64,000 nt of DNA, taken from Sphaerochaeta globosa str. Buddy (GTDB taxonomy: Bacteria > Spirochaetota > Spirochaetia > Sphaerochaetales > Sphaerochaetaceae). Every line of letters begins with the position of its first letter. Position 1 is the stretch's first letter. Positions 1 to 64,000 of this stretch are shown here, piece after piece. Location: NCBI RefSeq assembly GCF_000190435.1, contig NC_015152.1:1928458-1992457 (forward strand), in the 5' to 3' direction. The notes under the pieces are model-generated. The model saw only the letters and a list, made by a program, of their open reading frames with translations, ran no database searches and was not told the DNA's origin. Position numbers and translations under genes: made by a program.

Positions 1-317
1 AGCTCAAGAGCGATGACCTGTACATTGAGAACTGCCTGCTTCTGGATAAACCCAAAGCTTGCCAACTCTGCGATCCTGGTATTGAAACGCACATAGAAAA
101 AGCGAGCGGGGGTTTCTTGGTCACCGTGAGCTGCACCCATCCTGCATTCGAGGTCGCTCTCGATGCCCAGGACCTGAAGGGGGTTTTCAGTGACAACCTT
201 TTCAATATCCGACCTACAGCGCAGAAGGTGGTGTTCTTCAAGACTCATGAGAGTATTACCGCTTTGCAGTTCAAGGAGAAGCTGAAGGTCTTCGACGTAT
301 TCAGCAGCAGCAAATAG
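1..317 (+). CDS. Beta-mannosidase (GH2), C-terminal end only
   Basis: The reading frame is open from the window start (frame of base 3) and ends with TAG at 315-317, so only about 104 C-terminal residues are visible. The tail contains a stretch near VFSDNLFNIRPT followed by a beta-strand region and a short acidic/hydrophobic end. This matches the last Ig-like domain of GH2 beta-mannosidases, where a FSDN-type turn is typical. The catalytic barrel lies outside the window, so the substrate call rests on this end domain alone; another GH2 enzyme is possible. A strong terminator follows directly. Confidence 0.6.
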   Translation, partial: LKSDDLYIENCLLLDKPKACQLCDPGIETHIEKASGGFLVTVSCTHPAFEVALDAQDLKGVFSDNLFNIRPTAQKVVFFKTHESITALQFKEKLKVFDVFSSSK

Positions 318-322
318 CATCA

Positions 323-357
323 ATACCCTGCAGGAAAGCTTGCAGGGTATTTTTATT
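323..357 (+). terminator. Rho-independent terminator after the GH2 gene
   Basis: A perfect 10-bp stem (ATACCCTGCA / TGCAGGGTAT) with an 8-nt loop is followed by TTTTATT. It ends the plus-strand GH2 transcript. The T tract overlaps the stop codon of the convergent permease gene. Confidence 0.9.
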
Positions 358-1207
358 GCTTCATGCCTGTCATGACGATGCCTTCAATAAAATATCGCTG
401 TCCAACCAAGTAGAATAGGATACCCGGGACAAAGGACATGCAGGTGGCGCTCATGATCATCGACCAATCGGTTCCCAGACTTCCCTTGAATTGGGAGAGT
501 CCCAAGGCTATGGTGAATTTATCCAGACTATTGATGTAGATGATCTGCTGCAATAAATCATTCCAGAGCATGATGAACAACAGAAGGGCAACTACAATCA
601 TGGCTGATCTGATGGCGGGAACAATGATGGAGGCCAAAACTCGCAGTGGGCCTGCTCCATCAATGGTAGCGGCTTCATCCAGCTCCCTCGGAATGGATTT
701 GATGAACTGACGAATCAAGAAAATATTGAAAGCTCCACCACCACAAAAATGAGGAAGCACCAACGGCAGATAGGAGTCGTAGACACCAAGCAAGCGGGTC
801 CAAAGAATATACAAGGGAAGCAAGGTAACCATTGTGGGAAGCAACATTGACCCTACACACAGCAAAAAGAGAAAGTCTTTTCCTTTGAAGCGAAGCCGGG
901 CAAAAGCATAGCCTCCCATCGTTGCTGTCAGGGTTCCACCCAACACGGAAGGGACAATGATCGTAAGGGTATTCCCCAGGTACTTGAAAAATGGAAAGAA
1001 TTCCAGGGTTGCTGCATAGTTGGAAAAGAGCCATTTGTCGGGAAAGAAGGCCGGGGGGAAAGCATACAATTCGGTATTGGTCATCAGGCTGGAACGTACC
1101 ATCCACCAAATAGGCAATAGGACCAATGCTCCCAGAACAAACAATATCCCAAATGTAAGAATATCAAACATCCTTTTCAGCTTTTGCTTGCTTTGTAGCG
1201 TATTCAT
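353..1207 (-). CDS. Sugar ABC transporter permease, MalG type (CUT1)
   Basis: This inner-membrane permease of 284 residues is one half of a binding-protein-dependent sugar importer. Six membrane segments are apparent, the first near residues 15-36. The cytoplasmic EAA loop, which docks to the ATPase, lies at about residues 175-197 (DEAATIDGAGPLRVLASIIV). The start codon overlaps the stop of the upstream MalF-type gene by 4 bp, as expected for a translationally coupled permease pair. It is the last gene of the operon GH127-binding protein-MalF-MalG. No ATPase gene is present, so a shared MsmK/UgpC-type ATPase encoded elsewhere is inferred. The sugar is probably an arabinofuranosyl-containing glycan, judged from the GH127 neighbour. 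Confidence 0.93.
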   Translation of the reverse strand: MNTLQSKQKLKRMFDILTFGILFVLGALVLLPIWWMVRSSLMTNTELYAFPPAFFPDKWLFSNYAATLEFFPFFKYLGNTLTIIVPSVLGGTLTATMGGYAFARLRFKGKDFLFLLCVGSMLLPTMVTLLPLYILWTRLLGVYDSYLPLVLPHFCGGGAFNIFLIRQFIKSIPRELDEAATIDGAGPLRVLASIIVPAIRSAMIVVALLLFIMLWNDLLQQIIYINSLDKFTIALGLSQFKGSLGTDWSMIMSATCMSFVPGILFYLVGQRYFIEGIVMTGMKQ

Positions 1208-2106
1208 GCCTTCTCCCCCTCATAGAAAATCCAGTGTTTGCTGGTTGCAAACAAGAGAATCGTAAATACTGCAATGATGAGGAAAAACACAAAGGAGATA
1301 GCACCGGCATACCCCAGTTGATTACTTACAAAGGCATATCGATACATCAGATACGTCATGAAAGTGGAAGCATTCCCGGGTCCTCCGTTGGTTAATGCCA
1401 AGGCAGGAGTGACTATCTGCATATTGGTAATCAGCGCCATGAGTAGGTTGTAGAAGAGTATCGGTGTCATACAGGGAACGGTAACATGCACAAACCGTTG
1501 AAAGCTGTTCGCCCCATCAATCTCGGCTGCGTCATGGTATACTTTTGGTACATTTTGAAGTCCTGCAAGGAAGATTACTATGAGATTGCCTGCCAGCCAA
1601 ACGGCGATTAGCGCCAAGGAAGGAACAACCAACGAAGAATCGGCAAGAAACTTGACTTTCGTACATCCTAAGGCAGAGAGGATGTAGTTGAACAACCCAA
1701 AATTGGACTCATACAACCAAGACCAACCTATGTAAACGGCCATAGCCGGCAGTACATAAGGAAGATAAAAAATTGCTCTGAAGAACAGCCGGCCCTTAAT
1801 CTTTCGGTTGAGCAGCATGGCAATAAAAAGGGAGTAAGCCATGCTCATCACAACCGAAAGAAGACTGAACAGCAACGTGACTTTCAGAGAATCAGAAAAA
1901 TAGGGATCGGTGGTAAAAAGACGGCGGTAGTTGTCAAAGCCCACAAAAATCGGCTCTACCGCCCCCTTTCCCCATTTAAAAAACCCTAATATGCAAACAC
2001 TGAGCAAGGGAAGGTAGGTGAGAAAGACCAAACCAATAATTGAGGGAAACAGACAGATATAGGCTGCCCTGCTTTCACTTTTTTGGCGTGCGTTCAAACT
2101 TCTCAT
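1204..2106 (-). CDS. Sugar ABC transporter permease, MalF type (CUT1)
   Basis: The second inner-membrane permease of the importer has 300 residues, close to the usual length for MalF-like proteins without the large periplasmic insertion. The EAA loop is at about residues 190-212 (HDAAEIDGANSFQRFVHVTV). The first membrane span covers about residues 16-42. It lies 24 bp downstream of the binding-protein gene and overlaps the MalG-type gene by 4 bp. It forms the translocation pore as a heterodimer with that protein. No sequence feature fixes the substrate; the operon suggests an oligosaccharide released by or fed to the GH127 enzyme. Confidence 0.93.
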   Translation of the reverse strand: MRSLNARQKSESRAAYICLFPSIIGLVFLTYLPLLSVCILGFFKWGKGAVEPIFVGFDNYRRLFTTDPYFSDSLKVTLLFSLLSVVMSMAYSLFIAMLLNRKIKGRLFFRAIFYLPYVLPAMAVYIGWSWLYESNFGLFNYILSALGCTKVKFLADSSLVVPSLALIAVWLAGNLIVIFLAGLQNVPKVYHDAAEIDGANSFQRFVHVTVPCMTPILFYNLLMALITNMQIVTPALALTNGGPGNASTFMTYLMYRYAFVSNQLGYAGAISFVFFLIIAVFTILLFATSKHWIFYEGEKA

Positions 2107-2130
2107 CCTTAGCCCCCTACCCTTAATTTG

Positions 2131-3477
2131 TTACAGCTCGCCCTTGAAAGCGGAGACTAATTGAGGATAGCTCTGCCCAATTGCATCTTTGGCCGATTTC
2201 TTTCCTGTCCACACTTCGCCAAGGACAGAACCCAGGAGAGTGTTGAAGTCATTGGTATTGTTCACATAGTACCATGATGTTGAACGAGAATAGTCCCTTG
2301 CGTAGTCCACCACCGCTTTCTTGTAGTCATCATACGGCGGGAAATTTGGATTTTCCACCCATTTGCGGGTAAAAGACTCATCGGTGTACCACTTCTCAAG
2401 AATTGGCATCCAGATGCCTGTCTCGATCAGTGACCAGCTATTCTCTTCCTGCATGTACCACTTCACCCATTCCATCGCTTCCTTTGGATGCTTTGTCTGG
2501 CTGAATACAACATTCGGGCCTCCGGTACAAATGGTTACTTTCTCTTTCATGTAAGGAAGTACCGCTACACCGTAGTTCAACCCTTCAGAACGTGCAGAAG
2601 CGAGGCTGGTTCCTACATTCCAAGCTCCGTTGGTAGTCATGGCACACGTGCCTGCAATCAGTGAACGTTGGACACCGTCGTCGGTCAGTCCGGAGGAAAT
2701 CGGGGCGACATGATGCACCAGATGAAGATCGGCAATCTTCTGCAGTGCTTCAGTTGCAGCTGCTTCGTTAATGATGACTTTGCTCCCATCCTCTGTATAG
2801 AAACCGCTTCCGTTGCTCAGGCACCATACCTCCAACTGCCATGTCAAGTTCTCCACCATGCAACCGTACTGAACAATCGTGTTGGGATTAAAGGCAGAGC
2901 TGGTCGCATTGTTACCATTTGCATCCAAGGTAAGTAGTTTGGAAACCTGTACAAACTCATCCCACGTCCATGCATTCTTCGCATCGGTCGGGGGGTACGC
3001 GATTCCCGCCTTATCGAACATAGCCTTGTTGTAATAGAGCAACAGAATCTCATTTGCTGCCGAGTAGGCAACCGGCTTTCCCTGGTAGCGGAATGCCAAT
3101 GAATCCAAAGGCTTGGATTCACCCGCCCCATACATATTCGAAATGTCATACAACAGTCCGTTCTCTGCAAACTGCAGTACTCCGGCCTCGCTCATAATAC
3201 CGCAGTCAGGCAAATTCCTTGCCGTTGCAAGCGTATTGAGCTTGGTCACATAGGTATCATGCGGAATTGCCATGATTTCTACAGAAATCCTATCCTGCGA
3301 TGCATTGAACTGATCAGCAACCTTTTGTACGGCAGCTCCTTCATCAGGAGTACCCCAGAACGAATAGGTGATACTCACCTTCTGGCTTTCCATTGCTGTT
3401 TCCTTGGAACCTGCTGCAGGCAACACCACTGCTATAAGGATGCATAGCAGTACAGTCAAGAAACCTCTTTTTTTCAT
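2131..3477 (-). CDS. Sugar ABC transporter substrate-binding protein (CUT1)
   Basis: This 448-residue extracellular solute-binding protein family 1 member captures sugar in the periplasm. It starts with MKKRG, then a hydrophobic signal segment at residues 5-20 and a likely signal-peptidase I site near PAAGSKE. No lipobox cysteine is seen. The mature part shows family features such as ITYSFWGTPDEG near the N-terminus, LLLYYNKAMFDKAGI in the middle, and a late MEWVKWYMQEEN segment. A good ribosome site (AAGGAAGG) lies 6 nt before ATG. It sits 47 bp after the GH127 gene, and a hairpin between the two may favour higher expression of this gene. Confidence 0.93.
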   Translation of the reverse strand: MKKRGFLTVLLCILIAVVLPAAGSKETAMESQKVSITYSFWGTPDEGAAVQKVADQFNASQDRISVEIMAIPHDTYVTKLNTLATARNLPDCGIMSEAGVLQFAENGLLYDISNMYGAGESKPLDSLAFRYQGKPVAYSAANEILLLYYNKAMFDKAGIAYPPTDAKNAWTWDEFVQVSKLLTLDANGNNATSSAFNPNTIVQYGCMVENLTWQLEVWCLSNGSGFYTEDGSKVIINEAAATEALQKIADLHLVHHVAPISSGLTDDGVQRSLIAGTCAMTTNGAWNVGTSLASARSEGLNYGVAVLPYMKEKVTICTGGPNVVFSQTKHPKEAMEWVKWYMQEENSWSLIETGIWMPILEKWYTDESFTRKWVENPNFPPYDDYKKAVVDYARDYSRSTSWYYVNNTNDFNTLLGSVLGEVWTGKKSAKDAIGQSYPQLVSAFKGEL

Positions 3478-3501
3478 GTTCTACCTTCCTTTTGTTTTCA
3501 G

Positions 3502-3516
3502 ACCAGCTCTGCTGGT
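3502..3516 (-). other. Intercistronic hairpin between GH127 and binding-protein genes
   Basis: ACCAGC/GCTGGT forms a 6-bp stem with a 3-nt loop in the 47-bp gap, without a following T tract. It is therefore unlikely to be a terminator. It may stabilise the downstream part of the mRNA, as often seen before binding-protein genes. Confidence 0.4.
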
Positions 3517-3524
3517 TTGGATTT

Positions 3525-5453
3525 TCACACAGTTTTCAAATATTGGAAGACCAACATCTCCCCTTTTTCACGATTTCCCCACATACAATAGGGAATCGCA
3601 CGTACCTGACGTGGTTTCAGCCTATACGAAGCTTTCCGATACAAGGGTCCTTGTTCTTCGCTTTCCACTTTCCAGGCTTCATAGCCCAATATTGGTAGTT
3701 TGCCTGGCAATTCCTCCAAAAACCCGGATACAGTGGGCTTTCTCGTACTATCGACGACAAGGGATGCGAGGTTTGCAGAATTGTCCGTCTCCTCAAGGCA
3801 GAACACAAACGGTCCATACTGCAAAGCAACCCGGTGCTGGTCGGCCCGAACCTGAGGATTGGCAGCCATCCATTGTGGCTCAACATGCAGATCCATGGTC
3901 ACGGTTTTCCCTGCATGAAGTTGTATCTGTACATAGCCATGTGCTACAATTACCTCTCTTTTAGTCCCATCCTCCTTACAAGTTGGATGATTGGCATACC
4001 ATGGCAGACGTAGTTGTACCAAAAGGTCTTTATCGCACGACAAGGTGAGATGACTTCTGCCTGAATCAGATACATCCAAATGCAGAATTCTTTTCTCCTT
4101 TCCAATTTCTATGACAATACTGGATGAGATGAGTTGGTTGACAACTACAGAATTTCCGTTGCTTTCATAGATATAACTGCCAAGGTTAGCCAATGTCCGT
4201 GCGATGTTGGTGGGGCAGCAGGCTACGGAAAACCATTTCTTCCTGACCGGTTTTACATGAGCCATACTGGTGAAAGGCATACATGCCTCTGGCCAGACTT
4301 CCAGCGGATTGACGTAGAAGTAATGCAGTCCATCAGCGCTTATACCGCTAAGCACTGTATTGAAGAGTGCTCGCTCAACCGTATCATGATAGCGTGCCAT
4401 TCCGGTCAGCTTGGCCATACGACGACCGAACATCATCAGAGCAACCGATGCACAACTTTCCCCATAGTTTCTATCATTGGGAAGATCGTAATCAGTGGTA
4501 AATCGTTCAAGAAGCCCTGAGGAGCCCACAGAACCTGTAATGTACATCCGTTTTTGCTCGATGCTCTCCCACAATGCTTCACAGGCTATCCGGTAAGCTT
4601 CATCACCCTTTTCCTGAGCAAAATCAGCCATTGCACAATATAAATAGAGAGCTCGTACCGCGTGGCCTTCTGCACTTCTTTGATCCACCGGTCGTTGATG
4701 GGCCTGTGAATAGCAAAGGTCATAGTCCCTGAACTCTTCAAACAGACACGGTCCTTTTCGGTTGGCAATTTCAGAAACAAAATAATTCGGTTCTGATCCT
4801 CGAGTTTCCAGAAAGTATTGGGCAGTTTGCAGATACCGTTTCGTGTGTGTATGCCGATAGAGCCGTATAAGTGCCAGCTCAATCTCCTCATGTCCTGGAT
4901 ATCCGTGTATCTGGTTGTCTGCAGGACCGAATGTAGCACAAATCAAGTCGGCAAAACGAAGGGCTACACCCAAAAGGCGTTCCTTTCCTGTTGCTTCATG
5001 GTAAGCTATTGCAGCCTCTATCAGATACCCTGCACAATAAAGCTCATGCGCCTCAAGCAAGTTGGTCCAACGCTTATCAAGTCCATTGATGATATGGTAG
5101 GTATGCAGATACCCATCGCTTTGTTGTGCACTTTCCAATAAAGCGATTACCTCATCAGCGATAGGAATAAATGACATGGCTTTTCCTCTCAACAGACAAT
5201 AGGAAAGGGCTTCCAGCCATTTGTACACATCGCTATCCTGAAACACCTGCCCATAGAAAGACCCCTGAGTTTGTTTACTTGCTATTCGGAAGTTTTCCAG
5301 ACAGTGTGAGCGAACAGCTCCTTCCACCCTATCATTCAGAATTTCCCATTGGTAGGGGATAACCACATCACTAATCATGGAAACATAGTGGGAGAAGAGT
5401 GGGTCTGTTATCTCTATGCTCCGTAAATCTACACTACACAGGCTTTCTTGCAT
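3525..5453 (-). CDS. GH127 beta-L-arabinofuranosidase-type glycoside hydrolase (DUF1680)
   Basis: GH127 enzymes of the HypBA1 type release L-arabinose from beta-L-arabinofuranosides. Numbered from the longest frame (646 residues), the zinc and catalytic residues of that family are present: YGESC gives Glu336 and Cys338, and ACCPTN gives Cys416 and Cys417. The spacing is nearly the same as in HypBA1. A (alpha/alpha)6-barrel first half and a beta-rich second half fit the family. No signal peptide is seen, so the enzyme is cytoplasmic. The longest frame starts at 5465 without a ribosome site; GAGGG at 5459-5463 sits 5 nt before the ATG at 5453, which I prefer. It is first in an operon with a sugar importer. 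The exact substrate is inferred; GH127 also includes other sugar specificities. Confidence 0.88.
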   Translation of the reverse strand: MQESLCSVDLRSIEITDPLFSHYVSMISDVVIPYQWEILNDRVEGAVRSHCLENFRIASKQTQGSFYGQVFQDSDVYKWLEALSYCLLRGKAMSFIPIADEVIALLESAQQSDGYLHTYHIINGLDKRWTNLLEAHELYCAGYLIEAAIAYHEATGKERLLGVALRFADLICATFGPADNQIHGYPGHEEIELALIRLYRHTHTKRYLQTAQYFLETRGSEPNYFVSEIANRKGPCLFEEFRDYDLCYSQAHQRPVDQRSAEGHAVRALYLYCAMADFAQEKGDEAYRIACEALWESIEQKRMYITGSVGSSGLLERFTTDYDLPNDRNYGESCASVALMMFGRRMAKLTGMARYHDTVERALFNTVLSGISADGLHYFYVNPLEVWPEACMPFTSMAHVKPVRKKWFSVACCPTNIARTLANLGSYIYESNGNSVVVNQLISSSIVIEIGKEKRILHLDVSDSGRSHLTLSCDKDLLVQLRLPWYANHPTCKEDGTKREVIVAHGYVQIQLHAGKTVTMDLHVEPQWMAANPQVRADQHRVALQYGPFVFCLEETDNSANLASLVVDSTRKPTVSGFLEELPGKLPILGYEAWKVESEEQGPLYRKASYRLKPRQVRAIPYCMWGNREKGEMLVFQYLKTV

Positions 5454-5467
5454 CATATCCCTCATGG

Positions 5468-5477
5468 TAAACGTTTA
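5468..5477. promoter_or_regulatory. LacI-type operator 1 (TAAACGTTTA)
   Basis: A perfect 10-bp palindrome, immediately upstream of the GH127 start region, within the presumed leader. It matches the central CG dyad recognised by LacI/CcpA-family proteins. Confidence 0.7.
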
Positions 5478-5528
5478 TTTTTACATCCGTTGTTTCACTG
5501 TTTCTAGCCATATTTACTATATCTATGG

Positions 5529-5538
5529 TAAACGTTTA
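5529..5538. promoter_or_regulatory. LacI-type operator 2 (TAAACGTTTA)
   Basis: A perfect palindrome 61 bp from operator 1, just upstream of a TATAGT -10 candidate for the GH127 operon. Binding here would block polymerase. Confidence 0.7.
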
Positions 5539-5647
5539 ATATTTATATTAGTAGATTACAACCAGTTTTCTTATTTGTAAAGATTTTATTTTCTATATTT
5601 ATAGCAATTACATAATTTCTCACAGAATTAGTAGAAGCTGTAAATAG

Positions 5648-5657
5648 TAAACGTTTT
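5648..5657. promoter_or_regulatory. LacI-type operator 3 (TAAACGTTTT)
   Basis: A nine-of-ten match to the palindrome, in the middle of the divergent spacer, 119 bp from operator 2. It could support DNA looping. Confidence 0.6.
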
Positions 5658-5714
5658 TTATTAGAATATGGATTTTATTCATCTGAAAGCAGTTACAATC
5701 AAGGTATTCTACGC

Positions 5715-5742
5715 TGGATATAAACGTTATTCATGCTATACT
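5715..5742 (+). promoter_or_regulatory. lacI-type gene promoter with operator 4
   Basis: A -35 candidate TGGATA (5715-5720), a 16-bp gap and -10 TATACT (5737-5742) place the transcript start at about the ATG at 5750. The imperfect operator TAAACGTTAT (5721-5730) fills the spacer, implying autorepression. Confidence 0.6.
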
Positions 5743-5749
5743 CTACTCT

Positions 5750-6799
5750 ATGGCAACCATAAGGGAACTCGCACAATATGTAGGGGTATCGATTGCAACC
5801 GTCTCCAAGGTTCTGAATAATCAAACCGGTGTCAGCAAGGAGACTGAACTATTGGTCCTCGATGCAGCCAAAAAACTCAATTACCGCCCCAATCTCAATG
5901 CAAGACATCTCAAGACGGGTACCAGCAAGACATTGGGTATCATTGCCGAGGACCTGACGGTCTTCAATACCCCTGATATCATTGATGGTATCGGTGTCTG
6001 TTGTGAATCTCGCTCGTTTCATTATATTCTGGGAAATTTGCGTTTTGACAAACTCTTTGGCCATGAGAGCGGCAATGCCGATCAAAAGAATCGTCTTGTG
6101 CTGGATATGATGGATCAGATGTTGAGCAAGCAAGTCGATGGTATTATTTATATCGGCTGTCACAGCCATGCACTGACCATACTCTCCCGCAATGAAAGCA
6201 CGCGCTTTGTATGTGCTTACTGTTACAGTGAGGACCCATCCATTCCTGCAGTCATCTTTGACGATCGTGAAGCTGCGAAGAAGGTAACCAATCTCCTGCT
6301 GGCAAAAGGTCACACAAAGATAGGCGTTGTAGCAGGTGTGAAGGACTCCTTTCATACAAACAACCGCCTATTTGGCATTCAGGAATCGCTGTATGAGCAC
6401 TCGGTACCGTATAATCCACATTTCATCTGCTATGCCGACTGGACACGGGACCAAGGCTATCAATGCGCTGCTGAACTCCTTGAACGAGGGGCAACAGCCA
6501 TTTTTGCCATGAACGATCTAATGGCAATGGGAGTATTGGATTACTGCAATCAACATGGAATCGAGGTCGGCAGAGATGTGGCTCTCATCGGTTTTGACAA
6601 CCGTGAAATCTCTTCGGTCTGCCGTCCCTCCCTTTCCACTGTGGCCCTGCCACTCTTTGAGATTGGCCATACTGCAGCTTCCATACTGCTGGATATGATT
6701 GAGAACAAAGAAAAAACTCACCCGAGTCGTATTCTGCTCGATTGCGCCATTATTGAACGGGAGTCTACGGGATTTCATTCTTCCCTACACCAAGTATAA
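5750..6799 (+). CDS. LacI-family transcriptional repressor
   Basis: A 349-residue sugar-responsive repressor. The N-terminus has the LacI helix-turn-helix (about residues 3-22, TIRELAQYVGVSIATVSKVL) and a hinge helix ending near residue 58. A periplasmic-binding-protein-like effector domain follows, with the usual AIFAMNDLMAMG and GFDN segments. It is divergent from the GH127 importer operon, which it very likely controls through the TAAACGTTTA sites. The inducer is unknown; an arabinose-containing sugar is inferred. No Shine-Dalgarno sequence precedes the ATG, and the -10 box ends 7 nt before it, so a leaderless mRNA is likely. Confidence 0.92.
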   Translation: MATIRELAQYVGVSIATVSKVLNNQTGVSKETELLVLDAAKKLNYRPNLNARHLKTGTSKTLGIIAEDLTVFNTPDIIDGIGVCCESRSFHYILGNLRFDKLFGHESGNADQKNRLVLDMMDQMLSKQVDGIIYIGCHSHALTILSRNESTRFVCAYCYSEDPSIPAVIFDDREAAKKVTNLLLAKGHTKIGVVAGVKDSFHTNNRLFGIQESLYEHSVPYNPHFICYADWTRDQGYQCAAELLERGATAIFAMNDLMAMGVLDYCNQHGIEVGRDVALIGFDNREISSVCRPSLSTVALPLFEIGHTAASILLDMIENKEKTHPSRILLDCAIIERESTGFHSSLHQV

Positions 6800-6834
6800 A
6801 AAAGGCAGGAAAGCCATTACAGCCTTCCTGCCTT
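6796..6834 (-). terminator. Terminator of the GH20-linked binding-protein gene
   Basis: Stem AAGGCAGGAA (6802-6811) pairs with TTCCTGCCTT (6825-6834). On the minus strand it is followed by a run of T (6796-6803). On the plus strand there is no T tract, though the hairpin may still slow lacI transcripts. Confidence 0.85.
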
Positions 6835-6852
6835 GCAATCTAACGTACCTGA

Positions 6853-8211
6853 TTATTGGTTCTTCTTCCAGGTCTCCCAAGCTTTCTGCACTTCAGCAGC
6901 GATCAGCTTCGGGGCCTTCGAGCCAAGACCAATCTCCTGCAAGCCGACGTTGATTACGTTGTACACATCACTGTGCAACACACCATCAACAACCGGGGTG
7001 ATCGGAGTATGAGCGGCGTAATATGCTGCTCTCTTTGCAATGAACGGCTCAAGATTTCTCTCCTTAACAACTTTTTCCACATCAACGTTGAGGTTTGAGG
7101 GGAAGGAAGCACCAGTGGAGAGGCGGTAGGTCTGGACATACTCGCCCTGCAAGTACTTGATCAATCTCCAAGCAGCTGCTTCTTTGGCAGAGCCTGCAGG
7201 AATGTTGGCGCTCATGCCCCAGCCGGTACCCATAACACCACTGTTGGAGTTATGAATTACTTCGCCGGGAAGATTGGGAATAACCATCAACTCGAAATCA
7301 CTCTGCTGCAATGCAGGGCTGACCAATGCCTTTCCGGTGGTGATATCAGTCTGGAAGGCACCAGTGGACCAGTCGCCATCGATATAGAAAGCGGCCTTGC
7401 CTGCTGCGAAACTGCCACGGGATGAACCGTAGGGGCTGGTCAGGCTGTTGCGGTTGATCATACCGGACTTGTACATATCATCGATCAGGTCCAAGGATTT
7501 GACGAACCATTCATCGGTGAAGGAAATCTTGCCGGCAGCAAGTTGGTCATACCAGTCAACACCACCGAAGCGGCCTACTACCATTGAGAACAGGCAGCTC
7601 TGCATGACCCAAGCGTCCATGTTGTCCATGGCGATCAAATCAATACCCTTTGCCTTCAGCGGGGCAACCATTGCTTTCATGTCAGCATAACTCTTCGGCA
7701 TGGCAAGGCCATTGTCGCGGAGCACTTTGGTGTTGACATACAGCATATGGGTGGTTGTTACACCATTGGGAAGCATGGCAAGGTAGCCAGCAAACTGAGG
7801 GGCAACCGTAGCGGGATTGTATTGGTCCACGAGACCGTCCTTCACAAGGAAGGGCTTCAGGTCTTTTACGCTCTTGGTGGTATGCAGGCTGGTCGAACGT
7901 CCACTTGGCCACATATACAGAACGTCAGGAACCTGGCCGCTGGCTACATAGGCTTCTGTTTTCTGATGGAACGGCTCATTGAACAGATCTTCACGTACCA
8001 ACTTGATATCGGGGTTCTCTGCTTCGAATTTGTCCCAAATCATCGTAATATCATTTGCGCTGTTTGGTTCAGACATGTCGATGTAGTTCAACACGGTCAG
8101 CTCAATCTGCTTTCCTGCTGCTGCATCTTCCTTGGTTCCCTGTGCAAATACCGATGTCACGACCATCAGCAATGCAAGAGCCAGTACAGAAACTCTCTTG
8201 AATCCAGTCAT
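6853..8211 (-). CDS. Sugar ABC transporter substrate-binding protein (CUT1)
   Basis: A 452-residue family 1 solute-binding protein exported to the periplasm. The signal peptide covers residues 1-23 with a likely cut at VFA-Q; QGTKE at the mature N-terminus is typical of spirochaete binding proteins. Internal family features include AAFYIDGDWSTG and GWGMSANIPAGSAKEAAAW. The ribosome site AGGAGG lies close to the ATG. It is separated from its permease genes by 162 bp carrying its own promoter and operator, so it can be expressed above the permeases. The substrate is probably an N-acetylhexosamine-containing sugar, inferred from the GH20 gene nearby. Confidence 0.93.
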   Translation of the reverse strand: MTGFKRVSVLALALLMVVTSVFAQGTKEDAAAGKQIELTVLNYIDMSEPNSANDITMIWDKFEAENPDIKLVREDLFNEPFHQKTEAYVASGQVPDVLYMWPSGRSTSLHTTKSVKDLKPFLVKDGLVDQYNPATVAPQFAGYLAMLPNGVTTTHMLYVNTKVLRDNGLAMPKSYADMKAMVAPLKAKGIDLIAMDNMDAWVMQSCLFSMVVGRFGGVDWYDQLAAGKISFTDEWFVKSLDLIDDMYKSGMINRNSLTSPYGSSRGSFAAGKAAFYIDGDWSTGAFQTDITTGKALVSPALQQSDFELMVIPNLPGEVIHNSNSGVMGTGWGMSANIPAGSAKEAAAWRLIKYLQGEYVQTYRLSTGASFPSNLNVDVEKVVKERNLEPFIAKRAAYYAAHTPITPVVDGVLHSDVYNVINVGLQEIGLGSKAPKLIAAEVQKAWETWKKNQ

Positions 8212-8318
8212 TTTTACCTCCTAATGACTTGTCCATCAATTGCGCTTGGATAGTCCCTTGCGCTCATTTTTTCTCACCCCTCATACAAGGGTGAAGTAAC
8301 CATTTTAATAGTTCATAC

Positions 8319-8328
8319 TTTGTACAAA
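8319..8328. promoter_or_regulatory. Candidate ROK operator (TTTGTACAAA)
   Basis: A perfect 10-bp palindrome at the predicted transcript start of the binding-protein gene. Two nine-of-ten copies lie between the ROK and GH20 genes (11409-11418 and 11480-11489), linking the three units to one regulator. Confidence 0.55.
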
Positions 8329-8331
8329 CTA

Positions 8332-8360
8332 ATGCTATCATGCTCTTTTAGGGCTGTCAA
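8332..8360 (-). promoter_or_regulatory. Promoter of the binding-protein gene
   Basis: On the minus strand TTGACA (8355-8360), a 17-bp gap and TAGCAT (8332-8337) form a good sigma-70 promoter. The operator at 8319-8328 covers the expected start site. Confidence 0.65.
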
Positions 8361-8373
8361 ACAAAATCCTTTG

Positions 8374-9225
8374 TCAGCCCTTCACCGCTCCTGCGGCAAC
8401 ACCTTTGGTGATCTCTTTTCTGAATGCCAAATAGAAAACAAGCATCGGAACCAAGCCGATGACCAAGGCAGCAAACTGCTTGCCAAAGTCACTGGACAGT
8501 GCACCGGCAAACTTCTGCACACCTACGGGAAGGCTTTTCAGTGCATCGCTGCTGGTCAAGATATTAATCAACATAAACTCATTCCAAGTACCGGTAACGG
8601 TCATGATTGCCACCGTAACGCCCACCGGTGCAGCCATGGGTACAATGATGGAAATGAAAATCTTCAGGTACGTCGCCCCATCGATGCGTGCTGATTCCAC
8701 CAAGGCATCAGGAATCGCCTTAATGAACTCAGTACCAAGGTAGATGCCCATCGGCATGGCAATGCCGATATAGGGGATCAAGACACCAAGGCTGGTATTA
8801 TACAGCCCTACCCAATTGATGATGAGAAAGAGTGGAACCATGATCGACTGCAATGTGAGAAGCAATCCAATGACAAAGGTACCATGCAGGAACTTGGTCG
8901 CCTTGTTGGGAATCTTGGCAAAAGCAAAACCGGCCATGAAAGAGAAGACCAAGGTGGCGATGGTGGTAATGCCGGTATAGATGAAACTATTGAGAATCAA
9001 ACGAGGAAACTTACCGCGAATCCAAGCATCCTGGTAGTTGACCATCACCCACTCTTTAGGAAGACCCAACTTGTTCATCTGAAACTCAGTGGTCGTCTTG
9101 AAGGAGTTCATGACCAACCACAACAGAGGATATGCCGCCATCAAGGTGAAGAACACCATCACGGCATAGGTAAAAAATATATTGATTCTTGCGCTGACTG
9201 ATTTAGTATCCTTGATATCATTCAT
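8374..9225 (-). CDS. Sugar ABC transporter permease, MalG type (CUT1)
   Basis: A 283-residue inner-membrane permease. The EAA loop reads VESARIDGATYLKIFISIIV in the second half, and about six hydrophobic spans are visible, the first near residues 13-33. It follows the MalF-type gene after 3 bp and precedes the binding-protein gene. It works with the MalF-type partner to import the sugar delivered by the downstream binding protein. No ATPase gene is in this cluster either. Confidence 0.93.
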   Translation of the reverse strand: MNDIKDTKSVSARINIFFTYAVMVFFTLMAAYPLLWLVMNSFKTTTEFQMNKLGLPKEWVMVNYQDAWIRGKFPRLILNSFIYTGITTIATLVFSFMAGFAFAKIPNKATKFLHGTFVIGLLLTLQSIMVPLFLIINWVGLYNTSLGVLIPYIGIAMPMGIYLGTEFIKAIPDALVESARIDGATYLKIFISIIVPMAAPVGVTVAIMTVTGTWNEFMLINILTSSDALKSLPVGVQKFAGALSSDFGKQFAALVIGLVPMLVFYLAFRKEITKGVAAGAVKG

Positions 9226-9228
9226 ATG

Positions 9229-10137
9229 CTACTCCTTCCCACCAAATCTGCGTTCAACCCACTTGGTAAGACCGATGAGGGAGAAACTGATGATTACCAT
9301 GACCGTGCTGATTGCATTGGCCAGCGGATAGTTGGGAGCACCCTTGAATGCCTTGTCAAACATATAGATGGACAGGACGGTAGTCCGATTCGCCGGACCT
9401 CCTCCAGTCATTACATAAATGAGGTCGAAACTCTTCAGCGAGCCGCTGATTGCGAGGATTGCCGATACAACCAACACACCCGAAAGAGCCGGAAGGATTA
9501 CGTAACGCAGCGTTTGGCCTTCCGAAGCGCCATCAATGCGGGCTGCTTCGATGACGGCACCGTCAATCTTCTGCAAGTTTGCCATGAATATGATCATATA
9601 CATGCCGGTATACATCCAGAGAATTACAAAGAGAACCGGCAGGATGGGATGGTTGCTGATACCAAACTCATACGTGGGATTGAACAGCCGAACCAACTCA
9701 GGGAACGCTCCATAGGGGGCGAAGAACGACTTCCAAAGAATACCAATGACGACCGTGGAAATGACGGTGGGAAGGTAGATCATGGTCTGGAAGAAATCAC
9801 CCTTTTTCACCAATCCCCTATGCAGCACATAGGCAAGGAAGAATCCCAGCGGAATCTGACCGAATACCGAAACACAAACAATCCAGAGATTATTTTTCAG
9901 GGCAAGGTAGAAGTACTCATCCACAAACAGGCGGGCATACCATTTGAAACCTACAAACGAGACCGGTTTTCCCCCAAAGAGTTTTCCTCCATTGTAGTCG
10001 GTGACGCTGAGGATCACAGAGAATATGGTAGGGAACGCCATCACCGATACATAGATGAGGAAGCCGGGAAGGACAAGCATCCAGTATGCCCTTTTCTGCT
10101 CCTTCTTCGTGTCCGCCAACGTGTGCGCTTTAGGCAT
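9229..10137 (-). CDS. Sugar ABC transporter permease, MalF type (CUT1)
   Basis: A 302-residue inner-membrane permease with the EAA loop IEAARIDGASEGQTLRYVIL in its second half. The first membrane span is near residues 15-38, preceded by a lysine-rich cytoplasmic tail. The gene overlaps the end of the ROK gene by 8 bp, so regulator and importer are probably cotranscribed. Its partner is the MalG-type permease 3 bp downstream. Confidence 0.93.
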   Translation of the reverse strand: MPKAHTLADTKKEQKRAYWMLVLPGFLIYVSVMAFPTIFSVILSVTDYNGGKLFGGKPVSFVGFKWYARLFVDEYFYLALKNNLWIVCVSVFGQIPLGFFLAYVLHRGLVKKGDFFQTMIYLPTVISTVVIGILWKSFFAPYGAFPELVRLFNPTYEFGISNHPILPVLFVILWMYTGMYMIIFMANLQKIDGAVIEAARIDGASEGQTLRYVILPALSGVLVVSAILAISGSLKSFDLIYVMTGGGPANRTTVLSIYMFDKAFKGAPNYPLANAISTVMVIISFSLIGLTKWVERRFGGKE

Positions 10138-11338
10138 GCGAAACCTCCAACCGCGGTTTCCTGTATGACTTTTTCATGGGATAAGCCTGTGCAATCACAT
10201 CCTCCCAGTCAAAATGGGTGCGACATTCAATTTCAGAGAGCTCGGGAACTGCAAATAATTTCTGCAGGAACATCATTGCCGCCCCTTTCGCAACCACGGA
10301 CTCGTCCTGTGTATCGAAAATAAGCTTGCAGTGAATTTTCTTCAGTAAATCCAAAAATTGCGGACAATCGTTAGTAAGCAGATCACGAATTCTCTGCTCG
10401 TCGGAGAAGGGTTTGCCATGAATGAAAAACACTCTTGGGTCAAAGACCGAGAGAACCGGAACCAATGAGCTGAAGAGGTCTACCATCCAAGTCTTCCAAG
10501 CTTGTTCATCGGTAACCGACTTGATCAGCAGGTCCTCCGGCAATCCAGTCTGACCGATATTGTGACCGCGCCAGCTAAGCGTACAAATTTCACCACTGCT
10601 ATGATGCGACCCATGATACACCTTCCCTCCGATGGACAGTCCTATACCTACACCGATTCCGGCTCGGTCACCGAACTGATAGCTGCCTTCGTGGTAGTCG
10701 GCTATCATGCACACAAAATCGCCTAAATTGACATTACGGTTGATGGTCATCTCAAGCCAGGCAGTACAGTTGGCATCATTTTCAACAAAGACCAGCACAT
10801 CATAGTTCTTTGTGAAGAACGAATAAAAATCATAATTATGCAAATCAAACGGCTCGGCATAGAGAATCACGCCATTCTCCGTATCCACAATCCCGGGAAT
10901 TCCCGCAACCACGGCTAGAAGCGGAATACCAAGCTTTTCCACCTGCTTGAGAACTATTTCCATCAAGAAGGTGATGATTCCATCAAAATCCACTTCGGGA
11001 AGTTTGCCTTTGTCTTGGAACAGAAGACTGCCGGTTATATCAAGAATTACCGCCCGATAATGGGAGGGTTGGATATCGAAACCCACGACACAGCCGAACT
11101 TATCGTTCAGTCTGAGGATGATCGGCTTGCGACCGCCCCGGCTCATGCCGCTTCCTTCCTCCCCTTCATAGACGACTTCGTCATCGATAAGGGTGGAAAT
11201 AATGTTGGTAACCGTCGAACGATAGAGATTCAACTCCCGCGCGATATCAACCCTGCTGATTCCTGGACTCTTCCAGATAAGCTGAGCAACAAGTGAGGTG
11301 TTGGCATTCTTCTGGAAATTATTATTGTTGATTCTCAT
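10130..11338 (-). CDS. ROK-family transcriptional repressor (NagC/XylR type)
   Basis: A 402-residue protein: a winged helix-turn-helix at about residues 14-65 followed by a ROK sugar-kinase-like domain (FDIQPSHYRAVILDI, FVENDANC). The longer frame to 11443 has no family similarity, so I start at MRINNNN. The CxCGxxGC zinc cluster normal in ROK proteins is missing: after GSHHSSGEIC the chain continues without the cysteine pattern. It precedes the importer permeases and faces the GH20 gene, so it probably senses an amino-sugar and represses both units. TATACT (11346-11351) ends 7 nt before the ATG, suggesting a nearly leaderless mRNA. Confidence 0.88.
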   Translation of the reverse strand: MRINNNNFQKNANTSLVAQLIWKSPGISRVDIARELNLYRSTVTNIISTLIDDEVVYEGEEGSGMSRGGRKPIILRLNDKFGCVVGFDIQPSHYRAVILDITGSLLFQDKGKLPEVDFDGIITFLMEIVLKQVEKLGIPLLAVVAGIPGIVDTENGVILYAEPFDLHNYDFYSFFTKNYDVLVFVENDANCTAWLEMTINRNVNLGDFVCMIADYHEGSYQFGDRAGIGVGIGLSIGGKVYHGSHHSSGEICTLSWRGHNIGQTGLPEDLLIKSVTDEQAWKTWMVDLFSSLVPVLSVFDPRVFFIHGKPFSDEQRIRDLLTNDCPQFLDLLKKIHCKLIFDTQDESVVAKGAAMMFLQKLFAVPELSEIECRTHFDWEDVIAQAYPMKKSYRKPRLEVSHA

Positions 11339-11532
11339 AAGCCTCAGTATACTTGGTCTACGACCTCGGTATCGAAGTGAAGTTACACTTCCATTAGTTT
11401 GTTCGCTCTCTGTACAAACAAAGCCTACCATCCACCATCCCACCTGTCAAGCAGATAATTTTGCTTCCTTGTCCAGCGGTTTGTACAACGTTTGAACTTG
11501 ACTTGTAGGCAAAGCCATGGTACCAAGAATCC
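11339..11532. promoter_or_regulatory. Divergent ROK/GH20 control region with two operators
   Basis: Two nine-of-ten copies of TTTGTACAAA occur at 11409-11418 and 11480-11489. A plus-strand promoter candidate for the GH20 gene is TTGCTT (11461-11466), 17 bp, TACAAC (11484-11489), whose -10 overlaps the second operator. The minus-strand -10 for the ROK gene is at 11346-11351. Confidence 0.55.
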
Positions 11533-13008
11533 ATGCAAACACACCATGTCCGTAAAGCAAGCGAGCTCATCGTCCCCCAACCCCGGTTCATAGAGGATCG
11601 GGAAGGCGTCTTTCGTCTGCACCCACGCATCAGTATTGCAGCAGAAGCAGGATTTGAAGACCTGCATGCGTTTTCACTCGAAGTGCTCGGCTGCAAGGCT
11701 GGTGGTGAGGATATTCTCTTCAAACACCAAGAGGGCTTGGGAAGCGAAGCGTATGTGCTGACCATCACCAAGACCCAGATTGTGGTCAAAGCAACAACCA
11801 GCGACGGCGCTTTCAGAGGCTTGAGCACCATCCGCAAGCTAGCCATGCTCAGTGGCAACCTGTTGCCCTGCTGCAAAGTCGAGGATGCACCGGATTTTCC
11901 TTGGCGCGGTTTCATGATCGACTGCAGCAGACATCAGTTCACCCCAGCCTTCTTGAAAAAACTCATCGATGTGGCATCCCTATTCCACCTCAATCGTTTC
12001 CATTGGCATCTGACCGACGACCAAGGCTGGCGTATCCCTCTTGAGAATTGGCCCAAATTGGAGAGCATTGCAGCCAAAAGAACAGAGTTGCAATACACCG
12101 ACGGCAGAACGTACGGCCAGCTGTACACCCGTAGTGAAATCCTTGAAGTACAAGCGTATGCACATGCACGTCACATGCTGGTAGTTCCTGAAATTGAGAC
12201 TCCAGGCCATGCATCGGCGTTGCTTGCTGCCTATCCTCAGTTCGGATGTACAGGAGGGCCGTATGAAACACAGGATCGCTTTGGAATCTTTGAAGAGGTA
12301 ATGTGCCCCGGTAGTGATGAGCTGATGGCCTTCCTTTCCGATGCCATCACCCAAATTGCTGAGCTTTTCACTGATCCCTATATCCATATCGGCGGTGACG
12401 AATGTCCGCATACCGCTTGGCGGCAGTGTCCCCGCTGTCAGAACCGAGTCCGGCAATTAGGGTTAACCGATGCCCGGCAACTCCAAAGTTGGATGACCAA
12501 AGAAGTTTGCGAAATGGTGCATAAAGCAGGCAAGCGTCCCATCGGATGGGATGAGGTGCTTGAGGGAACCGAACTGTTAGGACTCCCAGAGGATTTGATC
12601 GTCATGTCATGGAGAGGCCTTGCGGGTGGATTGGAAGCAAGCAAACGCGGCCATGAAGTGATTATGTGCCCCAATACCGAGGGTTGTTATTTCGACTACA
12701 AACACCAAGACAGTGAGGAGGAGATGGGAAACCTGGGTGTCAGCACACTTGAGCAGGTAGCCCGTTTCACACCAACTCCCTCTATAATGGAAGCGAGCAC
12801 AAAAACCTCTGTATTGGGATCACAGGGAAACCTATGGACGGAAAAGGTAACCACCTCACGCCAGGCTGAGTATTTACTATTCCCCCGCCTTATGATTCTC
12901 GCCCAGCAACTTTGGAAGAATCAAAAAGCAGAAATGACCTTGGAAACACGAGGTGTGTTGACAGAGCTTTGTCAGGCTTTGGACATCAACTGTTATCGAG
13001 GAGCATAG
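11533..13008 (+). CDS. GH20 beta-N-acetylhexosaminidase
   Basis: A 491-residue enzyme that removes terminal beta-linked GlcNAc or GalNAc by substrate-assisted catalysis. An N-terminal GH20b alpha/beta domain (to about residue 120) precedes the barrel. FHWHLTDDQGWRIP is at about residues 156-169, and the catalytic pair is Asp289-Glu290 in HIGGDECPH. No signal peptide is present, so it acts in the cytoplasm on imported oligosaccharides, which fits the neighbouring ABC importer. No clear ribosome site precedes the ATG. It is the only gene of its plus-strand unit and ends at a terminator. Confidence 0.93.
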   Translation: MQTHHVRKASELIVPQPRFIEDREGVFRLHPRISIAAEAGFEDLHAFSLEVLGCKAGGEDILFKHQEGLGSEAYVLTITKTQIVVKATTSDGAFRGLSTIRKLAMLSGNLLPCCKVEDAPDFPWRGFMIDCSRHQFTPAFLKKLIDVASLFHLNRFHWHLTDDQGWRIPLENWPKLESIAAKRTELQYTDGRTYGQLYTRSEILEVQAYAHARHMLVVPEIETPGHASALLAAYPQFGCTGGPYETQDRFGIFEEVMCPGSDELMAFLSDAITQIAELFTDPYIHIGGDECPHTAWRQCPRCQNRVRQLGLTDARQLQSWMTKEVCEMVHKAGKRPIGWDEVLEGTELLGLPEDLIVMSWRGLAGGLEASKRGHEVIMCPNTEGCYFDYKHQDSEEEMGNLGVSTLEQVARFTPTPSIMEASTKTSVLGSQGNLWTEKVTTSRQAEYLLFPRLMILAQQLWKNQKAEMTLETRGVLTELCQALDINCYRGA

Positions 13009-13079
13009 ACAAGGCATATTGTGTGAATCCATCGTCTGTGCTATGAAGTAAGTACACCTTCTGGTGGATTTTCTCTATG

Positions 13080-13120
13080 CAGGCCCTGCCTCCGTTGGAC
13101 GGCGGGCCTGTCTTATTTCT
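13080..13120 (+). terminator. Terminator after the GH20 gene
   Basis: A GC-rich stem CAGGCCC-GCC pairs with GGC-GGGCCTG around a 10-nt loop and is followed by TCTTATTTCT. Confidence 0.75.
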
Positions 13121-13171
13121 ATAAGAAATACATACAAGAAAAAGTAAAAAAAACAAAAACAAGTATAACAA

Positions 13172-13203
13172 GAAAAAAGCACCAGAGTATTTCACCCTGA
13201 TGC
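13172..13203 (-). terminator. Terminator of yhbY
   Basis: On the minus strand, stem GCATCAGGGT/ACTCTGGTGC (two G-U pairs) with a short loop is followed by TTTTTT. It lies back to back with the GH20 terminator. Confidence 0.85.
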
Positions 13204-13224
13204 CTTATTTGTTCCAGCCTATCC

Positions 13225-13530
13225 CTACTCGCCCTTTTTCAGCAAATCCTTGGGAATATGAATCAAATGTTCCTCACTCTCACGATAAAACGTTGCAATG
13301 AAGCCAATGATGCTGACCAATTCACTCTTGGTCTTCACTGCCAGCTCCTCTGCGAGAGGACGTATCTCATCCTTGAAGGCCTGAAACTTTACTTTGACCA
13401 GCTCATGACTGCCCAAGGCTTCGTTCATGGCTGCTATCACCCGCTCTTCCAATCCACTCTTGCCGACCATGACAATCGGCTTGAGGGAGTGAGCCTGTGC
13501 CTTCAGAAAACTTCTTACACTGCTATTCAT
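13225..13530 (-). CDS. yhbY: YhbY/CRM-domain RNA-binding protein
   Basis: A 101-residue single-domain CRS1-YhbY protein, associated with pre-50S ribosome assembly. The family pattern is clear: a helix with AHSLKPIVMVGKSGL, then ALGSHELVKVKFQ, and a late IIGFIATFYRE strand. No Shine-Dalgarno sequence precedes the ATG. Instead TTGCAC (13562-13567), 18 bp and TATAGT (13538-13543) place the transcript start about at the ATG, implying a leaderless message. That promoter lies across the end of the upstream acyl-CoA synthetase gene. Confidence 0.93.
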   Translation of the reverse strand: MNSSVRSFLKAQAHSLKPIVMVGKSGLEERVIAAMNEALGSHELVKVKFQAFKDEIRPLAEELAVKTKSELVSIIGFIATFYRESEEHLIHIPKDLLKKGE

Positions 13531-13537
13531 ACGTAGT

Positions 13538-13567
13538 ACTATAATTAGTCTTTGTACTTTTGTGCAA
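13538..13567 (-). promoter_or_regulatory. yhbY promoter inside the end of the upstream gene
   Basis: TTGCAC, an 18-bp gap and TATAGT on the minus strand; the -10 ends 7 nt before the yhbY ATG. The -35 overlaps the last codons of the acyl-CoA synthetase gene. Confidence 0.55.
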
Positions 13568-15284
13568 CTACGAAGCGTTTAACTTTTTTAGTACTCGTCA
13601 TTTCAAGCGGTTCATCGATGACATTCACACGGGTAATCTTCTTGTAGGATTGCAATTCCTTGTTTACTTCACCAATAATTTGATTTATGCGTTCCTCAAT
13701 CTTTTTCTTGGCCTGCGCACCGTGCTGTTTGGCCATTTCATCCCGCCACTTTTCTGCTGGGTACACCAAAGCCCGAATGCCTTCGCTCTTGGTCTTCTTA
13801 TCGACCAGATACCCGAGCACGCAGATGGTTTCTATCTCGCTGTAAAGCTGGAAATGGTCCTCGATCTCCTCGGGGAACACATTCTTACCACCATCGGTAA
13901 CAATGATGTTCTTCGCACGTCCCGTCAGATACAGATAGCCCTGCGCATCCTGATAACCGACGTCACCGGTATTGAGCCACCCATCCTCGAGCACTTCTTT
14001 CGTAGCTTCAGGATTGTTGTAGTAGCCCTGCATGACCATGGGTCCCTTGATATAGATAATCCCATTGCCATCGCTATCGGGATTCACAATTTTGACTTCG
14101 ACCTGAGGAACTTTCTTGCCAACCGAAGTTTCAATATATGCCTCGATCGGATTGAGGTGGGTAATCGGGCTGGTCTCAGTCAGGCCGTAACCCTGGACAA
14201 AGTCGATTCCCAGCTCATTGAACATCTTGAACGTGCTAGCCGGCAGGGGACCACCGCCGCTTATGCAGATGCGGTTCTTGTCCAACGAGAGTTTCTTGAG
14301 CAGGAAACCAAACATTTTCTTACCGACATTCACCTTGAACACTTTCTTCAGCAGTCCGGAAACACCCATGAGGAACCGGATGATTCCATACAACACGATG
14401 CCTTTCTCCCGAACACCATTCATCAGTGCAGCAATCATTTTGTTGAAGAGCATCGGAACTGCGAGGAACATATTTACCTCACCCTCTTTCAGCTCCTTGA
14501 GGACTTGGCTGATGATCAACTTCTTGCCGAATACAATGGAAGCTCCCACACTGAGTGCCTCAAAGAAAACGGCCATCATGGTATAGGCATGGTGGATGGG
14601 AAGAATGGCATAGAATACATCGGTAGGATAGAGTGTCATGTTGCCCTGGGCCAGATAACAGTCACTTATCATGTTGAAATGGCTGAGCATGACACCTTTG
14701 GGGGTTCCCGTTGTACCACTGGTGAACAGAATGGCAGCGGTATCTTCACTTTGTGCCTTGTCCCGCTTCATTTCCTTGGCATCCAACTCCATCACAAAAG
14801 TATGCTCTTTAGTTGGTTCAAGACTAATTCTTTCGGACAACCCAAGCTTGTTCTCACTATCGAAATTCTCGAGTCTGTCAGAGTCGGCAAACAGGATTTT
14901 TACCCCGGCAAAGTCCATAAGTTTTGCCATGTCCTTATTGCTCAGCATGTTATCCAGGGGGACTACGATAGCACCGCAAAATAAGATTCCCAGATATGCA
15001 ATCGCCCATTCGGGACTGTTCTTACCCGATACCGCAACCTTGACACCCTTGCCCACCCCTTTTGAGGCGAGATAGTTTGCCGTCTTCAGTACATACTGAT
15101 GTGCTTGTGTATAGGTAAACGTCTCCTTTTTAGGGACAAAAGCAGTGAAACATTTATTATTAGGATAGCGACTTACCGATATCTCAAACATCTCTACAAT
15201 AGTAGGCCATTGACCTTGGAATACTTTACCGCGGTACTCGTCCAGAAAATCCCACGGTTTAGGTGCATGTTTCTGTTGTGCCAT
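13545..15284 (-). CDS. Long-chain fatty acid-CoA ligase (AMP-binding)
   Basis: An adenylate-forming enzyme activating fatty acids to acyl-CoA through acyl-AMP. The best start is 15284 (MAQQKHAPKPWDF), preceded by GAGGAG, giving 579 residues; the longer frame adds an unrelated 25 residues. The AMP-binding motif FTSGTTGTPKG lies at about residues 187-197, followed by GYGLTETSPI and TGDVG, and the late GRAKNIIVTDGGKNVFPEE segment with the adenylation hinge. It has no signal peptide. The true chain length preference cannot be read from sequence. Confidence 0.9.
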   Translation of the reverse strand: MAQQKHAPKPWDFLDEYRGKVFQGQWPTIVEMFEISVSRYPNNKCFTAFVPKKETFTYTQAHQYVLKTANYLASKGVGKGVKVAVSGKNSPEWAIAYLGILFCGAIVVPLDNMLSNKDMAKLMDFAGVKILFADSDRLENFDSENKLGLSERISLEPTKEHTFVMELDAKEMKRDKAQSEDTAAILFTSGTTGTPKGVMLSHFNMISDCYLAQGNMTLYPTDVFYAILPIHHAYTMMAVFFEALSVGASIVFGKKLIISQVLKELKEGEVNMFLAVPMLFNKMIAALMNGVREKGIVLYGIIRFLMGVSGLLKKVFKVNVGKKMFGFLLKKLSLDKNRICISGGGPLPASTFKMFNELGIDFVQGYGLTETSPITHLNPIEAYIETSVGKKVPQVEVKIVNPDSDGNGIIYIKGPMVMQGYYNNPEATKEVLEDGWLNTGDVGYQDAQGYLYLTGRAKNIIVTDGGKNVFPEEIEDHFQLYSEIETICVLGYLVDKKTKSEGIRALVYPAEKWRDEMAKQHGAQAKKKIEERINQIIGEVNKELQSYKKITRVNVIDEPLEMTSTKKVKRFVVAQKYKD

Positions 15285-15320
15285 AATCCATCTCCTCGAT
15301 AATTCACTACAACTTACTCT

Positions 15321-15350
15321 ACTATAGGCAGAAGAATCGTATAAAATCAA
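15321..15350 (-). promoter_or_regulatory. Promoter of the acyl-CoA ligase gene
   Basis: Minus strand TTGATT (15345-15350), 18 bp, TATAGT (15321-15326), about 30 bp upstream of the ribosome site. Confidence 0.55.
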
Positions 15351-15653
15351 GATTATCATGACACAAATTCACTATACGTCATTGTGTAATGCACTTTTGC
15401 CCCTGTGTATGCATCTTTATGCAGGAACTGTACAAAGAGCGGGAGTGACAATCTGAAAAGCTTATCCTTCTGCAGGTACTACGAGTAATTTCCTTACAAA
15501 TCAGTATCGCTGATGGCGATATTGGCCGTACCCTGAATTACGAAAGCAATACTTGCTAGCAAAGAGAAATGGGTAAGTCCTATCATTTCTCATTCTTGGG
15601 GGTATCTATTCTGTGGAGATTGCAACAGCAGGTCAGGAATCGATTACTTTGCG

Positions 15654-15682
15654 TTGACCAAAACAGGCGTTGCGTCTACAGT
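15654..15682 (+). promoter_or_regulatory. Promoter of the folC-rqcH operon
   Basis: TTGACC (15654-15659), 17 bp, TACAGT (15677-15682). The expected start leaves a very short leader with GAGG at 15690-15693 before the ATG at 15704. Confidence 0.55.
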
Positions 15683-15703
15683 TTACGACGAGGTATATAC
15701 TAC

Positions 15704-17068
15704 ATGGTAATTACATGCTTTGACGATGTAGTCCGCTTCATGGAGAGTTTCCCCAATCTTGAGAAGCAGACCACGCACTATACAACCAGAACATACCGCT
15801 TGGACCGCATGCATTCCTTGCTTGCCTACCTAGGTAATCCTGAGCTGTCTTTTAAGAAAATTCATCTGGCCGGCTCGAAGGGCAAAGGCTCGACGGCCAG
15901 CTATCTTGCAAGCGCCCTTACCGCTTTGGGATACAAGACTGGTCTGTATCTCTCCCCTCATCTGGTTGACTACCGCGAACGTTTCAGTCTCAGCGGAACC
16001 TTCTTCAGCGATGACTTGCTCGTACAGACCGGTAAGGAGTTGCAGATTCTGGTGCAAGGATTTCATTTCACCGACCAGTGGGGAGAAACCAATCCAACGA
16101 CATTCGAACTCTACACCGCCTATGCCTACATGCTTTTCAAGAACAGCGCCTGTGATTGGGCAGTCATAGAGACCGGCCTGGGTGGAAGGCTGGACGCGAC
16201 CAATACCATCACAGCTGAAGCTTGCGTACTGTGCCCCATCGAGCTTGAGCATACGAAAATTTTGGGTGATACCATCGAGAAAATTGCCGCAGAGAAGAGC
16301 AAAATCATCAAGAACGGAGTGCCAACCTTCATAGGCTTTGAAGAAGAAGCCGCCATGTCTGTTTTTCTTGCTGAGGCCAAAGCGATGCACAGCCCCACCT
16401 ATCTGCTCAGCGAGTCCATCAAGGAGTTGTCAAGCAAAACCACCACCGAGGGAGAACTTGTTCGGTATCAATGGAAGGATGGGACAGAGGAGCACTTGCT
16501 GCTCTCGATGCGCGGCAGTGTACAGGCACAAAATAGCGCCCTTGCCCTGCTTGTGCTCAGAACACTGGGCCTCTACAACGAAAAAGTCATCCCGGCCATT
16601 GAGAAAAACCAGATTCCCGGACGGTTCCAACAACTATCCACCTCGCCCTGTCTCTATGTCGATGGGGCACACACAACCCACTCCTTGAAAGCCCTGCTTT
16701 CCAGTTTCAGTTCATTGCATCACGAGGGGACGAACACCATCATTTACGGAGCCTTGGAGGACAAGGATCACCATCACATGGCAAACTTGGTGCTAGACCA
16801 TTTCCAGCAGATCATCATCAGTCGTCCCGGAACGTACAAGAAGAGTGATATTGCAAGCCTGTATGCCCTATTCTGCGACCTTGCCCGAAAGCGGTCGCAG
16901 ACCTATCAGATTTTGTTAGTCGAAGACAATACACAGGCTCTTAAAGCTGCTTACTCAATGACAAGCAATAGCTCTGCCATCATGGTTTGCGGATCATTTT
17001 ACCTTGCAGGGGGTGTGAAAGCTGCTTTTGAGCAGATACGGAGTACCTATGAGTCTCAACTGGCGTGA
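15704..17068 (+). CDS. folC: Folylpolyglutamate synthase / dihydrofolate synthase
   Basis: A cytoplasmic ATP-dependent ligase of the Mur-ligase superfamily that adds glutamate to folates. The chosen start MVITCFDDVV gives 454 residues, a normal length; 45 upstream codons in frame show no homology. The P-loop AGSKGKGSTAS is at about residues 56-66, ETGLGGRLDATN follows, and DGAHT is late in the chain. It is first in a plus-strand operon with rqcH, the Memo-like gene and a membrane protein gene. Whether it also has dihydrofolate synthase activity cannot be told. Confidence 0.9.
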   Translation: MVITCFDDVVRFMESFPNLEKQTTHYTTRTYRLDRMHSLLAYLGNPELSFKKIHLAGSKGKGSTASYLASALTALGYKTGLYLSPHLVDYRERFSLSGTFFSDDLLVQTGKELQILVQGFHFTDQWGETNPTTFELYTAYAYMLFKNSACDWAVIETGLGGRLDATNTITAEACVLCPIELEHTKILGDTIEKIAAEKSKIIKNGVPTFIGFEEEAAMSVFLAEAKAMHSPTYLLSESIKELSSKTTTEGELVRYQWKDGTEEHLLLSMRGSVQAQNSALALLVLRTLGLYNEKVIPAIEKNQIPGRFQQLSTSPCLYVDGAHTTHSLKALLSSFSSLHHEGTNTIIYGALEDKDHHHMANLVLDHFQQIIISRPGTYKKSDIASLYALFCDLARKRSQTYQILLVEDNTQALKAAYSMTSNSSAIMVCGSFYLAGGVKAAFEQIRSTYESQLA

Positions 17069-18479
17069 AATTGCGCTCATCCTTGAGGAATTGCCGCTGG
17101 TCGGCAGCTCACTGCAACAGACAGTACAACATGACTTTCATGCCATAAGTTGGAACTTTTACCATCAGACAATTGGCAGATGGACACTGTATACTGAGTT
17201 GGGCACCCCATTTTCCCGCTTGCACTTGGCCAGCGAGAGCCTCAGTGTGGCCCAACAGGGCAAGACTGCAAAACTGCAACGCTTCATCCAGTTCCTCAGA
17301 GCCCACCTTGAAGGGTCCAAGGTGGTGGAAGTCTTTCAGCAACCGTATGACCGCATGGTCCATCTCAAGCTGGACAACCATGGTACGCTTCTTAACCTGT
17401 ACATGCGCTTCTATAGCGGTCCGGGGGCCAATGTAATCATTACCGATGAGCAGGACATCATCCTTGAACTTCTGTATCGTCGTCCCGCTAGGGGAGAGCA
17501 GAGCGGCCAGCCATTCATTATAGGCGAACCAAAAACAGGAGAGGACGATCGATTTGTCGTGCGCTCTCGCACTGATACCTCCTTCAACCGCCAGATTGAG
17601 ATGGAGTATGGAAGCCAAAGCAACGAGCTGACGTTCCAAGAGCTCCTACGCAAAGTAGAGGCAAAACGCGATCGGGAGTTGAAAACACTACAAACCACCT
17701 TGGCAAGTCAAATGCACACCCTTAAGGCCAATGAAGGCTATGATCGGCACAAAATGACAGCCGATCTGTTGAGCGCCTACCAACATCTACTGAAGGACAA
17801 CCAGGACAGCATTGAACTGGACGATTGGGAAAGCTCGGAAAAACGAGTCATCGAGCTCGACCCAAAGCTCAAGGGAAGGGAAAACATCCTTCTCTACTAT
17901 GAAAGATATCAGAAAGCAAAAGGTTCCTACGAAAATGCACTGAGCGAAGTGGTGAAGGCGAAAGCCCAGCTTGCCGAGAGGGAAGCTCACTACGTACAAC
18001 TGCTTGAAGCAACAGAGCCACAGAATGCCATCAGGGCAATGAAACGCGAACTGGCAAGCGCCGAAACCAAAGCACACGACAAGGTCCATTCCCCTGGGTT
18101 GACGATGCAAAGCGGGCAGTTCACGTTGCTGGTCGGCCGCAATGCCAAGGAGAACGATGAGCTATTGCGCCACTATGCAAGGGGCAACGATTACTGGATG
18201 CATACCCGTGATGTACCCGGAGGCTATGTATTCATCAAGTTCATCAAAAACAAGACTGTCCCGCTTGTAGTCCTGTTGGATGCGGCCAACCTGGCTGTCG
18301 TATTCAGCAAGGCAAAAAAGGAGGGAAAGGCCGACCTCTACTACACACAGGTCAAACACCTGAGGAGAGTAAAAGGCGGAAAAACCGGCTTGGTGTTGCC
18401 AACTCAGGAAAAAAACTTAAGTATAACACTGGACGAAACAAGGCTAAGACGATTACTTTTGGAAGATGACAATGCTTAA
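17049..18479 (+). CDS. rqcH: NFACT-family ribosome quality-control protein (RqcH-like)
   Basis: RqcH/Rqc2 proteins bind obstructed 50S subunits and recruit tRNA-Ala for C-terminal tailing. This 476-residue protein has an NFACT-N domain (residues 1 to about 190) with the key Asp101-Arg102 pair (QQPYDRMVHL), a charged coiled coil (about 195-340), and an NFACT-R domain with NDELLRHYARGNDYWMHT and DVPGGYVFIKF. At 476 residues it is about 90 shorter than the Bacillus protein, perhaps lacking part of the middle helical region. The start at 17049 has GGAG upstream and overlaps folC by 20 bp. Confidence 0.85.
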   Translation: MSLNWREIALILEELPLVGSSLQQTVQHDFHAISWNFYHQTIGRWTLYTELGTPFSRLHLASESLSVAQQGKTAKLQRFIQFLRAHLEGSKVVEVFQQPYDRMVHLKLDNHGTLLNLYMRFYSGPGANVIITDEQDIILELLYRRPARGEQSGQPFIIGEPKTGEDDRFVVRSRTDTSFNRQIEMEYGSQSNELTFQELLRKVEAKRDRELKTLQTTLASQMHTLKANEGYDRHKMTADLLSAYQHLLKDNQDSIELDDWESSEKRVIELDPKLKGRENILLYYERYQKAKGSYENALSEVVKAKAQLAEREAHYVQLLEATEPQNAIRAMKRELASAETKAHDKVHSPGLTMQSGQFTLLVGRNAKENDELLRHYARGNDYWMHTRDVPGGYVFIKFIKNKTVPLVVLLDAANLAVVFSKAKKEGKADLYYTQVKHLRRVKGGKTGLVLPTQEKNLSITLDETRLRRLLLEDDNA

Positions 18480-19320
18480 ATCCCAACATCACATGATTTT
18501 CTACCCTGAAGACCGTACAAAGCTTGATGAGTGTACAAAACCAAGGCCAGCATCAGTGAAACCCTGCTCACTGCCTTGCGCGGTGCTTGTTCCCCACGCT
18601 TCCTACAGCATGGTTTCTGAAGCATTGCACCGCTCTTTTGAACAGGTTCAGATGCTCAAACCCTCATTGGTCGTATTCCTTGGTCCCTTGCACCAGGAGG
18701 TGCTCAGCGAGGATGAGCCGGCTTTTCTGTTCACCCCTGAATCGGAAGGCATAACCATAGCAGGATTTGACCATCTGTTTGCAACCTCCCTCGCTGACAA
18801 ACTTTGTACCATGTTTCCTACACAGGTGGTGAAGCAGGATAGCTATTTTATCGAAGAACCGGCTCTTGAACTTACCCTTCCCTTTATCCAAAGCTACTTT
18901 GGCGATACGCCGACGCTCCCGCTTCTTTGTGGAAGCTGCAACAGAGCCCAACTTGCCGTCTATACCAAAGTACTCCAGGCTATCACCAAGCTCGCCCCAC
19001 AGGTGCTATTCATTGTTTCGTCCAATGCCAATGCCGTTCTGCCGGCAACGGAGGCTGCAAAGCACGCCGCTGCTTTTGTCAGAACTCTTTCAAAGGGCTC
19101 TAGCCTATGTGAGGGCCTTCGTACACACACCATCAGCAGCTGCAATGCTGCCAGCTTGGATGCTGTGGCCGCCCAGAGCTGGGCAAACGGGCACTGGGAC
19201 ATCACGGCGATGTTCCTTGGCGGCAAGGAATATGAGACCATCGAAGCCGAACTTGATGACCCTGAAAAACATGTCTGGCATATCAGTGCCACGCTAGGAG
19301 CTTCCCATGATTACCAATGA
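18472..19320 (+). CDS. Memo-family protein (AmmeMemoRadiSam protein B-like)
   Basis: A 282-residue protein related to the Memo family, which has a dioxygenase-like fold. Family landmarks are PHASY in place of PHAGY, FLGPLHQ in place of GPSHH, and EEPALELTLPFIQ in place of the EHS..LPF stretch. The usual SSDLSH segment is degraded to SSNAN, so metal-binding histidines seem partly lost. It overlaps rqcH by 8 bp from the ATG at 18472, which has GGAAG 6 nt upstream; an ATG at 18466 is the alternative. The AMMECR1 and radical-SAM partners are not next to it. Function unknown. Confidence 0.65.
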   Translation: MLKSQHHMIFYPEDRTKLDECTKPRPASVKPCSLPCAVLVPHASYSMVSEALHRSFEQVQMLKPSLVVFLGPLHQEVLSEDEPAFLFTPESEGITIAGFDHLFATSLADKLCTMFPTQVVKQDSYFIEEPALELTLPFIQSYFGDTPTLPLLCGSCNRAQLAVYTKVLQAITKLAPQVLFIVSSNANAVLPATEAAKHAAAFVRTLSKGSSLCEGLRTHTISSCNAASLDAVAAQSWANGHWDITAMFLGGKEYETIEAELDDPEKHVWHISATLGASHDYQ

Positions 19321-20782
19321 GACATTTGAATATACCATCGATGACCGGCTCATGCGCCTGATCGTCATCGGCGATCAGAGCATGGAACTGCCGACCTACC
19401 TGCTGCAGGGAGAGAAAGCACATGGGTATCTGTACAAAGACGGCACACTCTCCCGGTGGTATTGGAAAGGTTTGACGGTCGTCGATGGGAAGCGCTGCAT
19501 CTATTTCGACCCTCTTGAGATTTTTGCATTCGAACAAATTGCCAGCACCAAGCGCAATCATGCACTTAGCTTGGTACGGGATCTTGCCAGTGCATTGATG
19601 GGTCTGCCCTCCTCCTTTCTGGACCTGAGCAGCGGCATTCTGCCGTTATGGAGGGTCTGGGGTGTCGAGGATGGAAGCCTGCTCATCCTTCCCCAGGATG
19701 TTGCAGATTTATTTGCTTCCTGTTCGGATGAGCAGAAGCGGTTCTATCACCTAGGAGCGTGGGTCCACCATGGCATCCATGCACCGTTTGCCCTCATCGA
19801 CCAACTAACCGCCTTCTTGTACTTTGCCGCTGTGGGCTTCGCTCCCTTTTATGACAAGGACACCCGTGAAGATGCCTTCAAGGCGGTACCGCTTGCATTG
19901 TGTTCGGTCAATCTCAACAAGGCTACTACCAGTTTCATCGATAAAACCCTGTCCTTGAGCCTGACAAAAATGCGTGATGTGAGCGGCAATCTGGAAAGCC
20001 AGAAAGCACTCGCTTTTTTCCTAGCCCAAACAGAAAAGCTTATATGGGACCTGCCGATGCTCAAAGAGCCCAGAAAACGAGAGGACCTCAGTGCAATCCC
20101 TGCTTGTGCTTCATTTCTCGAAGGACAAAAAAAGCGGGCCGGGCGGAACAGATTTTGGAGAAAGAAAGGGTGGATCGTCATAACCGTGGCAGTGAGCGTT
20201 ATCGCAGTGGCATGGTTCACCACCAGCCGCATCCAGACATCGCTCGCCCCCCCCTATACTGCGGGCATGCCGCCGATTACAATCATTGAGGAATTCTATG
20301 CCGGCCAAAATGCACTTGACCTGCAGAAAATGGAAGCATCCCTTGCCAAGAAGACGAAAAATCCGGCAAGCATGGAGGTGACCAACCTCTTTGTAACCCG
20401 CCAAACGAGACAGGCATATGAAGGGATCAACACGCAAATCGATCCGAATCGCTGGATCAATGAAGGCAAGCCCGCCATTCTCGAAGGAACATTCCTCTAC
20501 GGGGTAGCAGATCTACAGGTCAAACCCGTCGATGAGAGAACCTTTATTGCAGAGGGAAAGCTCTATACACCCTACTCCTACAGCAATGAGGAAGAGGTGA
20601 CGGAACAAGCTGAGAAGGGAATGCGAATCTTTACCTATCAAATCGAGCAGCAGTTTACGGTGGAGAGGGGAAAACGTGGATGGTATGAGATTACCGATAT
20701 CAGTTCAGTGTCGGTACAACCCCTACAAAGCATCGTTGTCCCTACCTACTCCCGCCTTGAAGGTAGCGCTCAATCTCAGTGA
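19307..20782 (+). CDS. Single-span membrane protein of unknown function
   Basis: I do not recognise this 491-residue protein. It has a soluble N-terminal part (residues 1 to about 285), a basic stretch (KKRAGRNRFWRKKG), one membrane span at about 289-306, and an extracytoplasmic C-terminal part of about 185 residues. The layout resembles a cytoplasmic domain tethered to an outside sensor or binding domain. It overlaps the Memo-like gene by 14 bp, so it is translated from the same operon. Its 3' end overlaps the convergent miaA gene by 41 bp. Low similarity of the N-terminal part to a degenerate kinase fold is only a guess. Confidence 0.75.
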   Translation: MITNETFEYTIDDRLMRLIVIGDQSMELPTYLLQGEKAHGYLYKDGTLSRWYWKGLTVVDGKRCIYFDPLEIFAFEQIASTKRNHALSLVRDLASALMGLPSSFLDLSSGILPLWRVWGVEDGSLLILPQDVADLFASCSDEQKRFYHLGAWVHHGIHAPFALIDQLTAFLYFAAVGFAPFYDKDTREDAFKAVPLALCSVNLNKATTSFIDKTLSLSLTKMRDVSGNLESQKALAFFLAQTEKLIWDLPMLKEPRKREDLSAIPACASFLEGQKKRAGRNRFWRKKGWIVITVAVSVIAVAWFTTSRIQTSLAPPYTAGMPPITIIEEFYAGQNALDLQKMEASLAKKTKNPASMEVTNLFVTRQTRQAYEGINTQIDPNRWINEGKPAILEGTFLYGVADLQVKPVDERTFIAEGKLYTPYSYSNEEEVTEQAEKGMRIFTYQIEQQFTVERGKRGWYEITDISSVSVQPLQSIVVPTYSRLEGSAQSQ

Positions 20783-21701
20783 GAATGGTTGCCTTATTTT
20801 CAGGGTCGAACCATTTGGCATCAGCAAAACTTTTAAAGAACGTCATCTGCCGCTTTGCATACAAGCGGCTGTTTCGTTCTATTTGGTCGGCAATGATCGC
20901 ACGTGACCACTCACCATGCTCCATCGCTTGGAAGAATTCGCGGTACCCGATACCCTGCAAGCCCGGCCACCAAGACTGAGCCCCCATTTTCAAAAGGTCC
21001 CTGATTTCTTCCACCAGCCCTTCATCGAACATCGCCTGCACCCTCAGGTTCAACCGACGACGAAGCACTTCGCTTTCGCGAATCAGACCAATGACCAATG
21101 GCTTCATACCATTGCGCACAGTTGTGGGAATCGTATAACTACTCAAAGGCCTTCCGCTGGTTTCCCACACTTCCAAAGCTCGACTTACCCGATACATATC
21201 ACTGGGATGGATACGCTTGGCACTGATGGGATCGATCCGCTGAAGGTACTGGTATGCCCATTCCCTGCCCTCGGTTTCGATGCGTTGGGAAAGGGACTTG
21301 CGGATATTCTCATCACTGAGTGGTGCTTCACTGAGCCCATACAGGAAATGCTTGAAATAATAGGCGGTCCCCCCGCTGATCACAGGAATTTTTCCTTGGT
21401 CATGAATCATTTGACAGGCTTGGTCGGCTCGCTCTATGAAATTGCCTACGGAAAACTGCTCCCAGGGGTCGCAAATATCGATCAGGTGATGCTCAATCGC
21501 AGAACGAACCGCCTTTGAGGCTTTTGCCGACCCTATATCGAGATGTCGATAGACTTGGATCGAGTCTGCATTGATAACAGAAAACCTCTGCGGATCAAGA
21601 TCCAGCAGAAGTTCTGTCTTTCCGACCCCGGTAGGGCCGAAGATGAAAATAATGGGTTCGAATGCGTTACTCTTCGTCGGGTGCTTCGAAATGGATTTCA
21701 C
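20742..21701 (-). CDS. miaA: tRNA dimethylallyltransferase
   Basis: MiaA transfers a dimethylallyl group to A37 of tRNAs reading UNN codons. The 319-residue protein is of normal size. The P-loop GPTGVGKT is at residues 22-29, then INADSIQVYRHLDIGSAK, HHLIDICDPWEQFSV and SGGTAYY follow. The start is GTG at 21701; no later in-frame start would keep the P-loop. The gene overlaps the end of the upstream rpoZ-like gene by 35 bp and, at its 3' end, the convergent membrane protein gene by 41 bp. Confidence 0.95.
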   Translation of the reverse strand: MKSISKHPTKSNAFEPIIFIFGPTGVGKTELLLDLDPQRFSVINADSIQVYRHLDIGSAKASKAVRSAIEHHLIDICDPWEQFSVGNFIERADQACQMIHDQGKIPVISGGTAYYFKHFLYGLSEAPLSDENIRKSLSQRIETEGREWAYQYLQRIDPISAKRIHPSDMYRVSRALEVWETSGRPLSSYTIPTTVRNGMKPLVIGLIRESEVLRRRLNLRVQAMFDEGLVEEIRDLLKMGAQSWWPGLQGIGYREFFQAMEHGEWSRAIIADQIERNSRLYAKRQMTFFKSFADAKWFDPENKATILTEIERYLQGGSR

Positions 21702-21870
21702 CTTTTAGAGCTCTCGTGAGGACTTCACTGACAATCTTGCCGTTGTTCTCCTCAATTTCTTTTCCGCCGCATCCGGGATTGCTCAGGATAATCGCCTCTT
21801 TGATCGCCACGCAGGTAATCTGATAGATATTGCCCTCATAATCAATAAGGCTATTCAATGGAATGCTCAC
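21667..21870 (-). CDS. rpoZ: Probable RNA polymerase omega subunit
   Basis: A 67-residue protein with pattern NIYQITCVAIKEA, an acidic stretch, and IVSEVLTRALKGEIHFE, which fits diverged omega subunits (a helix with conserved alanine/lysine spacing and a second helix). The context yicC-CMP kinase-rpoZ-like-miaA mirrors the yicC-gmk-rpoZ order of other bacteria and is the main support. It starts with GTG, preceded by AAGGAG at 7 nt. The call is by context and weak similarity; another small conserved protein is possible. Confidence 0.6.
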   Translation of the reverse strand: MSIPLNSLIDYEGNIYQITCVAIKEAIILSNPGCGGKEIEENNGKIVSEVLTRALKGEIHFEAPDEE

Positions 21871-21916
21871 CGTTCAACTCCTTGTCCCTAAAAGACAGTA
21901 ATGATACAACTCTTTT

Positions 21917-21945
21917 ATCATAGAGATTTTCTACTAAAATGTACA
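21917..21945 (-). promoter_or_regulatory. Possible promoter of rpoZ-miaA
   Basis: Minus strand TGTACA (21940-21945), 17 bp, TATGAT (21917-21922), about 47 bp before the GTG start. The -35 match is moderate. Confidence 0.35.
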
Positions 21946-21949
21946 GACC

Positions 21950-22417
21950 TTATAAAACTTGGCGGTAACCGAAGCGGATGTACTGCCTCACCATATCCCT
22001 CACTGATGCATCGATGGCCGACCCTTGCGCTGTAATCCAAGGAAGATAGGATCCTTCAACGAACACAATCCCCCTTGAGAAAAGGAATTCGTAGGAGAGA
22101 GACAGTGCAAACCCCAAACCAAGCTCATAGCCTACGGCATGCTCCCATCCCAGCTGGGCTTTCATACCCATGCCTATCATCAAAGGGGAAAAATGCCCAA
22201 AACGATAGAGCATCGTCGTTTGTACACTGGGTGTTTCAAACGAAGGCGAAGCCGATGGCAGTGAAAGAGCAAGGTTCTGCTCAAACGTTCGACTGAGCAT
22301 GCCTACTTCCAACCCGGTTGACATCGTCGACTGGGTTATGCCCACATACGGTCCAGCCTCCAGGGTGAAGCTTGCAAGCAGAAGAAGGATGAGCAGGGTT
22401 GCCTTAGCGTTTCTCAC
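21950..22417 (-). CDS. Small exported, probably outer-membrane, protein
   Basis: The protein has a signal peptide (hydrophobic residues about 7-19, cut near LEAG) and about 130 mature residues of alternating amphipathic strands with many glycines and aromatics, as in small outer-membrane barrels. I prefer the GTG at 22417, which has GGAGG 9 nt upstream, over a TTG at 22438. It overlaps the cmk-like gene by 14 bp, so it is coupled to that operon. No specific function can be read. Confidence 0.6.
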   Translation of the reverse strand: MRNAKATLLILLLLASFTLEAGPYVGITQSTMSTGLEVGMLSRTFEQNLALSLPSASPSFETPSVQTTMLYRFGHFSPLMIGMGMKAQLGWEHAVGYELGLGFALSLSYEFLFSRGIVFVEGSYLPWITAQGSAIDASVRDMVRQYIRFGYRQVL

Positions 22418-22928
22418 GAGCCTTGGCCTCCTTGACAATGAGGGCGGCGATTTGCTCGGGTTCCAACTCGGACGTATCGATTACCAAGTCCGCCACCGTT
22501 GTATCGCTGTTGTCTATGTTGTACAAGCGCAGGTATCGTGCACTGTCATTGGCATCACGCATTTGAGTCTGCTCCAGGCGCTCAGAGAGAGTCCCCCCTT
22601 CGCGCTGGGTTATCCTGCGCGCACGTTCGATGGAACTTGCGGTTAGATATACTTTGAGATCGGCTTGCTTGAGCATCCAAATGGCCAGGCGGCTGCCTAG
22701 AACACAGTCAGGCTGTGCGAGAGCCATCTCTACCTGCCTTTTGTCCACCTCAAGGTCGAACTCATCGCTTTCTTCCGCCATCTTGCAGAAAGTCCAGAAC
22801 TCGATCCCCTTCTCTTCACTGAGCGTACGGAACGTAAAATTAATCATGGGATATCCCAAATTCTCGGCCACCAACTGAGAGACCGTGGTATTTCCACAGC
22901 CGCTCTTTCCACTAATTGCAATGCGCAC
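22404..22928 (-). CDS. cmk: Cytidylate kinase-like protein (short type 2)
   Basis: A 174-residue P-loop nucleotide kinase, expected to phosphorylate CMP/dCMP. The N-terminus MRIAISGKSGCGNTTVSQL carries the Walker A loop (residues 7-15), with Asn in place of the usual Lys just before Thr-Thr. Later parts fit the short archaeal-type CMP kinases (DCVLGSRLAIWML, then ARRITQREGG). The K-to-N change in the loop is notable, since that lysine normally contacts phosphate. It lies 11 bp after yicC, a place often held by gmk in other bacteria. Confidence 0.75.
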   Translation of the reverse strand: MRIAISGKSGCGNTTVSQLVAENLGYPMINFTFRTLSEEKGIEFWTFCKMAEESDEFDLEVDKRQVEMALAQPDCVLGSRLAIWMLKQADLKVYLTASSIERARRITQREGGTLSERLEQTQMRDANDSARYLRLYNIDNSDTTVADLVIDTSELEPEQIAALIVKEAKAREKR

Positions 22929-22939
22929 GCTTTCCCCCG

Positions 22940-23809
22940 TTACTCAATGTTGCGGATTTGTTCACGAATATTTTCCAGACCATCCTTCATCTTAACAACC
23001 TGGATGTTCAGTTCAACCATCTGGCTCTTGCTTCCGATGGTATTTATCTCCCGATTCATCTCCTGACAGAGAAAGTCCAGGCGTTTACCGACCGGCTCTG
23101 ATCTTTCAAGCAGGGAGAAATACTCCTTCAGGTGTACGCCCAGACGCTTGATCTCCTCATGAACCGAATATTTGACGAGCATGACGGCAACTTCCTGCAA
23201 AATCCTGTTTTCGTCGTAGTTCTGATCACCAAGCATTTCCACAAAACGGGATCGCAAGGTATCCTTGACCATCTGCTCAAGCTCGTTCGCATGACTTTTT
23301 ATGACATCCAGACCTTCACTGACGACAGTGCCCAACCGAACCAGGTCTCGCTGGGTGGAAGACCCTTCGCGAACCTTGCTCTCCGAGAACTGTACAAGAG
23401 CTGCCTGCAGTGTTTCAAACAAGACCTGCCGATAGCGCTCGCTATCGTTGCCCTTCAAACTCACCAGCACCCCTTCACTTCCCAGATAATCAGAGAGTTG
23501 CGGCTTGAGGGCCTTGCCGCTGAGTGCTGCGATGGAAGCAAACGCTTCGGAATAATTCTTCACTGCTTGTTCATCGACATAAAGTTGTACGTCACTGGCC
23601 AAGTTCTTGACCCGAATGTTCACTTCCACGTGTCCGCGGCTGGCAAAATCGGTAATTTTTTTGTCGATTTCCATCTCATAGGGAGCAAGCATATACGGAA
23701 TATTGTGATTGATATCCAAATACCGATTGTTGTACGACTTCAGCTCCACGGCGAGCTGGAACTGCTCACCCACGGATTCACTGAATCCGTATCCGGTCAT
23801 GCTTTTCAT
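22940..23809 (-). CDS. yicC: YicC-family endoribonuclease
   Basis: YicC proteins act as endoribonucleases in RNA turnover. The start MKSMTGYGFSE is the hallmark N-terminus and has AGGAG upstream; it gives 289 residues, the family length. The C-terminal half contains RLDFLCQEMNREINTIGSKS, another diagnostic stretch. The ATG overlaps the murC stop by 4 bp. The gene is embedded in murC-yicC-cmk-outer membrane protein. Confidence 0.95.
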   Translation of the reverse strand: MKSMTGYGFSESVGEQFQLAVELKSYNNRYLDINHNIPYMLAPYEMEIDKKITDFASRGHVEVNIRVKNLASDVQLYVDEQAVKNYSEAFASIAALSGKALKPQLSDYLGSEGVLVSLKGNDSERYRQVLFETLQAALVQFSESKVREGSSTQRDLVRLGTVVSEGLDVIKSHANELEQMVKDTLRSRFVEMLGDQNYDENRILQEVAVMLVKYSVHEEIKRLGVHLKEYFSLLERSEPVGKRLDFLCQEMNREINTIGSKSQMVELNIQVVKMKDGLENIREQIRNIE

Positions 23810-25266
23810 GAATGACTCCTTCTTCGGCGGGCAATGCGCTCGCAAAGGAAACGATTATTACCCGCACCCATCGTAATACACAACCACCTCTCTTGCAACC
23901 AGAGCGAACCTAAGGCTTCGGCCGTTTGCTCGTCTTTTGCATAGGCACAGCGATTCGGCAGAAGAGAACCAACCTGGCGCACAAGATCCTCTGCAGGATC
24001 CTCAGCAGTGGGGCCATCCCCTCTGGCCGAAGCATACGTAGCTTGCACGATGAGCGCATCACACTGAGCAAGTTGTTCTACAAACTCGTGGTGAAATGCA
24101 AGGGTCCGACTAGCGGTATGAGGACAGAAAATCACAAGCATCTTATACCGGGGATAGCGTGCACGCAGCTCTTCCAAGGAAGTGTGAATTTCTGTCGGAT
24201 GGTGGGCATAGTCATCGATATACACCACCCCGTCCTGGGTAAACAGAACCTCGGTGCGACCGATGCATGCAGTATAGGAACGCAGATGCCGGGAAAGAGA
24301 GGCAACCAAGGTTGGCAGCACCTCATCGGTGATGAGGCCTTGATCCTGAACATAGAGCTTAGGCTCGGGACGATCGAGTATCATGGCCAAGGACAGGACC
24401 AACGCTCCGATGTGGTCACATACCAAGGCTTCGGCTTTGGCCTGGATGGTAAAGGGAAGGTCCTCCAATACGGCAAGTGTATATCGATCGGGGCCATTTC
24501 TCATAATTCTGAACGGTCCAGGGGCAGAAAAGCCATAGGCAACGACGGTGATGTCCTTACGATGGGCAAGCACATAGGCTGACAAGGCTGAGGCGCCCTC
24601 GTCGTCTGCGCAGTATAGGAAAATGCCCCCGCCCTTGAGGTTGGTGACCAACGATTCAAAACTCCGCTTAACCTGATCAATCGATTGGAAATAATCAGGA
24701 TGGTCATATTCAATGGAAGTAACCAATACAGCTCGCAAATCATAGGAAAGAAAGTGATCCTGATACTCGCACGCTTCAAAAAGAGCACACTCAGAACCAT
24801 AGTAGGGATAACGGTCAAGCCCGCTCTGGGAGGACCCATAGACTGCATAAAACGGGAATTGTGACTTCGTTGCCTGGCCAAGCAAATGGGATGCAACCGA
24901 ACATGTCGTCGTCTTGCCATGCGTGCCCGCCACCGCATAACTATCCTGGCGCTTCGTAAGAAGTGCGATGAAAGCCGGATACGAATACAGCATAAGATTC
25001 CTCTCGTTGGCTGCCTTGAGGATGGGTGTCGTCAGGGGATAGGCACTGCTGTAAATGACCGAGGTGATGTCGCTGCTCAACAAGCTTTCAGCAAAACCAA
25101 CATCACAAACCAGTCCATGGTTTGCAAGCAGGGCGTCGGTGAAGAAGAGTTCATCCCTATCACAGCCTCGTACCTGGCAGCCCATATGGGTAAGCAGGAC
25201 GGCAAGGCTAGCCATTCCTGTACCCTTCATCCCTACCAGATACCAACGCTGTGCTTGAAAATCCAT
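23806..25266 (-). CDS. murC: UDP-N-acetylmuramate--L-alanine ligase
   Basis: MurC adds L-Ala to UDP-MurNAc in peptidoglycan precursor synthesis. With start MDFQAQRWYLVG (GGGAG 6 nt upstream) it has 486 residues. The N-terminal Rossmann motif VGMKGTGMASLA is at about 11-22, the ATP loop GTHGKTTT at 114-121, SIEYDHPDYF follows, and DYAHHPTE occurs in the C-terminal third. A terminator-like hairpin (25288-25317) ends only about 22 nt before the start, so expression may depend on readthrough from the small zinc-protein gene. Confidence 0.93.
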   Translation of the reverse strand: MDFQAQRWYLVGMKGTGMASLAVLLTHMGCQVRGCDRDELFFTDALLANHGLVCDVGFAESLLSSDITSVIYSSAYPLTTPILKAANERNLMLYSYPAFIALLTKRQDSYAVAGTHGKTTTCSVASHLLGQATKSQFPFYAVYGSSQSGLDRYPYYGSECALFEACEYQDHFLSYDLRAVLVTSIEYDHPDYFQSIDQVKRSFESLVTNLKGGGIFLYCADDEGASALSAYVLAHRKDITVVAYGFSAPGPFRIMRNGPDRYTLAVLEDLPFTIQAKAEALVCDHIGALVLSLAMILDRPEPKLYVQDQGLITDEVLPTLVASLSRHLRSYTACIGRTEVLFTQDGVVYIDDYAHHPTEIHTSLEELRARYPRYKMLVIFCPHTASRTLAFHHEFVEQLAQCDALIVQATYASARGDGPTAEDPAEDLVRQVGSLLPNRCAYAKDEQTAEALGSLWLQERWLCITMGAGNNRFLCERIARRRRSHS

Positions 25267-25287
25267 ACCAACTCCCACTTTTTTCAT

Positions 25288-25317
25288 AAAAAAAAGACTG
25301 CCACAGAGGACAGTCTC
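25288..25317 (-). terminator. Terminator/attenuator between zinc-protein gene and murC
   Basis: Minus-strand stem AGACTGTCC/GGCAGTCT (one bulge) with a short loop, then eight T. It lies 17 bp after the small gene and inside the murC leader. Confidence 0.8.
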
Positions 25318-25334
25318 ATTCCCAACAGATGCTC

Positions 25335-25511
25335 TTAGTTGGATGCAGTTGCCTTGAGGTGGGCATTGCAAGGCTTGCAAATCTTGGTTTTCTGACCTTC
25401 AATGGTCACTTCATACATTACCTTGACTTCGGTTCTTTTGCAAACGGGGCACTGACCACGTCCATGGTTCAATTCGCTCCTGATCCCACTGCCTCTATGT
25501 GCTTTGGACAT
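25335..25511 (-). CDS. Small zinc-ribbon-like protein (58 residues)
   Basis: ATG at 25511 with AAGGAG 8 nt upstream opens a 58-residue frame ending TAA at 25335. The protein begins MSKAHRGSGIRSEL and has two CxxC knuckles, CPVC at 21-24 and CKPC at 45-48, a zinc-ribbon arrangement in a basic protein. It resembles small ribosome-associated zinc proteins but not L32, L33 or L36 specifically. It has the best promoter in the region and its own terminator, so it is probably well expressed. Function unknown; a nucleic-acid-binding role is inferred. Confidence 0.8.
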   Translation of the reverse strand: MSKAHRGSGIRSELNHGRGQCPVCKRTEVKVMYEVTIEGQKTKICKPCNAHLKATASN

Positions 25512-25532
25512 ATACTCTACTCCTTACAGGTT

Positions 25533-25579
25533 CAAACGTTCTACCGTTTGACTATATAGTGGTCATACGCGTGTGTCAA
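25533..25579 (-). promoter_or_regulatory. Strong promoter and start-site palindrome of the small zinc-protein gene
   Basis: TTGACA (25574-25579), 17 bp, TATAGT (25551-25556). Immediately downstream, CAAACG/CGTTTG (25533-25550) forms a 6-bp inverted repeat at the transcript start, either an operator or a 5' mRNA hairpin. Confidence 0.75.
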
Positions 25580-25590
25580 GTAGAGTAATT

Positions 25591-26667
25591 TCATAGAATC
25601 AAGGTCGCCCCGAGAAGGAGAACCGCCCGCTCGGAAGTAGGGGTTTTGGAGTACCACGCAGTAGGCCAGCTGCAGCCGATGCTGACTTTTACGGTATCGA
25701 ACTGGGCATTGAGGGCGAGCGTCTGACTGCCTTGTGCCAGCGAAACTTTCAAAAGGTCCGACGGTGTTGGTTTGTCTTCACTATACCCCATCTGCAGGTT
25801 GACCGACCAGGTGGGCAGCAGCTGTAATTTCGCTGAAAGGCCCAGCCTCAGCTGCCGATCCTGATCGGATCCGAGATTTACAAAATCCAAGGCACCCTGA
25901 AATTTCAAAAGATGCAACTGATTACTCCCATCGTAGGTGGCAGAGCTGAATGAAAAACCCCAGTCGAGCGTCTTCAGCAGGGAATCGACACTGATTACCA
26001 ACGACTGTTCGGCACTGCCGTAGGCCAGTTGGTCGCTTACCACTCCCATTTTGAACCACTCGTAATCCAAGAGAATCCCCACTCCGAAGGTTACACTGGA
26101 GACATCGTCCACAGCCTCGTACCTGCCCACAGCGGTCTCGACGAAGTAATCGAGGAAAATCCTATCGTCCATGATCGTCACCAAGCTTCGTTCGCTGGTG
26201 GCAACAGCCCGGGCTGTTACCCCGAAGGAAAAAACGGAACGGGAAATAGCCCAGTCAAACTGGAATAGTGTTTTTCTCTTTCCCGTGTAATCAGACGCAT
26301 TCGAATAAATCTGACGGTCCTCCAAGGAATTCCTATTCTGTATTGAAAAAGCCAGGTTGCCTGAAATGAAGGATAGTGACCAATCCGCTACGGGATTTTC
26401 CAATCGTGTCGCAAATGGGGAAAGGGTATAGTTGGAAGCAACCAATGCATCCTGAAAGCGAAACGAGGACAAGAACGAAGTATCCTTGTCTTTGTCCTGA
26501 CCCAACAAGGCAGGGTTTGCCAGAAAAGAATCACTTTCATAATCGAGTGAAAGTCCGGCATTTGCCATACCCCAGGATGAGCTGGAGGCCAAGTCCAAAG
26601 GAAGCGAGAAAGCCGCTGATACACACAGCATCAGCACAAGACTGCTCAGCATCATCCTTTTGGCCAT
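25591..26667 (-). CDS. Exported protein, probable outer-membrane barrel
   Basis: The protein has 358 residues with a signal peptide (residues 1-21, cut near AFS-LPLD). The mature N-terminus, with SSSSWGMANAGLS and DSFLANPALLG, resembles the start of PorV/FadL-like spirochaete outer-membrane proteins. The rest is an alternating strand pattern ending in VLLLGATLIL. I do not recognise a specific family. It stands alone, downstream of the divergent murE promoter region and upstream of the zinc-protein gene. Confidence 0.7.
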   Translation of the reverse strand: MAKRMMLSSLVLMLCVSAAFSLPLDLASSSSWGMANAGLSLDYESDSFLANPALLGQDKDKDTSFLSSFRFQDALVASNYTLSPFATRLENPVADWSLSFISGNLAFSIQNRNSLEDRQIYSNASDYTGKRKTLFQFDWAISRSVFSFGVTARAVATSERSLVTIMDDRIFLDYFVETAVGRYEAVDDVSSVTFGVGILLDYEWFKMGVVSDQLAYGSAEQSLVISVDSLLKTLDWGFSFSSATYDGSNQLHLLKFQGALDFVNLGSDQDRQLRLGLSAKLQLLPTWSVNLQMGYSEDKPTPSDLLKVSLAQGSQTLALNAQFDTVKVSIGCSWPTAWYSKTPTSERAVLLLGATLIL

Positions 26668-26760
26668 CGTCTTACCTCACTTTGACTAAGCATAACAAAA
26701 AACAGAACAACAAGCCACCAGTTGTTTGCAAAGCTTGAGAATGTGAAGTACCATAAGGCA

Positions 26761-28242
26761 ATGAAAACCCTACGAACCTTACTGGAGGCTATCGGCATTG
26801 ATTCTACGCCGCAGAACGCCTCCATACTCATTGAAACCATAAGCCAGCACTCCAAGCAATGCACGGCAAACTCTGTCTTCTTCGCCTTCCACGGCTTGCG
26901 TACCGATGGAATCCTCTATATTCAGGAAGCAATCGAGCATGGGGCTGTCTGCATTATCAGCGACCAGAACCTCTCAAATCTGAACCTGCCTGCCAAGGTT
27001 CAGTGGCACCAGGTCCATAAACCCCATACAGCCTTTGCTCTCATGTGCTCTGCACTCAATGACAATTCCCAGGACAAGCTGGGCATCATCGGGGTTAGCG
27101 GTACCGACGGCAAAAGCACTACGTGTGATTACCTCTACCAAATCCTTGAAGCAAACGGAGTCAAAACAGGGTTGCTCACTACTGTCAGCATGGATGACGG
27201 ATCGGGAAAAGTCGACTCTCCTTTCCGCCAGAGCACACCAGAACCAGACCAGTTGCATGTATTCTTGCGCCGTTGCGTTGAAAACAAGGTGCAGAAAGTA
27301 ATACTGGAGTGTACCAGTCATGCCCTGAGCGATACATTCGACCGCCTGGCCGGCATACACTTTGAAGCCGCTATCGTCACCAAGGTCACCAGTGAGCACT
27401 TGGAGTTTCACCATAGTCTTGAGGAGTATACCCAGGCCAAGGTAAATCTGGTTCGGTCGCTCAAGGATGGCGGCCTGTTTGTAACCAGCACCGACAACGC
27501 AAAACTCGAAGCTTTCACAGCCGAACTCAGAAGCACCACCAAAGCCTTGATACTGGGAAAGGATGTGATGCTGCGGATTGAATTCATGGGGTACCAGGGA
27601 GTGGTGGTCGATATTCTGGATCAACGCATCCAGACCTCGCTTTTGCTTCCCAGTCTGGCAACCAACGCCCTGTTGGCAACCTTCTGTGCAAGCCATTTGC
27701 TTGGAATCGATGTCACCGCATTGCTTGTGCTGATCAAGAGCCTCAAGCCGGTCAAGGGCAGGATGCAACAGATTGAGAACACATTGGGAGTGAGGACCAT
27801 CATTGACTTCGCCCATACCGCCGACGCCTACGATGGAATCTTTTTCTTCGCCAAACGGACCTGCGAAGGAGGTGACATCATCGCCGTATTCGGGTGTGCC
27901 GGAGAGCGTGACACATCCAAGCGATCTCCGATGGGAAAGATTGCAAACAAGTATTGTTCGACTATCATTCTCACAGAAGAAGACCCCAGGCGCGAAGGCA
28001 ATCAGCAGATTTTTTCTGACCTACGCTTCCATATGAACAATCCTGCTTGCAGGGTATGGGAGATTGAAAGCCGCCGTGAGGCGATCCGCAAGGCTGTATC
28101 AATCGCCCAATGTGGTGACACCCTCCTTTTTTTGGGCAAAGGCCATGAAAAAACCATTGAGCGCATGGATGGGAAAATCAGCTGGGATGAAGTCGAGGAA
28201 GTAGAAATGGCGCTTCGACTTGAAGAGGAAAAACGGAAATGA
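26761..28242 (+). CDS. murE: UDP-N-acetylmuramoyl-tripeptide synthetase (MurE family)
   Basis: MurE adds the third amino acid to UDP-MurNAc-L-Ala-D-Glu. From MKTLRTLLEAIG it has 493 residues. The ATP loop GVSGTDGKSTT is at about 111-121, STPEPDQLHVFL follows with the family threonine-proline contact, and GCAGERDTSKRS is the late conserved loop. The substrate-selecting motif DNPR of diaminopimelate-adding enzymes is here EDPRREG, so the third residue may be ornithine or lysine instead. It starts the operon murE-ddl-dinB. A candidate promoter TTGCAA-17-TACCAT ends 6 nt before the ATG. Confidence 0.9.
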   Translation: MKTLRTLLEAIGIDSTPQNASILIETISQHSKQCTANSVFFAFHGLRTDGILYIQEAIEHGAVCIISDQNLSNLNLPAKVQWHQVHKPHTAFALMCSALNDNSQDKLGIIGVSGTDGKSTTCDYLYQILEANGVKTGLLTTVSMDDGSGKVDSPFRQSTPEPDQLHVFLRRCVENKVQKVILECTSHALSDTFDRLAGIHFEAAIVTKVTSEHLEFHHSLEEYTQAKVNLVRSLKDGGLFVTSTDNAKLEAFTAELRSTTKALILGKDVMLRIEFMGYQGVVVDILDQRIQTSLLLPSLATNALLATFCASHLLGIDVTALLVLIKSLKPVKGRMQQIENTLGVRTIIDFAHTADAYDGIFFFAKRTCEGGDIIAVFGCAGERDTSKRSPMGKIANKYCSTIILTEEDPRREGNQQIFSDLRFHMNNPACRVWEIESRREAIRKAVSIAQCGDTLLFLGKGHEKTIERMDGKISWDEVEEVEMALRLEEEKRK

Positions 28243-29321
28243 CCATAGCCCTTGTCTATGGGGGAAGATCCACCGAACATGAGGTTTCCATCGCCAGTGC
28301 CCTGACAGTGCATCGGGCCCTCAAGCAAGCAGGGTATCGTGTACTGCTTATCGCCATCGCCCTCGATGGCCGATGGTATTTACAGCCCAATCTGCTAAGC
28401 AAATCAATCGATGCCACCATACCCATTCATGCAGTTCCTGGTCTCGGACTCTACGTCCAAGATGCAAAACTGGATATCGATGCAGTCTTTGCCACCACCC
28501 ACGGTTATGGCGGCGAGGATGGAAACCTGCAAGGCCTATGCATGCTCTGCCGTCTCCCGCTCTGCGGCTGCGATACCGTCTCAAGTGCCTTAGGCATGCA
28601 TAAGCATTTGGCTTCTGAACTGTTTATGCAGGCACTCATACCCACCGTACCGACGCTGTTGCTGGATAAGAATGCCGTGCAGCAGGTTGAGTATACTACA
28701 CTTCTAGAGCGTGCCCGAAGCACCCTTGGCCCTGATCTATTTGTAAAACCTGAGAACAGTGGCTCTTCGGTAGGCGTCAGTGCCTTGAAGGACTGTGACG
28801 CCAAGGCCTTGCAGCAGGCTGTTGAACTGGCTCGCCGTTACAGCGAGCGTGTTCTTATCCAGCTGCTCATCCATCCCTTGCAAGAATTGGAAACCGCAGT
28901 TCTGGAAACCCGGGACAAAGGTCTTGTGGTGGCAGGACCGGGCTTGGTGATCGACCCCGCCAAGGAAACAGTAGGCTTTCTCAGCTACGAACACAAGTAC
29001 GGCAAGGTCGATACCGCCCATATCAGAATCCCCAGCGGTCTTGATGACACAACTGAAACAATCATTAAAAACTATGCACGCAAGGCATTCTTGGCAATAA
29101 AGGGTGATGGGTATGCACGCATCGATTTTTTTGTCAGTGAAAATCGGATCTATCTCAATGAAATCAATACCTCTCCCGGCTTGACCGACACAAGTCACTA
29201 CCCCGCCCTGCTTGCCTCGGTTGGCTATGACCTTTCTTCTGTCTGCAAGCATTTGGTGGAAAATGCCTTACTGCGCAATGCACAAGAAAAGCTGCGAATC
29301 TATACACCACCCGGATATTGA
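28239..29321 (+). CDS. ddl: D-alanine--D-alanine ligase
   Basis: Ddl makes the D-Ala-D-Ala dipeptide for peptidoglycan precursors. The 360-residue protein has LVYGGRSTEHEVS at the N-terminus, YGGEDGNLQGL for substrate binding, the KPENSGSSVGV ATP-grasp loop, and NEINTSPGLTDTSHYP near the C-terminus. It overlaps murE by 4 bp. Neighbour context confirms a cell-wall role. Confidence 0.95.
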   Translation: MTIALVYGGRSTEHEVSIASALTVHRALKQAGYRVLLIAIALDGRWYLQPNLLSKSIDATIPIHAVPGLGLYVQDAKLDIDAVFATTHGYGGEDGNLQGLCMLCRLPLCGCDTVSSALGMHKHLASELFMQALIPTVPTLLLDKNAVQQVEYTTLLERARSTLGPDLFVKPENSGSSVGVSALKDCDAKALQQAVELARRYSERVLIQLLIHPLQELETAVLETRDKGLVVAGPGLVIDPAKETVGFLSYEHKYGKVDTAHIRIPSGLDDTTETIIKNYARKAFLAIKGDGYARIDFFVSENRIYLNEINTSPGLTDTSHYPALLASVGYDLSSVCKHLVENALLRNAQEKLRIYTPPGY

Positions 29322-30523
29322 TGCGTATGGAAACTGTAATTTTTCATGTTGATATGGATGCGTTCTATGCCTCGGTGGAGGTTTTGGACAACCCTGACTA
29401 CCAGGGCAAATGCCTGCTTATCGGGGGCATGAGCAAACGCTCGGTAGTCGCTACGGCCAGCTACGAAGCGAGAGTCTTTGGCGTCCATTCGGCGATGCCC
29501 ATGGCTCAAGCTCTGCGCCTTTGCCCGCAGGCCGTTGTAGTGAAGCCGCGTATGCAGCGCTACAGCGAGATGAGCAAGCAAGTCATGGAAATTCTTAAAA
29601 CGTTTTCCAGCGATGTCCATCAAATTTCCATCGACGAAGCCTTTCTGGATATGAGTGGGACCTTCCGGCTTTTCGGCCTTCCGCGTGAAGCGGGGAAGCT
29701 ACTCAAAGAAAAAGTCAACAAGGAGACTGGACTAACCATCTCGGTAGGAATTGGGCCAAGCAGATTCATAGCCAAAATGGCCAGTGACTACGACAAACCC
29801 GACGGACTCTGCAGGGTTTCAATCGGCAAGGAAATTGCCTTCATCGATGCAGTGGGACTCAAAAAGCTTTGGGGGGTGGGAAAGGTTACCCAACAGGTAT
29901 TGGCAAAGCATCACATCACCAGCACGCAGGAACTGAGAACCTACAGCGAGCAAACACTGCAAGCATTGTTTGGTCGCAGCATGGGACAGTTTCTGTACCT
30001 TGCCTGCCGGGGTGTCGATCCGGGCATTTTCAAGGAAGAGGCGAAAAGTCATTCCATCTCCACCGAGACGACCTTTGCCGAGGATGTCTGTACTACTGAG
30101 GCACTTGAGCAGACGCTCTTGTGGATGAGCCATGACGTCATGTTCCGCGCACTCGAGGAGAAGCAAATGGGACGCACTGTCGGACTGAAACTGCGGTTTC
30201 CCGACTTTACCACCCTCACGGTGCAAGTTACCCCTCAGTCGACCATCTACAGTGCAGAACAGATATTCCAGTATGCAAAAACTCTTTTGCTGCAAAAATG
30301 GAGTGAGGGCAAACCGGTACGTCTCATAGGCCTCGGAATGTATCAGTTGTACAGCGGAGAGCGGCCGCTGCAGGAAGAGCTTTTCCAAGATCCTTATGAG
30401 AAAAAGAGAAAACTGGAGCAAGTTGTCCTGAAGTTGCATAAAGAAGGAAAGCAGGTTGTCAAAGCGACCAACCTGGAACGAAAGAGCGAAATGCCGGATA
30501 CCAATGGCAGCCCTCTTGCATAA
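29321..30523 (+). CDS. dinB: DNA polymerase IV (Y family)
   Basis: An error-prone translesion polymerase of 400 residues. Metal ligands are in FHVDMDAFYASVE (Asp11) and SIDEAFLD (Asp105, Glu106), and the helix-hairpin-helix region KLWGVGKVT follows. The ddl stop and the ATG share one base (TGATG), so translation is coupled. The in-frame TTG at 29318 is less likely. No LexA box is obvious in the adjacent sequence. A second ATG two codons later is possible. Confidence 0.95.
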   Translation: MRMETVIFHVDMDAFYASVEVLDNPDYQGKCLLIGGMSKRSVVATASYEARVFGVHSAMPMAQALRLCPQAVVVKPRMQRYSEMSKQVMEILKTFSSDVHQISIDEAFLDMSGTFRLFGLPREAGKLLKEKVNKETGLTISVGIGPSRFIAKMASDYDKPDGLCRVSIGKEIAFIDAVGLKKLWGVGKVTQQVLAKHHITSTQELRTYSEQTLQALFGRSMGQFLYLACRGVDPGIFKEEAKSHSISTETTFAEDVCTTEALEQTLLWMSHDVMFRALEEKQMGRTVGLKLRFPDFTTLTVQVTPQSTIYSAEQIFQYAKTLLLQKWSEGKPVRLIGLGMYQLYSGERPLQEELFQDPYEKKRKLEQVVLKLHKEGKQVVKATNLERKSEMPDTNGSPLA

Positions 30524-30675
30524 CCCATCGGCTTTGAGATTTGTTGGCCTCCTTCTTTCAGGCTGCTGAGCGTACCGGTATCTTGAGAACTGTATTGCGC
30601 ACAATTTTCGATAATTCTTAGTACTTTACTTTCTTTTAATATTTCTTGTAGTATAGCGACTAAGGAGTCATCCAC

Positions 30676-31074
30676 TTGGTAAGACATAAAGCACTACGAG
30701 TCATGTTGGCGATACTGGGTCTTCTGTGCGTTGGGCTTGGTTTTTTGGGCATTCTCCTTCCCATACTTCCCACCACCCCGTTCATCCTGCTTGCTGCCCT
30801 GCTGTTTTCATTTTCCAATCAGAAGCTGGCACGCTGGCTTGAACGAAACAGGACCTTCGGCCCGTACCTGAAACATTGGAAAGAAGGCACAGGCATTCCA
30901 AAGACTGTGAAAATCAAGGTATTGCTACTACTTTGGGCAAGCCTTTCCTTTACCTTTTTCCTGCTGCAAAAACCGATGTTGATTGCGATGCTTGCTACCA
31001 TAGGAAGCATTGTCAGCATCTATATCATCAGCATAAAGCCACGGCCCCGGGTTGCACCAAGCAAACTGACGTAA
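30676..31074 (+). CDS. ybaN: YbaN/DUF454 inner-membrane protein
   Basis: A 132-residue protein with three or four membrane spans: residues about 9-45 contain GLGFLGILLPILPTTPFILL, the family signature, and a second hydrophobic block covers about 80-120. It starts with TTG at 30676, preceded by GGAG at 8 nt. The family is widespread but has no established function. The gene has its own short upstream region (candidate -10 TAGTAT near 30651) and ends at a hairpin shared with the convergent MFS gene. Confidence 0.85.
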   Translation: MVRHKALRVMLAILGLLCVGLGFLGILLPILPTTPFILLAALLFSFSNQKLARWLERNRTFGPYLKHWKEGTGIPKTVKIKVLLLLWASLSFTFFLLQKPMLIAMLATIGSIVSIYIISIKPRPRVAPSKLT

Positions 31075-31094
31075 TAGGGAAACATGCCCCTATT
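31073..31094. terminator. Hairpin between convergent ybaN and MFS genes
   Basis: AATAGGG (31073-31079) pairs with CCCTATT (31088-31094) around an 8-nt loop. No T tract follows on either strand, so it is a weak bidirectional terminator at best. Confidence 0.45.
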
Positions 31095-31104
31095 GAGAGC
31101 TCGA

Positions 31105-32253
31105 TCAGAGAGTATTGACCTTGGTCAGGCGACCAAGCATCACCATGCAAAGAAAAAGCAGCAGTAGAATGCTTAGCTGCATCAGGGGCATCCACCTAAG
31201 GCCCACCACCGTCCCCAGCACACCAAAGAGAGGCGGTGTCAGCGTACTTCCTATATAGGCTGAGGCCATCTGCAGACCGATGATTCGCTGACTTGATTCA
31301 ATGGAAAACCTCCTGGGAGTTTCGTGAATCATACTCGGAAAGACCGGAGCGCACCCGAAACCCAGCAATAAGAGCGAGTAGCCCGCAAAGGGAAGAGGCG
31401 AAATGCTCAGGGACAACAGACCTACCAGGCAAATGCCCAACCCTAGATAGATCAACTTGGTATTGGAAATCCGCATGGAAACAAATCCGCTGACTATACG
31501 TCCTGAGGTGATTCCCAAGAAAAAGAGCGAACCGTAGAGGGCGGCTTCACCGGGAAGCAGTCCCTTCACTTCAACCAGATAGCTTACCGCCCATAATCCT
31601 GTGGAAACTTCCAAGGCACAATACAGAAAGAAGCCCAAGAGGGCGAACGGCAAAGCCTTGTGCTTCTTCCTTGGTCCTTGGCTGTTTTTGTTCGATTCGA
31701 TCGGCTGTTTCTTCGGTCGTTCAAACAAAGGCACCGAAGCACTCAGGGCAACCACCAACAGAAGTTGCAGTACTGCAAGGGTGCGATACCCTGCCCGATA
31801 ACTCAAATGAAGAGAGAGGACCAAACCCATCACGGCAGGGCCGCTTGTCGCACCCAGCCCCCAGAAGGAGTGAAGCCAATTCATATGCCTTGCTTCGTAG
31901 TGGAGTGCGACATAGTTGTTCAACGCGGAGTCCACCGACCCGGCTCCCAGGCCAAGGGGGATGGCGAAAAGCATCAAGGCGGGAAGTGAAGAGGAAATTG
32001 AATACCCAAAAAGTGCAATGGATGTCAGCAGCACACTGACCAGTGTTACCTTTGCGGTTCCAAACCGGTTGATCAGGCGGTAGCTGAGTAAGGCAGACGC
32101 CACTGTGCCAATCGAGCCGATGGCTCCGATCAGGCCGGCGCTTGCAAGCGGCAGACCAAGTTCCAAGCGCATGACCGGCCAGACACTGCCCAACACCCCG
32201 TCAGGAAGCCCGAGGCTGATAAAGGCAAGGTAAATGAGTATCAACAGCCGCAT
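31105..32253 (-). CDS. Major facilitator superfamily transporter
   Basis: A 382-residue inner-membrane transporter with about 12 hydrophobic spans. N-terminal LISLGLPDGVLG-type sequence (here FISLGLPDGVLG) and GLGAGSVDSALNNYVA in the fourth to fifth span area resemble sugar/fucose-permease-like MFS proteins. A basic loop at about residues 186-205 divides the two halves. It follows uppP by 1 bp and is probably cotranscribed. The substrate is unknown. Confidence 0.85.
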   Translation of the reverse strand: MRLLILIYLAFISLGLPDGVLGSVWPVMRLELGLPLASAGLIGAIGSIGTVASALLSYRLINRFGTAKVTLVSVLLTSIALFGYSISSSLPALMLFAIPLGLGAGSVDSALNNYVALHYEARHMNWLHSFWGLGATSGPAVMGLVLSLHLSYRAGYRTLAVLQLLLVVALSASVPLFERPKKQPIESNKNSQGPRKKHKALPFALLGFFLYCALEVSTGLWAVSYLVEVKGLLPGEAALYGSLFFLGITSGRIVSGFVSMRISNTKLIYLGLGICLVGLLSLSISPLPFAGYSLLLLGFGCAPVFPSMIHETPRRFSIESSQRIIGLQMASAYIGSTLTPPLFGVLGTVVGLRWMPLMQLSILLLLFLCMVMLGRLTKVNTL

Positions 32254-32254
32254 C

Positions 32255-33079
32255 CTAGGCTCCTATCGTCAAGAAATAGACGGAAACTACAACCGCAAGT
32301 ACGATTCGGTAGAGACCGAAAACTGAGAAATCATGCTTACGCACATAGGCGATAAGTGCTTTGATACAAACCAGGGAGACTAGAAATGAGCTGACAAACC
32401 CGATTATCAACAGGATGTACTCCTCACGGGTATAGGAAAAGCCCAGCTTCAGCAGCTTCAGCAGTGAGGCGCCGGCCATGATAGGAATAGCCATGAAGAA
32501 GGAGAACTGGGCGGCCACCTGCCGCTCAAGTCCGATAATGATGCCACCCAGGATAGTTGAACCTGAACGACTGGTTCCGGGAACCAAGGCAAGCATCTGG
32601 AACAATCCGAGAAACAGTGCATCCTTATGGGTGAGCGAGCTAAGATTCTTCACCCTCTTTTGAGCTCTTCCGATACTGCTCTTCTCCAAAAACAGGTACA
32701 GAACCCCATAGGAGAACAGAGCAATGGCGATGACCGGCCAGCGATAGAGGTGCTCATCCATGAAATCATCCAGCAGCACACCCGCAATGCCGGCGGGAAT
32801 GGTTGCAATCAGGACTTTAACCCAGAGTAGGTAGGTTGCACTGCGTTCCTGTTTGCTCTTCTTTGCTGAAAAGGGGTTAAGCGTGGAAAAGTATAGTACT
32901 ACGACGGCAAGAATGGATGCCAGTTGGATGATGACCATAAACAACTCTTTCGCATTCTCGCCTAGACGAAGGTGGAGCACTTCATCAAGGAGCAGTAAAT
33001 GCCCGGTTGAGCTGATCGGCAGCCACTCGGTAATCCCTTGCACGATTCCTAAAACCAATGACTTCAGCATCTCAGCCAT
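32255..33079 (-). CDS. uppP: Undecaprenyl-diphosphatase
   Basis: UppP (BacA) recycles undecaprenyl diphosphate, the lipid carrier for wall and surface glycans, at the inner membrane. The 274-residue protein carries both signature regions: GITEWLPISSTGH (residues 15-27) and PGTSRSGST (about residue 168). Eight or so membrane spans are visible. ATG at 33079 has GGAGG 6 nt upstream. Confidence 0.95.
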   Translation of the reverse strand: MAEMLKSLVLGIVQGITEWLPISSTGHLLLLDEVLHLRLGENAKELFMVIIQLASILAVVVLYFSTLNPFSAKKSKQERSATYLLWVKVLIATIPAGIAGVLLDDFMDEHLYRWPVIAIALFSYGVLYLFLEKSSIGRAQKRVKNLSSLTHKDALFLGLFQMLALVPGTSRSGSTILGGIIIGLERQVAAQFSFFMAIPIMAGASLLKLLKLGFSYTREEYILLIIGFVSSFLVSLVCIKALIAYVRKHDFSVFGLYRIVLAVVVSVYFLTIGA

Positions 33080-33212
33080 ACCATACCTCCGAACTGCAGC
33101 AAGTCTAGACCAAACTTTGAGCCATTACAAGGTTGATTAATGGCAAAGCGGTAAGTCAGACCACCTTGTACTGATTCCCTGCAAGTGGTAGATTTGCTTA
33201 AGGGAGAAGTCC

Positions 33213-33713
33213 ATGGCACTGCATATTGTCCTGTTTGAACCAGAAATACCACAGAATACCGGCAACATCGCCCGTACCTGCGCTGCAGTCGGGGCTACGC
33301 TGCATCTGGTCCATCCCCTTGGCTTCAGCCTTTCGGAAAAACACCTCAGGCGTGCCGGCCTCGATTATTGGCCTTTGCTGACGCTATGCGAGTATGCAAA
33401 TGTGGACGAATTTTTCCAAAAAAAGAGTGGGGAAAACCTCTACTTCTTTACCACCAAGGCAAAACACTCCTATACCGAGCTGACCTATCCCGAGGAGACC
33501 TATCTGGTTTTCGGCAAGGAAAGTGCAGGAATTCCGGAGTCAATCCTCGTTGAACATCAAAAAACCTGTGTACGCATTCCTATGCGTTCACAGGCCCGTA
33601 GTTTGAATCTATCCAACAGTGTGGCTATTGCCACCTATGAATATCTCAGGCAGGCACAGTTTTCCGACCTTAGCACGACGGGAACGTTGCATCGCCTTTC
33701 CTGGAAGGAGTAA
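33213..33713 (+). CDS. trmL: tRNA (cytidine(34)-2'-O)-methyltransferase
   Basis: A 166-residue SPOUT methyltransferase that methylates the wobble base of certain leucine tRNAs. EPEIPQNTGNIARTCAA near the N-terminus and FGKESAGIPE with IPMRSQARSLNLSNSVAI at the C-terminus form the knotted cofactor site. GGGAG precedes the ATG. It starts the operon trmL-proC-serS-pncB with a 2-bp gap to proC. Confidence 0.95.
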   Translation: MALHIVLFEPEIPQNTGNIARTCAAVGATLHLVHPLGFSLSEKHLRRAGLDYWPLLTLCEYANVDEFFQKKSGENLYFFTTKAKHSYTELTYPEETYLVFGKESAGIPESILVEHQKTCVRIPMRSQARSLNLSNSVAIATYEYLRQAQFSDLSTTGTLHRLSWKE

Positions 33714-33715
33714 GC

Positions 33716-34531
33716 ATGCAGAAGCTCGGAATCATTGGATGCGGTAACATGGGCGGTGCAATTGCACAAAGCCTTACCGACGGGGCGATCGTCTATGACA
33801 GCGACACACAGAAGGTGGATACGCTTACCCGGTTTGCCCACATCGAAGCGGCATCCAGCCTACAAGAGTTGCTGGACAAGGCACAGTGCATCCTGCTTGC
33901 CGTGAAGCCGCAGGTGCTACCCTCGCTCTACCCAATCTTGAGACAGCACAACAGCAGCAGAAAACATTGGATTTCCATTGCTGCCGGAGTACCTCTTGCT
34001 GTTTTGGAAAAAGAATTGCAAACCGAGCAGGTAGTTCGTTTCATGCCCAACATTGCAGCCTCCGAAAAGGCAGCCGTGACAGCCTATGCAGGCCATCAGA
34101 AGTGCTCTGCCGAGCACCTTGCATATGCCCAAAACATTGCCCAGTCGTTTGGGCAGGCATTTTTGCTGAATGAGAACCAGTTCTCAGCATTCATCGGCAT
34201 CAGCGGTTCGGCAATAGCCTTTATGCTACAATTCTGCCATGCCCTGAGCATGGGAGGAGTACGGGAAGGTATTGCCTATCCCCAGGCGCTGCAGATTGTC
34301 AGTGCAACGATGAACAGCACCAATGCCTTGCTTTCCAGTTCCAAGCAGCATCCAGTGGCACTTGCCACCATGGTATGCTCTGCCGGCGGGACTACCATTG
34401 AAGGGATGCAAACCCTTGCCGAAGGAGCCTTCGATGCAGTGGTGATGCAGGCCGTCGAGGCTAGTTGCGAGAAATCAAGGGAAATGGAAGCGAAAGCAAT
34501 GCAAGTCCGTGATACTACCGAGAAGAGGTGA
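33716..34531 (+). CDS. proC: Pyrroline-5-carboxylate reductase
   Basis: ProC performs the last step of proline synthesis. The 271-residue protein has the NAD(P) motif IIGCGNMGGAIA at residues 5-16, VRFMPNIAA, and CSAGGTTIEGMQTL near residue 220. The other proline genes, proB and proA, lie 6-8 kb away on the opposite strand. Confidence 0.95.
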   Translation: MQKLGIIGCGNMGGAIAQSLTDGAIVYDSDTQKVDTLTRFAHIEAASSLQELLDKAQCILLAVKPQVLPSLYPILRQHNSSRKHWISIAAGVPLAVLEKELQTEQVVRFMPNIAASEKAAVTAYAGHQKCSAEHLAYAQNIAQSFGQAFLLNENQFSAFIGISGSAIAFMLQFCHALSMGGVREGIAYPQALQIVSATMNSTNALLSSSKQHPVALATMVCSAGGTTIEGMQTLAEGAFDAVVMQAVEASCEKSREMEAKAMQVRDTTEKR

Positions 34532-34541
34532 AAGAAAGAAT

Positions 34542-35831
34542 ATGATTGATTTGAAAGAGTTGAAAGCCAGACGTGATGAGATTGCCCAAAACATCCGCGT
34601 ACGAAATATGCATGTCGATATCGACGCAATCATTGAGTTGCAGGAAAGCCGCTCGGCTTTGATGCAGGAAGCCGAGAACCTGAGGGCAAAACGGAATGAG
34701 AATGCCCAAAAGATGAAGGGCAAGCTTGATGCCGAGACCAGAACAACCCTTATCACCGAGGGTAAAATGCTCAAGGAGAGTATTGCTTCAGTCGAAGAGC
34801 AATTGAGTGCAGTCGAGCAAACCTTCCAAAGCCAAGCAAGGACTATCCCCAACTATGCTCATCCCCAGGCGCCCGTGGGCAAGGAAGACAAGGACAATAC
34901 CGCCATCAAGTTCGTCGGTACCGTTCCTCAGTTCTCCTTCAAGGCAAAAGACCATGTGCAGCTTGGGGAGACGCTCGACCTCATCGATTTCGATACCGCC
35001 ACCAGAGTCAGTGGACCGAAATTTTACTATCTCAAGCGGGAGGCTGTTCTGCTTCAGATGGCACTGGAGCGCTATGCCACGGATATTGTTATCAGAAGGG
35101 GATTCACCCCGTTCATTACACCGGACATTGCCAAGGAAGAAATTCTCAGCGGTATCGGTTTCAATCCCCGCGGGGAGGAGAGCAACATCTATACCCTTGA
35201 AGGAACAGGAACCTGTCTGGTAGGTACTGCTGAAATTACCTTGGGTGGGTATTATGCCGACCAAATTCTGGATCGTGAGCAGTTGCCGATAAAAATGGCA
35301 GGACTCTCCCATTGTTTCCGCAGGGAAGCAGGTGGTGCAGGACAATACTCCAAGGGATTGTATCGCGTACACCAATTCTCCAAGCTTGAGATGTTCATTT
35401 ATTGTCTGCCTGAGCAGTCAGAGGCGTACCATCAGGAGCTGCTTTCTATCGAAGAGGAGATTTTCAGCGGTCTCGGTCTTGCCTATCGCGTTGTCGATAC
35501 GTGTACAGGAGACCTCGGAGCCCCCGCCTATCGAAAATTTGATATTGAAGCTTGGATGCCCGGCCGCGGAGAGGACGGTGAGTATGGTGAGGTTACTTCC
35601 ACCAGCAACTGCACCGACTACCAGGCCCGTTCCCTTTCCATCCGGTATCGCGATGAAGAAGGGAAAACCCAATTTGTACACATGCTCAACGGAACTGCCA
35701 TCGCACTCAGCCGTGCCATGGTCGCAATCCTGGAGAACTATCAAACTGAAGATGGTTCGGTACTCATTCCTCAGATCTTGGTACCGTATACCGGCTTTGC
35801 CAAGATTGAGACGAGAGCAAAAGGAAAATAA
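34542..35831 (+). CDS. serS: Seryl-tRNA synthetase
   Basis: A class II synthetase of 429 residues from MIDLKELKARRDE. The N-terminal coiled-coil arm (about residues 5-105) binds the long variable arm of tRNA-Ser. Motif 2 (FRREAGGAGQYSKGLYRVHQ) and motif 3 near LNGTAIALSRAM identify the catalytic core. It begins 10 bp after proC; the longer frame from 34509 lies inside proC and is not conserved. Confidence 0.97.
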   Translation: MIDLKELKARRDEIAQNIRVRNMHVDIDAIIELQESRSALMQEAENLRAKRNENAQKMKGKLDAETRTTLITEGKMLKESIASVEEQLSAVEQTFQSQARTIPNYAHPQAPVGKEDKDNTAIKFVGTVPQFSFKAKDHVQLGETLDLIDFDTATRVSGPKFYYLKREAVLLQMALERYATDIVIRRGFTPFITPDIAKEEILSGIGFNPRGEESNIYTLEGTGTCLVGTAEITLGGYYADQILDREQLPIKMAGLSHCFRREAGGAGQYSKGLYRVHQFSKLEMFIYCLPEQSEAYHQELLSIEEEIFSGLGLAYRVVDTCTGDLGAPAYRKFDIEAWMPGRGEDGEYGEVTSTSNCTDYQARSLSIRYRDEEGKTQFVHMLNGTAIALSRAMVAILENYQTEDGSVLIPQILVPYTGFAKIETRAKGK

Positions 35832-35834
35832 ACG

Positions 35835-37286
35835 ATGTATACAAGCGCCTTGGTGACCGATTTCTATGAATTGACGATGATGCAAGGGTATTTCTTGAAC
35901 AAGCACAATCCACAGGTTGTCTTTGACATGTTTTACCGGACCAACCCTTTCGAAGGCGGGTATGTAGTATTTGCCGGCCTTCATGACTTGATAGACAAGC
36001 TGGAAGGAATTCAATTCAGTGATGAGGACATCGAGTACTTGGGCAGCTTGGGTATGTTCGACCCTTCCTTCCTTGCATATTTGAAAGACTACCGTTTTGA
36101 AGGTGACATTTTTGCCATCGAGGAAGGAACGGTGGTCTTTCCCAGCGAACCTTTGCTTCGCGTTCACACCAACCTCATAGAAGCCCAGCTCATCGAGGGC
36201 CTGTTGCTGAATACCCTCAATTTCCAAAGCCTCATCGCCACCAAGGCTTCTCGTATGGCACTGGCCAGTAATCGAGGCAGCTTGATGGAGTTCGGTCTTA
36301 GGCGTGCCCAAGGAAACGACGGTGCGCTCTCGGCAAGCAGGGCTGCCTTCATCGGAGGCTGTCAGGTAACCAGTAACACGCTCGCCGGAAAGACTTTCAA
36401 TATTCCCGTGGCAGGGACTATGGCCCACTCTTGGATTATGAGTTTTTCCAGCGAATTGGAGTCCTTCCGCGCCTATGCAAAGCTGTATCCGGACAATACT
36501 GTCCTGCTCATCGATACCTATGACACACTGGGGTCGGGAATCGACAACGCCATCATCGTCGGGCTTGAGCAGAAGAAAATCGGCAAACCCATTGGAGTAC
36601 GCATAGACAGCGGAGACCTTTCCTACCTGCCCCGTGTCATTCGTAAAAAGCTCGATGATGCAGGCCTTGCAAATGCAAAAATCGTAGTCTCCAATGACCT
36701 GACCGAAGAAATTGTGCAGACGCTGGTGCACGATGAAGTCCCCATCGACAGTTGGGGTATCGGTACCCACCTGGTCACAGGAGGAAGCCAAGCCTCGCTG
36801 AACGGTGTCTACAAGCTTGCAGCAAAACTGAAGGAAGACGGGACAATCGTTCCGACGATGAAGATTTCCAATAGCTTCGAAAAGACAACCAATCCCGGTA
36901 TCAAGCAAGTCTATCGATTCTATGACGCTGAGGGCGGGGCGATTGCCGACCTGGTTACGCTTCATCACGAGCAAATTGTACCTGGCAAGAAGTACACGTT
37001 CTACCACCCCTTTGCCGAAGCCGATTTCTTTGAGATGCTGAGCGAGCGGTACTCCCGTTGCGAACCTTTGCTCGAGATACGCATGCATCAGGGCAAACGT
37101 GTCGGGGAGAAACCTACCGTGCAAGCGATCCAAGCGTACGCCCAAAAGAATTTGGGGACCTTCCATAAGAGCTTTTTACGCCAGATCAACCCGCATATCT
37201 ACAAGGTCAGCCTCTCTTCGAAACTCAAGAAGCTGAAAATGGATTTGTTGGTTGCACAACGAAGAAAGGTCAAGGAAGAGTTGTGA
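35835..37286 (+). CDS. pncB: Nicotinate phosphoribosyltransferase
   Basis: PncB converts nicotinate and PRPP to nicotinate mononucleotide in NAD salvage. The 483-residue protein begins with TSALVTDFYELTMMQGYF, typical of the family. The histidine that becomes phosphorylated is His198 in AGTMAHSWIM. VRIDSGDLSYLPR and WGIGTHLVTGG bind phosphoribosyl groups. It begins 3 bp after serS and ends 1 bp from the convergent GyrI-like gene, with no terminator between. Confidence 0.95.
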   Translation: MYTSALVTDFYELTMMQGYFLNKHNPQVVFDMFYRTNPFEGGYVVFAGLHDLIDKLEGIQFSDEDIEYLGSLGMFDPSFLAYLKDYRFEGDIFAIEEGTVVFPSEPLLRVHTNLIEAQLIEGLLLNTLNFQSLIATKASRMALASNRGSLMEFGLRRAQGNDGALSASRAAFIGGCQVTSNTLAGKTFNIPVAGTMAHSWIMSFSSELESFRAYAKLYPDNTVLLIDTYDTLGSGIDNAIIVGLEQKKIGKPIGVRIDSGDLSYLPRVIRKKLDDAGLANAKIVVSNDLTEEIVQTLVHDEVPIDSWGIGTHLVTGGSQASLNGVYKLAAKLKEDGTIVPTMKISNSFEKTTNPGIKQVYRFYDAEGGAIADLVTLHHEQIVPGKKYTFYHPFAEADFFEMLSERYSRCEPLLEIRMHQGKRVGEKPTVQAIQAYAQKNLGTFHKSFLRQINPHIYKVSLSSKLKKLKMDLLVAQRRKVKEEL

Positions 37287-37287
37287 T

Positions 37288-37884
37288 TTAGATTCGTTCG
37301 ACCGGGAAACGGAGCACAGTGTTGAGCAGACTGCTGTGTGTATGGCTGGGATTGCTCAGATATATTTCCCGGTGTGAGGTTCCCACTCTTTTCAGTGAGT
37401 GGGTATCACAGAAGGCTTGCATGGATTCCATACTGCGTCCTTCATCCTTATACGAACCGATATGTAGGATCGTAACACACAACCCCTCCTCAAGTGAGCC
37501 CAAATGCACATCCAAGGCAGGAAGGCCTTGCGTAAAGGCCACTTGGTCGCGAACCTGCAGAAAAATCTGTTCGTCCAGCCAATCAGGCTGGGCGATCATA
37601 GCGCTGTATCGCCACGTCTGGCGGTTCTCCTCCTGGAGCGGTGACCAGACACACTCAAGCGGGGCGATGATGAAACTCTGATACAACCGATGCCTGCCGA
37701 ATTCCTTTTGCAAGGCGGTACTCATGGCAAAGAGGAGTTTGACCGCCACCTCGTAGGCCTCATCCTGTGCCCTCCCCTCGCCTTCGACCATGCAATAAAC
37801 CTGTTGGGGAACCTGCACCAACGTGGGTTCAAGGGAAGGAGAGTAGAGATTCTTGTGCACCTTTTTTACATCATACTCGTGCAA
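37288..37884 (-). CDS. GyrI-like small-molecule-binding domain protein
   Basis: A protein of 198 residues from the TTG at 37884, which has AAAGGGGG 6 nt upstream; a TTG at 37914 would overlap the amidase. The start LHEYDVKKVHKNLYSP and the C-terminal HREIYLSNP fit the stand-alone GyrI-like family (SHV fold), several members of which bind or hydrolyse hydrophobic small molecules. It is last in the proA-proB-glycosyltransferase-amidase unit. Its ligand is unknown. Confidence 0.75.
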   Translation of the reverse strand: MHEYDVKKVHKNLYSPSLEPTLVQVPQQVYCMVEGEGRAQDEAYEVAVKLLFAMSTALQKEFGRHRLYQSFIIAPLECVWSPLQEENRQTWRYSAMIAQPDWLDEQIFLQVRDQVAFTQGLPALDVHLGSLEEGLCVTILHIGSYKDEGRSMESMQAFCDTHSLKRVGTSHREIYLSNPSHTHSSLLNTVLRFPVERI

Positions 37885-37897
37885 ATTGAGCCCCCTT

Positions 37898-38641
37898 TCA
37901 CAGGCAGAGTTCAATGGCTGAAGCCAATACTTGTGCTACACGCTGTCGATATTGGGGTGAAACGAGATTCCGAGCGTCCTCTTCATTGGTCAAAAAGCCC
38001 ACTTCAACCAGCACCGAAGGCATTCTGCTTGCATTCAGGACATAAATATCCCGCTCCTTCACACCCCGGTTGCGGCTGGTGACCAGACGTTCAGATAACG
38101 TCTTTTCAAAATTGGAAGCTACCACAAGGTTGCGATGATTGAGTAGTCGATTGAGCGAAAGAATAGAGTGCGAGGAAAACATACTGATATTTTCGATAGG
38201 AGTCTTATCATCGAGGAAGCTCACCCGCTTGCTTTGCTGCTTGGTGAGAATCTCAAACCCCGAGGCATCCTTGGCTTGGGCGCTATTGATATGTATGGAG
38301 ACAAAGAGGGCGCTGCTCTGCGGTCTGAGCGCAAGTGAATAGGCCAACGCTGAACGTTGCTCTAGACTGAGGTAGGTGTCATCGCTACGGGTCATGACCA
38401 GTTGCAATTCGGGGTGGGAAACAGCCAGCAGTGCATACAGGCGCTTGGTGATATCCAATGTCAAGTCGCGTTCATATACGGTCCCCCCGGCAAAACTCCA
38501 GGCATAGGAAGCTCCCGGGTCATGTCCTCCATGCCCTGCATCCAGAATAAGTGTCTGCACTGGATAGAAGAAGGGGTCTGAGGCCGCATAGAGGGTGGTA
38601 CACATAATTAGAATAGATACGAAACCAAGAACCTTCTTCAC
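37898..38641 (-). CDS. N-acetylmuramoyl-L-alanine amidase (Amidase_3)
   Basis: This exported zinc amidase cuts the bond between MurNAc and L-Ala in peptidoglycan. From GTG at 38641 (AAGGAGG close upstream) it has 247 residues with a signal peptide (about 1-20). Zinc ligands are His37 (LDAGHGGHDPG), Glu56 (ERDLTLDI) and His116 (SIHINS); the catalytic Glu212 is in VLVEVGFLTN. There is no extra wall-binding domain. It overlaps the glycosyltransferase gene by 4 bp (GTGA). Confidence 0.9.
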   Translation of the reverse strand: MKKVLGFVSILIMCTTLYAASDPFFYPVQTLILDAGHGGHDPGASYAWSFAGGTVYERDLTLDITKRLYALLAVSHPELQLVMTRSDDTYLSLEQRSALAYSLALRPQSSALFVSIHINSAQAKDASGFEILTKQQSKRVSFLDDKTPIENISMFSSHSILSLNRLLNHRNLVVASNFEKTLSERLVTSRNRGVKERDIYVLNASRMPSVLVEVGFLTNEEDARNLVSPQYRQRVAQVLASAIELCL

Positions 38642-39558
38642 ATATCCTCCTTGGGCCAACGGGCGCAAAGTTGGGCAAAGTCAAGCTTTTGCAGCCAGAG
38701 CATCCGTTTCTTCACCTCAGTCTGATAGACCTCCTTGTCGAAAAACCCCTTATATTTCCTTGCGATGTTTTTGGTATTGATTTGTTGTACACTAAGTGCC
38801 TTGGTATAACACCTGAGATACCCTTCCGCTTCACTGCGATCCTCAATGACACTTTCCCGATTGGGGAACTGTACCAAGAGGGCACTGCTGATGGAAATGG
38901 TGTAACCCAGCAGGTGGCAACGCAGGCCCCAATCCAAGGCCTGCCAATATTCACTATGGATTGATTCGTCGAAGCCCCGAAGCCTCTGAAACAGTGCCCG
39001 GTCGTAAAGACCGAGACACATGAACGGATAGAGTGAGGGAAGGCTTGCTGTTTCATCAAGACTGGGAAAGCCGGAATCAGGATCCAATTCCCGCTCTCTC
39101 AGACGGGGCATCCTCCTGCAAGGTACGATTTCCCGATACGCATTGGCTACAACTGCAGCAAAGGCTGCCGGATGTTCGCTTTGCGCCATGGCCTCCAACA
39201 GGGAAGGACCATCGAACTTGACCAGCAACAAGTCCGTACGAACAATCAGAAAAAGGTTTGTCCTGCATTCATTGGCTACGGCATTGACCTTTTCTCCCGT
39301 GAAGGTGTGGCTGGTGAAAACCAGAAACGTCACATCCTTGTAGGCTTCCTGCATGCTGGGAATGTCGAAGCGACCTTCCTGGGTGACAACATGCAGGCTG
39401 TAGTTCATCTGTTGCACATACCAATCCAGACAACTGGTCAGCTGTTCCAGATTTCCCGAATCGAGAATACCGATGGCAAGCTGCTCGGTGTTATGCAACC
39501 GAGTGATTCTACTTCCGAGCTCCTGCTTCCTGCGGTAAATCCGATAGTTATTCAACAT
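38638..39558 (-). CDS. Glycosyltransferase family 2-like protein
   Basis: A 306-residue cytoplasmic protein. The C-terminal half has GLYDRALFQRLRGFDESI and YWQALDWGLRCHLLGY, the acceptor-side pattern of GT-A glycosyltransferases. The usual DxD motif near the middle is not clear (RTDLLLVKF may hold its remnant). It overlaps proB by 11 bp. It may build a surface polysaccharide; the donor sugar is unknown. Confidence 0.7.
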   Translation of the reverse strand: MLNNYRIYRRKQELGSRITRLHNTEQLAIGILDSGNLEQLTSCLDWYVQQMNYSLHVVTQEGRFDIPSMQEAYKDVTFLVFTSHTFTGEKVNAVANECRTNLFLIVRTDLLLVKFDGPSLLEAMAQSEHPAAFAAVVANAYREIVPCRRMPRLRERELDPDSGFPSLDETASLPSLYPFMCLGLYDRALFQRLRGFDESIHSEYWQALDWGLRCHLLGYTISISSALLVQFPNRESVIEDRSEAEGYLRCYTKALSVQQINTKNIARKYKGFFDKEVYQTEVKKRMLWLQKLDFAQLCARWPKEDM

Positions 39559-40672
39559 CGTCGAGCAACACCAAATCCTCAGGACGGAAAATTACGTCCT
39601 TGTAACCGGTCCCTAGAATCAGTTGGATATCCTTGCTGCTGTGTCCCGCTACACTTGCAATGTCGGTGCTGTTGAGGTACGGAACTGCCTTGGCAAACGG
39701 CTTGCCGTCAACCGAACAGATTTGGATCACATCGCCTTCACTGAAGACCCCATGCACTCTGACCACACCCTTGGGGAGCAGACTCTTCTTGGAAAGCAAG
39801 GCTTGTTTTGCCCCATCATCCACCTCTATCGACCCCAAATGGGAGTTGTTGAGAATCCACCGCTCCCGTTGGCTGAGCCGCTTTGCAGGGTGGATGTAGG
39901 TTCCCAACTGCTCAGCTTCCACAATCCTGAGCAATGCCCGCTCTTCATATCCGCTGGCGATAATGGTCGCACATCCGGCAATCGAAGCAATTTTCGCAGC
40001 TAAAAGCTTGGTCTTCATACCCCCGGTTGAATAGGTGGAGCCAGCACCTCCGGCATAACCGAGTATCGTTTCATCCAGGACTTCTATCTCATGAAGCAAT
40101 TTGGCCTCACTGTCCTTCTTGGGATCGGCGGTATAGAGGCCGGGGATGTCGGTGAGAATGATCAGCAAATCGGCATCGATCTTGCTTGCAACCATTGCAC
40201 TCATGCGGTCATTATCCCCGAAAGCCGAACCAATTTCGGCTGTGCTGACAACGTCATTCTCATTGAAGATGGGTATCACTCCTAAATCCAAGAGCGTAAA
40301 AATACTATTACGCAGGTTCACATACGTGTGACGATTGTTCAAATCCTTGCGGGTAAGCAGAATCTGCGAACATACCAGAGCATGCTTTTTGAATGCTTTG
40401 CGATAGCTGGACATTAAAAGCGGCTGGCCGATCGAAGCACAGGCTTGTCGCATTGCGACCTGCTTGACCGGTCCTTTGAGATGCAGTTCTTTCGCTCCCA
40501 TGCCGATGGCGCCGCTGGTGACCAACAGAACCTGATAGTTTTTCTGCATCAGAACGGCAATCTGGCCCACGATGCCTTCAATGCACGCCTCGTCAATGCC
40601 ATCCTTCGTACTGAGCAGGTTTGTACCTACTTTCAATACAATGCGCTTAACATCCTGTATATCACGACTCAT
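39548..40672 (-). CDS. proB: Glutamate 5-kinase with PUA domain
   Basis: ProB phosphorylates glutamate as the first step of proline synthesis. The 374-residue protein has an amino-acid-kinase domain (residues 1 to about 265: VLKVGTNLL, VTSGAIGMGAKEL, FGDNDRMSAMV, GGMKTKLLAA) and a C-terminal PUA domain (about 280-365). It overlaps proA by 4 bp and forms a metabolic pair with it. Confidence 0.96.
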   Translation of the reverse strand: MSRDIQDVKRIVLKVGTNLLSTKDGIDEACIEGIVGQIAVLMQKNYQVLLVTSGAIGMGAKELHLKGPVKQVAMRQACASIGQPLLMSSYRKAFKKHALVCSQILLTRKDLNNRHTYVNLRNSIFTLLDLGVIPIFNENDVVSTAEIGSAFGDNDRMSAMVASKIDADLLIILTDIPGLYTADPKKDSEAKLLHEIEVLDETILGYAGGAGSTYSTGGMKTKLLAAKIASIAGCATIIASGYEERALLRIVEAEQLGTYIHPAKRLSQRERWILNNSHLGSIEVDDGAKQALLSKKSLLPKGVVRVHGVFSEGDVIQICSVDGKPFAKAVPYLNSTDIASVAGHSSKDIQLILGTGYKDVIFRPEDLVLLDDVE

Positions 40673-42000
40673 ACCGTTTCTCCTGAAAGCAAGGAGTCCC
40701 CTTCCAAGGAAAGCTCTTCATGCAGGAATTGCCGGGGCTCAGAGCCGGTGTAGGTGGAGACTACCTGCCCGCTTCCCCGTATCAGGTACTTGGTACTCAT
40801 CAACCCTTCCAGGCCAACAGGCCCACGGGCATGAATCTTGGCCGTGCTGATGCCGACTTCAGCTCCCAGTCCAAACCGATAGCCATCAGCAAACCTCGTA
40901 GAGCAGTTGGCAAAAACATCGGCACTATCGACGAGGGAGAAGAAGGTTCTCATCGCTTGGGGGTCTTCACTGACAATGACATCGGTATGGTGTGAGCCAT
41001 ACTCCTCGATATGATCGATTGCCATCTGCAGGGAATCCACCATATGGATGTTCAGTTCATTTTGCAGGTATTCGCACTTCCAATCACCGTCTTGATACGG
41101 TATGGCAGAAATGAGAGAGCAGACTTCACGATCACCATGGATGACCACGTTTGCATCAGAGAGCCTCTTTGCCAAGCCAGGCAATAATGATCTGGCAACC
41201 TTTTTATGCACCAGAATGGTCTCAATTGCATTGCAGGCAGCAGGATACTGCGTTTTTGAGTCATAGGCGATCTCGATTGCCTTGTCCAAGTCTGCTGCTT
41301 CATCGATGTACAGATGGCAAATCCCATCAGCATGGCCGAGCACAGGAATCGATGTATGCTCCATCACATATTTTACAAATTGGTTGGTCCCTCTGGGAAT
41401 GAGCAGGTCGATGTCCTCTTCCATTCCCAGAATCTGGTCCACATCGCCATGACTTTCCAACAGCGTCAACCACTGATCACCCAGGCTTGAGGATGCACAG
41501 CTTTGCTTGATGACTTCCACCAAAACCGTGTTGGTTCGTTGGGCTTCCTTTCCCCCTTTGAGAATTATGCCATTGCCGCTCTTCAAACAGAGCGAGACTA
41601 TCTGGATGAGGGCATCCGGTCGTGCTTCAAAAATCATGCCGATCACCCCGATGGGGAAGCTTACCTGTTCAAGCAGCAGGCCGGTATCGAGCAAGCGGCG
41701 CTGTTTCACTCTTCCAATCGGGTCAGCAAGCTGTGCTACTTGTTTCAGTCCTGCCAGGGAGGCCTCAAGCTTTTCCTCGGAAAAGATCAAGCGTTTGATA
41801 AGCGATTCCTTTTGTCCCTGTGCACGTGCCGCAATGACATCTGCTTGGTTTGCAGACGCAATGGCTGGGTATGTTGTTTGCAGATTCTCGGCTATGGCGA
41901 GCAAGAGTGCATTTCTCTCTTCCTGCGTGCTGGAAGAGAGCAGCTTGGCATTTGCCCTGAGAGCTCGGATCCGCTGGTGTAATGCGTTTGTCTCCATCAT
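40669..42000 (-). CDS. proA: Gamma-glutamyl phosphate reductase
   Basis: ProA reduces the product of ProB to glutamate semialdehyde. The 443-residue protein contains the catalytic Cys256 in YPAACNAIET, with FEARPDALIQI upstream and SNCSTRF-like ANCSTRFADG near the C-terminus. It is the first gene of a five-gene minus-strand unit and lies opposite the iron ABC operon across a 148-bp spacer. Confidence 0.96.
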   Translation of the reverse strand: MMETNALHQRIRALRANAKLLSSSTQEERNALLLAIAENLQTTYPAIASANQADVIAARAQGQKESLIKRLIFSEEKLEASLAGLKQVAQLADPIGRVKQRRLLDTGLLLEQVSFPIGVIGMIFEARPDALIQIVSLCLKSGNGIILKGGKEAQRTNTVLVEVIKQSCASSSLGDQWLTLLESHGDVDQILGMEEDIDLLIPRGTNQFVKYVMEHTSIPVLGHADGICHLYIDEAADLDKAIEIAYDSKTQYPAACNAIETILVHKKVARSLLPGLAKRLSDANVVIHGDREVCSLISAIPYQDGDWKCEYLQNELNIHMVDSLQMAIDHIEEYGSHHTDVIVSEDPQAMRTFFSLVDSADVFANCSTRFADGYRFGLGAEVGISTAKIHARGPVGLEGLMSTKYLIRGSGQVVSTYTGSEPRQFLHEELSLEGDSLLSGETV

Positions 42001-42088
42001 TCAGGTCCTTCTTTGTGCTGTCTATACAGTAAACTGAATGCACAAAGGTATCAAGGTGAAAAGAGAAGGCGACTATGGCGAAATCCGA

Positions 42089-42117
42089 TTGCACTTTTAA
42101 AAATACAATGGTAAACT
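42089..42117 (+). promoter_or_regulatory. Promoter of the iron/cobalamin-type ABC operon
   Basis: TTGCAC (42089-42094), 17 bp, TAAACT (42112-42117), 31 bp before the ATG. I see no clear Fur box and no B12 riboswitch in the spacer. Confidence 0.6.
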
Positions 42118-42148
42118 GCAACCAACCGCAACACCAAGGAGTCTCTTC

Positions 42149-43252
42149 ATGAAGATTCGTTCACTCTTACTCTGCATCTTTTTGCTACCTGCCCTCCTTT
42201 TTGCTCAAGCTTCAGCTGAATCAGCCATGCTTGATTCAGACTACTATACGGCAACTGATGCCAACAACCGTACGCTCAAACTGGCAGAAAAACCTTCAAG
42301 CATCCTCATTGCAGGCAAGGCCGGCAATATGCCGGCAAACGCTCTTTTTCTGTTTGAGGAAGTAGCTGAAATGGATCTCACCCTGCCCAAAACCGATCAA
42401 GGTTTGGGAGATTTCTTCTCATTCATCAGACCGGAACTGAATCAGAAGCCGCGCATCAGCCAAACTGCCAGCGTTGAGGAGATTGCAAGCAAGAACAGCG
42501 ACCTGGTACTTATGAAAGCCACTCACTTTGAAAGCATCGCCCGTAAGCTCGACGCCTTGGGTATTCCCAACTACACCATGAACCTCGAGTCCTATGAAGA
42601 CTGGAAAACCGAGCTCAGGCAGCTGGGCAAATTATTGAAGAACACCAGCCGAGCCGAAGCATTGATCGGCCTCTATGAAGAACGTGTGCAATACATCACA
42701 GACAAGGTAAAGACTCTTAAGCCACAAGAAAAAATCAACGTGCTGTTGCTGCAGGCAGAACGCTCTGATGCAACATTTGCCTATAAAATTGCTCCCGATG
42801 GTTGGATGCAGACATGGATGGTGGAAACAGCTGGGGCACATGCTGTCTGGAAAGGGGCCAACAAGGCTGCCAATGGTTGGTCGACCGTCAGTTTTGAACA
42901 GATTGCAGCATGGGATGCCGACCTGATTGTATTAGTCAGCTATAAGGATGCCAGCGAGCAGTACCAGAAGGCTGTGATGAACTCAGAGGTATGGGCAAAC
43001 CTCGATGCAGTCAAGACAGGTCAAATCAAGGCGAGCCCGTACGACATGATGAACTACATCCAACCGGTTGCTTCCTGGATACTCGGCCTTCAATGGTTGG
43101 CAAAACAGGCATATCCGACCCTGTTCGCCGACTTGGATATGGAAGCTGCGGTGAGGACGTTCTATCAGGAGTTCTACCATATTGCCGACGAAGCAAAATT
43201 GGAGGTTCTCTTGGACCTCTATCGCACTTCGATAGCCTCAAACTCCAAATGA
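42149..43252 (+). CDS. Iron-siderophore/cobalamin-type ABC substrate-binding protein
   Basis: A 367-residue exported protein with a signal peptide (residues 1-22, cut near AQASAES). The fold is that of class III metal-chelate binding proteins: ATDANNRTLKLAEKP at the mature N-terminus, VEEIASKNSDLVLMKATH, and LDAVKTGQIKASPYDMMNY. The FecCD-type permease and ATPase downstream confirm an iron-siderophore, haem or B12 importer. The exact ligand is not readable. AAGGAG precedes the ATG. Confidence 0.88.
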   Translation: MKIRSLLLCIFLLPALLFAQASAESAMLDSDYYTATDANNRTLKLAEKPSSILIAGKAGNMPANALFLFEEVAEMDLTLPKTDQGLGDFFSFIRPELNQKPRISQTASVEEIASKNSDLVLMKATHFESIARKLDALGIPNYTMNLESYEDWKTELRQLGKLLKNTSRAEALIGLYEERVQYITDKVKTLKPQEKINVLLLQAERSDATFAYKIAPDGWMQTWMVETAGAHAVWKGANKAANGWSTVSFEQIAAWDADLIVLVSYKDASEQYQKAVMNSEVWANLDAVKTGQIKASPYDMMNYIQPVASWILGLQWLAKQAYPTLFADLDMEAAVRTFYQEFYHIADEAKLEVLLDLYRTSIASNSK

Positions 43253-44265
43253 GCGCTGTAACGCCGTACACAGCAGAGCAGAAAAGACGGAGGGCACTGT
43301 TGTCACTGTTTTTGGTGATCACCCTCATGCTGTCCGCACTCTTTCTCTTTGCCGGCCGGTATCCCAAGCCAGGGTTTACCTTTCCTTCCGATTGGAATGA
43401 CCCGATGGTCACCACCATCCTGCTGCAGGTACGGCTTCCAAGAATACTGCTGGCCCTCTTGAGCGGGGCCATGCTCAGTGCCAGTGGATTCACCTTCCAA
43501 ATGTTGTTCTCCAACCCTTTGGTTGAGCCGGGATTTCTGGGCGTCAGCCAAGGATCGGCCTTTGGAGCTGCCCTGATGATCGTTCTGGGAACCGGCAGCA
43601 GCGTCTTCGTCCAGCTCAGTGCCACATTGTTCGGATTGGTTGCCCTGCTTGCTTCCTACGTCTTGGCCCAGCGTTTTCGTTTTGGTGGAGCACTGCTGCG
43701 CCTGGTTCTCAGTGGTATTGCCGTTTCTGCCATCTTCAGTAGTGCCTTAGGCGTAGTCAAGTTGGTGGCGGAACCGACAAAAGACCTGCAGGACATTACC
43801 TTCTGGATGATGGGAGGCCTGTGGAATGCCTCTTGGAATCAGGTTTTTTCCATTCTCAGCATCGTAGTGCTGTGCATGGCAGTCCTATTCAGCTACCGCT
43901 GGAAACTCAATCTGCTCTCATTGCAGGAAAAAACTTCCTTCAGTGTTGGATTGAATCCCAGGCGAGACCGCCTCATCCTGCTTGTCGTGGCAACGGTGGG
44001 AACCACCCTCACCATCTCAATCACCGGTCTCATCGGATGGGTTGGCTTGATCACTCCCCACCTGGGCCGTAAACTGTTCGGTTCTGACAGCTCCTTCAGC
44101 TTTCCTGCTTCCATGATTCTCGGTTCCATGTTCCTCTTGATCTGCGATACGATAGGCAGGACACTGCTTCCTACCGAAATTCCCATCGGTTTGTTGACCA
44201 GCTTTTTGGGCGCCTTCGTCTTCATCGTCATCCTCTCGCTCAAGCATCAGGAGGGAAAAGCATGA
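43249..44265 (+). CDS. FecCD-family ABC transporter permease
   Basis: A 338-residue inner-membrane permease from ATG at 43249, overlapping the binding-protein gene by 4 bp; the longer frame to 42991 lies inside that gene. About nine to ten membrane spans are visible. Family motifs are LRLPRILLALLSGAMLSASG-like sequence near residues 61-80 and FNPLVEPGFLGVSQG-like sequence just after. GLIGWVGLITPHLGR is the cytoplasmic ATPase-docking loop. Confidence 0.94.
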   Translation: MSAVTPYTAEQKRRRALLSLFLVITLMLSALFLFAGRYPKPGFTFPSDWNDPMVTTILLQVRLPRILLALLSGAMLSASGFTFQMLFSNPLVEPGFLGVSQGSAFGAALMIVLGTGSSVFVQLSATLFGLVALLASYVLAQRFRFGGALLRLVLSGIAVSAIFSSALGVVKLVAEPTKDLQDITFWMMGGLWNASWNQVFSILSIVVLCMAVLFSYRWKLNLLSLQEKTSFSVGLNPRRDRLILLVVATVGTTLTISITGLIGWVGLITPHLGRKLFGSDSSFSFPASMILGSMFLLICDTIGRTLLPTEIPIGLLTSFLGAFVFIVILSLKHQEGKA

Positions 44266-45017
44266 AAGCGCTCGAACTCAGGCAAATAAGCTATACCTAC
44301 CCGGGGGGGACGAAAGCTCTTGATGAGATTTCATTCAGTGTCGAGGAGGGACAGTCGGTCGCAATTCTCGGCTCAAATGGGGCTGGGAAGTCGACGCTGC
44401 TTGACATACTGCTGGGTTGGAATAAAGTCGGCGATGTTTCCCTGTTTGGTAAGGATCTCTCCTCATACGGGCGCAAGGAACTGGGCAGAACGCTTGCCTT
44501 GGTTCCTCAGAGCGAGCACTATAACTTTTCCTTTACGCTGCTTGAGTATACACTCTTCGGCCGAAGTCCCTACCTTTCACAAATGGGAATCCCGACCCAG
44601 GAGGATGCAGAAATTGCCTCCCAAGCACTCAAGGAAGTAGGACTCGCAGCCTATGAGGACCGTCCTATCACCAGTCTCTCCGGGGGTGAACACCAACTGC
44701 TGCTGCTAGCCAGGGCAATCGCCCAGCAAAGCAAAGTTCTTTTGCTGGATGAACCGACCAGTGCTCTCGATCCTGCCAACCGCATGCGGGTCATCAATAT
44801 TCTCAAGAGCCTCTCAGAGCAAGGGAAAACGTTGCTTTTCACCACCCATGATGCAAATCTTGCCTATGAGCTGGCCACCCATGTGGCCATGCTCAAGAAA
44901 GGGAAAATGCTTTGCTATGGCACCAAGGAAGAGACGGTGACATCGCAGATGCTTACAACCCTCTACGAAACACCGATGCATGTTGGCATGGTAGAGGGAA
45001 AGACTCTTATTTATTGA
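44262..45017 (+). CDS. ABC transporter ATP-binding protein (iron-chelate type)
   Basis: The ATPase of the importer has 251 residues. Walker A is GSNGAGKST (37-45), the signature is SLSGGEHQ (138-145), Walker B is VLLLDEP (159-165), and the H-loop histidine is in TTHDAN. It overlaps the permease by 4 bp and the convergent ade gene by 11 bp. Confidence 0.95.
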   Translation: MKALELRQISYTYPGGTKALDEISFSVEEGQSVAILGSNGAGKSTLLDILLGWNKVGDVSLFGKDLSSYGRKELGRTLALVPQSEHYNFSFTLLEYTLFGRSPYLSQMGIPTQEDAEIASQALKEVGLAAYEDRPITSLSGGEHQLLLLARAIAQQSKVLLLDEPTSALDPANRMRVINILKSLSEQGKTLLFTTHDANLAYELATHVAMLKKGKMLCYGTKEETVTSQMLTTLYETPMHVGMVEGKTLIY

Positions 45018-46752
45018 GCTCCAGCGGCACAAAATGGAACGAACGGACATCAAAGAGGCCCATGTCGGTGAGCTTGTACACAGGAATGACAGGCAGGGAC
45101 ATGAAGCAGAGGGTCATAAAGGGATCCACTTCTTTTCTGACCTGAAGCTGGCTTATAGCAATTCGGTGAAGATTCTGTAGGTTACGGGCAATGGTCGGTC
45201 CATCCTCGATACTCATCAGGCCGGCTACCGGGTGGGCAAAGAAGGCAAGAATTTTTCCCTGCTTTACAATAACCATGCCTCCCCCACTTGCAATCAAATG
45301 AGATACACATACATGCATATCATCGTCGTTGTCACCTGCTACGATAATGTTGTGCGAGTCATGGGCCACCGAGGTTGCCATCGCTCCACCTTTCAGACCG
45401 TAGCCCCCAAGAAGGGCAACTGCTACATTGCCGGTCCCTTTATGCCGTTCGATGACGGCAAGCTTGACTATGTCTTGGTCAGGATTGTGCACCCACAGGC
45501 CATCCTTGACAGTAACAACCCCCTCACCGGCTTCAGTGACCACCCCGCCGGCAACGATATCAATAACCCGAACATGGTTGTCGGACAGCGGCAGTCTTAA
45601 TCGGTCTTTGCTGAAATTCTGAACGTCCATACGTCCAAGCACGCGCCGATCCAAACTGTTTTCGTCGAGGTTGAGCATCCGCCCATCTTCGGCAACCAAT
45701 TTTCCACCGATATACACCTGATGCATGGAAAATTCCTTGAGGTCGTTGCATAGACAGAAATCGGCTCGCAACCCGGGTGCGATGGCACCACGGTCGACCA
45801 GGTGATAACAATCGCAACTGTTGATTGTTGCCATGCACAGCGCTTCAATCGCATCCAATCCGGCACCTACGGCAAGCCTAACATTGTTGTTGATGTGGCC
45901 ATCACTGAGAATGCTTATAGGCTGACGGTCATCGGTACAGAATAGGCAGCGTCGGCTATTGCGTTCATGCACCCCGCCAAGGAGGTTGAGCACGTTGTTG
46001 CAGGCCGAGCCTTCACGCAGCATGACATACATACCACGCCTGATGCGTTCTTTCAGTTCTAGTTCGGTCTCACATTCGTGATCGGTGTGAATCCCAGCTG
46101 CTGCATAAGCATCGAGGTCAGATCCTACGAGAGCCGGGCTATGTCCGTCAACAATTTTCCTAGCTTTCTTAGCTTCCCAGATTTTGTCCAATACCAACGA
46201 CGAGCCGGCAATGACACCAGGGTAGTCCATCATCTCCCCAAGGCCGAGAACCCGTTCATGCTGCAAGGGTTTGACCAAATCGGGAGCATGCATGACCGCT
46301 CCACTATGTTCAAACGTGGTTGCAGGAACACAGGAAGGGACGACAAAGAAAGCTTGCAGAGCATTTTTTTCTGAGGCATCGAGCATGTAGGAGAGTCCGT
46401 CAAGTCCGCAGACATTGCAAATCTCATGCGGGTCGGCAACGACAGTGGTCGTTCCGCAGGGAACGACGAGGTTGCTGAACTGCGCCGGCGTGGCATGACT
46501 GGACTCTATATGGACATGGCTGTCGATGAGACCAGGTATCAGATAGCGCCTTGCTGCATCCACAATTGTTTCAGCAATACCATGTCCAGGTTCTGCAAAG
46601 CCTGTGAAATATCCGTTCTGTATCAGGACATCGGCTTCAAACCACTCTTTATTATATACATCCAAAACGCGGGCATTGGTAATGCAGAGTTGGGCTTCTT
46701 TTCGTAGTGAGGCAGTCGCGATTACCTCTTTAAGTGTATCAAGGGAATCCAT
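45007..46752 (-). CDS. ade: Adenine deaminase
   Basis: Converts adenine to hypoxanthine and ammonia, feeding purine salvage or the catabolic cluster downstream. The 581-residue length is normal for the bacterial Ade family. Metal ligands start with His79-His81 in LIDSHVHIESS, followed by VADPHEICNV and CTDDRQPIS. The C-terminal domain contains GGMVIVKQGKI. AAGGAGG precedes the ATG. It is divergent from an NCS2 purine permease. Confidence 0.95.
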   Translation of the reverse strand: MDSLDTLKEVIATASLRKEAQLCITNARVLDVYNKEWFEADVLIQNGYFTGFAEPGHGIAETIVDAARRYLIPGLIDSHVHIESSHATPAQFSNLVVPCGTTTVVADPHEICNVCGLDGLSYMLDASEKNALQAFFVVPSCVPATTFEHSGAVMHAPDLVKPLQHERVLGLGEMMDYPGVIAGSSLVLDKIWEAKKARKIVDGHSPALVGSDLDAYAAAGIHTDHECETELELKERIRRGMYVMLREGSACNNVLNLLGGVHERNSRRCLFCTDDRQPISILSDGHINNNVRLAVGAGLDAIEALCMATINSCDCYHLVDRGAIAPGLRADFCLCNDLKEFSMHQVYIGGKLVAEDGRMLNLDENSLDRRVLGRMDVQNFSKDRLRLPLSDNHVRVIDIVAGGVVTEAGEGVVTVKDGLWVHNPDQDIVKLAVIERHKGTGNVAVALLGGYGLKGGAMATSVAHDSHNIIVAGDNDDDMHVCVSHLIASGGGMVIVKQGKILAFFAHPVAGLMSIEDGPTIARNLQNLHRIAISQLQVRKEVDPFMTLCFMSLPVIPVYKLTDMGLFDVRSFHFVPLELNK

Positions 46753-47043
46753 GAGCCCTCCTTTTTAGCAACATATTGCAACATATTTTTCTTAGTTTAC
46801 CACCTTAACGAGATTCTTCAAGGGAAAAATGAACCATTAATTCACGCTCTTTTTAAGAATTTGTCTCGATAGTAATCCTCTGGTTTTTTAAGTATATAGC
46901 AAAATAATGAGAATTAATTTATCCACATTGAGGAAAATGTACCAAGAAATTTGGTTAAATAACAAATCCAACGATTTTTCTGTACGAGATGCATCATTTG
47001 CGGTAGAATATCGATATTCAAAACATCTGCAAGGAGTGCATAG
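46753..47043. promoter_or_regulatory. Divergent ade/NCS2 permease control region
   Basis: The 291-bp spacer holds a minus-strand promoter for ade, TTGAAG (46816-46821), 16 bp, TAAACT (46794-46799), and a plus-strand -10 candidate TAGAAT near 47006. I looked for a purine riboswitch and do not see its conserved loops. Confidence 0.55.
46768..46787. repeat. Tandem 10-bp repeat GCAACATATT x2, candidate operator
   Basis: Two perfect, adjacent 10-bp copies lie just downstream of the ade -10 box, within the presumed leader. A closely related pair (53012-53027) precedes ygeW. One-turn spacing of the repeats fits binding of a dimer on one DNA face. Confidence 0.55.
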
Positions 47044-48330
47044 ATGGAAAAGTTTTTCAAGCTCAAGGAACGAAAAACGACCGTCAAGACTGAAGTTATG
47101 GCAGGTATTACCACCTTCCTCACCATGGCTTACATTCTTGCCGTCAACCCTGGTATCCTTTCCGACGCCGGAATGGATTTCTCAAAGGTATTTGCAGCAA
47201 CCGCCATTGCATCTGCAATTGCCACTCTGATGATGGCCCTGTTGGCCAACCTGCCGTTCGCCCTCGCCCCCGGCATGGGTCTGAACGCTTTCCTTGCCTA
47301 TACCGTTGTGTTGGGCATGGGATATACTTGGCAGTTTGCTCTTACCGCAGTATTCGTAGAAGGTATCATCTTCTTGATTCTCACTGCTGTAAACATCCGC
47401 GAAGCAATCGTCAACAGCATCCCGGCAAACCTCAAGCGAGCAATCGGTGTTGGTATCGGCCTGTTCATCGCCTTCATCGGCATGCAGAATGCAGGTATCA
47501 TCGTTGACGGCGCCACACTGGTCAGCCTCAATGCCGATTGGTTCAAGGGAGCTCCCGGTCTTGCCATGATTGGCCTTCTGATCACCGGCGTTCTGCTTGC
47601 CTACAAAGTCAACGGCGCACTCTTGATCGGTATCGCCATCACCACCATTATTGGCATTCCTTTTGGAATCACCAAGTACGCCGGTGGTTCGTATATTCCT
47701 CCCACACCCTACTTCTTCCCCTTTGAATTTGCCAACATCATGAGCATTGACTTCATCGTCATCATGTTCACCTTCCTCTTTGTTGACATGTTCGACACCG
47801 TTGGGACTCTCATCGGCTGTGCAACAAAGGCGGACATGATCCAGAAAGACGGCTCGATCCCCAACTGCAAAGAAGCCCTGTTCGCTGACGCAGTCGGAAC
47901 CACCGTTGGAGCAATCCTTGGTACCTCCACCGTTACTACCTTCGTCGAATCCTCCGCTGGTGTCGTCGAAGGTGGCCGCACCGGTCTTACCGCTCTTGTT
48001 GTAGCAATTCTGTTCGCACTCTCACTGTTCCTCGAACCGTTGTTCGGCTCGATCCCCAGTGCTGCTACCGCCCCTGCCCTGATCATCGTCGGTGTTATGA
48101 TGATGAGCCCGGTCAAGGAAATTGAATGGAACGAAATGACCGAAGCAATTCCGGCCTTCCTTACCATCATTTTCATGATCGTTGCATACAGCATCGCCGA
48201 TGGTATCATGTTCGGTATTGTCTCATTCGTGTTGCTCAAGCTGTTGACCAAGAAGAACAATGAAATCCCGAAGATGACTTGGGTTGTATTTGGTTTGTTC
48301 GTTCTCAAGATTATTCTCGGCGCTCTCTAA
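47044..48330 (+). CDS. NCS2-family purine permease (AzgA/PbuG type)
   Basis: A 428-residue inner-membrane protein with 12-14 hydrophobic segments. Family marks are TEVMAGITTFLTMAYIL at the N-terminus, NLPFALAPGMGLNAF, and TSTVTTFVESSAGV with the neighbouring GGRTGL. AzgA/PbuG proteins import adenine, guanine or hypoxanthine by proton symport. Pairing with adenine deaminase suggests adenine or hypoxanthine. AAGGAG lies 8 nt before the ATG. Two hairpin terminators follow. Confidence 0.93.
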   Translation: MEKFFKLKERKTTVKTEVMAGITTFLTMAYILAVNPGILSDAGMDFSKVFAATAIASAIATLMMALLANLPFALAPGMGLNAFLAYTVVLGMGYTWQFALTAVFVEGIIFLILTAVNIREAIVNSIPANLKRAIGVGIGLFIAFIGMQNAGIIVDGATLVSLNADWFKGAPGLAMIGLLITGVLLAYKVNGALLIGIAITTIIGIPFGITKYAGGSYIPPTPYFFPFEFANIMSIDFIVIMFTFLFVDMFDTVGTLIGCATKADMIQKDGSIPNCKEALFADAVGTTVGAILGTSTVTTFVESSAGVVEGGRTGLTALVVAILFALSLFLEPLFGSIPSAATAPALIIVGVMMMSPVKEIEWNEMTEAIPAFLTIIFMIVAYSIADGIMFGIVSFVLLKLLTKKNNEIPKMTWVVFGLFVLKIILGAL

Positions 48331-48350
48331 GAGCTTCTGCTCTGTTTTTA
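48330..48350 (+). terminator. First terminator after the purine permease gene
   Basis: AGAGC/GCTCT stem with a TTCT loop followed by GTTTTTA, starting at the last base of the stop codon. Confidence 0.6.
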
Positions 48351-48351
48351 C

Positions 48352-48385
48352 TGGACCTCCTTCCAAGGAGGTCCATACTTTTGCC
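48352..48385 (+). terminator. Second terminator after the purine permease gene
   Basis: A perfect 11-bp stem, TGGACCTCCTT/AAGGAGGTCCA with a 2-nt core loop, followed by TACTTTTG. The tandem arrangement should give very tight termination before the epimerase gene. Confidence 0.75.
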
Positions 48386-48437
48386 TCTACCCTTCTCGAA
48401 ATTTCTACGTTACAATACCAAGGCCAAGGAGCAATGC

Positions 48438-49442
48438 ATGCGTACCAACTTAGTCCCCCTCGATACAAAGAAGACGTACCTAGTAACCGGTGCTGCCGGT
48501 TTTATCGGGTTTCATTTGACCCAGAGGCTGTTAAGCCAGGGGTGTAGCGTCATCGGGTTTGACAATCTGAACGACTATTACGAGGTGAGCCTTAAGGAAG
48601 AACGGCTGCGATTGCTCGCCTGTGACAACTTCTACTTCTATAAGGCTGACCTTGCCGACAAGAAAGCACTGGATGACATCTTTGAGCAGCACGCCATCGA
48701 CTATGTCATCAACCTTGCCGCCCAGGCGGGAGTACGGTACAGCATCGATAATCCCTATGCATACCTGCAGTCGAACCTGGTTGGTTTTCTCAATATTCTG
48801 GAAGCTTGCCGGCACCATACGGTCAAGCATCTGGTCTATGCTTCTTCCTCTTCCGTCTATGGGCTGAACAGTAAAATCCCCTACTCCACCACTGACCAGG
48901 TCGACCATCCGGTAAGTCTGTATGCAGCAACGAAGAAATCGAATGAGCTGATGGCCCATGCCTATACCCACCTCTACCAGATTCCTTCAACCGGACTGCG
49001 CTTTTTTACCGTCTACGGTCCCTATGGCAGACCCGACATGGCCTACTTCTCCTTTGCCAAGCGCATTATGGAGGGCAAGGGCATCAAGGTGTACAACAAC
49101 GGTGACATGTGGCGTGATTTTACCTATGTAGACGATATCATTGCCGCCATTGAACGAATCATTCCCAACCCACCCGAACCAAATGAAGCCAAGGATCGAT
49201 ACAAAATCTACAACATCGGCAACAACAAGCCGGTCAGGCTGAGCAGGTTCGTAGAAATCCTTGAAACCTGTTTAGGTAGGGAAGCAACAAAGGAATACCT
49301 GCCCATGCAAAGCGGCGATGTATACCAAACGTATGCCGATGTAACTGACTTGATGAAGGACTTTGACTTCAAGCCCGACACCCCGCTGGAAAATGGTCTG
49401 GCTTCTTTCGTCAGCTGGTTCAAGAGCTACTACCAGCTCTGA
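48438..49442 (+). CDS. NAD-dependent epimerase (UDP-glucuronate 4-epimerase type)
   Basis: An extended short-chain dehydrogenase of 334 residues from MRTNLVPLDT, with AAGGAG upstream. The cofactor loop TGAAGFIG is at about 17-24, DNLNDYYEVSLKEERL at 42-57 is characteristic of UDP-glucuronate 4-epimerases, and the catalytic Tyr162 and Lys166 are in YAATKKSNE. It supplies nucleotide sugars for surface polysaccharide. It overlaps the convergent outer-membrane protein gene by 13 bp. Confidence 0.88.
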   Translation: MRTNLVPLDTKKTYLVTGAAGFIGFHLTQRLLSQGCSVIGFDNLNDYYEVSLKEERLRLLACDNFYFYKADLADKKALDDIFEQHAIDYVINLAAQAGVRYSIDNPYAYLQSNLVGFLNILEACRHHTVKHLVYASSSSVYGLNSKIPYSTTDQVDHPVSLYAATKKSNELMAHAYTHLYQIPSTGLRFFTVYGPYGRPDMAYFSFAKRIMEGKGIKVYNNGDMWRDFTYVDDIIAAIERIIPNPPEPNEAKDRYKIYNIGNNKPVRLSRFVEILETCLGREATKEYLPMQSGDVYQTYADVTDLMKDFDFKPDTPLENGLASFVSWFKSYYQL

Positions 49443-50023
49443 TAGCCCAGCCCGACCGAAACAGCGAAGGCTGAACCAGAATAATGCGGCCGATATACAG
49501 CATAGGTCGGTGGTGCATCATAAATCACCCGTCCCCATAAGGGGCGCAAGTACTCCAAGCCTAGGGAGAACTGCAGGCCTTCATAGGAAGTCTGGATAAA
49601 ACGCAGGCCGATACGAAGATGGTCAACCCTGCTCTCATAATTTAGGTACTCCAGGTAGGAAGCGTCATACCCGACACTCACCTCTGCCTCGGTGCCGTCC
49701 CCGAAAGGAACCAGAATTGCATTGCCTACTCCGTAGAACCAGCCCAGAGGAACGGAAGAAACATCTTTTTCCACTCCATCAGAGACCAAAGAAAGAGCTT
49801 TGGTAAAACCGCCGAAGAAGGTGAAAGCATATACATCATCTACGGTACTCTTGCTGGTAAACAAAATCTCTGCCTCTTTGCCCTCATAGTCTGAACGCGA
49901 CATACCAATGAGGGTTGTCCCGCTCTTGTTTCGATAGAGCGCCTCCATACTGAGGCCGCTTCCTGCCCAAGCCGAGACAAGGACTATACTGAGATACAGA
50001 AGGATCAGTACAATTCTCTTCAT
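49430..50023 (-). CDS. Small exported, probably outer-membrane, protein
   Basis: The protein has 197 residues: signal peptide at 1-20 (cut near AWA-GSG), then alternating strands rich in Gly, Tyr and Phe. It ends in YQSW; a terminal aromatic residue is the usual mark of barrel proteins recognised by BamA. No homologue is recognised by eye. Similar small proteins occur at 21950 and 25591 in this window. It is transcribed alone and divergently from the BaiN-type gene. Confidence 0.65.
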   Translation of the reverse strand: MKRIVLILLYLSIVLVSAWAGSGLSMEALYRNKSGTTLIGMSRSDYEGKEAEILFTSKSTVDDVYAFTFFGGFTKALSLVSDGVEKDVSSVPLGWFYGVGNAILVPFGDGTEAEVSVGYDASYLEYLNYESRVDHLRIGLRFIQTSYEGLQFSLGLEYLRPLWGRVIYDAPPTYAVYRPHYSGSAFAVSVGLGYQSW

Positions 50024-50079
50024 AATTAGCTATATACTACGAGAGGGAGTAGGACACAAGAGTCTGACTCTGCTAGACT

Positions 50080-51294
50080 ATGCATATGTACGATGTAATC
50101 ATCATTGGAGGCGGTGCTGCCGGCCTTTTTGCCAGTGCAAACCTCACAACAACCAATGCGCTTTTGCTCGACCACGCTCAAGAAGTGGGTAAAAAATTGC
50201 TGATCACCGGAGGGGGGATGTGCAATCTTACCAATACGCTCCCTGCTGAGGCATTTCTCTCACATTTCGGAAACAAGCAACAACGCAATTTCCTGTTGCC
50301 GGCATTACAGAACCTCCCCACGGATTCTGTATACGAATGGTTTGAACAACGTGGGCTTCGCTTGCTCGTCCGTGAGGACGGTAAAGTGTTTCCCCAGAGT
50401 CTTGATGCCCACGATGTGCGCGATTTTTTGGTCAGGCATTCCAAGGCACCTATCGTCACAGGAGTTCAGATTGCAGCCATCACCAAGCAGGACGCGGGCT
50501 TTCTGATCGAAACAACAAGCGCTACCTATGAAACAAAGAATATTATTTTGGCCACCGGGGGCATGAGTTATCCAAGAACCGGTAGTGATGGCAGTGGCTA
50601 TGAACTGGCAAAAGCCTTGGGGCACAGCATCGTACCACCAAAGCCGGCTCTGGTCGCCGTCAGCATTGAAACCTACCCCTTCAAGCACCTGGCAGGAAAC
50701 TCGGTACGTAATGCCTGGGTTTCTTTCTACCACAACACTGAGAGCACAGCCTATGACCAGAGGCAAAAAGACGTCCTGTTCACCCACGACGGGCTTTCAG
50801 GACCGGCAATTCTCTGCGCCTCGCGTTTGATTGCCAAGCAGGATCGTATCAAGCTTTCCCTGATCACGGCAGAGAATCACAGCGAGGCCGAACAAGCAGT
50901 CCTCAGGGCGTTGAATGCGCCCAAAAAACTTATAGCCAATGCACTGAAGGAAACAGGAATGGTTTCAAGCCTTGCACAAACATTGGTCGAAATGGCAGGC
51001 ATTGATAAGGAAACCACTACCGCGACACTTGATAAGACAAGGCGAAAAGCACTGGTTCAATTGGCATCCGCCATGGAAATGACGGTATCCAGTACAAAGG
51101 GTTTCCAGTCAGCCATGGTCACCTCGGGAGGCGTGGACCTTGCACAAGTCAATCGAAAGACCATGGAGTCGAATCTCACAGAAGGTCTCTTCTTCTGTGG
51201 CGAAGTACTCGATTACGATGGAGAAAGCGGGGGCTTCAATATTCAGGCAGCTTTTTCTACTGCCTATCTTGCTGTCAAGCATCTACACAATTAG
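50080..51294 (+). CDS. BaiN/HI0933-family flavoprotein
   Basis: An NAD(P)/FAD-dependent oxidoreductase of 404 residues. The FAD loop is VIIIGGGAAGLFASA (residues 6-20), followed by GKKLLITGGGMCNLTN, a strict signature of this family. TSGGVDLAQVN and LFFCGEVLDYDGESGGFN are in the C-terminal part. The physiological substrate is unknown for most members. The first ATG and a second two codons later are both possible. It precedes the VOC gene by 9 bp. Confidence 0.9.
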   Translation: MHMYDVIIIGGGAAGLFASANLTTTNALLLDHAQEVGKKLLITGGGMCNLTNTLPAEAFLSHFGNKQQRNFLLPALQNLPTDSVYEWFEQRGLRLLVREDGKVFPQSLDAHDVRDFLVRHSKAPIVTGVQIAAITKQDAGFLIETTSATYETKNIILATGGMSYPRTGSDGSGYELAKALGHSIVPPKPALVAVSIETYPFKHLAGNSVRNAWVSFYHNTESTAYDQRQKDVLFTHDGLSGPAILCASRLIAKQDRIKLSLITAENHSEAEQAVLRALNAPKKLIANALKETGMVSSLAQTLVEMAGIDKETTTATLDKTRRKALVQLASAMEMTVSSTKGFQSAMVTSGGVDLAQVNRKTMESNLTEGLFFCGEVLDYDGESGGFNIQAAFSTAYLAVKHLHN

Positions 51295-51303
51295 GAGGAA
51301 GCT

Positions 51304-51666
51304 ATGCATTTTGTATGGGCAACAGTGACAGTGGCCGACATGGAAGAAAGTTTGGAATTCTATCAGAAGGTCGTGGGACTTCCCCTTGTAAGGCGGGTCA
51401 AGAGCAATGAGTTCACCGAACTGGCCTTTCTGGGTACATCCGAGACCCAGATTGAGTTGGTTCACCGCTCGAATGCAGAACCGCAGCCTATGGGCAAAGG
51501 CATCAGCCTTGGGTTTGCCGTCGAGGATCTTGAGGTGATGATACAGACCGTCAAGGACTTGGGTTTGGAACTCTATGAGGGACCGATCGCTCCCAATCCA
51601 CACGTTCGCTTCTTCTATGTCCTTGATCCCAATGGCTTGAAAATTCAATTCGTCGAGAGGCGCTAA
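51304..51666 (+). CDS. VOC (glyoxalase/bleomycin-resistance) family protein
   Basis: A 120-residue protein with two beta-alpha-beta-beta-beta modules. Likely metal ligands are His2 (MHFVWATVTV), Glu51 (QIELVHR) and a late Glu in LKIQFVERR. This resembles lactoylglutathione lyase-like proteins, but the substrate is not set by sequence. AGGAGG lies just before the ATG. A strong hairpin follows. Confidence 0.85.
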   Translation: MHFVWATVTVADMEESLEFYQKVVGLPLVRRVKSNEFTELAFLGTSETQIELVHRSNAEPQPMGKGISLGFAVEDLEVMIQTVKDLGLELYEGPIAPNPHVRFFYVLDPNGLKIQFVERR

Positions 51667-51670
51667 CTAT

Positions 51671-51702
51671 ACTGCGAGCCGGGATTTCTCCCGGCTCGTA
51701 GT
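51671..51702. terminator. Strong bidirectional hairpin between VOC gene and ygeW
   Basis: CGAGCCGGGA/TCCCGGCTCG with a TTTC loop, extended by ACT/AGT across one mismatch. No T tract follows, but it separates the convergent genes and probably ends both transcripts. Confidence 0.6.
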
Positions 51703-51726
51703 GTGTAAACGCTTAAAAGTACTAGC

Positions 51727-52926
51727 TTATTTGATTCTCTTGGCTGCAGAATCGAGCAGCTCGTCAAGTTTTGCAGAGGGGTTCTGGAACTTGGAGAGGA
51801 AAATCATGGAAGCAATGATGTACGGCTTGAAACTGGCTTCCTTGTAGAGGGGAACCAGATAGCGGTCGAACACAGAGGCCTCAACTTCGCCTTCCTTGCA
51901 GGAGACGCCGCTGATGTCGGCAGGAAGACAATGCATGTACAAAGCCTTGCCGTCCTTGGTGGTCTTCATCAAATCCTCGGTGCAGGTCCAATCCTTGAAC
52001 TTGGCGTTGTTGGCAAGACAGCTCTTCTCAAGAGCCTTCAGAGCATCCTGGTCGCCATGCTCGACAATCTTGGTCCTCTCTTCCATAACGGCAAAGGGAG
52101 CCCAGCTCTTCGGGTAGACAATATCTGCATCCTTGAATGCCTCAGCCATGGAACCGACTCGCTTGTAGGAACCACCGCTCTTCTTTGCATTCTCTTTGGC
52201 AACTTCCTCAACATCAGCCATTACATTGTACCCTTCGGGGTGGGCAAGTACGACATCCATCCCAAAACGGGTGAACAATCCAATGATTCCCTGGGGAACG
52301 GAAAGCGGCTTACCGTAGGAGGGGCTGTATGCCCAAGTCATGGCAATCTTCTTGCCCTTCAGATTCTCGACTCCACCGAAATGATTGATGACATGCAGCA
52401 TGTCAGCCATACTCTGGGTCGGATGATCGATATCGCATTGGAGGTTCACAAGGGTGGGTCTCTGCTCAAGAACGCCATCGTCGTAGCCATCCTGGACAGC
52501 CTCGGCAACCGTCTTCATGTAGGTGTGGCCCTTGCCAATGTACATGTCGTCGCGGATACCAATGACGTCGGCCATGAAGCTGACCATGTTGGCCGTCTCG
52601 CGGATGGTCTCACCATGGGCGATCTGGCTGGTCTTTTCGTCCAGGTCCTGTACTTCAAGACCCAGCAGGTTGCATGCGCTGGCAAAACTGAAACGTGTTC
52701 GGGTGGAGTTATCGCGGAATATTGAGATTCCAAGGCCACTATCAAACACTTTGGTGGAAATATTGTTCTCGCGCATGGCACGCAGAACTTCCGCTACCTG
52801 GAACACAGCTGCAATTTCGTCATCAGACTCCTTCCAGGTATGAAAAAAGTCATTGAGATACATGTTGTCGGTTTTGAGGGTCTTAAGCTCCTCAATCATC
52901 TGCTTAATAGTGGCTTTGTCCTTCAT
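51727..52926 (-). CDS. ygeW: YgeW-type carbamoyltransferase (knotted ATCase/OTCase family)
   Basis: A 399-residue cytoplasmic carbamoyltransferase. The carbamoyl-phosphate motif STRTR is at 74-78 (FRDNSTRTRFSF), and YMHCLPADISG and CKEGEVE are in the C-terminal part. YgeW belongs to a purine-breakdown gene set and likely cleaves a ureido intermediate to yield carbamoyl phosphate for ATP synthesis. The preferred start is MKDKATIK with GGAGG upstream. It has its own promoter, with direct repeats in front, after xdhD. It is the last gene of the cluster in this direction. Confidence 0.88.
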   Translation of the reverse strand: MKDKATIKQMIEELKTLKTDNMYLNDFFHTWKESDDEIAAVFQVAEVLRAMRENNISTKVFDSGLGISIFRDNSTRTRFSFASACNLLGLEVQDLDEKTSQIAHGETIRETANMVSFMADVIGIRDDMYIGKGHTYMKTVAEAVQDGYDDGVLEQRPTLVNLQCDIDHPTQSMADMLHVINHFGGVENLKGKKIAMTWAYSPSYGKPLSVPQGIIGLFTRFGMDVVLAHPEGYNVMADVEEVAKENAKKSGGSYKRVGSMAEAFKDADIVYPKSWAPFAVMEERTKIVEHGDQDALKALEKSCLANNAKFKDWTCTEDLMKTTKDGKALYMHCLPADISGVSCKEGEVEASVFDRYLVPLYKEASFKPYIIASMIFLSKFQNPSAKLDELLDSAAKRIK

Positions 52927-52975
52927 GTTGTGGAACCTCCATTGGTTTTGTTCATAGAAAAATCCAGACAATGGC

Positions 52976-53004
52976 ACTATACCATGACGGTGTGCCGTTG
53001 TCTA
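52976..53004 (-). promoter_or_regulatory. ygeW promoter
   Basis: Minus strand TAGACA (52999-53004), 17 bp, TATAGT (52976-52981): five of six matches in each hexamer. The leader is about 42 nt. Confidence 0.75.
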
Positions 53005-53011
53005 GATTTAA

Positions 53012-53027
53012 TGTTGCAGTTTGTTGC
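53012..53027. repeat. Direct repeat GCAACA-10 bp-GCAACA upstream of the ygeW -35
   Basis: On the minus strand GCAACAAACTGCAACA, 7 bp upstream of the -35, an activator-like position. It matches the tandem repeat in the ade leader in 15 of 17 positions when one base is added on the AT side. It also lies only 9 bp after the xdhD stop codon. Confidence 0.55.
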
Positions 53028-53036
53028 AAGAATCCC

Positions 53037-55916
53037 CTAGATTCTTCCCATCTCCTTCAGGATTTTCTCCGGTGTAAAGGGCCAATTTCGCATCCAGACA
53101 CCTACTGCATCATGGATTGCGATGGCTATGGCGGGCGCTGCTCCGTTGGTGGCGATTTCACTGATGGATTTGGCTCCATAGGGGCCGGCCTCATCATTGA
53201 TATCGATCAGGATCGCCTTGAAATCCTCGGGCTTCTCACTGATCATCGGAACACCGTAATCACCAAGCGTGGGATTGAGGCACACACCATTCTCATCCAA
53301 AATCATCTGTTCGTAGAGCGTATGACCGATGGACTTGAGAGCCGCACCATACATCTGGCAGAGTGCAAGTTCCGGGTTGATCGGGGTTCCCGCATCCTGC
53401 AAGGCGTAGAACTTCTGCACCTTGATTTGTCCTGTACGCACATTGACGGCGACCTGGGCAAAATGTGCTCCATAGGGAATGGAGTTGTGGTTTGTGGTGA
53501 AGGAAGCCTTTCCCATCACCTGACCACGCCCGGTACCGGTAAGTGCATCGTGGCTGAGTTTTGCATAGCTGAGCGTCTTGCCCGTCTTGGTGCTATACAC
53601 CTCACCCGGAGCACGGACGACCAAATCCTCGGCGTTCTCCTGCATTTGGTAGGCAGCCTCATCGAGCAGGTTCTTCTTCAAATCCTGGGCAGCCTTGTAT
53701 GATGCCCCACCACTGAAGTAGGTTCCACTGGACGCATAGGCACCGGTGTCGAATGTACAACTGTCTGTATCGCCACTGGTTACCGTCACCTTGTCCAGGG
53801 GTACGCAGAAAGCCTCGCTGATCATTTTGGCACTGATGGTATCCAATCCGGTTCCAAGGTCTGCACCACCGCTGAAAATCTGGAAGGTCCCGTCGGTCAG
53901 AAGCTTGGCCCATGCATTGGAGTGGTCGAGGCCGGGAAGTCCGCTTCCCTGCTGAATCATGGCAAAGCCTTTGCCGATCTTCCAGTCGGGATCGCTCGAT
54001 TTCTCCTTCTTGCCCCACTGTATCATCCGAGCACCCCTCACCAACGCTTCATCAAGACCGCAGGAACCAACGGGAACAACCGTGCCCTCACGACCTTCAC
54101 CCAAGCCCTTGAGGATTTCAAGCATGTACCCGGGTTCGACTTTGTTCTTCATGGCCATCTCGTAGTAGTCAACACCCAGTTGGTCGGCAAGCTCTGCCAT
54201 GCACATCATCAGGGCATAGCTGCCCTTCGGGGCGCCGTAGCCCTGATAGGCACCGGTCGGAGCGATGTTGGTATAGTACGTAATGACATCGAACTTCATG
54301 TTGTCGACTTTCAACAGAGGAAGCGTCTTTGAACATGCATTCATCGGGACGGTGAGGCAATGGTTGCCGTAGGGTCCGGTATTTGCACGGACATCCATGT
54401 ACACTGCAGTAATGGAGCCATCCTTCTTGCCGCCCATCTTCACCGTAACACGCATCGGGTGGCGGGTGGAGTTTGCAATGAACTCCTCCTCCCGGGTATT
54501 TCGGTAAAGAACCGGCTTGCCGGTGATCCATGTGGCATACCCAACCAAATCCTCAACCAAGATATCCTGCTTGCTGCCGTATCCGCCACCAACTCGTTCC
54601 TTGATGACACGGATCTTGTTCTCGGGAATCTGGCATACCCAGGCTACAATGCGCCGTACATGGTAAGGCACCTGGGTGGAGGCATGCATAACCAATCTGC
54701 CACCGTCAATTTTTGCATAGCAAATATGCGGTTCAAGCGGGGTACACTGAATCTGGCTGGTCTGATAGGTTCTTTCCACTACCACGTCAGCTTCCTTGAA
54801 ACCCTTCTCGACATCACCGATATGCCCATGGGCGGCACTTGCGACGTTGTGATGGATATCCCCATGAAGCGGGAACTGATAGATTACCTTTCCATCCCTC
54901 GGGTCGGCTGTCTTGTTGTATTCGTCCAAGTCCTTGGGGGCCCCTGCGCGATACTCAACGATGCCGTTGTGGATCAAGGGGGCACCTTCAGCCATAGCCT
55001 GCTCAACCGTCAAGACAGGCTTGAGGACCTCGTACTCCACTTTGATTGCCGACCGTGCGGCACGGGCCTGCTCGTCGGTCTCTGCAACGATGGCGGCAAC
55101 ACGGTCGCCGACATGGCGGACCTTGCGGTTGAAGAGCCTTCGGTCGTGCGGACTGGGCTCAGGATTGCCCTGTCCTGCCTGCATATAGAAAACATCAGGA
55201 CAATTCTCATGGGTGATGATGGCAATTACGCCTTCCATCTTCTCCGCTTCGCTGGTATCAATCGAGGTTATGTAGGCATGGGCATAGGGACTGCGCAGGA
55301 CAACCATCGAGTAATATCCAGGAAGCACCCTGTCTTCCACGAAGCAGGGCTCACCACTGACTAGCTGCGGTCCATCCACTTTCCCCTTGGGCTTGCCGAT
55401 ATAGGTCAGCTCATCCCTGAAGGAAGGGGCGATTTCGCTTTTGTAGGAACCGGTCTGCATGCGCTCCACTGCCAGCTTGACAGCCAGATAGTAGTGTTCA
55501 TAGCCGGTATCACGGATAAAAATGCCACTGAGCACCTCGTCGATCTGTGCCTTGGTGGGATTGCTCTGTCGTTCGAGCAGCCAAGTCAACAGCAAAGCGG
55601 CAGCCGGAGCATTATAGGCACTCTGCACCACTCCCGCATCAATAAGGGCCTGCTGAACGACGTTGAGGCTTCTGCTTGTTCCCAAGCCTTCTGCGGTGCG
55701 GATAGTCGCACCTTCTGCCTGCGATGCAAGCATGAGGTTGGCATACATCGGAATGTCGTTATAGATAATTGTGTCGCTTCCAGCAAAACCTTCTCGATCA
55801 TCGCTGTCCCGCACGCTGGTGTACCCCAGACGTACAAGCACTGAACGCAAGTCTTCAGAAGCCTCGCAGGTTGTCGTATGGTTCTTGCCGTTTACCGTAA
55901 AGGCAATCTTGTTCAT
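53037..55916 (-). CDS. xdhD: XdhD-type molybdenum hydroxylase (purine dehydrogenase)
   Basis: The 959-residue size and order match E. coli XdhD, thought to oxidise purines. The molybdopterin part runs from about residue 175 to the end: FRDELTYIGKPKG, ERVGGGYGSKQD, GAYQGYGAPKGSY, and GPYGAKSISE, whose Glu is the expected catalytic base. The first about 165 residues have the fold order of a [2Fe-2S] subunit but all cluster cysteines are gone. Such proteins may carry selenium at the Mo site; that needs maturation genes outside the window. The gene overlaps ygfM by 4 bp. Electrons probably leave through YgfM and YgfK. Confidence 0.9.
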   Translation of the reverse strand: MNKIAFTVNGKNHTTTCEASEDLRSVLVRLGYTSVRDSDDREGFAGSDTIIYNDIPMYANLMLASQAEGATIRTAEGLGTSRSLNVVQQALIDAGVVQSAYNAPAAALLLTWLLERQSNPTKAQIDEVLSGIFIRDTGYEHYYLAVKLAVERMQTGSYKSEIAPSFRDELTYIGKPKGKVDGPQLVSGEPCFVEDRVLPGYYSMVVLRSPYAHAYITSIDTSEAEKMEGVIAIITHENCPDVFYMQAGQGNPEPSPHDRRLFNRKVRHVGDRVAAIVAETDEQARAARSAIKVEYEVLKPVLTVEQAMAEGAPLIHNGIVEYRAGAPKDLDEYNKTADPRDGKVIYQFPLHGDIHHNVASAAHGHIGDVEKGFKEADVVVERTYQTSQIQCTPLEPHICYAKIDGGRLVMHASTQVPYHVRRIVAWVCQIPENKIRVIKERVGGGYGSKQDILVEDLVGYATWITGKPVLYRNTREEEFIANSTRHPMRVTVKMGGKKDGSITAVYMDVRANTGPYGNHCLTVPMNACSKTLPLLKVDNMKFDVITYYTNIAPTGAYQGYGAPKGSYALMMCMAELADQLGVDYYEMAMKNKVEPGYMLEILKGLGEGREGTVVPVGSCGLDEALVRGARMIQWGKKEKSSDPDWKIGKGFAMIQQGSGLPGLDHSNAWAKLLTDGTFQIFSGGADLGTGLDTISAKMISEAFCVPLDKVTVTSGDTDSCTFDTGAYASSGTYFSGGASYKAAQDLKKNLLDEAAYQMQENAEDLVVRAPGEVYSTKTGKTLSYAKLSHDALTGTGRGQVMGKASFTTNHNSIPYGAHFAQVAVNVRTGQIKVQKFYALQDAGTPINPELALCQMYGAALKSIGHTLYEQMILDENGVCLNPTLGDYGVPMISEKPEDFKAILIDINDEAGPYGAKSISEIATNGAAPAIAIAIHDAVGVWMRNWPFTPEKILKEMGRI

Positions 55917-56746
55917 TTCGCGCCTCCTTTCAGGAAATCGGCAAAGAGCTGGCCGATGCCTTCGCTGGCGATATATCGTTTGTATTCTGCGCTGCCGACG
56001 CTGTCGTCGATGGCCTTCACTGCATGTTGCACAGCCAGCTGGACATCCGAGCGACTCGTCAACTCTCCGTTTTCGATGGCATTCTCCACATCACTGAGGC
56101 GTTGCACTCCACTTCCATGGACAGCGGCAAACACCCGTACATGGTCGATGACTTGCTCACTGTTGAGGGTTGCCCCGAATCCTACATGCACGGCACTGCG
56201 ATTCTGCACACTGGTTGCATATCGCTTGGAGGCTACAAAGCGCACATCCTTGGAAAGACTTACAGCCAAAAGGAGCGTTCCGCTGAATTGCTGATGATAC
56301 GTATGATATTCCCTGATGGGAATATTATCTTCGCTGTACGCCCCGCCTTCTGTGAGGTTTGCCGTAAGCAGGCGACAACGTGAGGCAAGCAAAGCAGCAC
56401 ACAAATAGGAGTGATCACTCATCAGTGAAAGATTGCCTCCGATGGTGGCCATATTCCTGCGGGTAAAGGACCCACAGGTCAAGGCAGCATCCTTCAGCCA
56501 CTGGGGAACCAGATCCGATTCGATGAGTTGCTGAAACGTCACCATGCTGCCGATGCGAATGGTGGAACCTTCATCGGTGATGGTATTCAAATCCAGCTTC
56601 GCAAGGCTTATGGCAATCTTTGCCTCTACGCCTGAATTGAGCCGGTTGATCTCCGTCCCTCCGGCATACCATACGCTTTTGGCTTTGTTGCGCTTCAGTC
56701 TAAGGGCATCTTCTGTATCCGTTGCAATGAGAAATTCTTGAATCAT
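55913..56746 (-). CDS. ygfM: FAD-binding subunit of the purine dehydrogenase (YgfM type)
   Basis: A 277-residue PCMH-type FAD protein. The flavin contacts YAGGTEINRL (about 27-36) and TRRNMATIGGNLS (about 95-107) are clear. It pairs with XdhD, and overlaps its gene by 4 bp. The 4-bp overlap with the upstream deaminase gene shows a tight operon. No separate [2Fe-2S] subunit gene lies in the cluster, so electrons may pass by another route. Confidence 0.88.
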   Translation of the reverse strand: MIQEFLIATDTEDALRLKRNKAKSVWYAGGTEINRLNSGVEAKIAISLAKLDLNTITDEGSTIRIGSMVTFQQLIESDLVPQWLKDAALTCGSFTRRNMATIGGNLSLMSDHSYLCAALLASRCRLLTANLTEGGAYSEDNIPIREYHTYHQQFSGTLLLAVSLSKDVRFVASKRYATSVQNRSAVHVGFGATLNSEQVIDHVRVFAAVHGSGVQRLSDVENAIENGELTSRSDVQLAVQHAVKAIDDSVGSAEYKRYIASEGIGQLFADFLKGGAK

Positions 56747-58131
56747 ACGACTTCTCCTCTACCAGCTTGTTCCATCATCCGCTTGCTGATCGCATTCGCT
56801 TTCTGTGCAAGCTCCTGTTCGTCATACCCGACCAATTGGCCATGGTCGACTACCACTTTTCCATTGATGATTGTGTAATCTGTATTATGGTTGGTTCCGC
56901 AGAACAGCAGACTGGCCACAGGATCGCTCTGGCTTCCTGCATACGGAAGTGTGGACACATCAAAAATTGCCAAGTCGGCAGCCCATCCTTTCTCCAGTCT
57001 TCCGACCTTTCCAAAGTTAAGCAACTTGGCACCGTTCTCGCTTGCCATGCTGAAAGCCTGGCTGGCAGTCAGCGCATCAGAGCCATAGCGGACTCTCTGC
57101 AGCAGCATGGTCTGGCGAACTTCAGCAAGCATGTCGGAACTGTCGTTGCTTGCACTACCGTCGACGGCAACCGCAACATTGATGCCCATTTCCAACATCT
57201 CCTTGACCCGGCAAATGCCGCTGCCAAGTCGCATATTGGAAGAAGGACAGTGTGCGATATGAGTCTTGGTCTGCTGAAGGATTTTCAGCTCCTCATCATT
57301 GAAGTGAATACCGTGGGCATACCACACATCCTCTCCGATGAGACCGCACTCCTGCATCAAGGCAACCGGTCTCATGCCATACATCTGTTGGCAGAAGTCC
57401 GCTTCATCATAGGTTTCACAGAGGTGGGTATGCAGGCGCACACCATATTGACGTGCCAGCGTGGCAGTGTCTTTCATCAGACTCTTGGTGACACTGAAGG
57501 GGCTGCAGGGAGCCAGGGCAATTTTATGCATGGCATCAGGTGCACCATCGTGATAGGTCTTGATGCAACGTTCACTGTCACGCAAAATCTCGTCTTCAGT
57601 CTGCACAACACTATCGGGAGGAAGCCCGCCATCTTTCTTGCTCAGGCTCATCGAACCACGGGTGGGGCTGAAACGCATGCCCAGCGTATCGGCAGCTTCA
57701 AACTGCAGACCCATCAAGTCACCCTTGAAGGAGCGGGGATATAAATAATGATGATCGGTGGTAAGGGTGCATCCCGTTTTCATCAGCTCGGCCATAGCCA
57801 AGAGGGATGAGTGATACACTGCATCCTCATCGACGTATTTCCAAACCTCATAGAGGAACTTCAACCAATCGAAAAGTTTTGCATTCTGAACTGCAGGATG
57901 ATTGCGGGTAAGTGTTTGGTAAAAATGATGATGGGTGTTCACCAAGCCGGGAATTACCACATGCTTGGAACAATCGATCGTACGCACTTTTCCTGTAGCT
58001 TGCAGATTCCCGTTGGGGGCAATCGCCTCTACTTTATTCCCTACGATCAAAAGGTCGGCACCATGATACTGTGGTCCGTCGAACGTGGGTTGGAGGCAAT
58101 AGATATTTTTCAATAGAAGCGAGGAACTCAT
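56743..58131 (-). CDS. 8-Oxoguanine deaminase-like amidohydrolase
   Basis: A 462-residue TrzN/AtzC-type metal hydrolase. Metal ligands begin at His67-His69 (GLVNTHHHFYQTLTR), with THLCETYDE and HGIHF after, and the VDGSASNDSSDML segment seen in 8-oxoguanine deaminases. It would make uric acid from 8-oxoguanine; a guanine or other purine deaminase role cannot be ruled out. It is the first gene of a unit with ygfM and xdhD, with a promoter and about 218 nt of leader upstream. Confidence 0.8.
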   Translation of the reverse strand: MSSSLLLKNIYCLQPTFDGPQYHGADLLIVGNKVEAIAPNGNLQATGKVRTIDCSKHVVIPGLVNTHHHFYQTLTRNHPAVQNAKLFDWLKFLYEVWKYVDEDAVYHSSLLAMAELMKTGCTLTTDHHYLYPRSFKGDLMGLQFEAADTLGMRFSPTRGSMSLSKKDGGLPPDSVVQTEDEILRDSERCIKTYHDGAPDAMHKIALAPCSPFSVTKSLMKDTATLARQYGVRLHTHLCETYDEADFCQQMYGMRPVALMQECGLIGEDVWYAHGIHFNDEELKILQQTKTHIAHCPSSNMRLGSGICRVKEMLEMGINVAVAVDGSASNDSSDMLAEVRQTMLLQRVRYGSDALTASQAFSMASENGAKLLNFGKVGRLEKGWAADLAIFDVSTLPYAGSQSDPVASLLFCGTNHNTDYTIINGKVVVDHGQLVGYDEQELAQKANAISKRMMEQAGRGEVV

Positions 58132-58349
58132 GCCTTCGAATCTCCTTTGATGAGCAAGGATCGGCTTTTTCCAATGCTTTGGGAAACGATGGACAGCCGG
58201 TCTTGCTGTAACTCGGCTTCGGCATGCGGGCTGTTCCGCAAGGAAGGTGTGGAGAGTAAGGGGTCCCTTCCACTACCTTGGTTCAATCGATGGCACCTCT
58301 CGGACAGAGCCCCTTCTGTATCCTAAAGGCGGGGTAATCCTCCATTGCG
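58132..58349 (-). other. Long structured 5' leader of the deaminase-ygfM-xdhD unit
   Basis: The region from the predicted start site to the ATG holds several hairpins: 58302-58323 (GGATACAG/CTGTCC), 58249-58273 (GTGGA/TCCAC enclosing AGGG/CCCT) and 58226-58239 (GCGG/CCGC). The short frames in it resemble no protein. I matched no known riboswitch class, purine-type included, and no tRNA. A ribosome site (AAAGGAG) precedes the ATG. Confidence 0.45.
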
Positions 58350-58355
58350 TATTTT

Positions 58356-58384
58356 ATAATACAACGGAAGAACCCAAGCTTCAA
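58356..58384 (-). promoter_or_regulatory. Promoter of the deaminase-ygfM-xdhD unit
   Basis: Minus strand TTGAAG (58379-58384), 17 bp, TATTAT (58356-58361). It lies directly after the hairpin that ends the ygeY transcript. Confidence 0.65.
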
Positions 58385-58386
58385 AC

Positions 58387-58412
58387 AGCCACAAGGCAGA
58401 TGCCCTGTGGCT
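58387..58412 (-). terminator. Hairpin after ygeY
   Basis: AGCCACA-GGC/GCC-TGTGGCT (one mismatch, AGAT-type loop), followed on the minus strand by GTTTGAAG. The T tract is short, so termination may be partial. Confidence 0.5.
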
Positions 58413-58452
58413 GAAGTATACCATAACACGCTTACCGATAATACCGGTGTGC

Positions 58453-59670
58453 TTACTTCTTCTCCAGCGAGTAGGGAAGCATGGCATAGAACGCTGCACA
58501 AATCTCCAAATCATCAACTCGGTTGATTTCATTCGGAGCGTGGGCCTGCGATTCATCGCCAGGGCCGAAACCGATGGCAGGGATCTTATGGCGGCCGGTG
58601 GTTGCAACCAAGTTGGTTGAGAAAGTCCACTTATCCACCACTGGCTTCTTGCCGAATAAGGCTTCATGACCGGCAACACCAGCTTTCACCAACTGATGAT
58701 CGGCATCAATCTTCCAAGTCGGGAAGTAGAGCTCTTGGGAGTACTCCTTCTTGGTCCAGCCGATTTTCTCATAGTTGGGCATCTCTACCACAAACGAGGA
58801 AGGATCGTCGCCGGTTGCCTTGCTGATGTAATCGCGAACCTGGCTTATGGCCAACTCTGCATCCTCGCCCCAGGTCAAACGGCGGTCGAGATACAGCATG
58901 GCATAGTCTGCGACTGCGCACTGGCTGGGTCCCTTGACATCCATCTGGCTGACAGTGATGGTTCCCTTACCGAGGAATTTCTCAGCATCGGGTTGCAGAT
59001 CCTTGTTCAGTTGTTCTATTGCCAAGGCTGCCTTTGCTGCCTTGTAAGCTGCGCTGACACCGCGTTCGGGAGCGCTGCCATGGCAGGAAATACCCTTGAG
59101 AATTACCCGGATCTCCATACGGCCGCGATGGCCACGATACAGTCTGCAGCTGGTGGGTTCGGTGGAAACTACCAAATCGGGGCGGAACTTCTCTTCCTCG
59201 ATCAGATACTTCCAGCACATGCCGTCGCAATCCTCTTCCATGACGGTGAAGGTAAAATACACTGTATACTCACCACCGTAGCCGAGTTCCTTGAGAATAC
59301 GTCCGGCTGTGATCATGGAAGCAGCACCACCCTTCTGGTCGCTAGATCCACGGCCCCACACCTTTCCGTCCTTGATCTCACCGCTGAACGGATCGAAATT
59401 CCAGTTCTTCAGGTTGCCGACTTCAACGGTGTCGATATGAGCATCAAAGGCGAGTTTCTTCGGACCATTACCCACGCGTCCGATAACTGAACCCAGACCA
59501 TCAATACGCACTTCATCAAACCCGGCTTCTTCACACAGAGTAACGATAAGGCGGCAAACATCCTCTTCCTGTGAGCTATAGCTCTTAACCTGTACCATCT
59601 TCGAGAGATTGAGAGCCGTATAATCACGGTACTCGGCTGCCTTTGCCCTGATCTGTTCGTGAATTGTCAT
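58453..59670 (-). CDS. ygeY: YgeY-family M20 metallohydrolase
   Basis: A 405-residue zinc hydrolase of the ArgE/DapE type. Metal ligands are visible as His78 (FDAHIDTVEVG), Asp111 (GRGSSDQKGG), the Glu145-Glu146 pair (VMEEDCDG) and Glu171 (STEPTS), with a late His in SQAHAPNE. The YgeY group co-occurs with ygeW, ygfK and ssnA and is assigned to breakdown of purine-derived ureido or amino acids. It lies 47 bp after ssnA in one operon. Confidence 0.9.
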   Translation of the reverse strand: MTIHEQIRAKAAEYRDYTALNLSKMVQVKSYSSQEEDVCRLIVTLCEEAGFDEVRIDGLGSVIGRVGNGPKKLAFDAHIDTVEVGNLKNWNFDPFSGEIKDGKVWGRGSSDQKGGAASMITAGRILKELGYGGEYTVYFTFTVMEEDCDGMCWKYLIEEEKFRPDLVVSTEPTSCRLYRGHRGRMEIRVILKGISCHGSAPERGVSAAYKAAKAALAIEQLNKDLQPDAEKFLGKGTITVSQMDVKGPSQCAVADYAMLYLDRRLTWGEDAELAISQVRDYISKATGDDPSSFVVEMPNYEKIGWTKKEYSQELYFPTWKIDADHQLVKAGVAGHEALFGKKPVVDKWTFSTNLVATTGRHKIPAIGFGPGDESQAHAPNEINRVDDLEICAAFYAMLPYSLEKK

Positions 59671-59717
59671 CTTCCATTTCCCCTTTGACCATAGGTCATA
59701 TCATCATTCTCGCCCGC

Positions 59718-61040
59718 TCAGGGAGCGATTTTGTCTACTTTTTCCCATACGCGCTTGGCAACCTTGGCTGCCTCGGCGTAGATTCTCGGTACATCGAGGT
59801 GAGGAAATTGTCGATTTTCCATCACCAGCTTCCCATTCACCATAACACTCTCAACACAGTTGCTGCTCATTCCCCAGACAAAATGACTTGCAGCATTGCC
59901 CGCAACCAAGGGGGTGGGAGCATGGTAATCACAGATGGTCAGATCGGCCTTGTACCCGGATTCAACCTTTCCGAATTTTCCATCAAAATACTTTTCCACC
60001 AATCGGTTGCCGCGGTTCAGAGCTGCAACATAATCACTAGGCCACCAAGAGCCTCCCTGATCCTTATGCTTGAAGAAAGCAAGCTTGAGCTCCTCGAACA
60101 TATTGCCGCCGCAGCCATCGGTACCGATGACCAGGTTCTTTACGTTCTGGATATGCTTGCAGTACCCCACATTGTTGTTCATGTTGCTGCGACCATTGTG
60201 GGCAAAGAAACAGTTGTGCTCATTGAGTTTCTGAATCTCTTTCTCATTGAGATGCAGCCCGTGTACCAACAGGGTGTTATCGGTCAACAGGTCGAACTTC
60301 TCCAGTCGGTCGATGATATCCAGATGGTACTTGTGATGGCTGAATACGACATCGTACTTGTCTTCCGCAACATGCAGATGCATACCGGACTTTGACTCGC
60401 GCATGGCTTGAGCCATCATCTTCAATCCCTCATCGGGGATGGTGAAGGGTGCATGACCGCCGATCATGCCGCGGACCAAAGGTCTGCTTTTTGCCGACAT
60501 GGCGAAGCGCAGGTTCTCTGCAACGCCCGCCTCAACTTCATCCATGCCACCGTTTCGGTCCGTCACCTCATAACAGGTGGAACCGCGGACGCCTACTTCC
60601 TCCATGCCGTTGGCAATCGTATCGAGGCTGCCGCCGATATAATTGGGACTCGCATGGTGGTCGATGCAGGTAGTGGTTCCACTGGCGATTGCATCGATGG
60701 AACAAATCAGGGAGCTGTAATAACAAGCTTCCTCATCAAGTCCGCGATCAAGACGCCACCACCACTCCTTCAGCACCTGGATGAAATCCTCCTGGGGACC
60801 TGCTGAAATAAGCATGCCTCTGGAAAGCCCCGAATAGTAATGATGATGAGAACAGACATTGCCAGGGATGACGGTCTTGTTCCTTCCATCGATAACCTTA
60901 TCAGCCTTCAGGCCTACAGAAGCATCCTTAGCCACCTTGGTGATGACATCATCGACGATGACGATGTCAACACCTTCGGTTACGGTAAAAGGGCTCTGGG
61001 TCTGCATGACTGTCGTATTGGTAATAACAGTAGTAGCCAC
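59718..61040 (-). CDS. ssnA: SsnA-type amidohydrolase
   Basis: A 440-residue metal-dependent hydrolase of the chlorohydrolase group, starting with GTG at 61040 (AGGAG 6 nt upstream). Metal ligands include His65-His67 in NVCSHHHYYSGL, with MHLHVAED, VHGLHLNE and GTDGCGGNMFEE later. SsnA is required for anaerobic purine use and is thought to open or hydrolyse a ring intermediate. It begins 14 bp after ygfK. Confidence 0.9.
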   Translation of the reverse strand: MATTVITNTTVMQTQSPFTVTEGVDIVIVDDVITKVAKDASVGLKADKVIDGRNKTVIPGNVCSHHHYYSGLSRGMLISAGPQEDFIQVLKEWWWRLDRGLDEEACYYSSLICSIDAIASGTTTCIDHHASPNYIGGSLDTIANGMEEVGVRGSTCYEVTDRNGGMDEVEAGVAENLRFAMSAKSRPLVRGMIGGHAPFTIPDEGLKMMAQAMRESKSGMHLHVAEDKYDVVFSHHKYHLDIIDRLEKFDLLTDNTLLVHGLHLNEKEIQKLNEHNCFFAHNGRSNMNNNVGYCKHIQNVKNLVIGTDGCGGNMFEELKLAFFKHKDQGGSWWPSDYVAALNRGNRLVEKYFDGKFGKVESGYKADLTICDYHAPTPLVAGNAASHFVWGMSSNCVESVMVNGKLVMENRQFPHLDVPRIYAEAAKVAKRVWEKVDKIAP

Positions 61041-61054
61041 AGCGTTCTCCTAAA

Positions 61055-64000
61055 TTATGCTTCCACGTACCCGAGCAGGTAGCTGTAGGAAGTATAGATT
61101 TCCTCGATCAGGGCGGCCACCTCATCGGTAATGCCTTCCTCATCGCCTGTCAGAATTCCATCACTGTCCAGAGAGCATTCGTATATCTTGCCATCGAGAC
61201 GAACCAGAATATCCTCGCCCTCAGCATAGAAACCACTGTTCTGTGAATTCTCGAAGTCCTCTTTCAAGCTGAAAAGCGTAAACTTCTTACGATACGGACC
61301 GCCATCATACGGACAGAATGTTTCACAGTTGCCGCATTCATTGCAGTAGGCATCGAGGTGCAGTATTTGGAATGGGTCGGCAAAGACCCCTGTATTGCGG
61401 ACATCGATGGCGACATTTGCACGGTTCGGACAGACATCGACGCATTTGTTGCAAAGGTAGGAGCATTCAAGACATCTTGCAGCTTCAGTAGCAGCAAACT
61501 CTGCGTCCCCAAACTGTTTGGAACTAAGAATTTTGCTCTTCTTCCCGGCTACCTCGGCAAAGAAGGCGTTCTCGTCGTTTTCGAGTTCCACCCGCTCTTC
61601 GTCGGACATCTCTTCCTCTTCCTCGTCTTCGTCATCGCAATGACAGCCATCTTCACAGGTGCACTCGTGGTCATGGTCGTGATCGTGGTCGTGACCGCAA
61701 CCGCAGTCATCTTCCTCTTCCTCAGGACCCAGGACTTTGTCGATGGCAGCTTCAACCGCGCTTCTTGCGCTGGCAATACACTGCACCACCGTGGAAGGAC
61801 CGCTTTGGGCATCACCAATGACAAATACGTTCTCGACCTCGGATTCCTTGGTCTCTTCATCAGCCTTGGGCCAGCCCTTCTGATTTACCGGAACCCCGTA
61901 CCACGTAAGCTTCTCGGAGTCGGCATGTTCCCCGATGGCGGTGATCATGGTGTCGGCTTCGATGGTGAATGTCTGATCGGTTGCAACCGGTTTTCTTCTC
62001 CCGCTGGCATCCTTCTCCCCAAGCTCCATCTTGCGGACGGTAAGAATGTTTTTGTCAAAACTCTCAGGATTTGCAAGGAAGATGAACGGAATATTCTCTT
62101 TCTTTGCAAGTGCGTATTCTTCGTGGTCGGCAGGCATTTCAGCTTCGGTTCGTCGATAAATGACCGATACCTTCTCAACCCCTGGAACACGAAGGGCTGC
62201 ACGTGCACTGTCCATGGCGGTGTTTCCACCTCCGACAACAACGACGTTTTTGCCAAGGCTCAGGGAAGACGGATCCTTACGGAAAGCGGAAAGGAACGAA
62301 AGCGACGGCCTTACTCGGCTTCTATCACCGCTCAAGGGAATATCGTTGTCCACTTCACTGCCGATGGCATAGAAGATATACGAGTATCCCTCATCCCTGA
62401 GGGCCTGGACGGTCATCTCTTTTGTGTCTACACCAAAGTTGAACTGCACCCCATGGGCCTTGATGAACTGGATATCACTCTCGATGGCTTCAACAGGAAG
62501 CCTGAATCCGGGAATGACATGACGGACCACTCCACCGGCACTCTCTTCTCGTTCAAAAACTGCGGTATCGAAACCGGCACGGGCAAGGAAGTATGCAGCA
62601 GAAAGTCCGGCAGGTCCTGCTCCGACGACGGCGGCTTTGACCTCTGTCTTATCAGTCGGACCTTCCCATTGTTTCTTGAACTCCTCGAAACCGTTCTCCA
62701 CGGCAATGCGCTTCATATCACGAATTTTCACAGCACCTTCATAGTCCATGCGGGTACAATGCAACTGGCACTGATGATCGCAGATATGAGCAGTGATGGC
62801 GGGAAGTGCGTTCTTGTCGTAAATGAGAGCGAGTGCATCGCTGTAACGACCCTGGCCGACAAGCTGGACATACTCGGGTACATCCTGATGAATGGGGCAT
62901 GCCACCTGACAGGGAGCGACATAGCAGTCAAACATCGGCAGCTTCTCGCCAATCTTGATTGTGTCATCCCCTCTAAAATCCTTCTCGATTTCATTGAAGG
63001 AACCAGAGCGTGCATCATTGGAAAGTTTCTCAAGCTTAGCAAGGTCGATACCACTCATATCCCAAGCCTTGCTCTTCTCAAGAGTCTGCACCATTTGCGT
63101 AAGACGGGTGTATCCACCGGGTTTGAGCATATCAGTTGCCAAGGTAATCGGCCTGATACCACTTTCAAAGAGACTCTTGACGGTAAAGGCGGTAGCCCCA
63201 CCACTGTAGGAGACGGGAAGCTTTCCCGCAAACTCCTTGCTCAACAGTGTTGCAACCGTGGTTGAAATCGGCAGCAGCGAGCGGCCGGACATATACATTT
63301 CATTGCCGCCCAACACACCTTGGTCATTGACTGACCCCAGGGTATTGGTCAACTTGACACCAAATCCGCGGCCTTCCCTTTTCGCAAGGTCCACAAGCCG
63401 GTGCAGCATTGCAATGGCATCGCCATACTGCAAGTCATGCTCAAAGTTTTCCCGAGTCAAGGTAATATAGGTGTAGCCGAGGTCATCCAGAATCTTGCGA
63501 ACCTGGTCGTAGCCCAGGAGCGTCGGATTAAGCTTTACAAAGGTGTCGACCTTCTTTTCGGTGAGCATATAGGTACAAATGGCTTCAATTTCCTTGGGAG
63601 GACAGCCATGCATGGTACTGAGTGTGGTGGATGGGCTGATGGTTGCACTGATTTTTGTGCTCAAACCCTTCAGTTTCTTTTCCAGTCCCTCCCACGGGGT
63701 ACCCTCGAAAATACCTTCATCGAGCAGGGCTTCCATTTCAGCAAGGTATTGATTGAACCGCTCGTCCTTATGGGCATCAATCATGCTGTCGATGTACTGT
63801 TGCATCTTCGCCGTCTTGATGCCTTCGAGATTGTAGCCTACAGACATATTGAAAATGAACGAGGGTTTCTCGAACTTTCCCTTGTGCATTGCAGCTTCCA
63901 AGAGATGCAGGATAATCCATGCTTTGGCATACTCATCCCAAGCTTTGGGAAGCGTGAACTCCGTCGACCACTCGACGTTGTACGCTTCATCACGGGCATC
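61055..64000 (-). CDS. ygfK: YgfK-type iron-sulfur flavoprotein, N-terminus outside window
   Basis: The frame stays open to the window end, giving 981 residues; the E. coli protein is about 1,030, so some 50 N-terminal residues are missing. The order is a dihydroorotate-dehydrogenase-like barrel, an Fe-S helical part (CQVACPIHQDVPEYV, CDHQCQLHC), a GltD-like FAD/NAD(P) part (VVGAGPAGLSAAYFLARAGF, VVGGGNTAMDSARAAL), and a C-terminal double [4Fe-4S] part (CSYLCNKCVDVCPN, CNECGNCETFCP). It probably reduces a purine-derived ring using NAD(P)H. Between the flavin and ferredoxin parts is a 38-residue Cys/His/acidic insert (61610-61723). Confidence 0.92.
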   Translation of the reverse strand, partial: DARDEAYNVEWSTEFTLPKAWDEYAKAWIILHLLEAAMHKGKFEKPSFIFNMSVGYNLEGIKTAKMQQYIDSMIDAHKDERFNQYLAEMEALLDEGIFEGTPWEGLEKKLKGLSTKISATISPSTTLSTMHGCPPKEIEAICTYMLTEKKVDTFVKLNPTLLGYDQVRKILDDLGYTYITLTRENFEHDLQYGDAIAMLHRLVDLAKREGRGFGVKLTNTLGSVNDQGVLGGNEMYMSGRSLLPISTTVATLLSKEFAGKLPVSYSGGATAFTVKSLFESGIRPITLATDMLKPGGYTRLTQMVQTLEKSKAWDMSGIDLAKLEKLSNDARSGSFNEIEKDFRGDDTIKIGEKLPMFDCYVAPCQVACPIHQDVPEYVQLVGQGRYSDALALIYDKNALPAITAHICDHQCQLHCTRMDYEGAVKIRDMKRIAVENGFEEFKKQWEGPTDKTEVKAAVVGAGPAGLSAAYFLARAGFDTAVFEREESAGGVVRHVIPGFRLPVEAIESDIQFIKAHGVQFNFGVDTKEMTVQALRDEGYSYIFYAIGSEVDNDIPLSGDRSRVRPSLSFLSAFRKDPSSLSLGKNVVVVGGGNTAMDSARAALRVPGVEKVSVIYRRTEAEMPADHEEYALAKKENIPFIFLANPESFDKNILTVRKMELGEKDASGRRKPVATDQTFTIEADTMITAIGEHADSEKLTWYGVPVNQKGWPKADEETKESEVENVFVIGDAQSGPSTVVQCIASARSAVEAAIDKVLGPEEEEDDCGCGHDHDHDHDHECTCEDGCHCDDEDEEEEEMSDEERVELENDENAFFAEVAGKKSKILSSKQFGDAEFAATEAARCLECSYLCNKCVDVCPNRANVAIDVRNTGVFADPFQILHLDAYCNECGNCETFCPYDGGPYRKKFTLFSLKEDFENSQNSGFYAEGEDILVRLDGKIYECSLDSDGILTGDEEGITDEVAALIEEIYTSYSYLLGYVEA
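61610..61723 (-). repeat. Cys/His/acidic metal-binding-like insert coding region in ygfK
   Basis: A low-complexity coding stretch: GHDHDHDHDH flanked by CxC pairs and then DDEDEEEEE. It encodes six His and six Cys in about 38 residues. The reading frame is unbroken on both sides. Confidence 0.8.

Follow-up and report, generated by a model that had tools for sequence, protein, structure and literature searches.

What is the gene of only 58 codons that stands in front of murC in Sphaerochaeta globosa str. Buddy, and why does it have a strong promoter ahead of it and a terminator behind it? We studied this locus within a window of 64,000 nucleotides (NC_015152.1, positions 1,928,458 to 1,992,457; positions in Table 1 are counted from its first letter). 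The first-pass annotation had recognised a small zinc protein here and had left two readings side by side: that murC, yicC and cmk rely on readthrough from its promoter, or that the small protein regulates them. The homologues, codon usage and gene neighbourhoods described below suggest that the gene probably encodes an unnamed, lineage-specific ribosomal protein, a candidate belonging to a family that includes TP0214 of Treponema pallidum.

The small gene and its expression signals

The open reading frame begins with ATG, and its product carries two cysteine pairs, C21xxC24 and C45xxC48. It can be taken as a real gene, as had been proposed, because it has homologues and a ribosomal protein-like codon usage; a ribosome-binding site stands in front of it. 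Its promoter, which had been described as the best in the region, is indeed the top-scoring of seven sigma-70 sites in 22000-30000. Since the scan as a whole was without enrichment (seven sites against 6.0 expected), the weight of this promoter comes from its conservation at equal score in all 16 relatives scanned, which are those with murC 3' of the family gene.

Table 1. Features of the small-gene locus and the genes 3' of it (window coordinates)
Feature	Position	Strand	Basis
Small gene, TP0214 family member, ribosomal protein candidate	25335..25511	-	ORF, homologues, codon usage, rplQ linkage, uL24-ribbon likeness
Shine-Dalgarno AAGGAG	25520..25525	-	read from sequence
Sigma-70 promoter TTGACA-17-TATAGT	25551..25579	-	11/12; equal score in 16/16 relatives scanned
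Intrinsic terminator, small gene/murC gap	25286..25317	-	stem 25317-25294 and T-run; hairpins in five folded relatives
Palindrome CAAACG-N6-CGTTTG	25533..25550	.	exact; adjoins -10 box
murC	23806..25266	-	best model match; start 25266 inferred from ribosome site
YicC/YloC endoribonuclease gene	22940..23845	-	TIGR00255, above NCBI cut-off
(d)CMP kinase gene, archaeal-type	22404..22928	-	TIGR02173, above NCBI cut-off

The terminator that had been placed ahead of murC is likewise borne out. Its hairpin (-12.4 kcal/mol, z -3.46) was equalled by one of 200 shuffles and its 3' end lies about 20 bases ahead of murC, and the five relatives that were folded likewise give hairpins (z -2.20 to -3.74). 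In L013 the sequence of the stem is altered and its pairing is kept. Terminator-like sites in the region are mildly more numerous than in shuffled sequence (12 vs 7.5, sd 3.2). The palindrome reported at the start site is a perfect one that abuts the -10 box, and this part of the earlier description stands. Its reading as an operator or regulon motif was rejected, as the genome holds a single exact copy. Among the 46 relatives it is exact, by eye, only in the closest three (L002-L004), and within the window one site with at most one mismatch was found vs 0.23 expected. The leader of the small gene, with an assumed start site, has no stable fold (z +1.02).

Of the three genes that follow, murC is identified by a model that is the top match of its protein, yet scores 259.6 bits vs the NCBI cut-off of 335.1; three Mur ligase Pfam domains exceed their cut-offs in the same protein. 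In the window, no second promoter of at least 8/12 lies between the start of the small gene and 130 bases past its stop. Isolated 8/12 sites occur in this interval at differing positions in four of the 16 relatives (L004, L011, L012, and L015), and the sigma-70 search, which misses other promoter classes, found none at a shared position ahead of murC. A murC start is possible within 30 bases of the T-run in 12 of 14 relatives with a measured T-run; the distance is larger in L007 and L012, and L020 and L024 are without a run of six T.

As no shared second promoter was seen, readthrough is the simplest supply of murC-yicC-cmk, and these genes are probably fed from the small-gene promoter by a fraction of polymerases that would pass the terminator. 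The rpsU-dnaG-rpoD operon of Escherichia coli has a comparable layout, in which a small ribosomal protein gene precedes a terminator and the weaker-expressed genes beyond it are reached by readthrough. The two cases differ in that other proteins are encoded in E. coli, and in that readthrough in S. globosa is a prediction.

The TP0214 family and its genomic neighbourhood

One scan of GTDB contigs, which reaches close relatives only, returned 46 relatives, all of them spirochaete-titled. In the 47-row alignment of the family, M1, K3, A4, H5, R6, G7, G9, R18, C21, P22, K30, E34, and K46 are invariant. When the comparison is widened to 99 distinct sequences, from which L229 (G185) is absent, 86 have the N-terminus MSKAHRG, and the other 13 vary at position 2 or 4. 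These proteins have a median pI of 9.9, with values below 8 in three. The CxxC...CxxC form is found in 92 of the 99, and in seven Cys-poor members, from at least three lineages, CPxTG replaces the first pair and the second pair is gone. No Pfam or NCBIfam model matches the window protein at its cut-off, and the 47-row family gave scattered weak matches to them, the best among the matches listed having E values of 0.0011 and 0.00093.

The family profile had hits in 171 of the 392 phylum genomes searched, or 168 after removing three uL24 genes, which were also the only matches outside the class of S. globosa (G001, G067, and G074). The family is present in 175 of the 248 class genomes, as a single copy in 174; G441 is the sole genome with two matches. 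At E 0.001 there is no match in 73 of the 248; the phylum-wide search lists 14 genomes of f5, a group presumed to be Borreliaceae, and all 14 are without one. The family therefore appears to be dispensable to some members of the class. A diverged copy after rplQ was looked for by eye at seven loci of match-less genomes (L150, L151, L155, and L157, with L152, L153, and L156 on the other strand), and no family-like ORF was seen there, the sequence of L152 stopping about 100 bases past rplQ.

Beyond its presence, the family has a recurrent position. In 52 of 79 genomes, rplQ is followed within 1 kb by the gene in the same orientation. This sample began as 80 genomes chosen among about 150 with listed coordinates, less one without an rplQ match, and separate contigs were scored as unlinked. 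This linkage is complete in four groups (26/26 in f3, 11/11 in f4, 11/11 in f8, and 4/4 in f12), in which the group of Treponema is included, and was found in none of the 27 genomes of other groups, among them the nine of S. globosa's own family. In T. pallidum (G056) the order is uS13, uS11, rpoA, rplQ, family gene, grpE, and dnaK, with names assigned by eye and from papers, and the placement right after rplQ and before grpE identifies the family member of this species as TP0214; in L026 and L030, rpoA and rplQ were assigned by model match. We propose that the family gene closes the alpha ribosomal operon in these four groups; in the family of S. globosa it has a strong promoter and a terminator of its own.

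The codon adaptation of the small gene (0.762) falls inside the range of 26 ribosomal protein genes of the same genome (0.638-0.826, leave-one-out). The ORFs of the window have a median of 0.63 (n=51), two of them reaching the value of the small gene, as do 33 of 5000 synonymous draws. Both this value and the rplQ linkage are typical of ribosomal proteins without defining them.

Likeness to the uL24 ribbon and comparison with bL38

The nearest resemblance that we found to a known ribosomal protein is to the C-terminal zinc ribbon of uL24 (PF17136). HHalign aligned the family with 25 spirochaete uL24 tails at 70.1% and a score of 24.1, above the maximum of 21.6 among 200 Cys-preserving column shuffles. 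With 28 distinct tails from 44 loci the value rises to 91.6% (score 31.2 vs a maximum of 24.1 in 200 shuffles), a figure that is raised because three of these tails, from outside the class, had been preselected by the family profile itself. Whole uL24 gave 43.8%, and the controls gave 9.7% with a score of 18.3 for uS14 and 0.7% for uS4. A general similarity among zinc ribbons may account for some of this likeness. PF17136 matches ten of 47 family members at E <=0.1 (best 0.0034).

Common to the two are CxxC, a hairpin, and the motif K-V-[RK]-x-C-K-x-C, as well as an occurrence both with and without cysteines. They differ in that the family is without the N-terminal (KOW) part of uL24 and has a basic tail of its own; the S10-spc location of uL24 is likewise not that of the 58-residue protein. 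Above its cut-off, PF17136 marks a uL24 gene in all 30 genomes searched, and that of S. globosa (C1:3072540-3072728) lies apart from the small gene. As uL24 is also present in these genomes, the family would be a detached paralogue rather than a split uL24. The split itself was rejected, since uL24 is full length in S. globosa, T. pallidum, and Borrelia and in the 13 genes read (from 30 loci, plus strand only). In T. pallidum, only a single zinc-ligand cysteine out of four survives in TP0214, and the C-terminal ribbon of its uL24 likewise retains one out of four (L145:5718-5915, L242).

Another small ribosomal protein of spirochaetes invites comparison, namely bL38 of Borrelia (PDB 8fmw chain Ai), which shares with the family a length of about 55 residues and a class-wide occurrence. 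The BB0162 gene, located in an f5 genome, was confirmed by its match to this chain. An orthologue with 63% identity to BB0162 is present in S. globosa (C1:2104584-2104739), and matches at E <=0.1 in 225 of 248 class genomes, S. globosa included, indicate that bL38 is class-wide and no oddity of Borrelia. The small protein as bL38 was rejected because of this separate orthologue and an HHalign value of 0.5% between the two families. DUF4295, which we take to be Fjo bL38, matched none of 198 genomes. The Borrelia protein (BB0162) was identified only through a ribosome structure and mass spectrometry (PMC10618245).

An AlphaFold model of the small protein, with a pLDDT of 86.4 that drops in the N-terminal tail, has strands at 33-37 and 40-44 and a helix at 46-57, and its layout was compared with that of a treble clef (zinc knuckle, hairpin, and a helix bearing the second cysteine pair). 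Its fold matches are weak and within the range of common zinc folds (best Foldseek E 0.098 in the PDB, best VIA Z 3.7); they include GATA-type fingers (Z ~3) and eukaryotic and archaeal ribosomal zinc proteins, and bL38 is not among the matches listed. A single-sequence model of a Cys-poor member reached a pLDDT of 74. Sequence searches of the PDB gave best E values of 1.6 and 0.031 or none, and found no ribosome structure of a family member. The only spirochaete ribosome structure that our searches showed is from Borrelia, whose listed genomes lack the gene, so the family protein would have been missed there.

We hypothesize that the basic N-terminal tail, with its MSKAHRG in most members, is likely to lie on rRNA, and that the part behind it forms a small zinc ribbon or treble clef resembling the C-terminal ribbon of uL24. 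We infer ribosome binding and a place on one of the subunits, with predicted zinc binding in the Cys-rich members. A more specific history is quite possible, and we put it forward tentatively: an extra structural ribosomal protein would have arisen from a detached, duplicated uL24 C-terminal ribbon that gained a new rRNA-binding tail, old in the class, shed by Borreliaceae, repeatedly losing its zinc site, and represented in T. pallidum by TP0214.

TP0214 and the rival readings

NSAF may flatter short proteins. On that measure, one proteome study places TP0214 at the top of a list of 50 proteins, at 19.6, as uncharacterised (PMC5015957), while in a later proteome TPANIC_0214 is outside the highly abundant set (PMC10600179). 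A third source gives it as higher in rabbits than in culture (log2 1.28), along with all 27 genes of the large ribosomal protein operon, which it ends at 0213 (PMC8525777). TP0214 has been counted among T. pallidum miniproteins (PMC9200625), and in print it is described as uncharacterised, a miniprotein, or an antimicrobial-peptide candidate (PMC5015957, PMC9200625, and PMC10600179). The main texts of PMC12687308, PMC12223175, and PMC11668736 do not mention it, and a search of the open-licence literature, supplementary files being outside its scope, found no ribosomal role for it. TP0214 is of the family and next after rplQ, and differs from the S. globosa protein in its Cys-poor form. New class-wide ribosomal proteins are rare; if our reading is true, TP0214, which one study ranked first in abundance in the syphilis agent, would gain a function, and an antimicrobial-peptide candidate of T. 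pallidum may turn out to belong to the ribosome.

We counted against a ribosomal role the unlinked groups, the absence from f5, the weak PDB and fold matches, and the conflict over TPANIC_0214 abundance. Some of this would suit a ribosome-associated, non-structural factor for assembly, hibernation, or stress, found on some ribosomes only: absence from 73 class genomes and conflicting abundance reports are in keeping with it, and linkage, charge, and codon bias fit it equally well. However, a near-constant single copy and ribosomal protein-like codon usage suit a stoichiometric component, and exchange between forms with and without zinc is a familiar trait of structural ribosomal proteins, so that we consider such a factor unlikely. 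Because the alpha operon holds rpoA, an RNA-polymerase role also fits the rplQ linkage. A small polymerase-bound or nucleic-acid-binding zinc protein placed after rpoA-rplQ would agree with the position of rpoA two genes upstream in T. pallidum and with the GATA-type fingers among the weak fold matches, but the likeness to the uL24 ribbon and, by eye, the ribosomal identity of the remaining genes in the T. pallidum stretch make it improbable.

Regulation of murC-yicC-cmk by attenuation, through the small protein or its leader, would draw on the conserved terminator and on the lack of a common second promoter, and is nevertheless very improbable. Homologues do exist, in a widespread family, but murC is next in only 16 of the 46 loci of the close-relative scan; the other 30 were looked over as ORF lists, some of which stop short of the following gene. 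Other loci carry M48 peptidase genes (models tested in L021 and L029, others judged by size and likeness) or yicC genes after the family gene, the leader has no stable fold, and the palindrome is unconserved. With most homologues elsewhere, after rplQ, the readthrough option stands and that of regulation by the small protein is not supported. The murC linkage is local rather than general, and the ribosomal reading remains the one that we prefer for the small gene.

Two further observations concern gene order. In L016-L019 and L041, by eye, yicC and a cmk-sized gene come after the family gene with no murC between. Beside the small gene in the window, the interval 25591-29321 holds a 358-residue gene without a Pfam or NCBIfam match (25591-26667), a divergently oriented murE (26722-28242), and, after murE, a gene that by eye resembles a D-Ala-D-Ala ligase.
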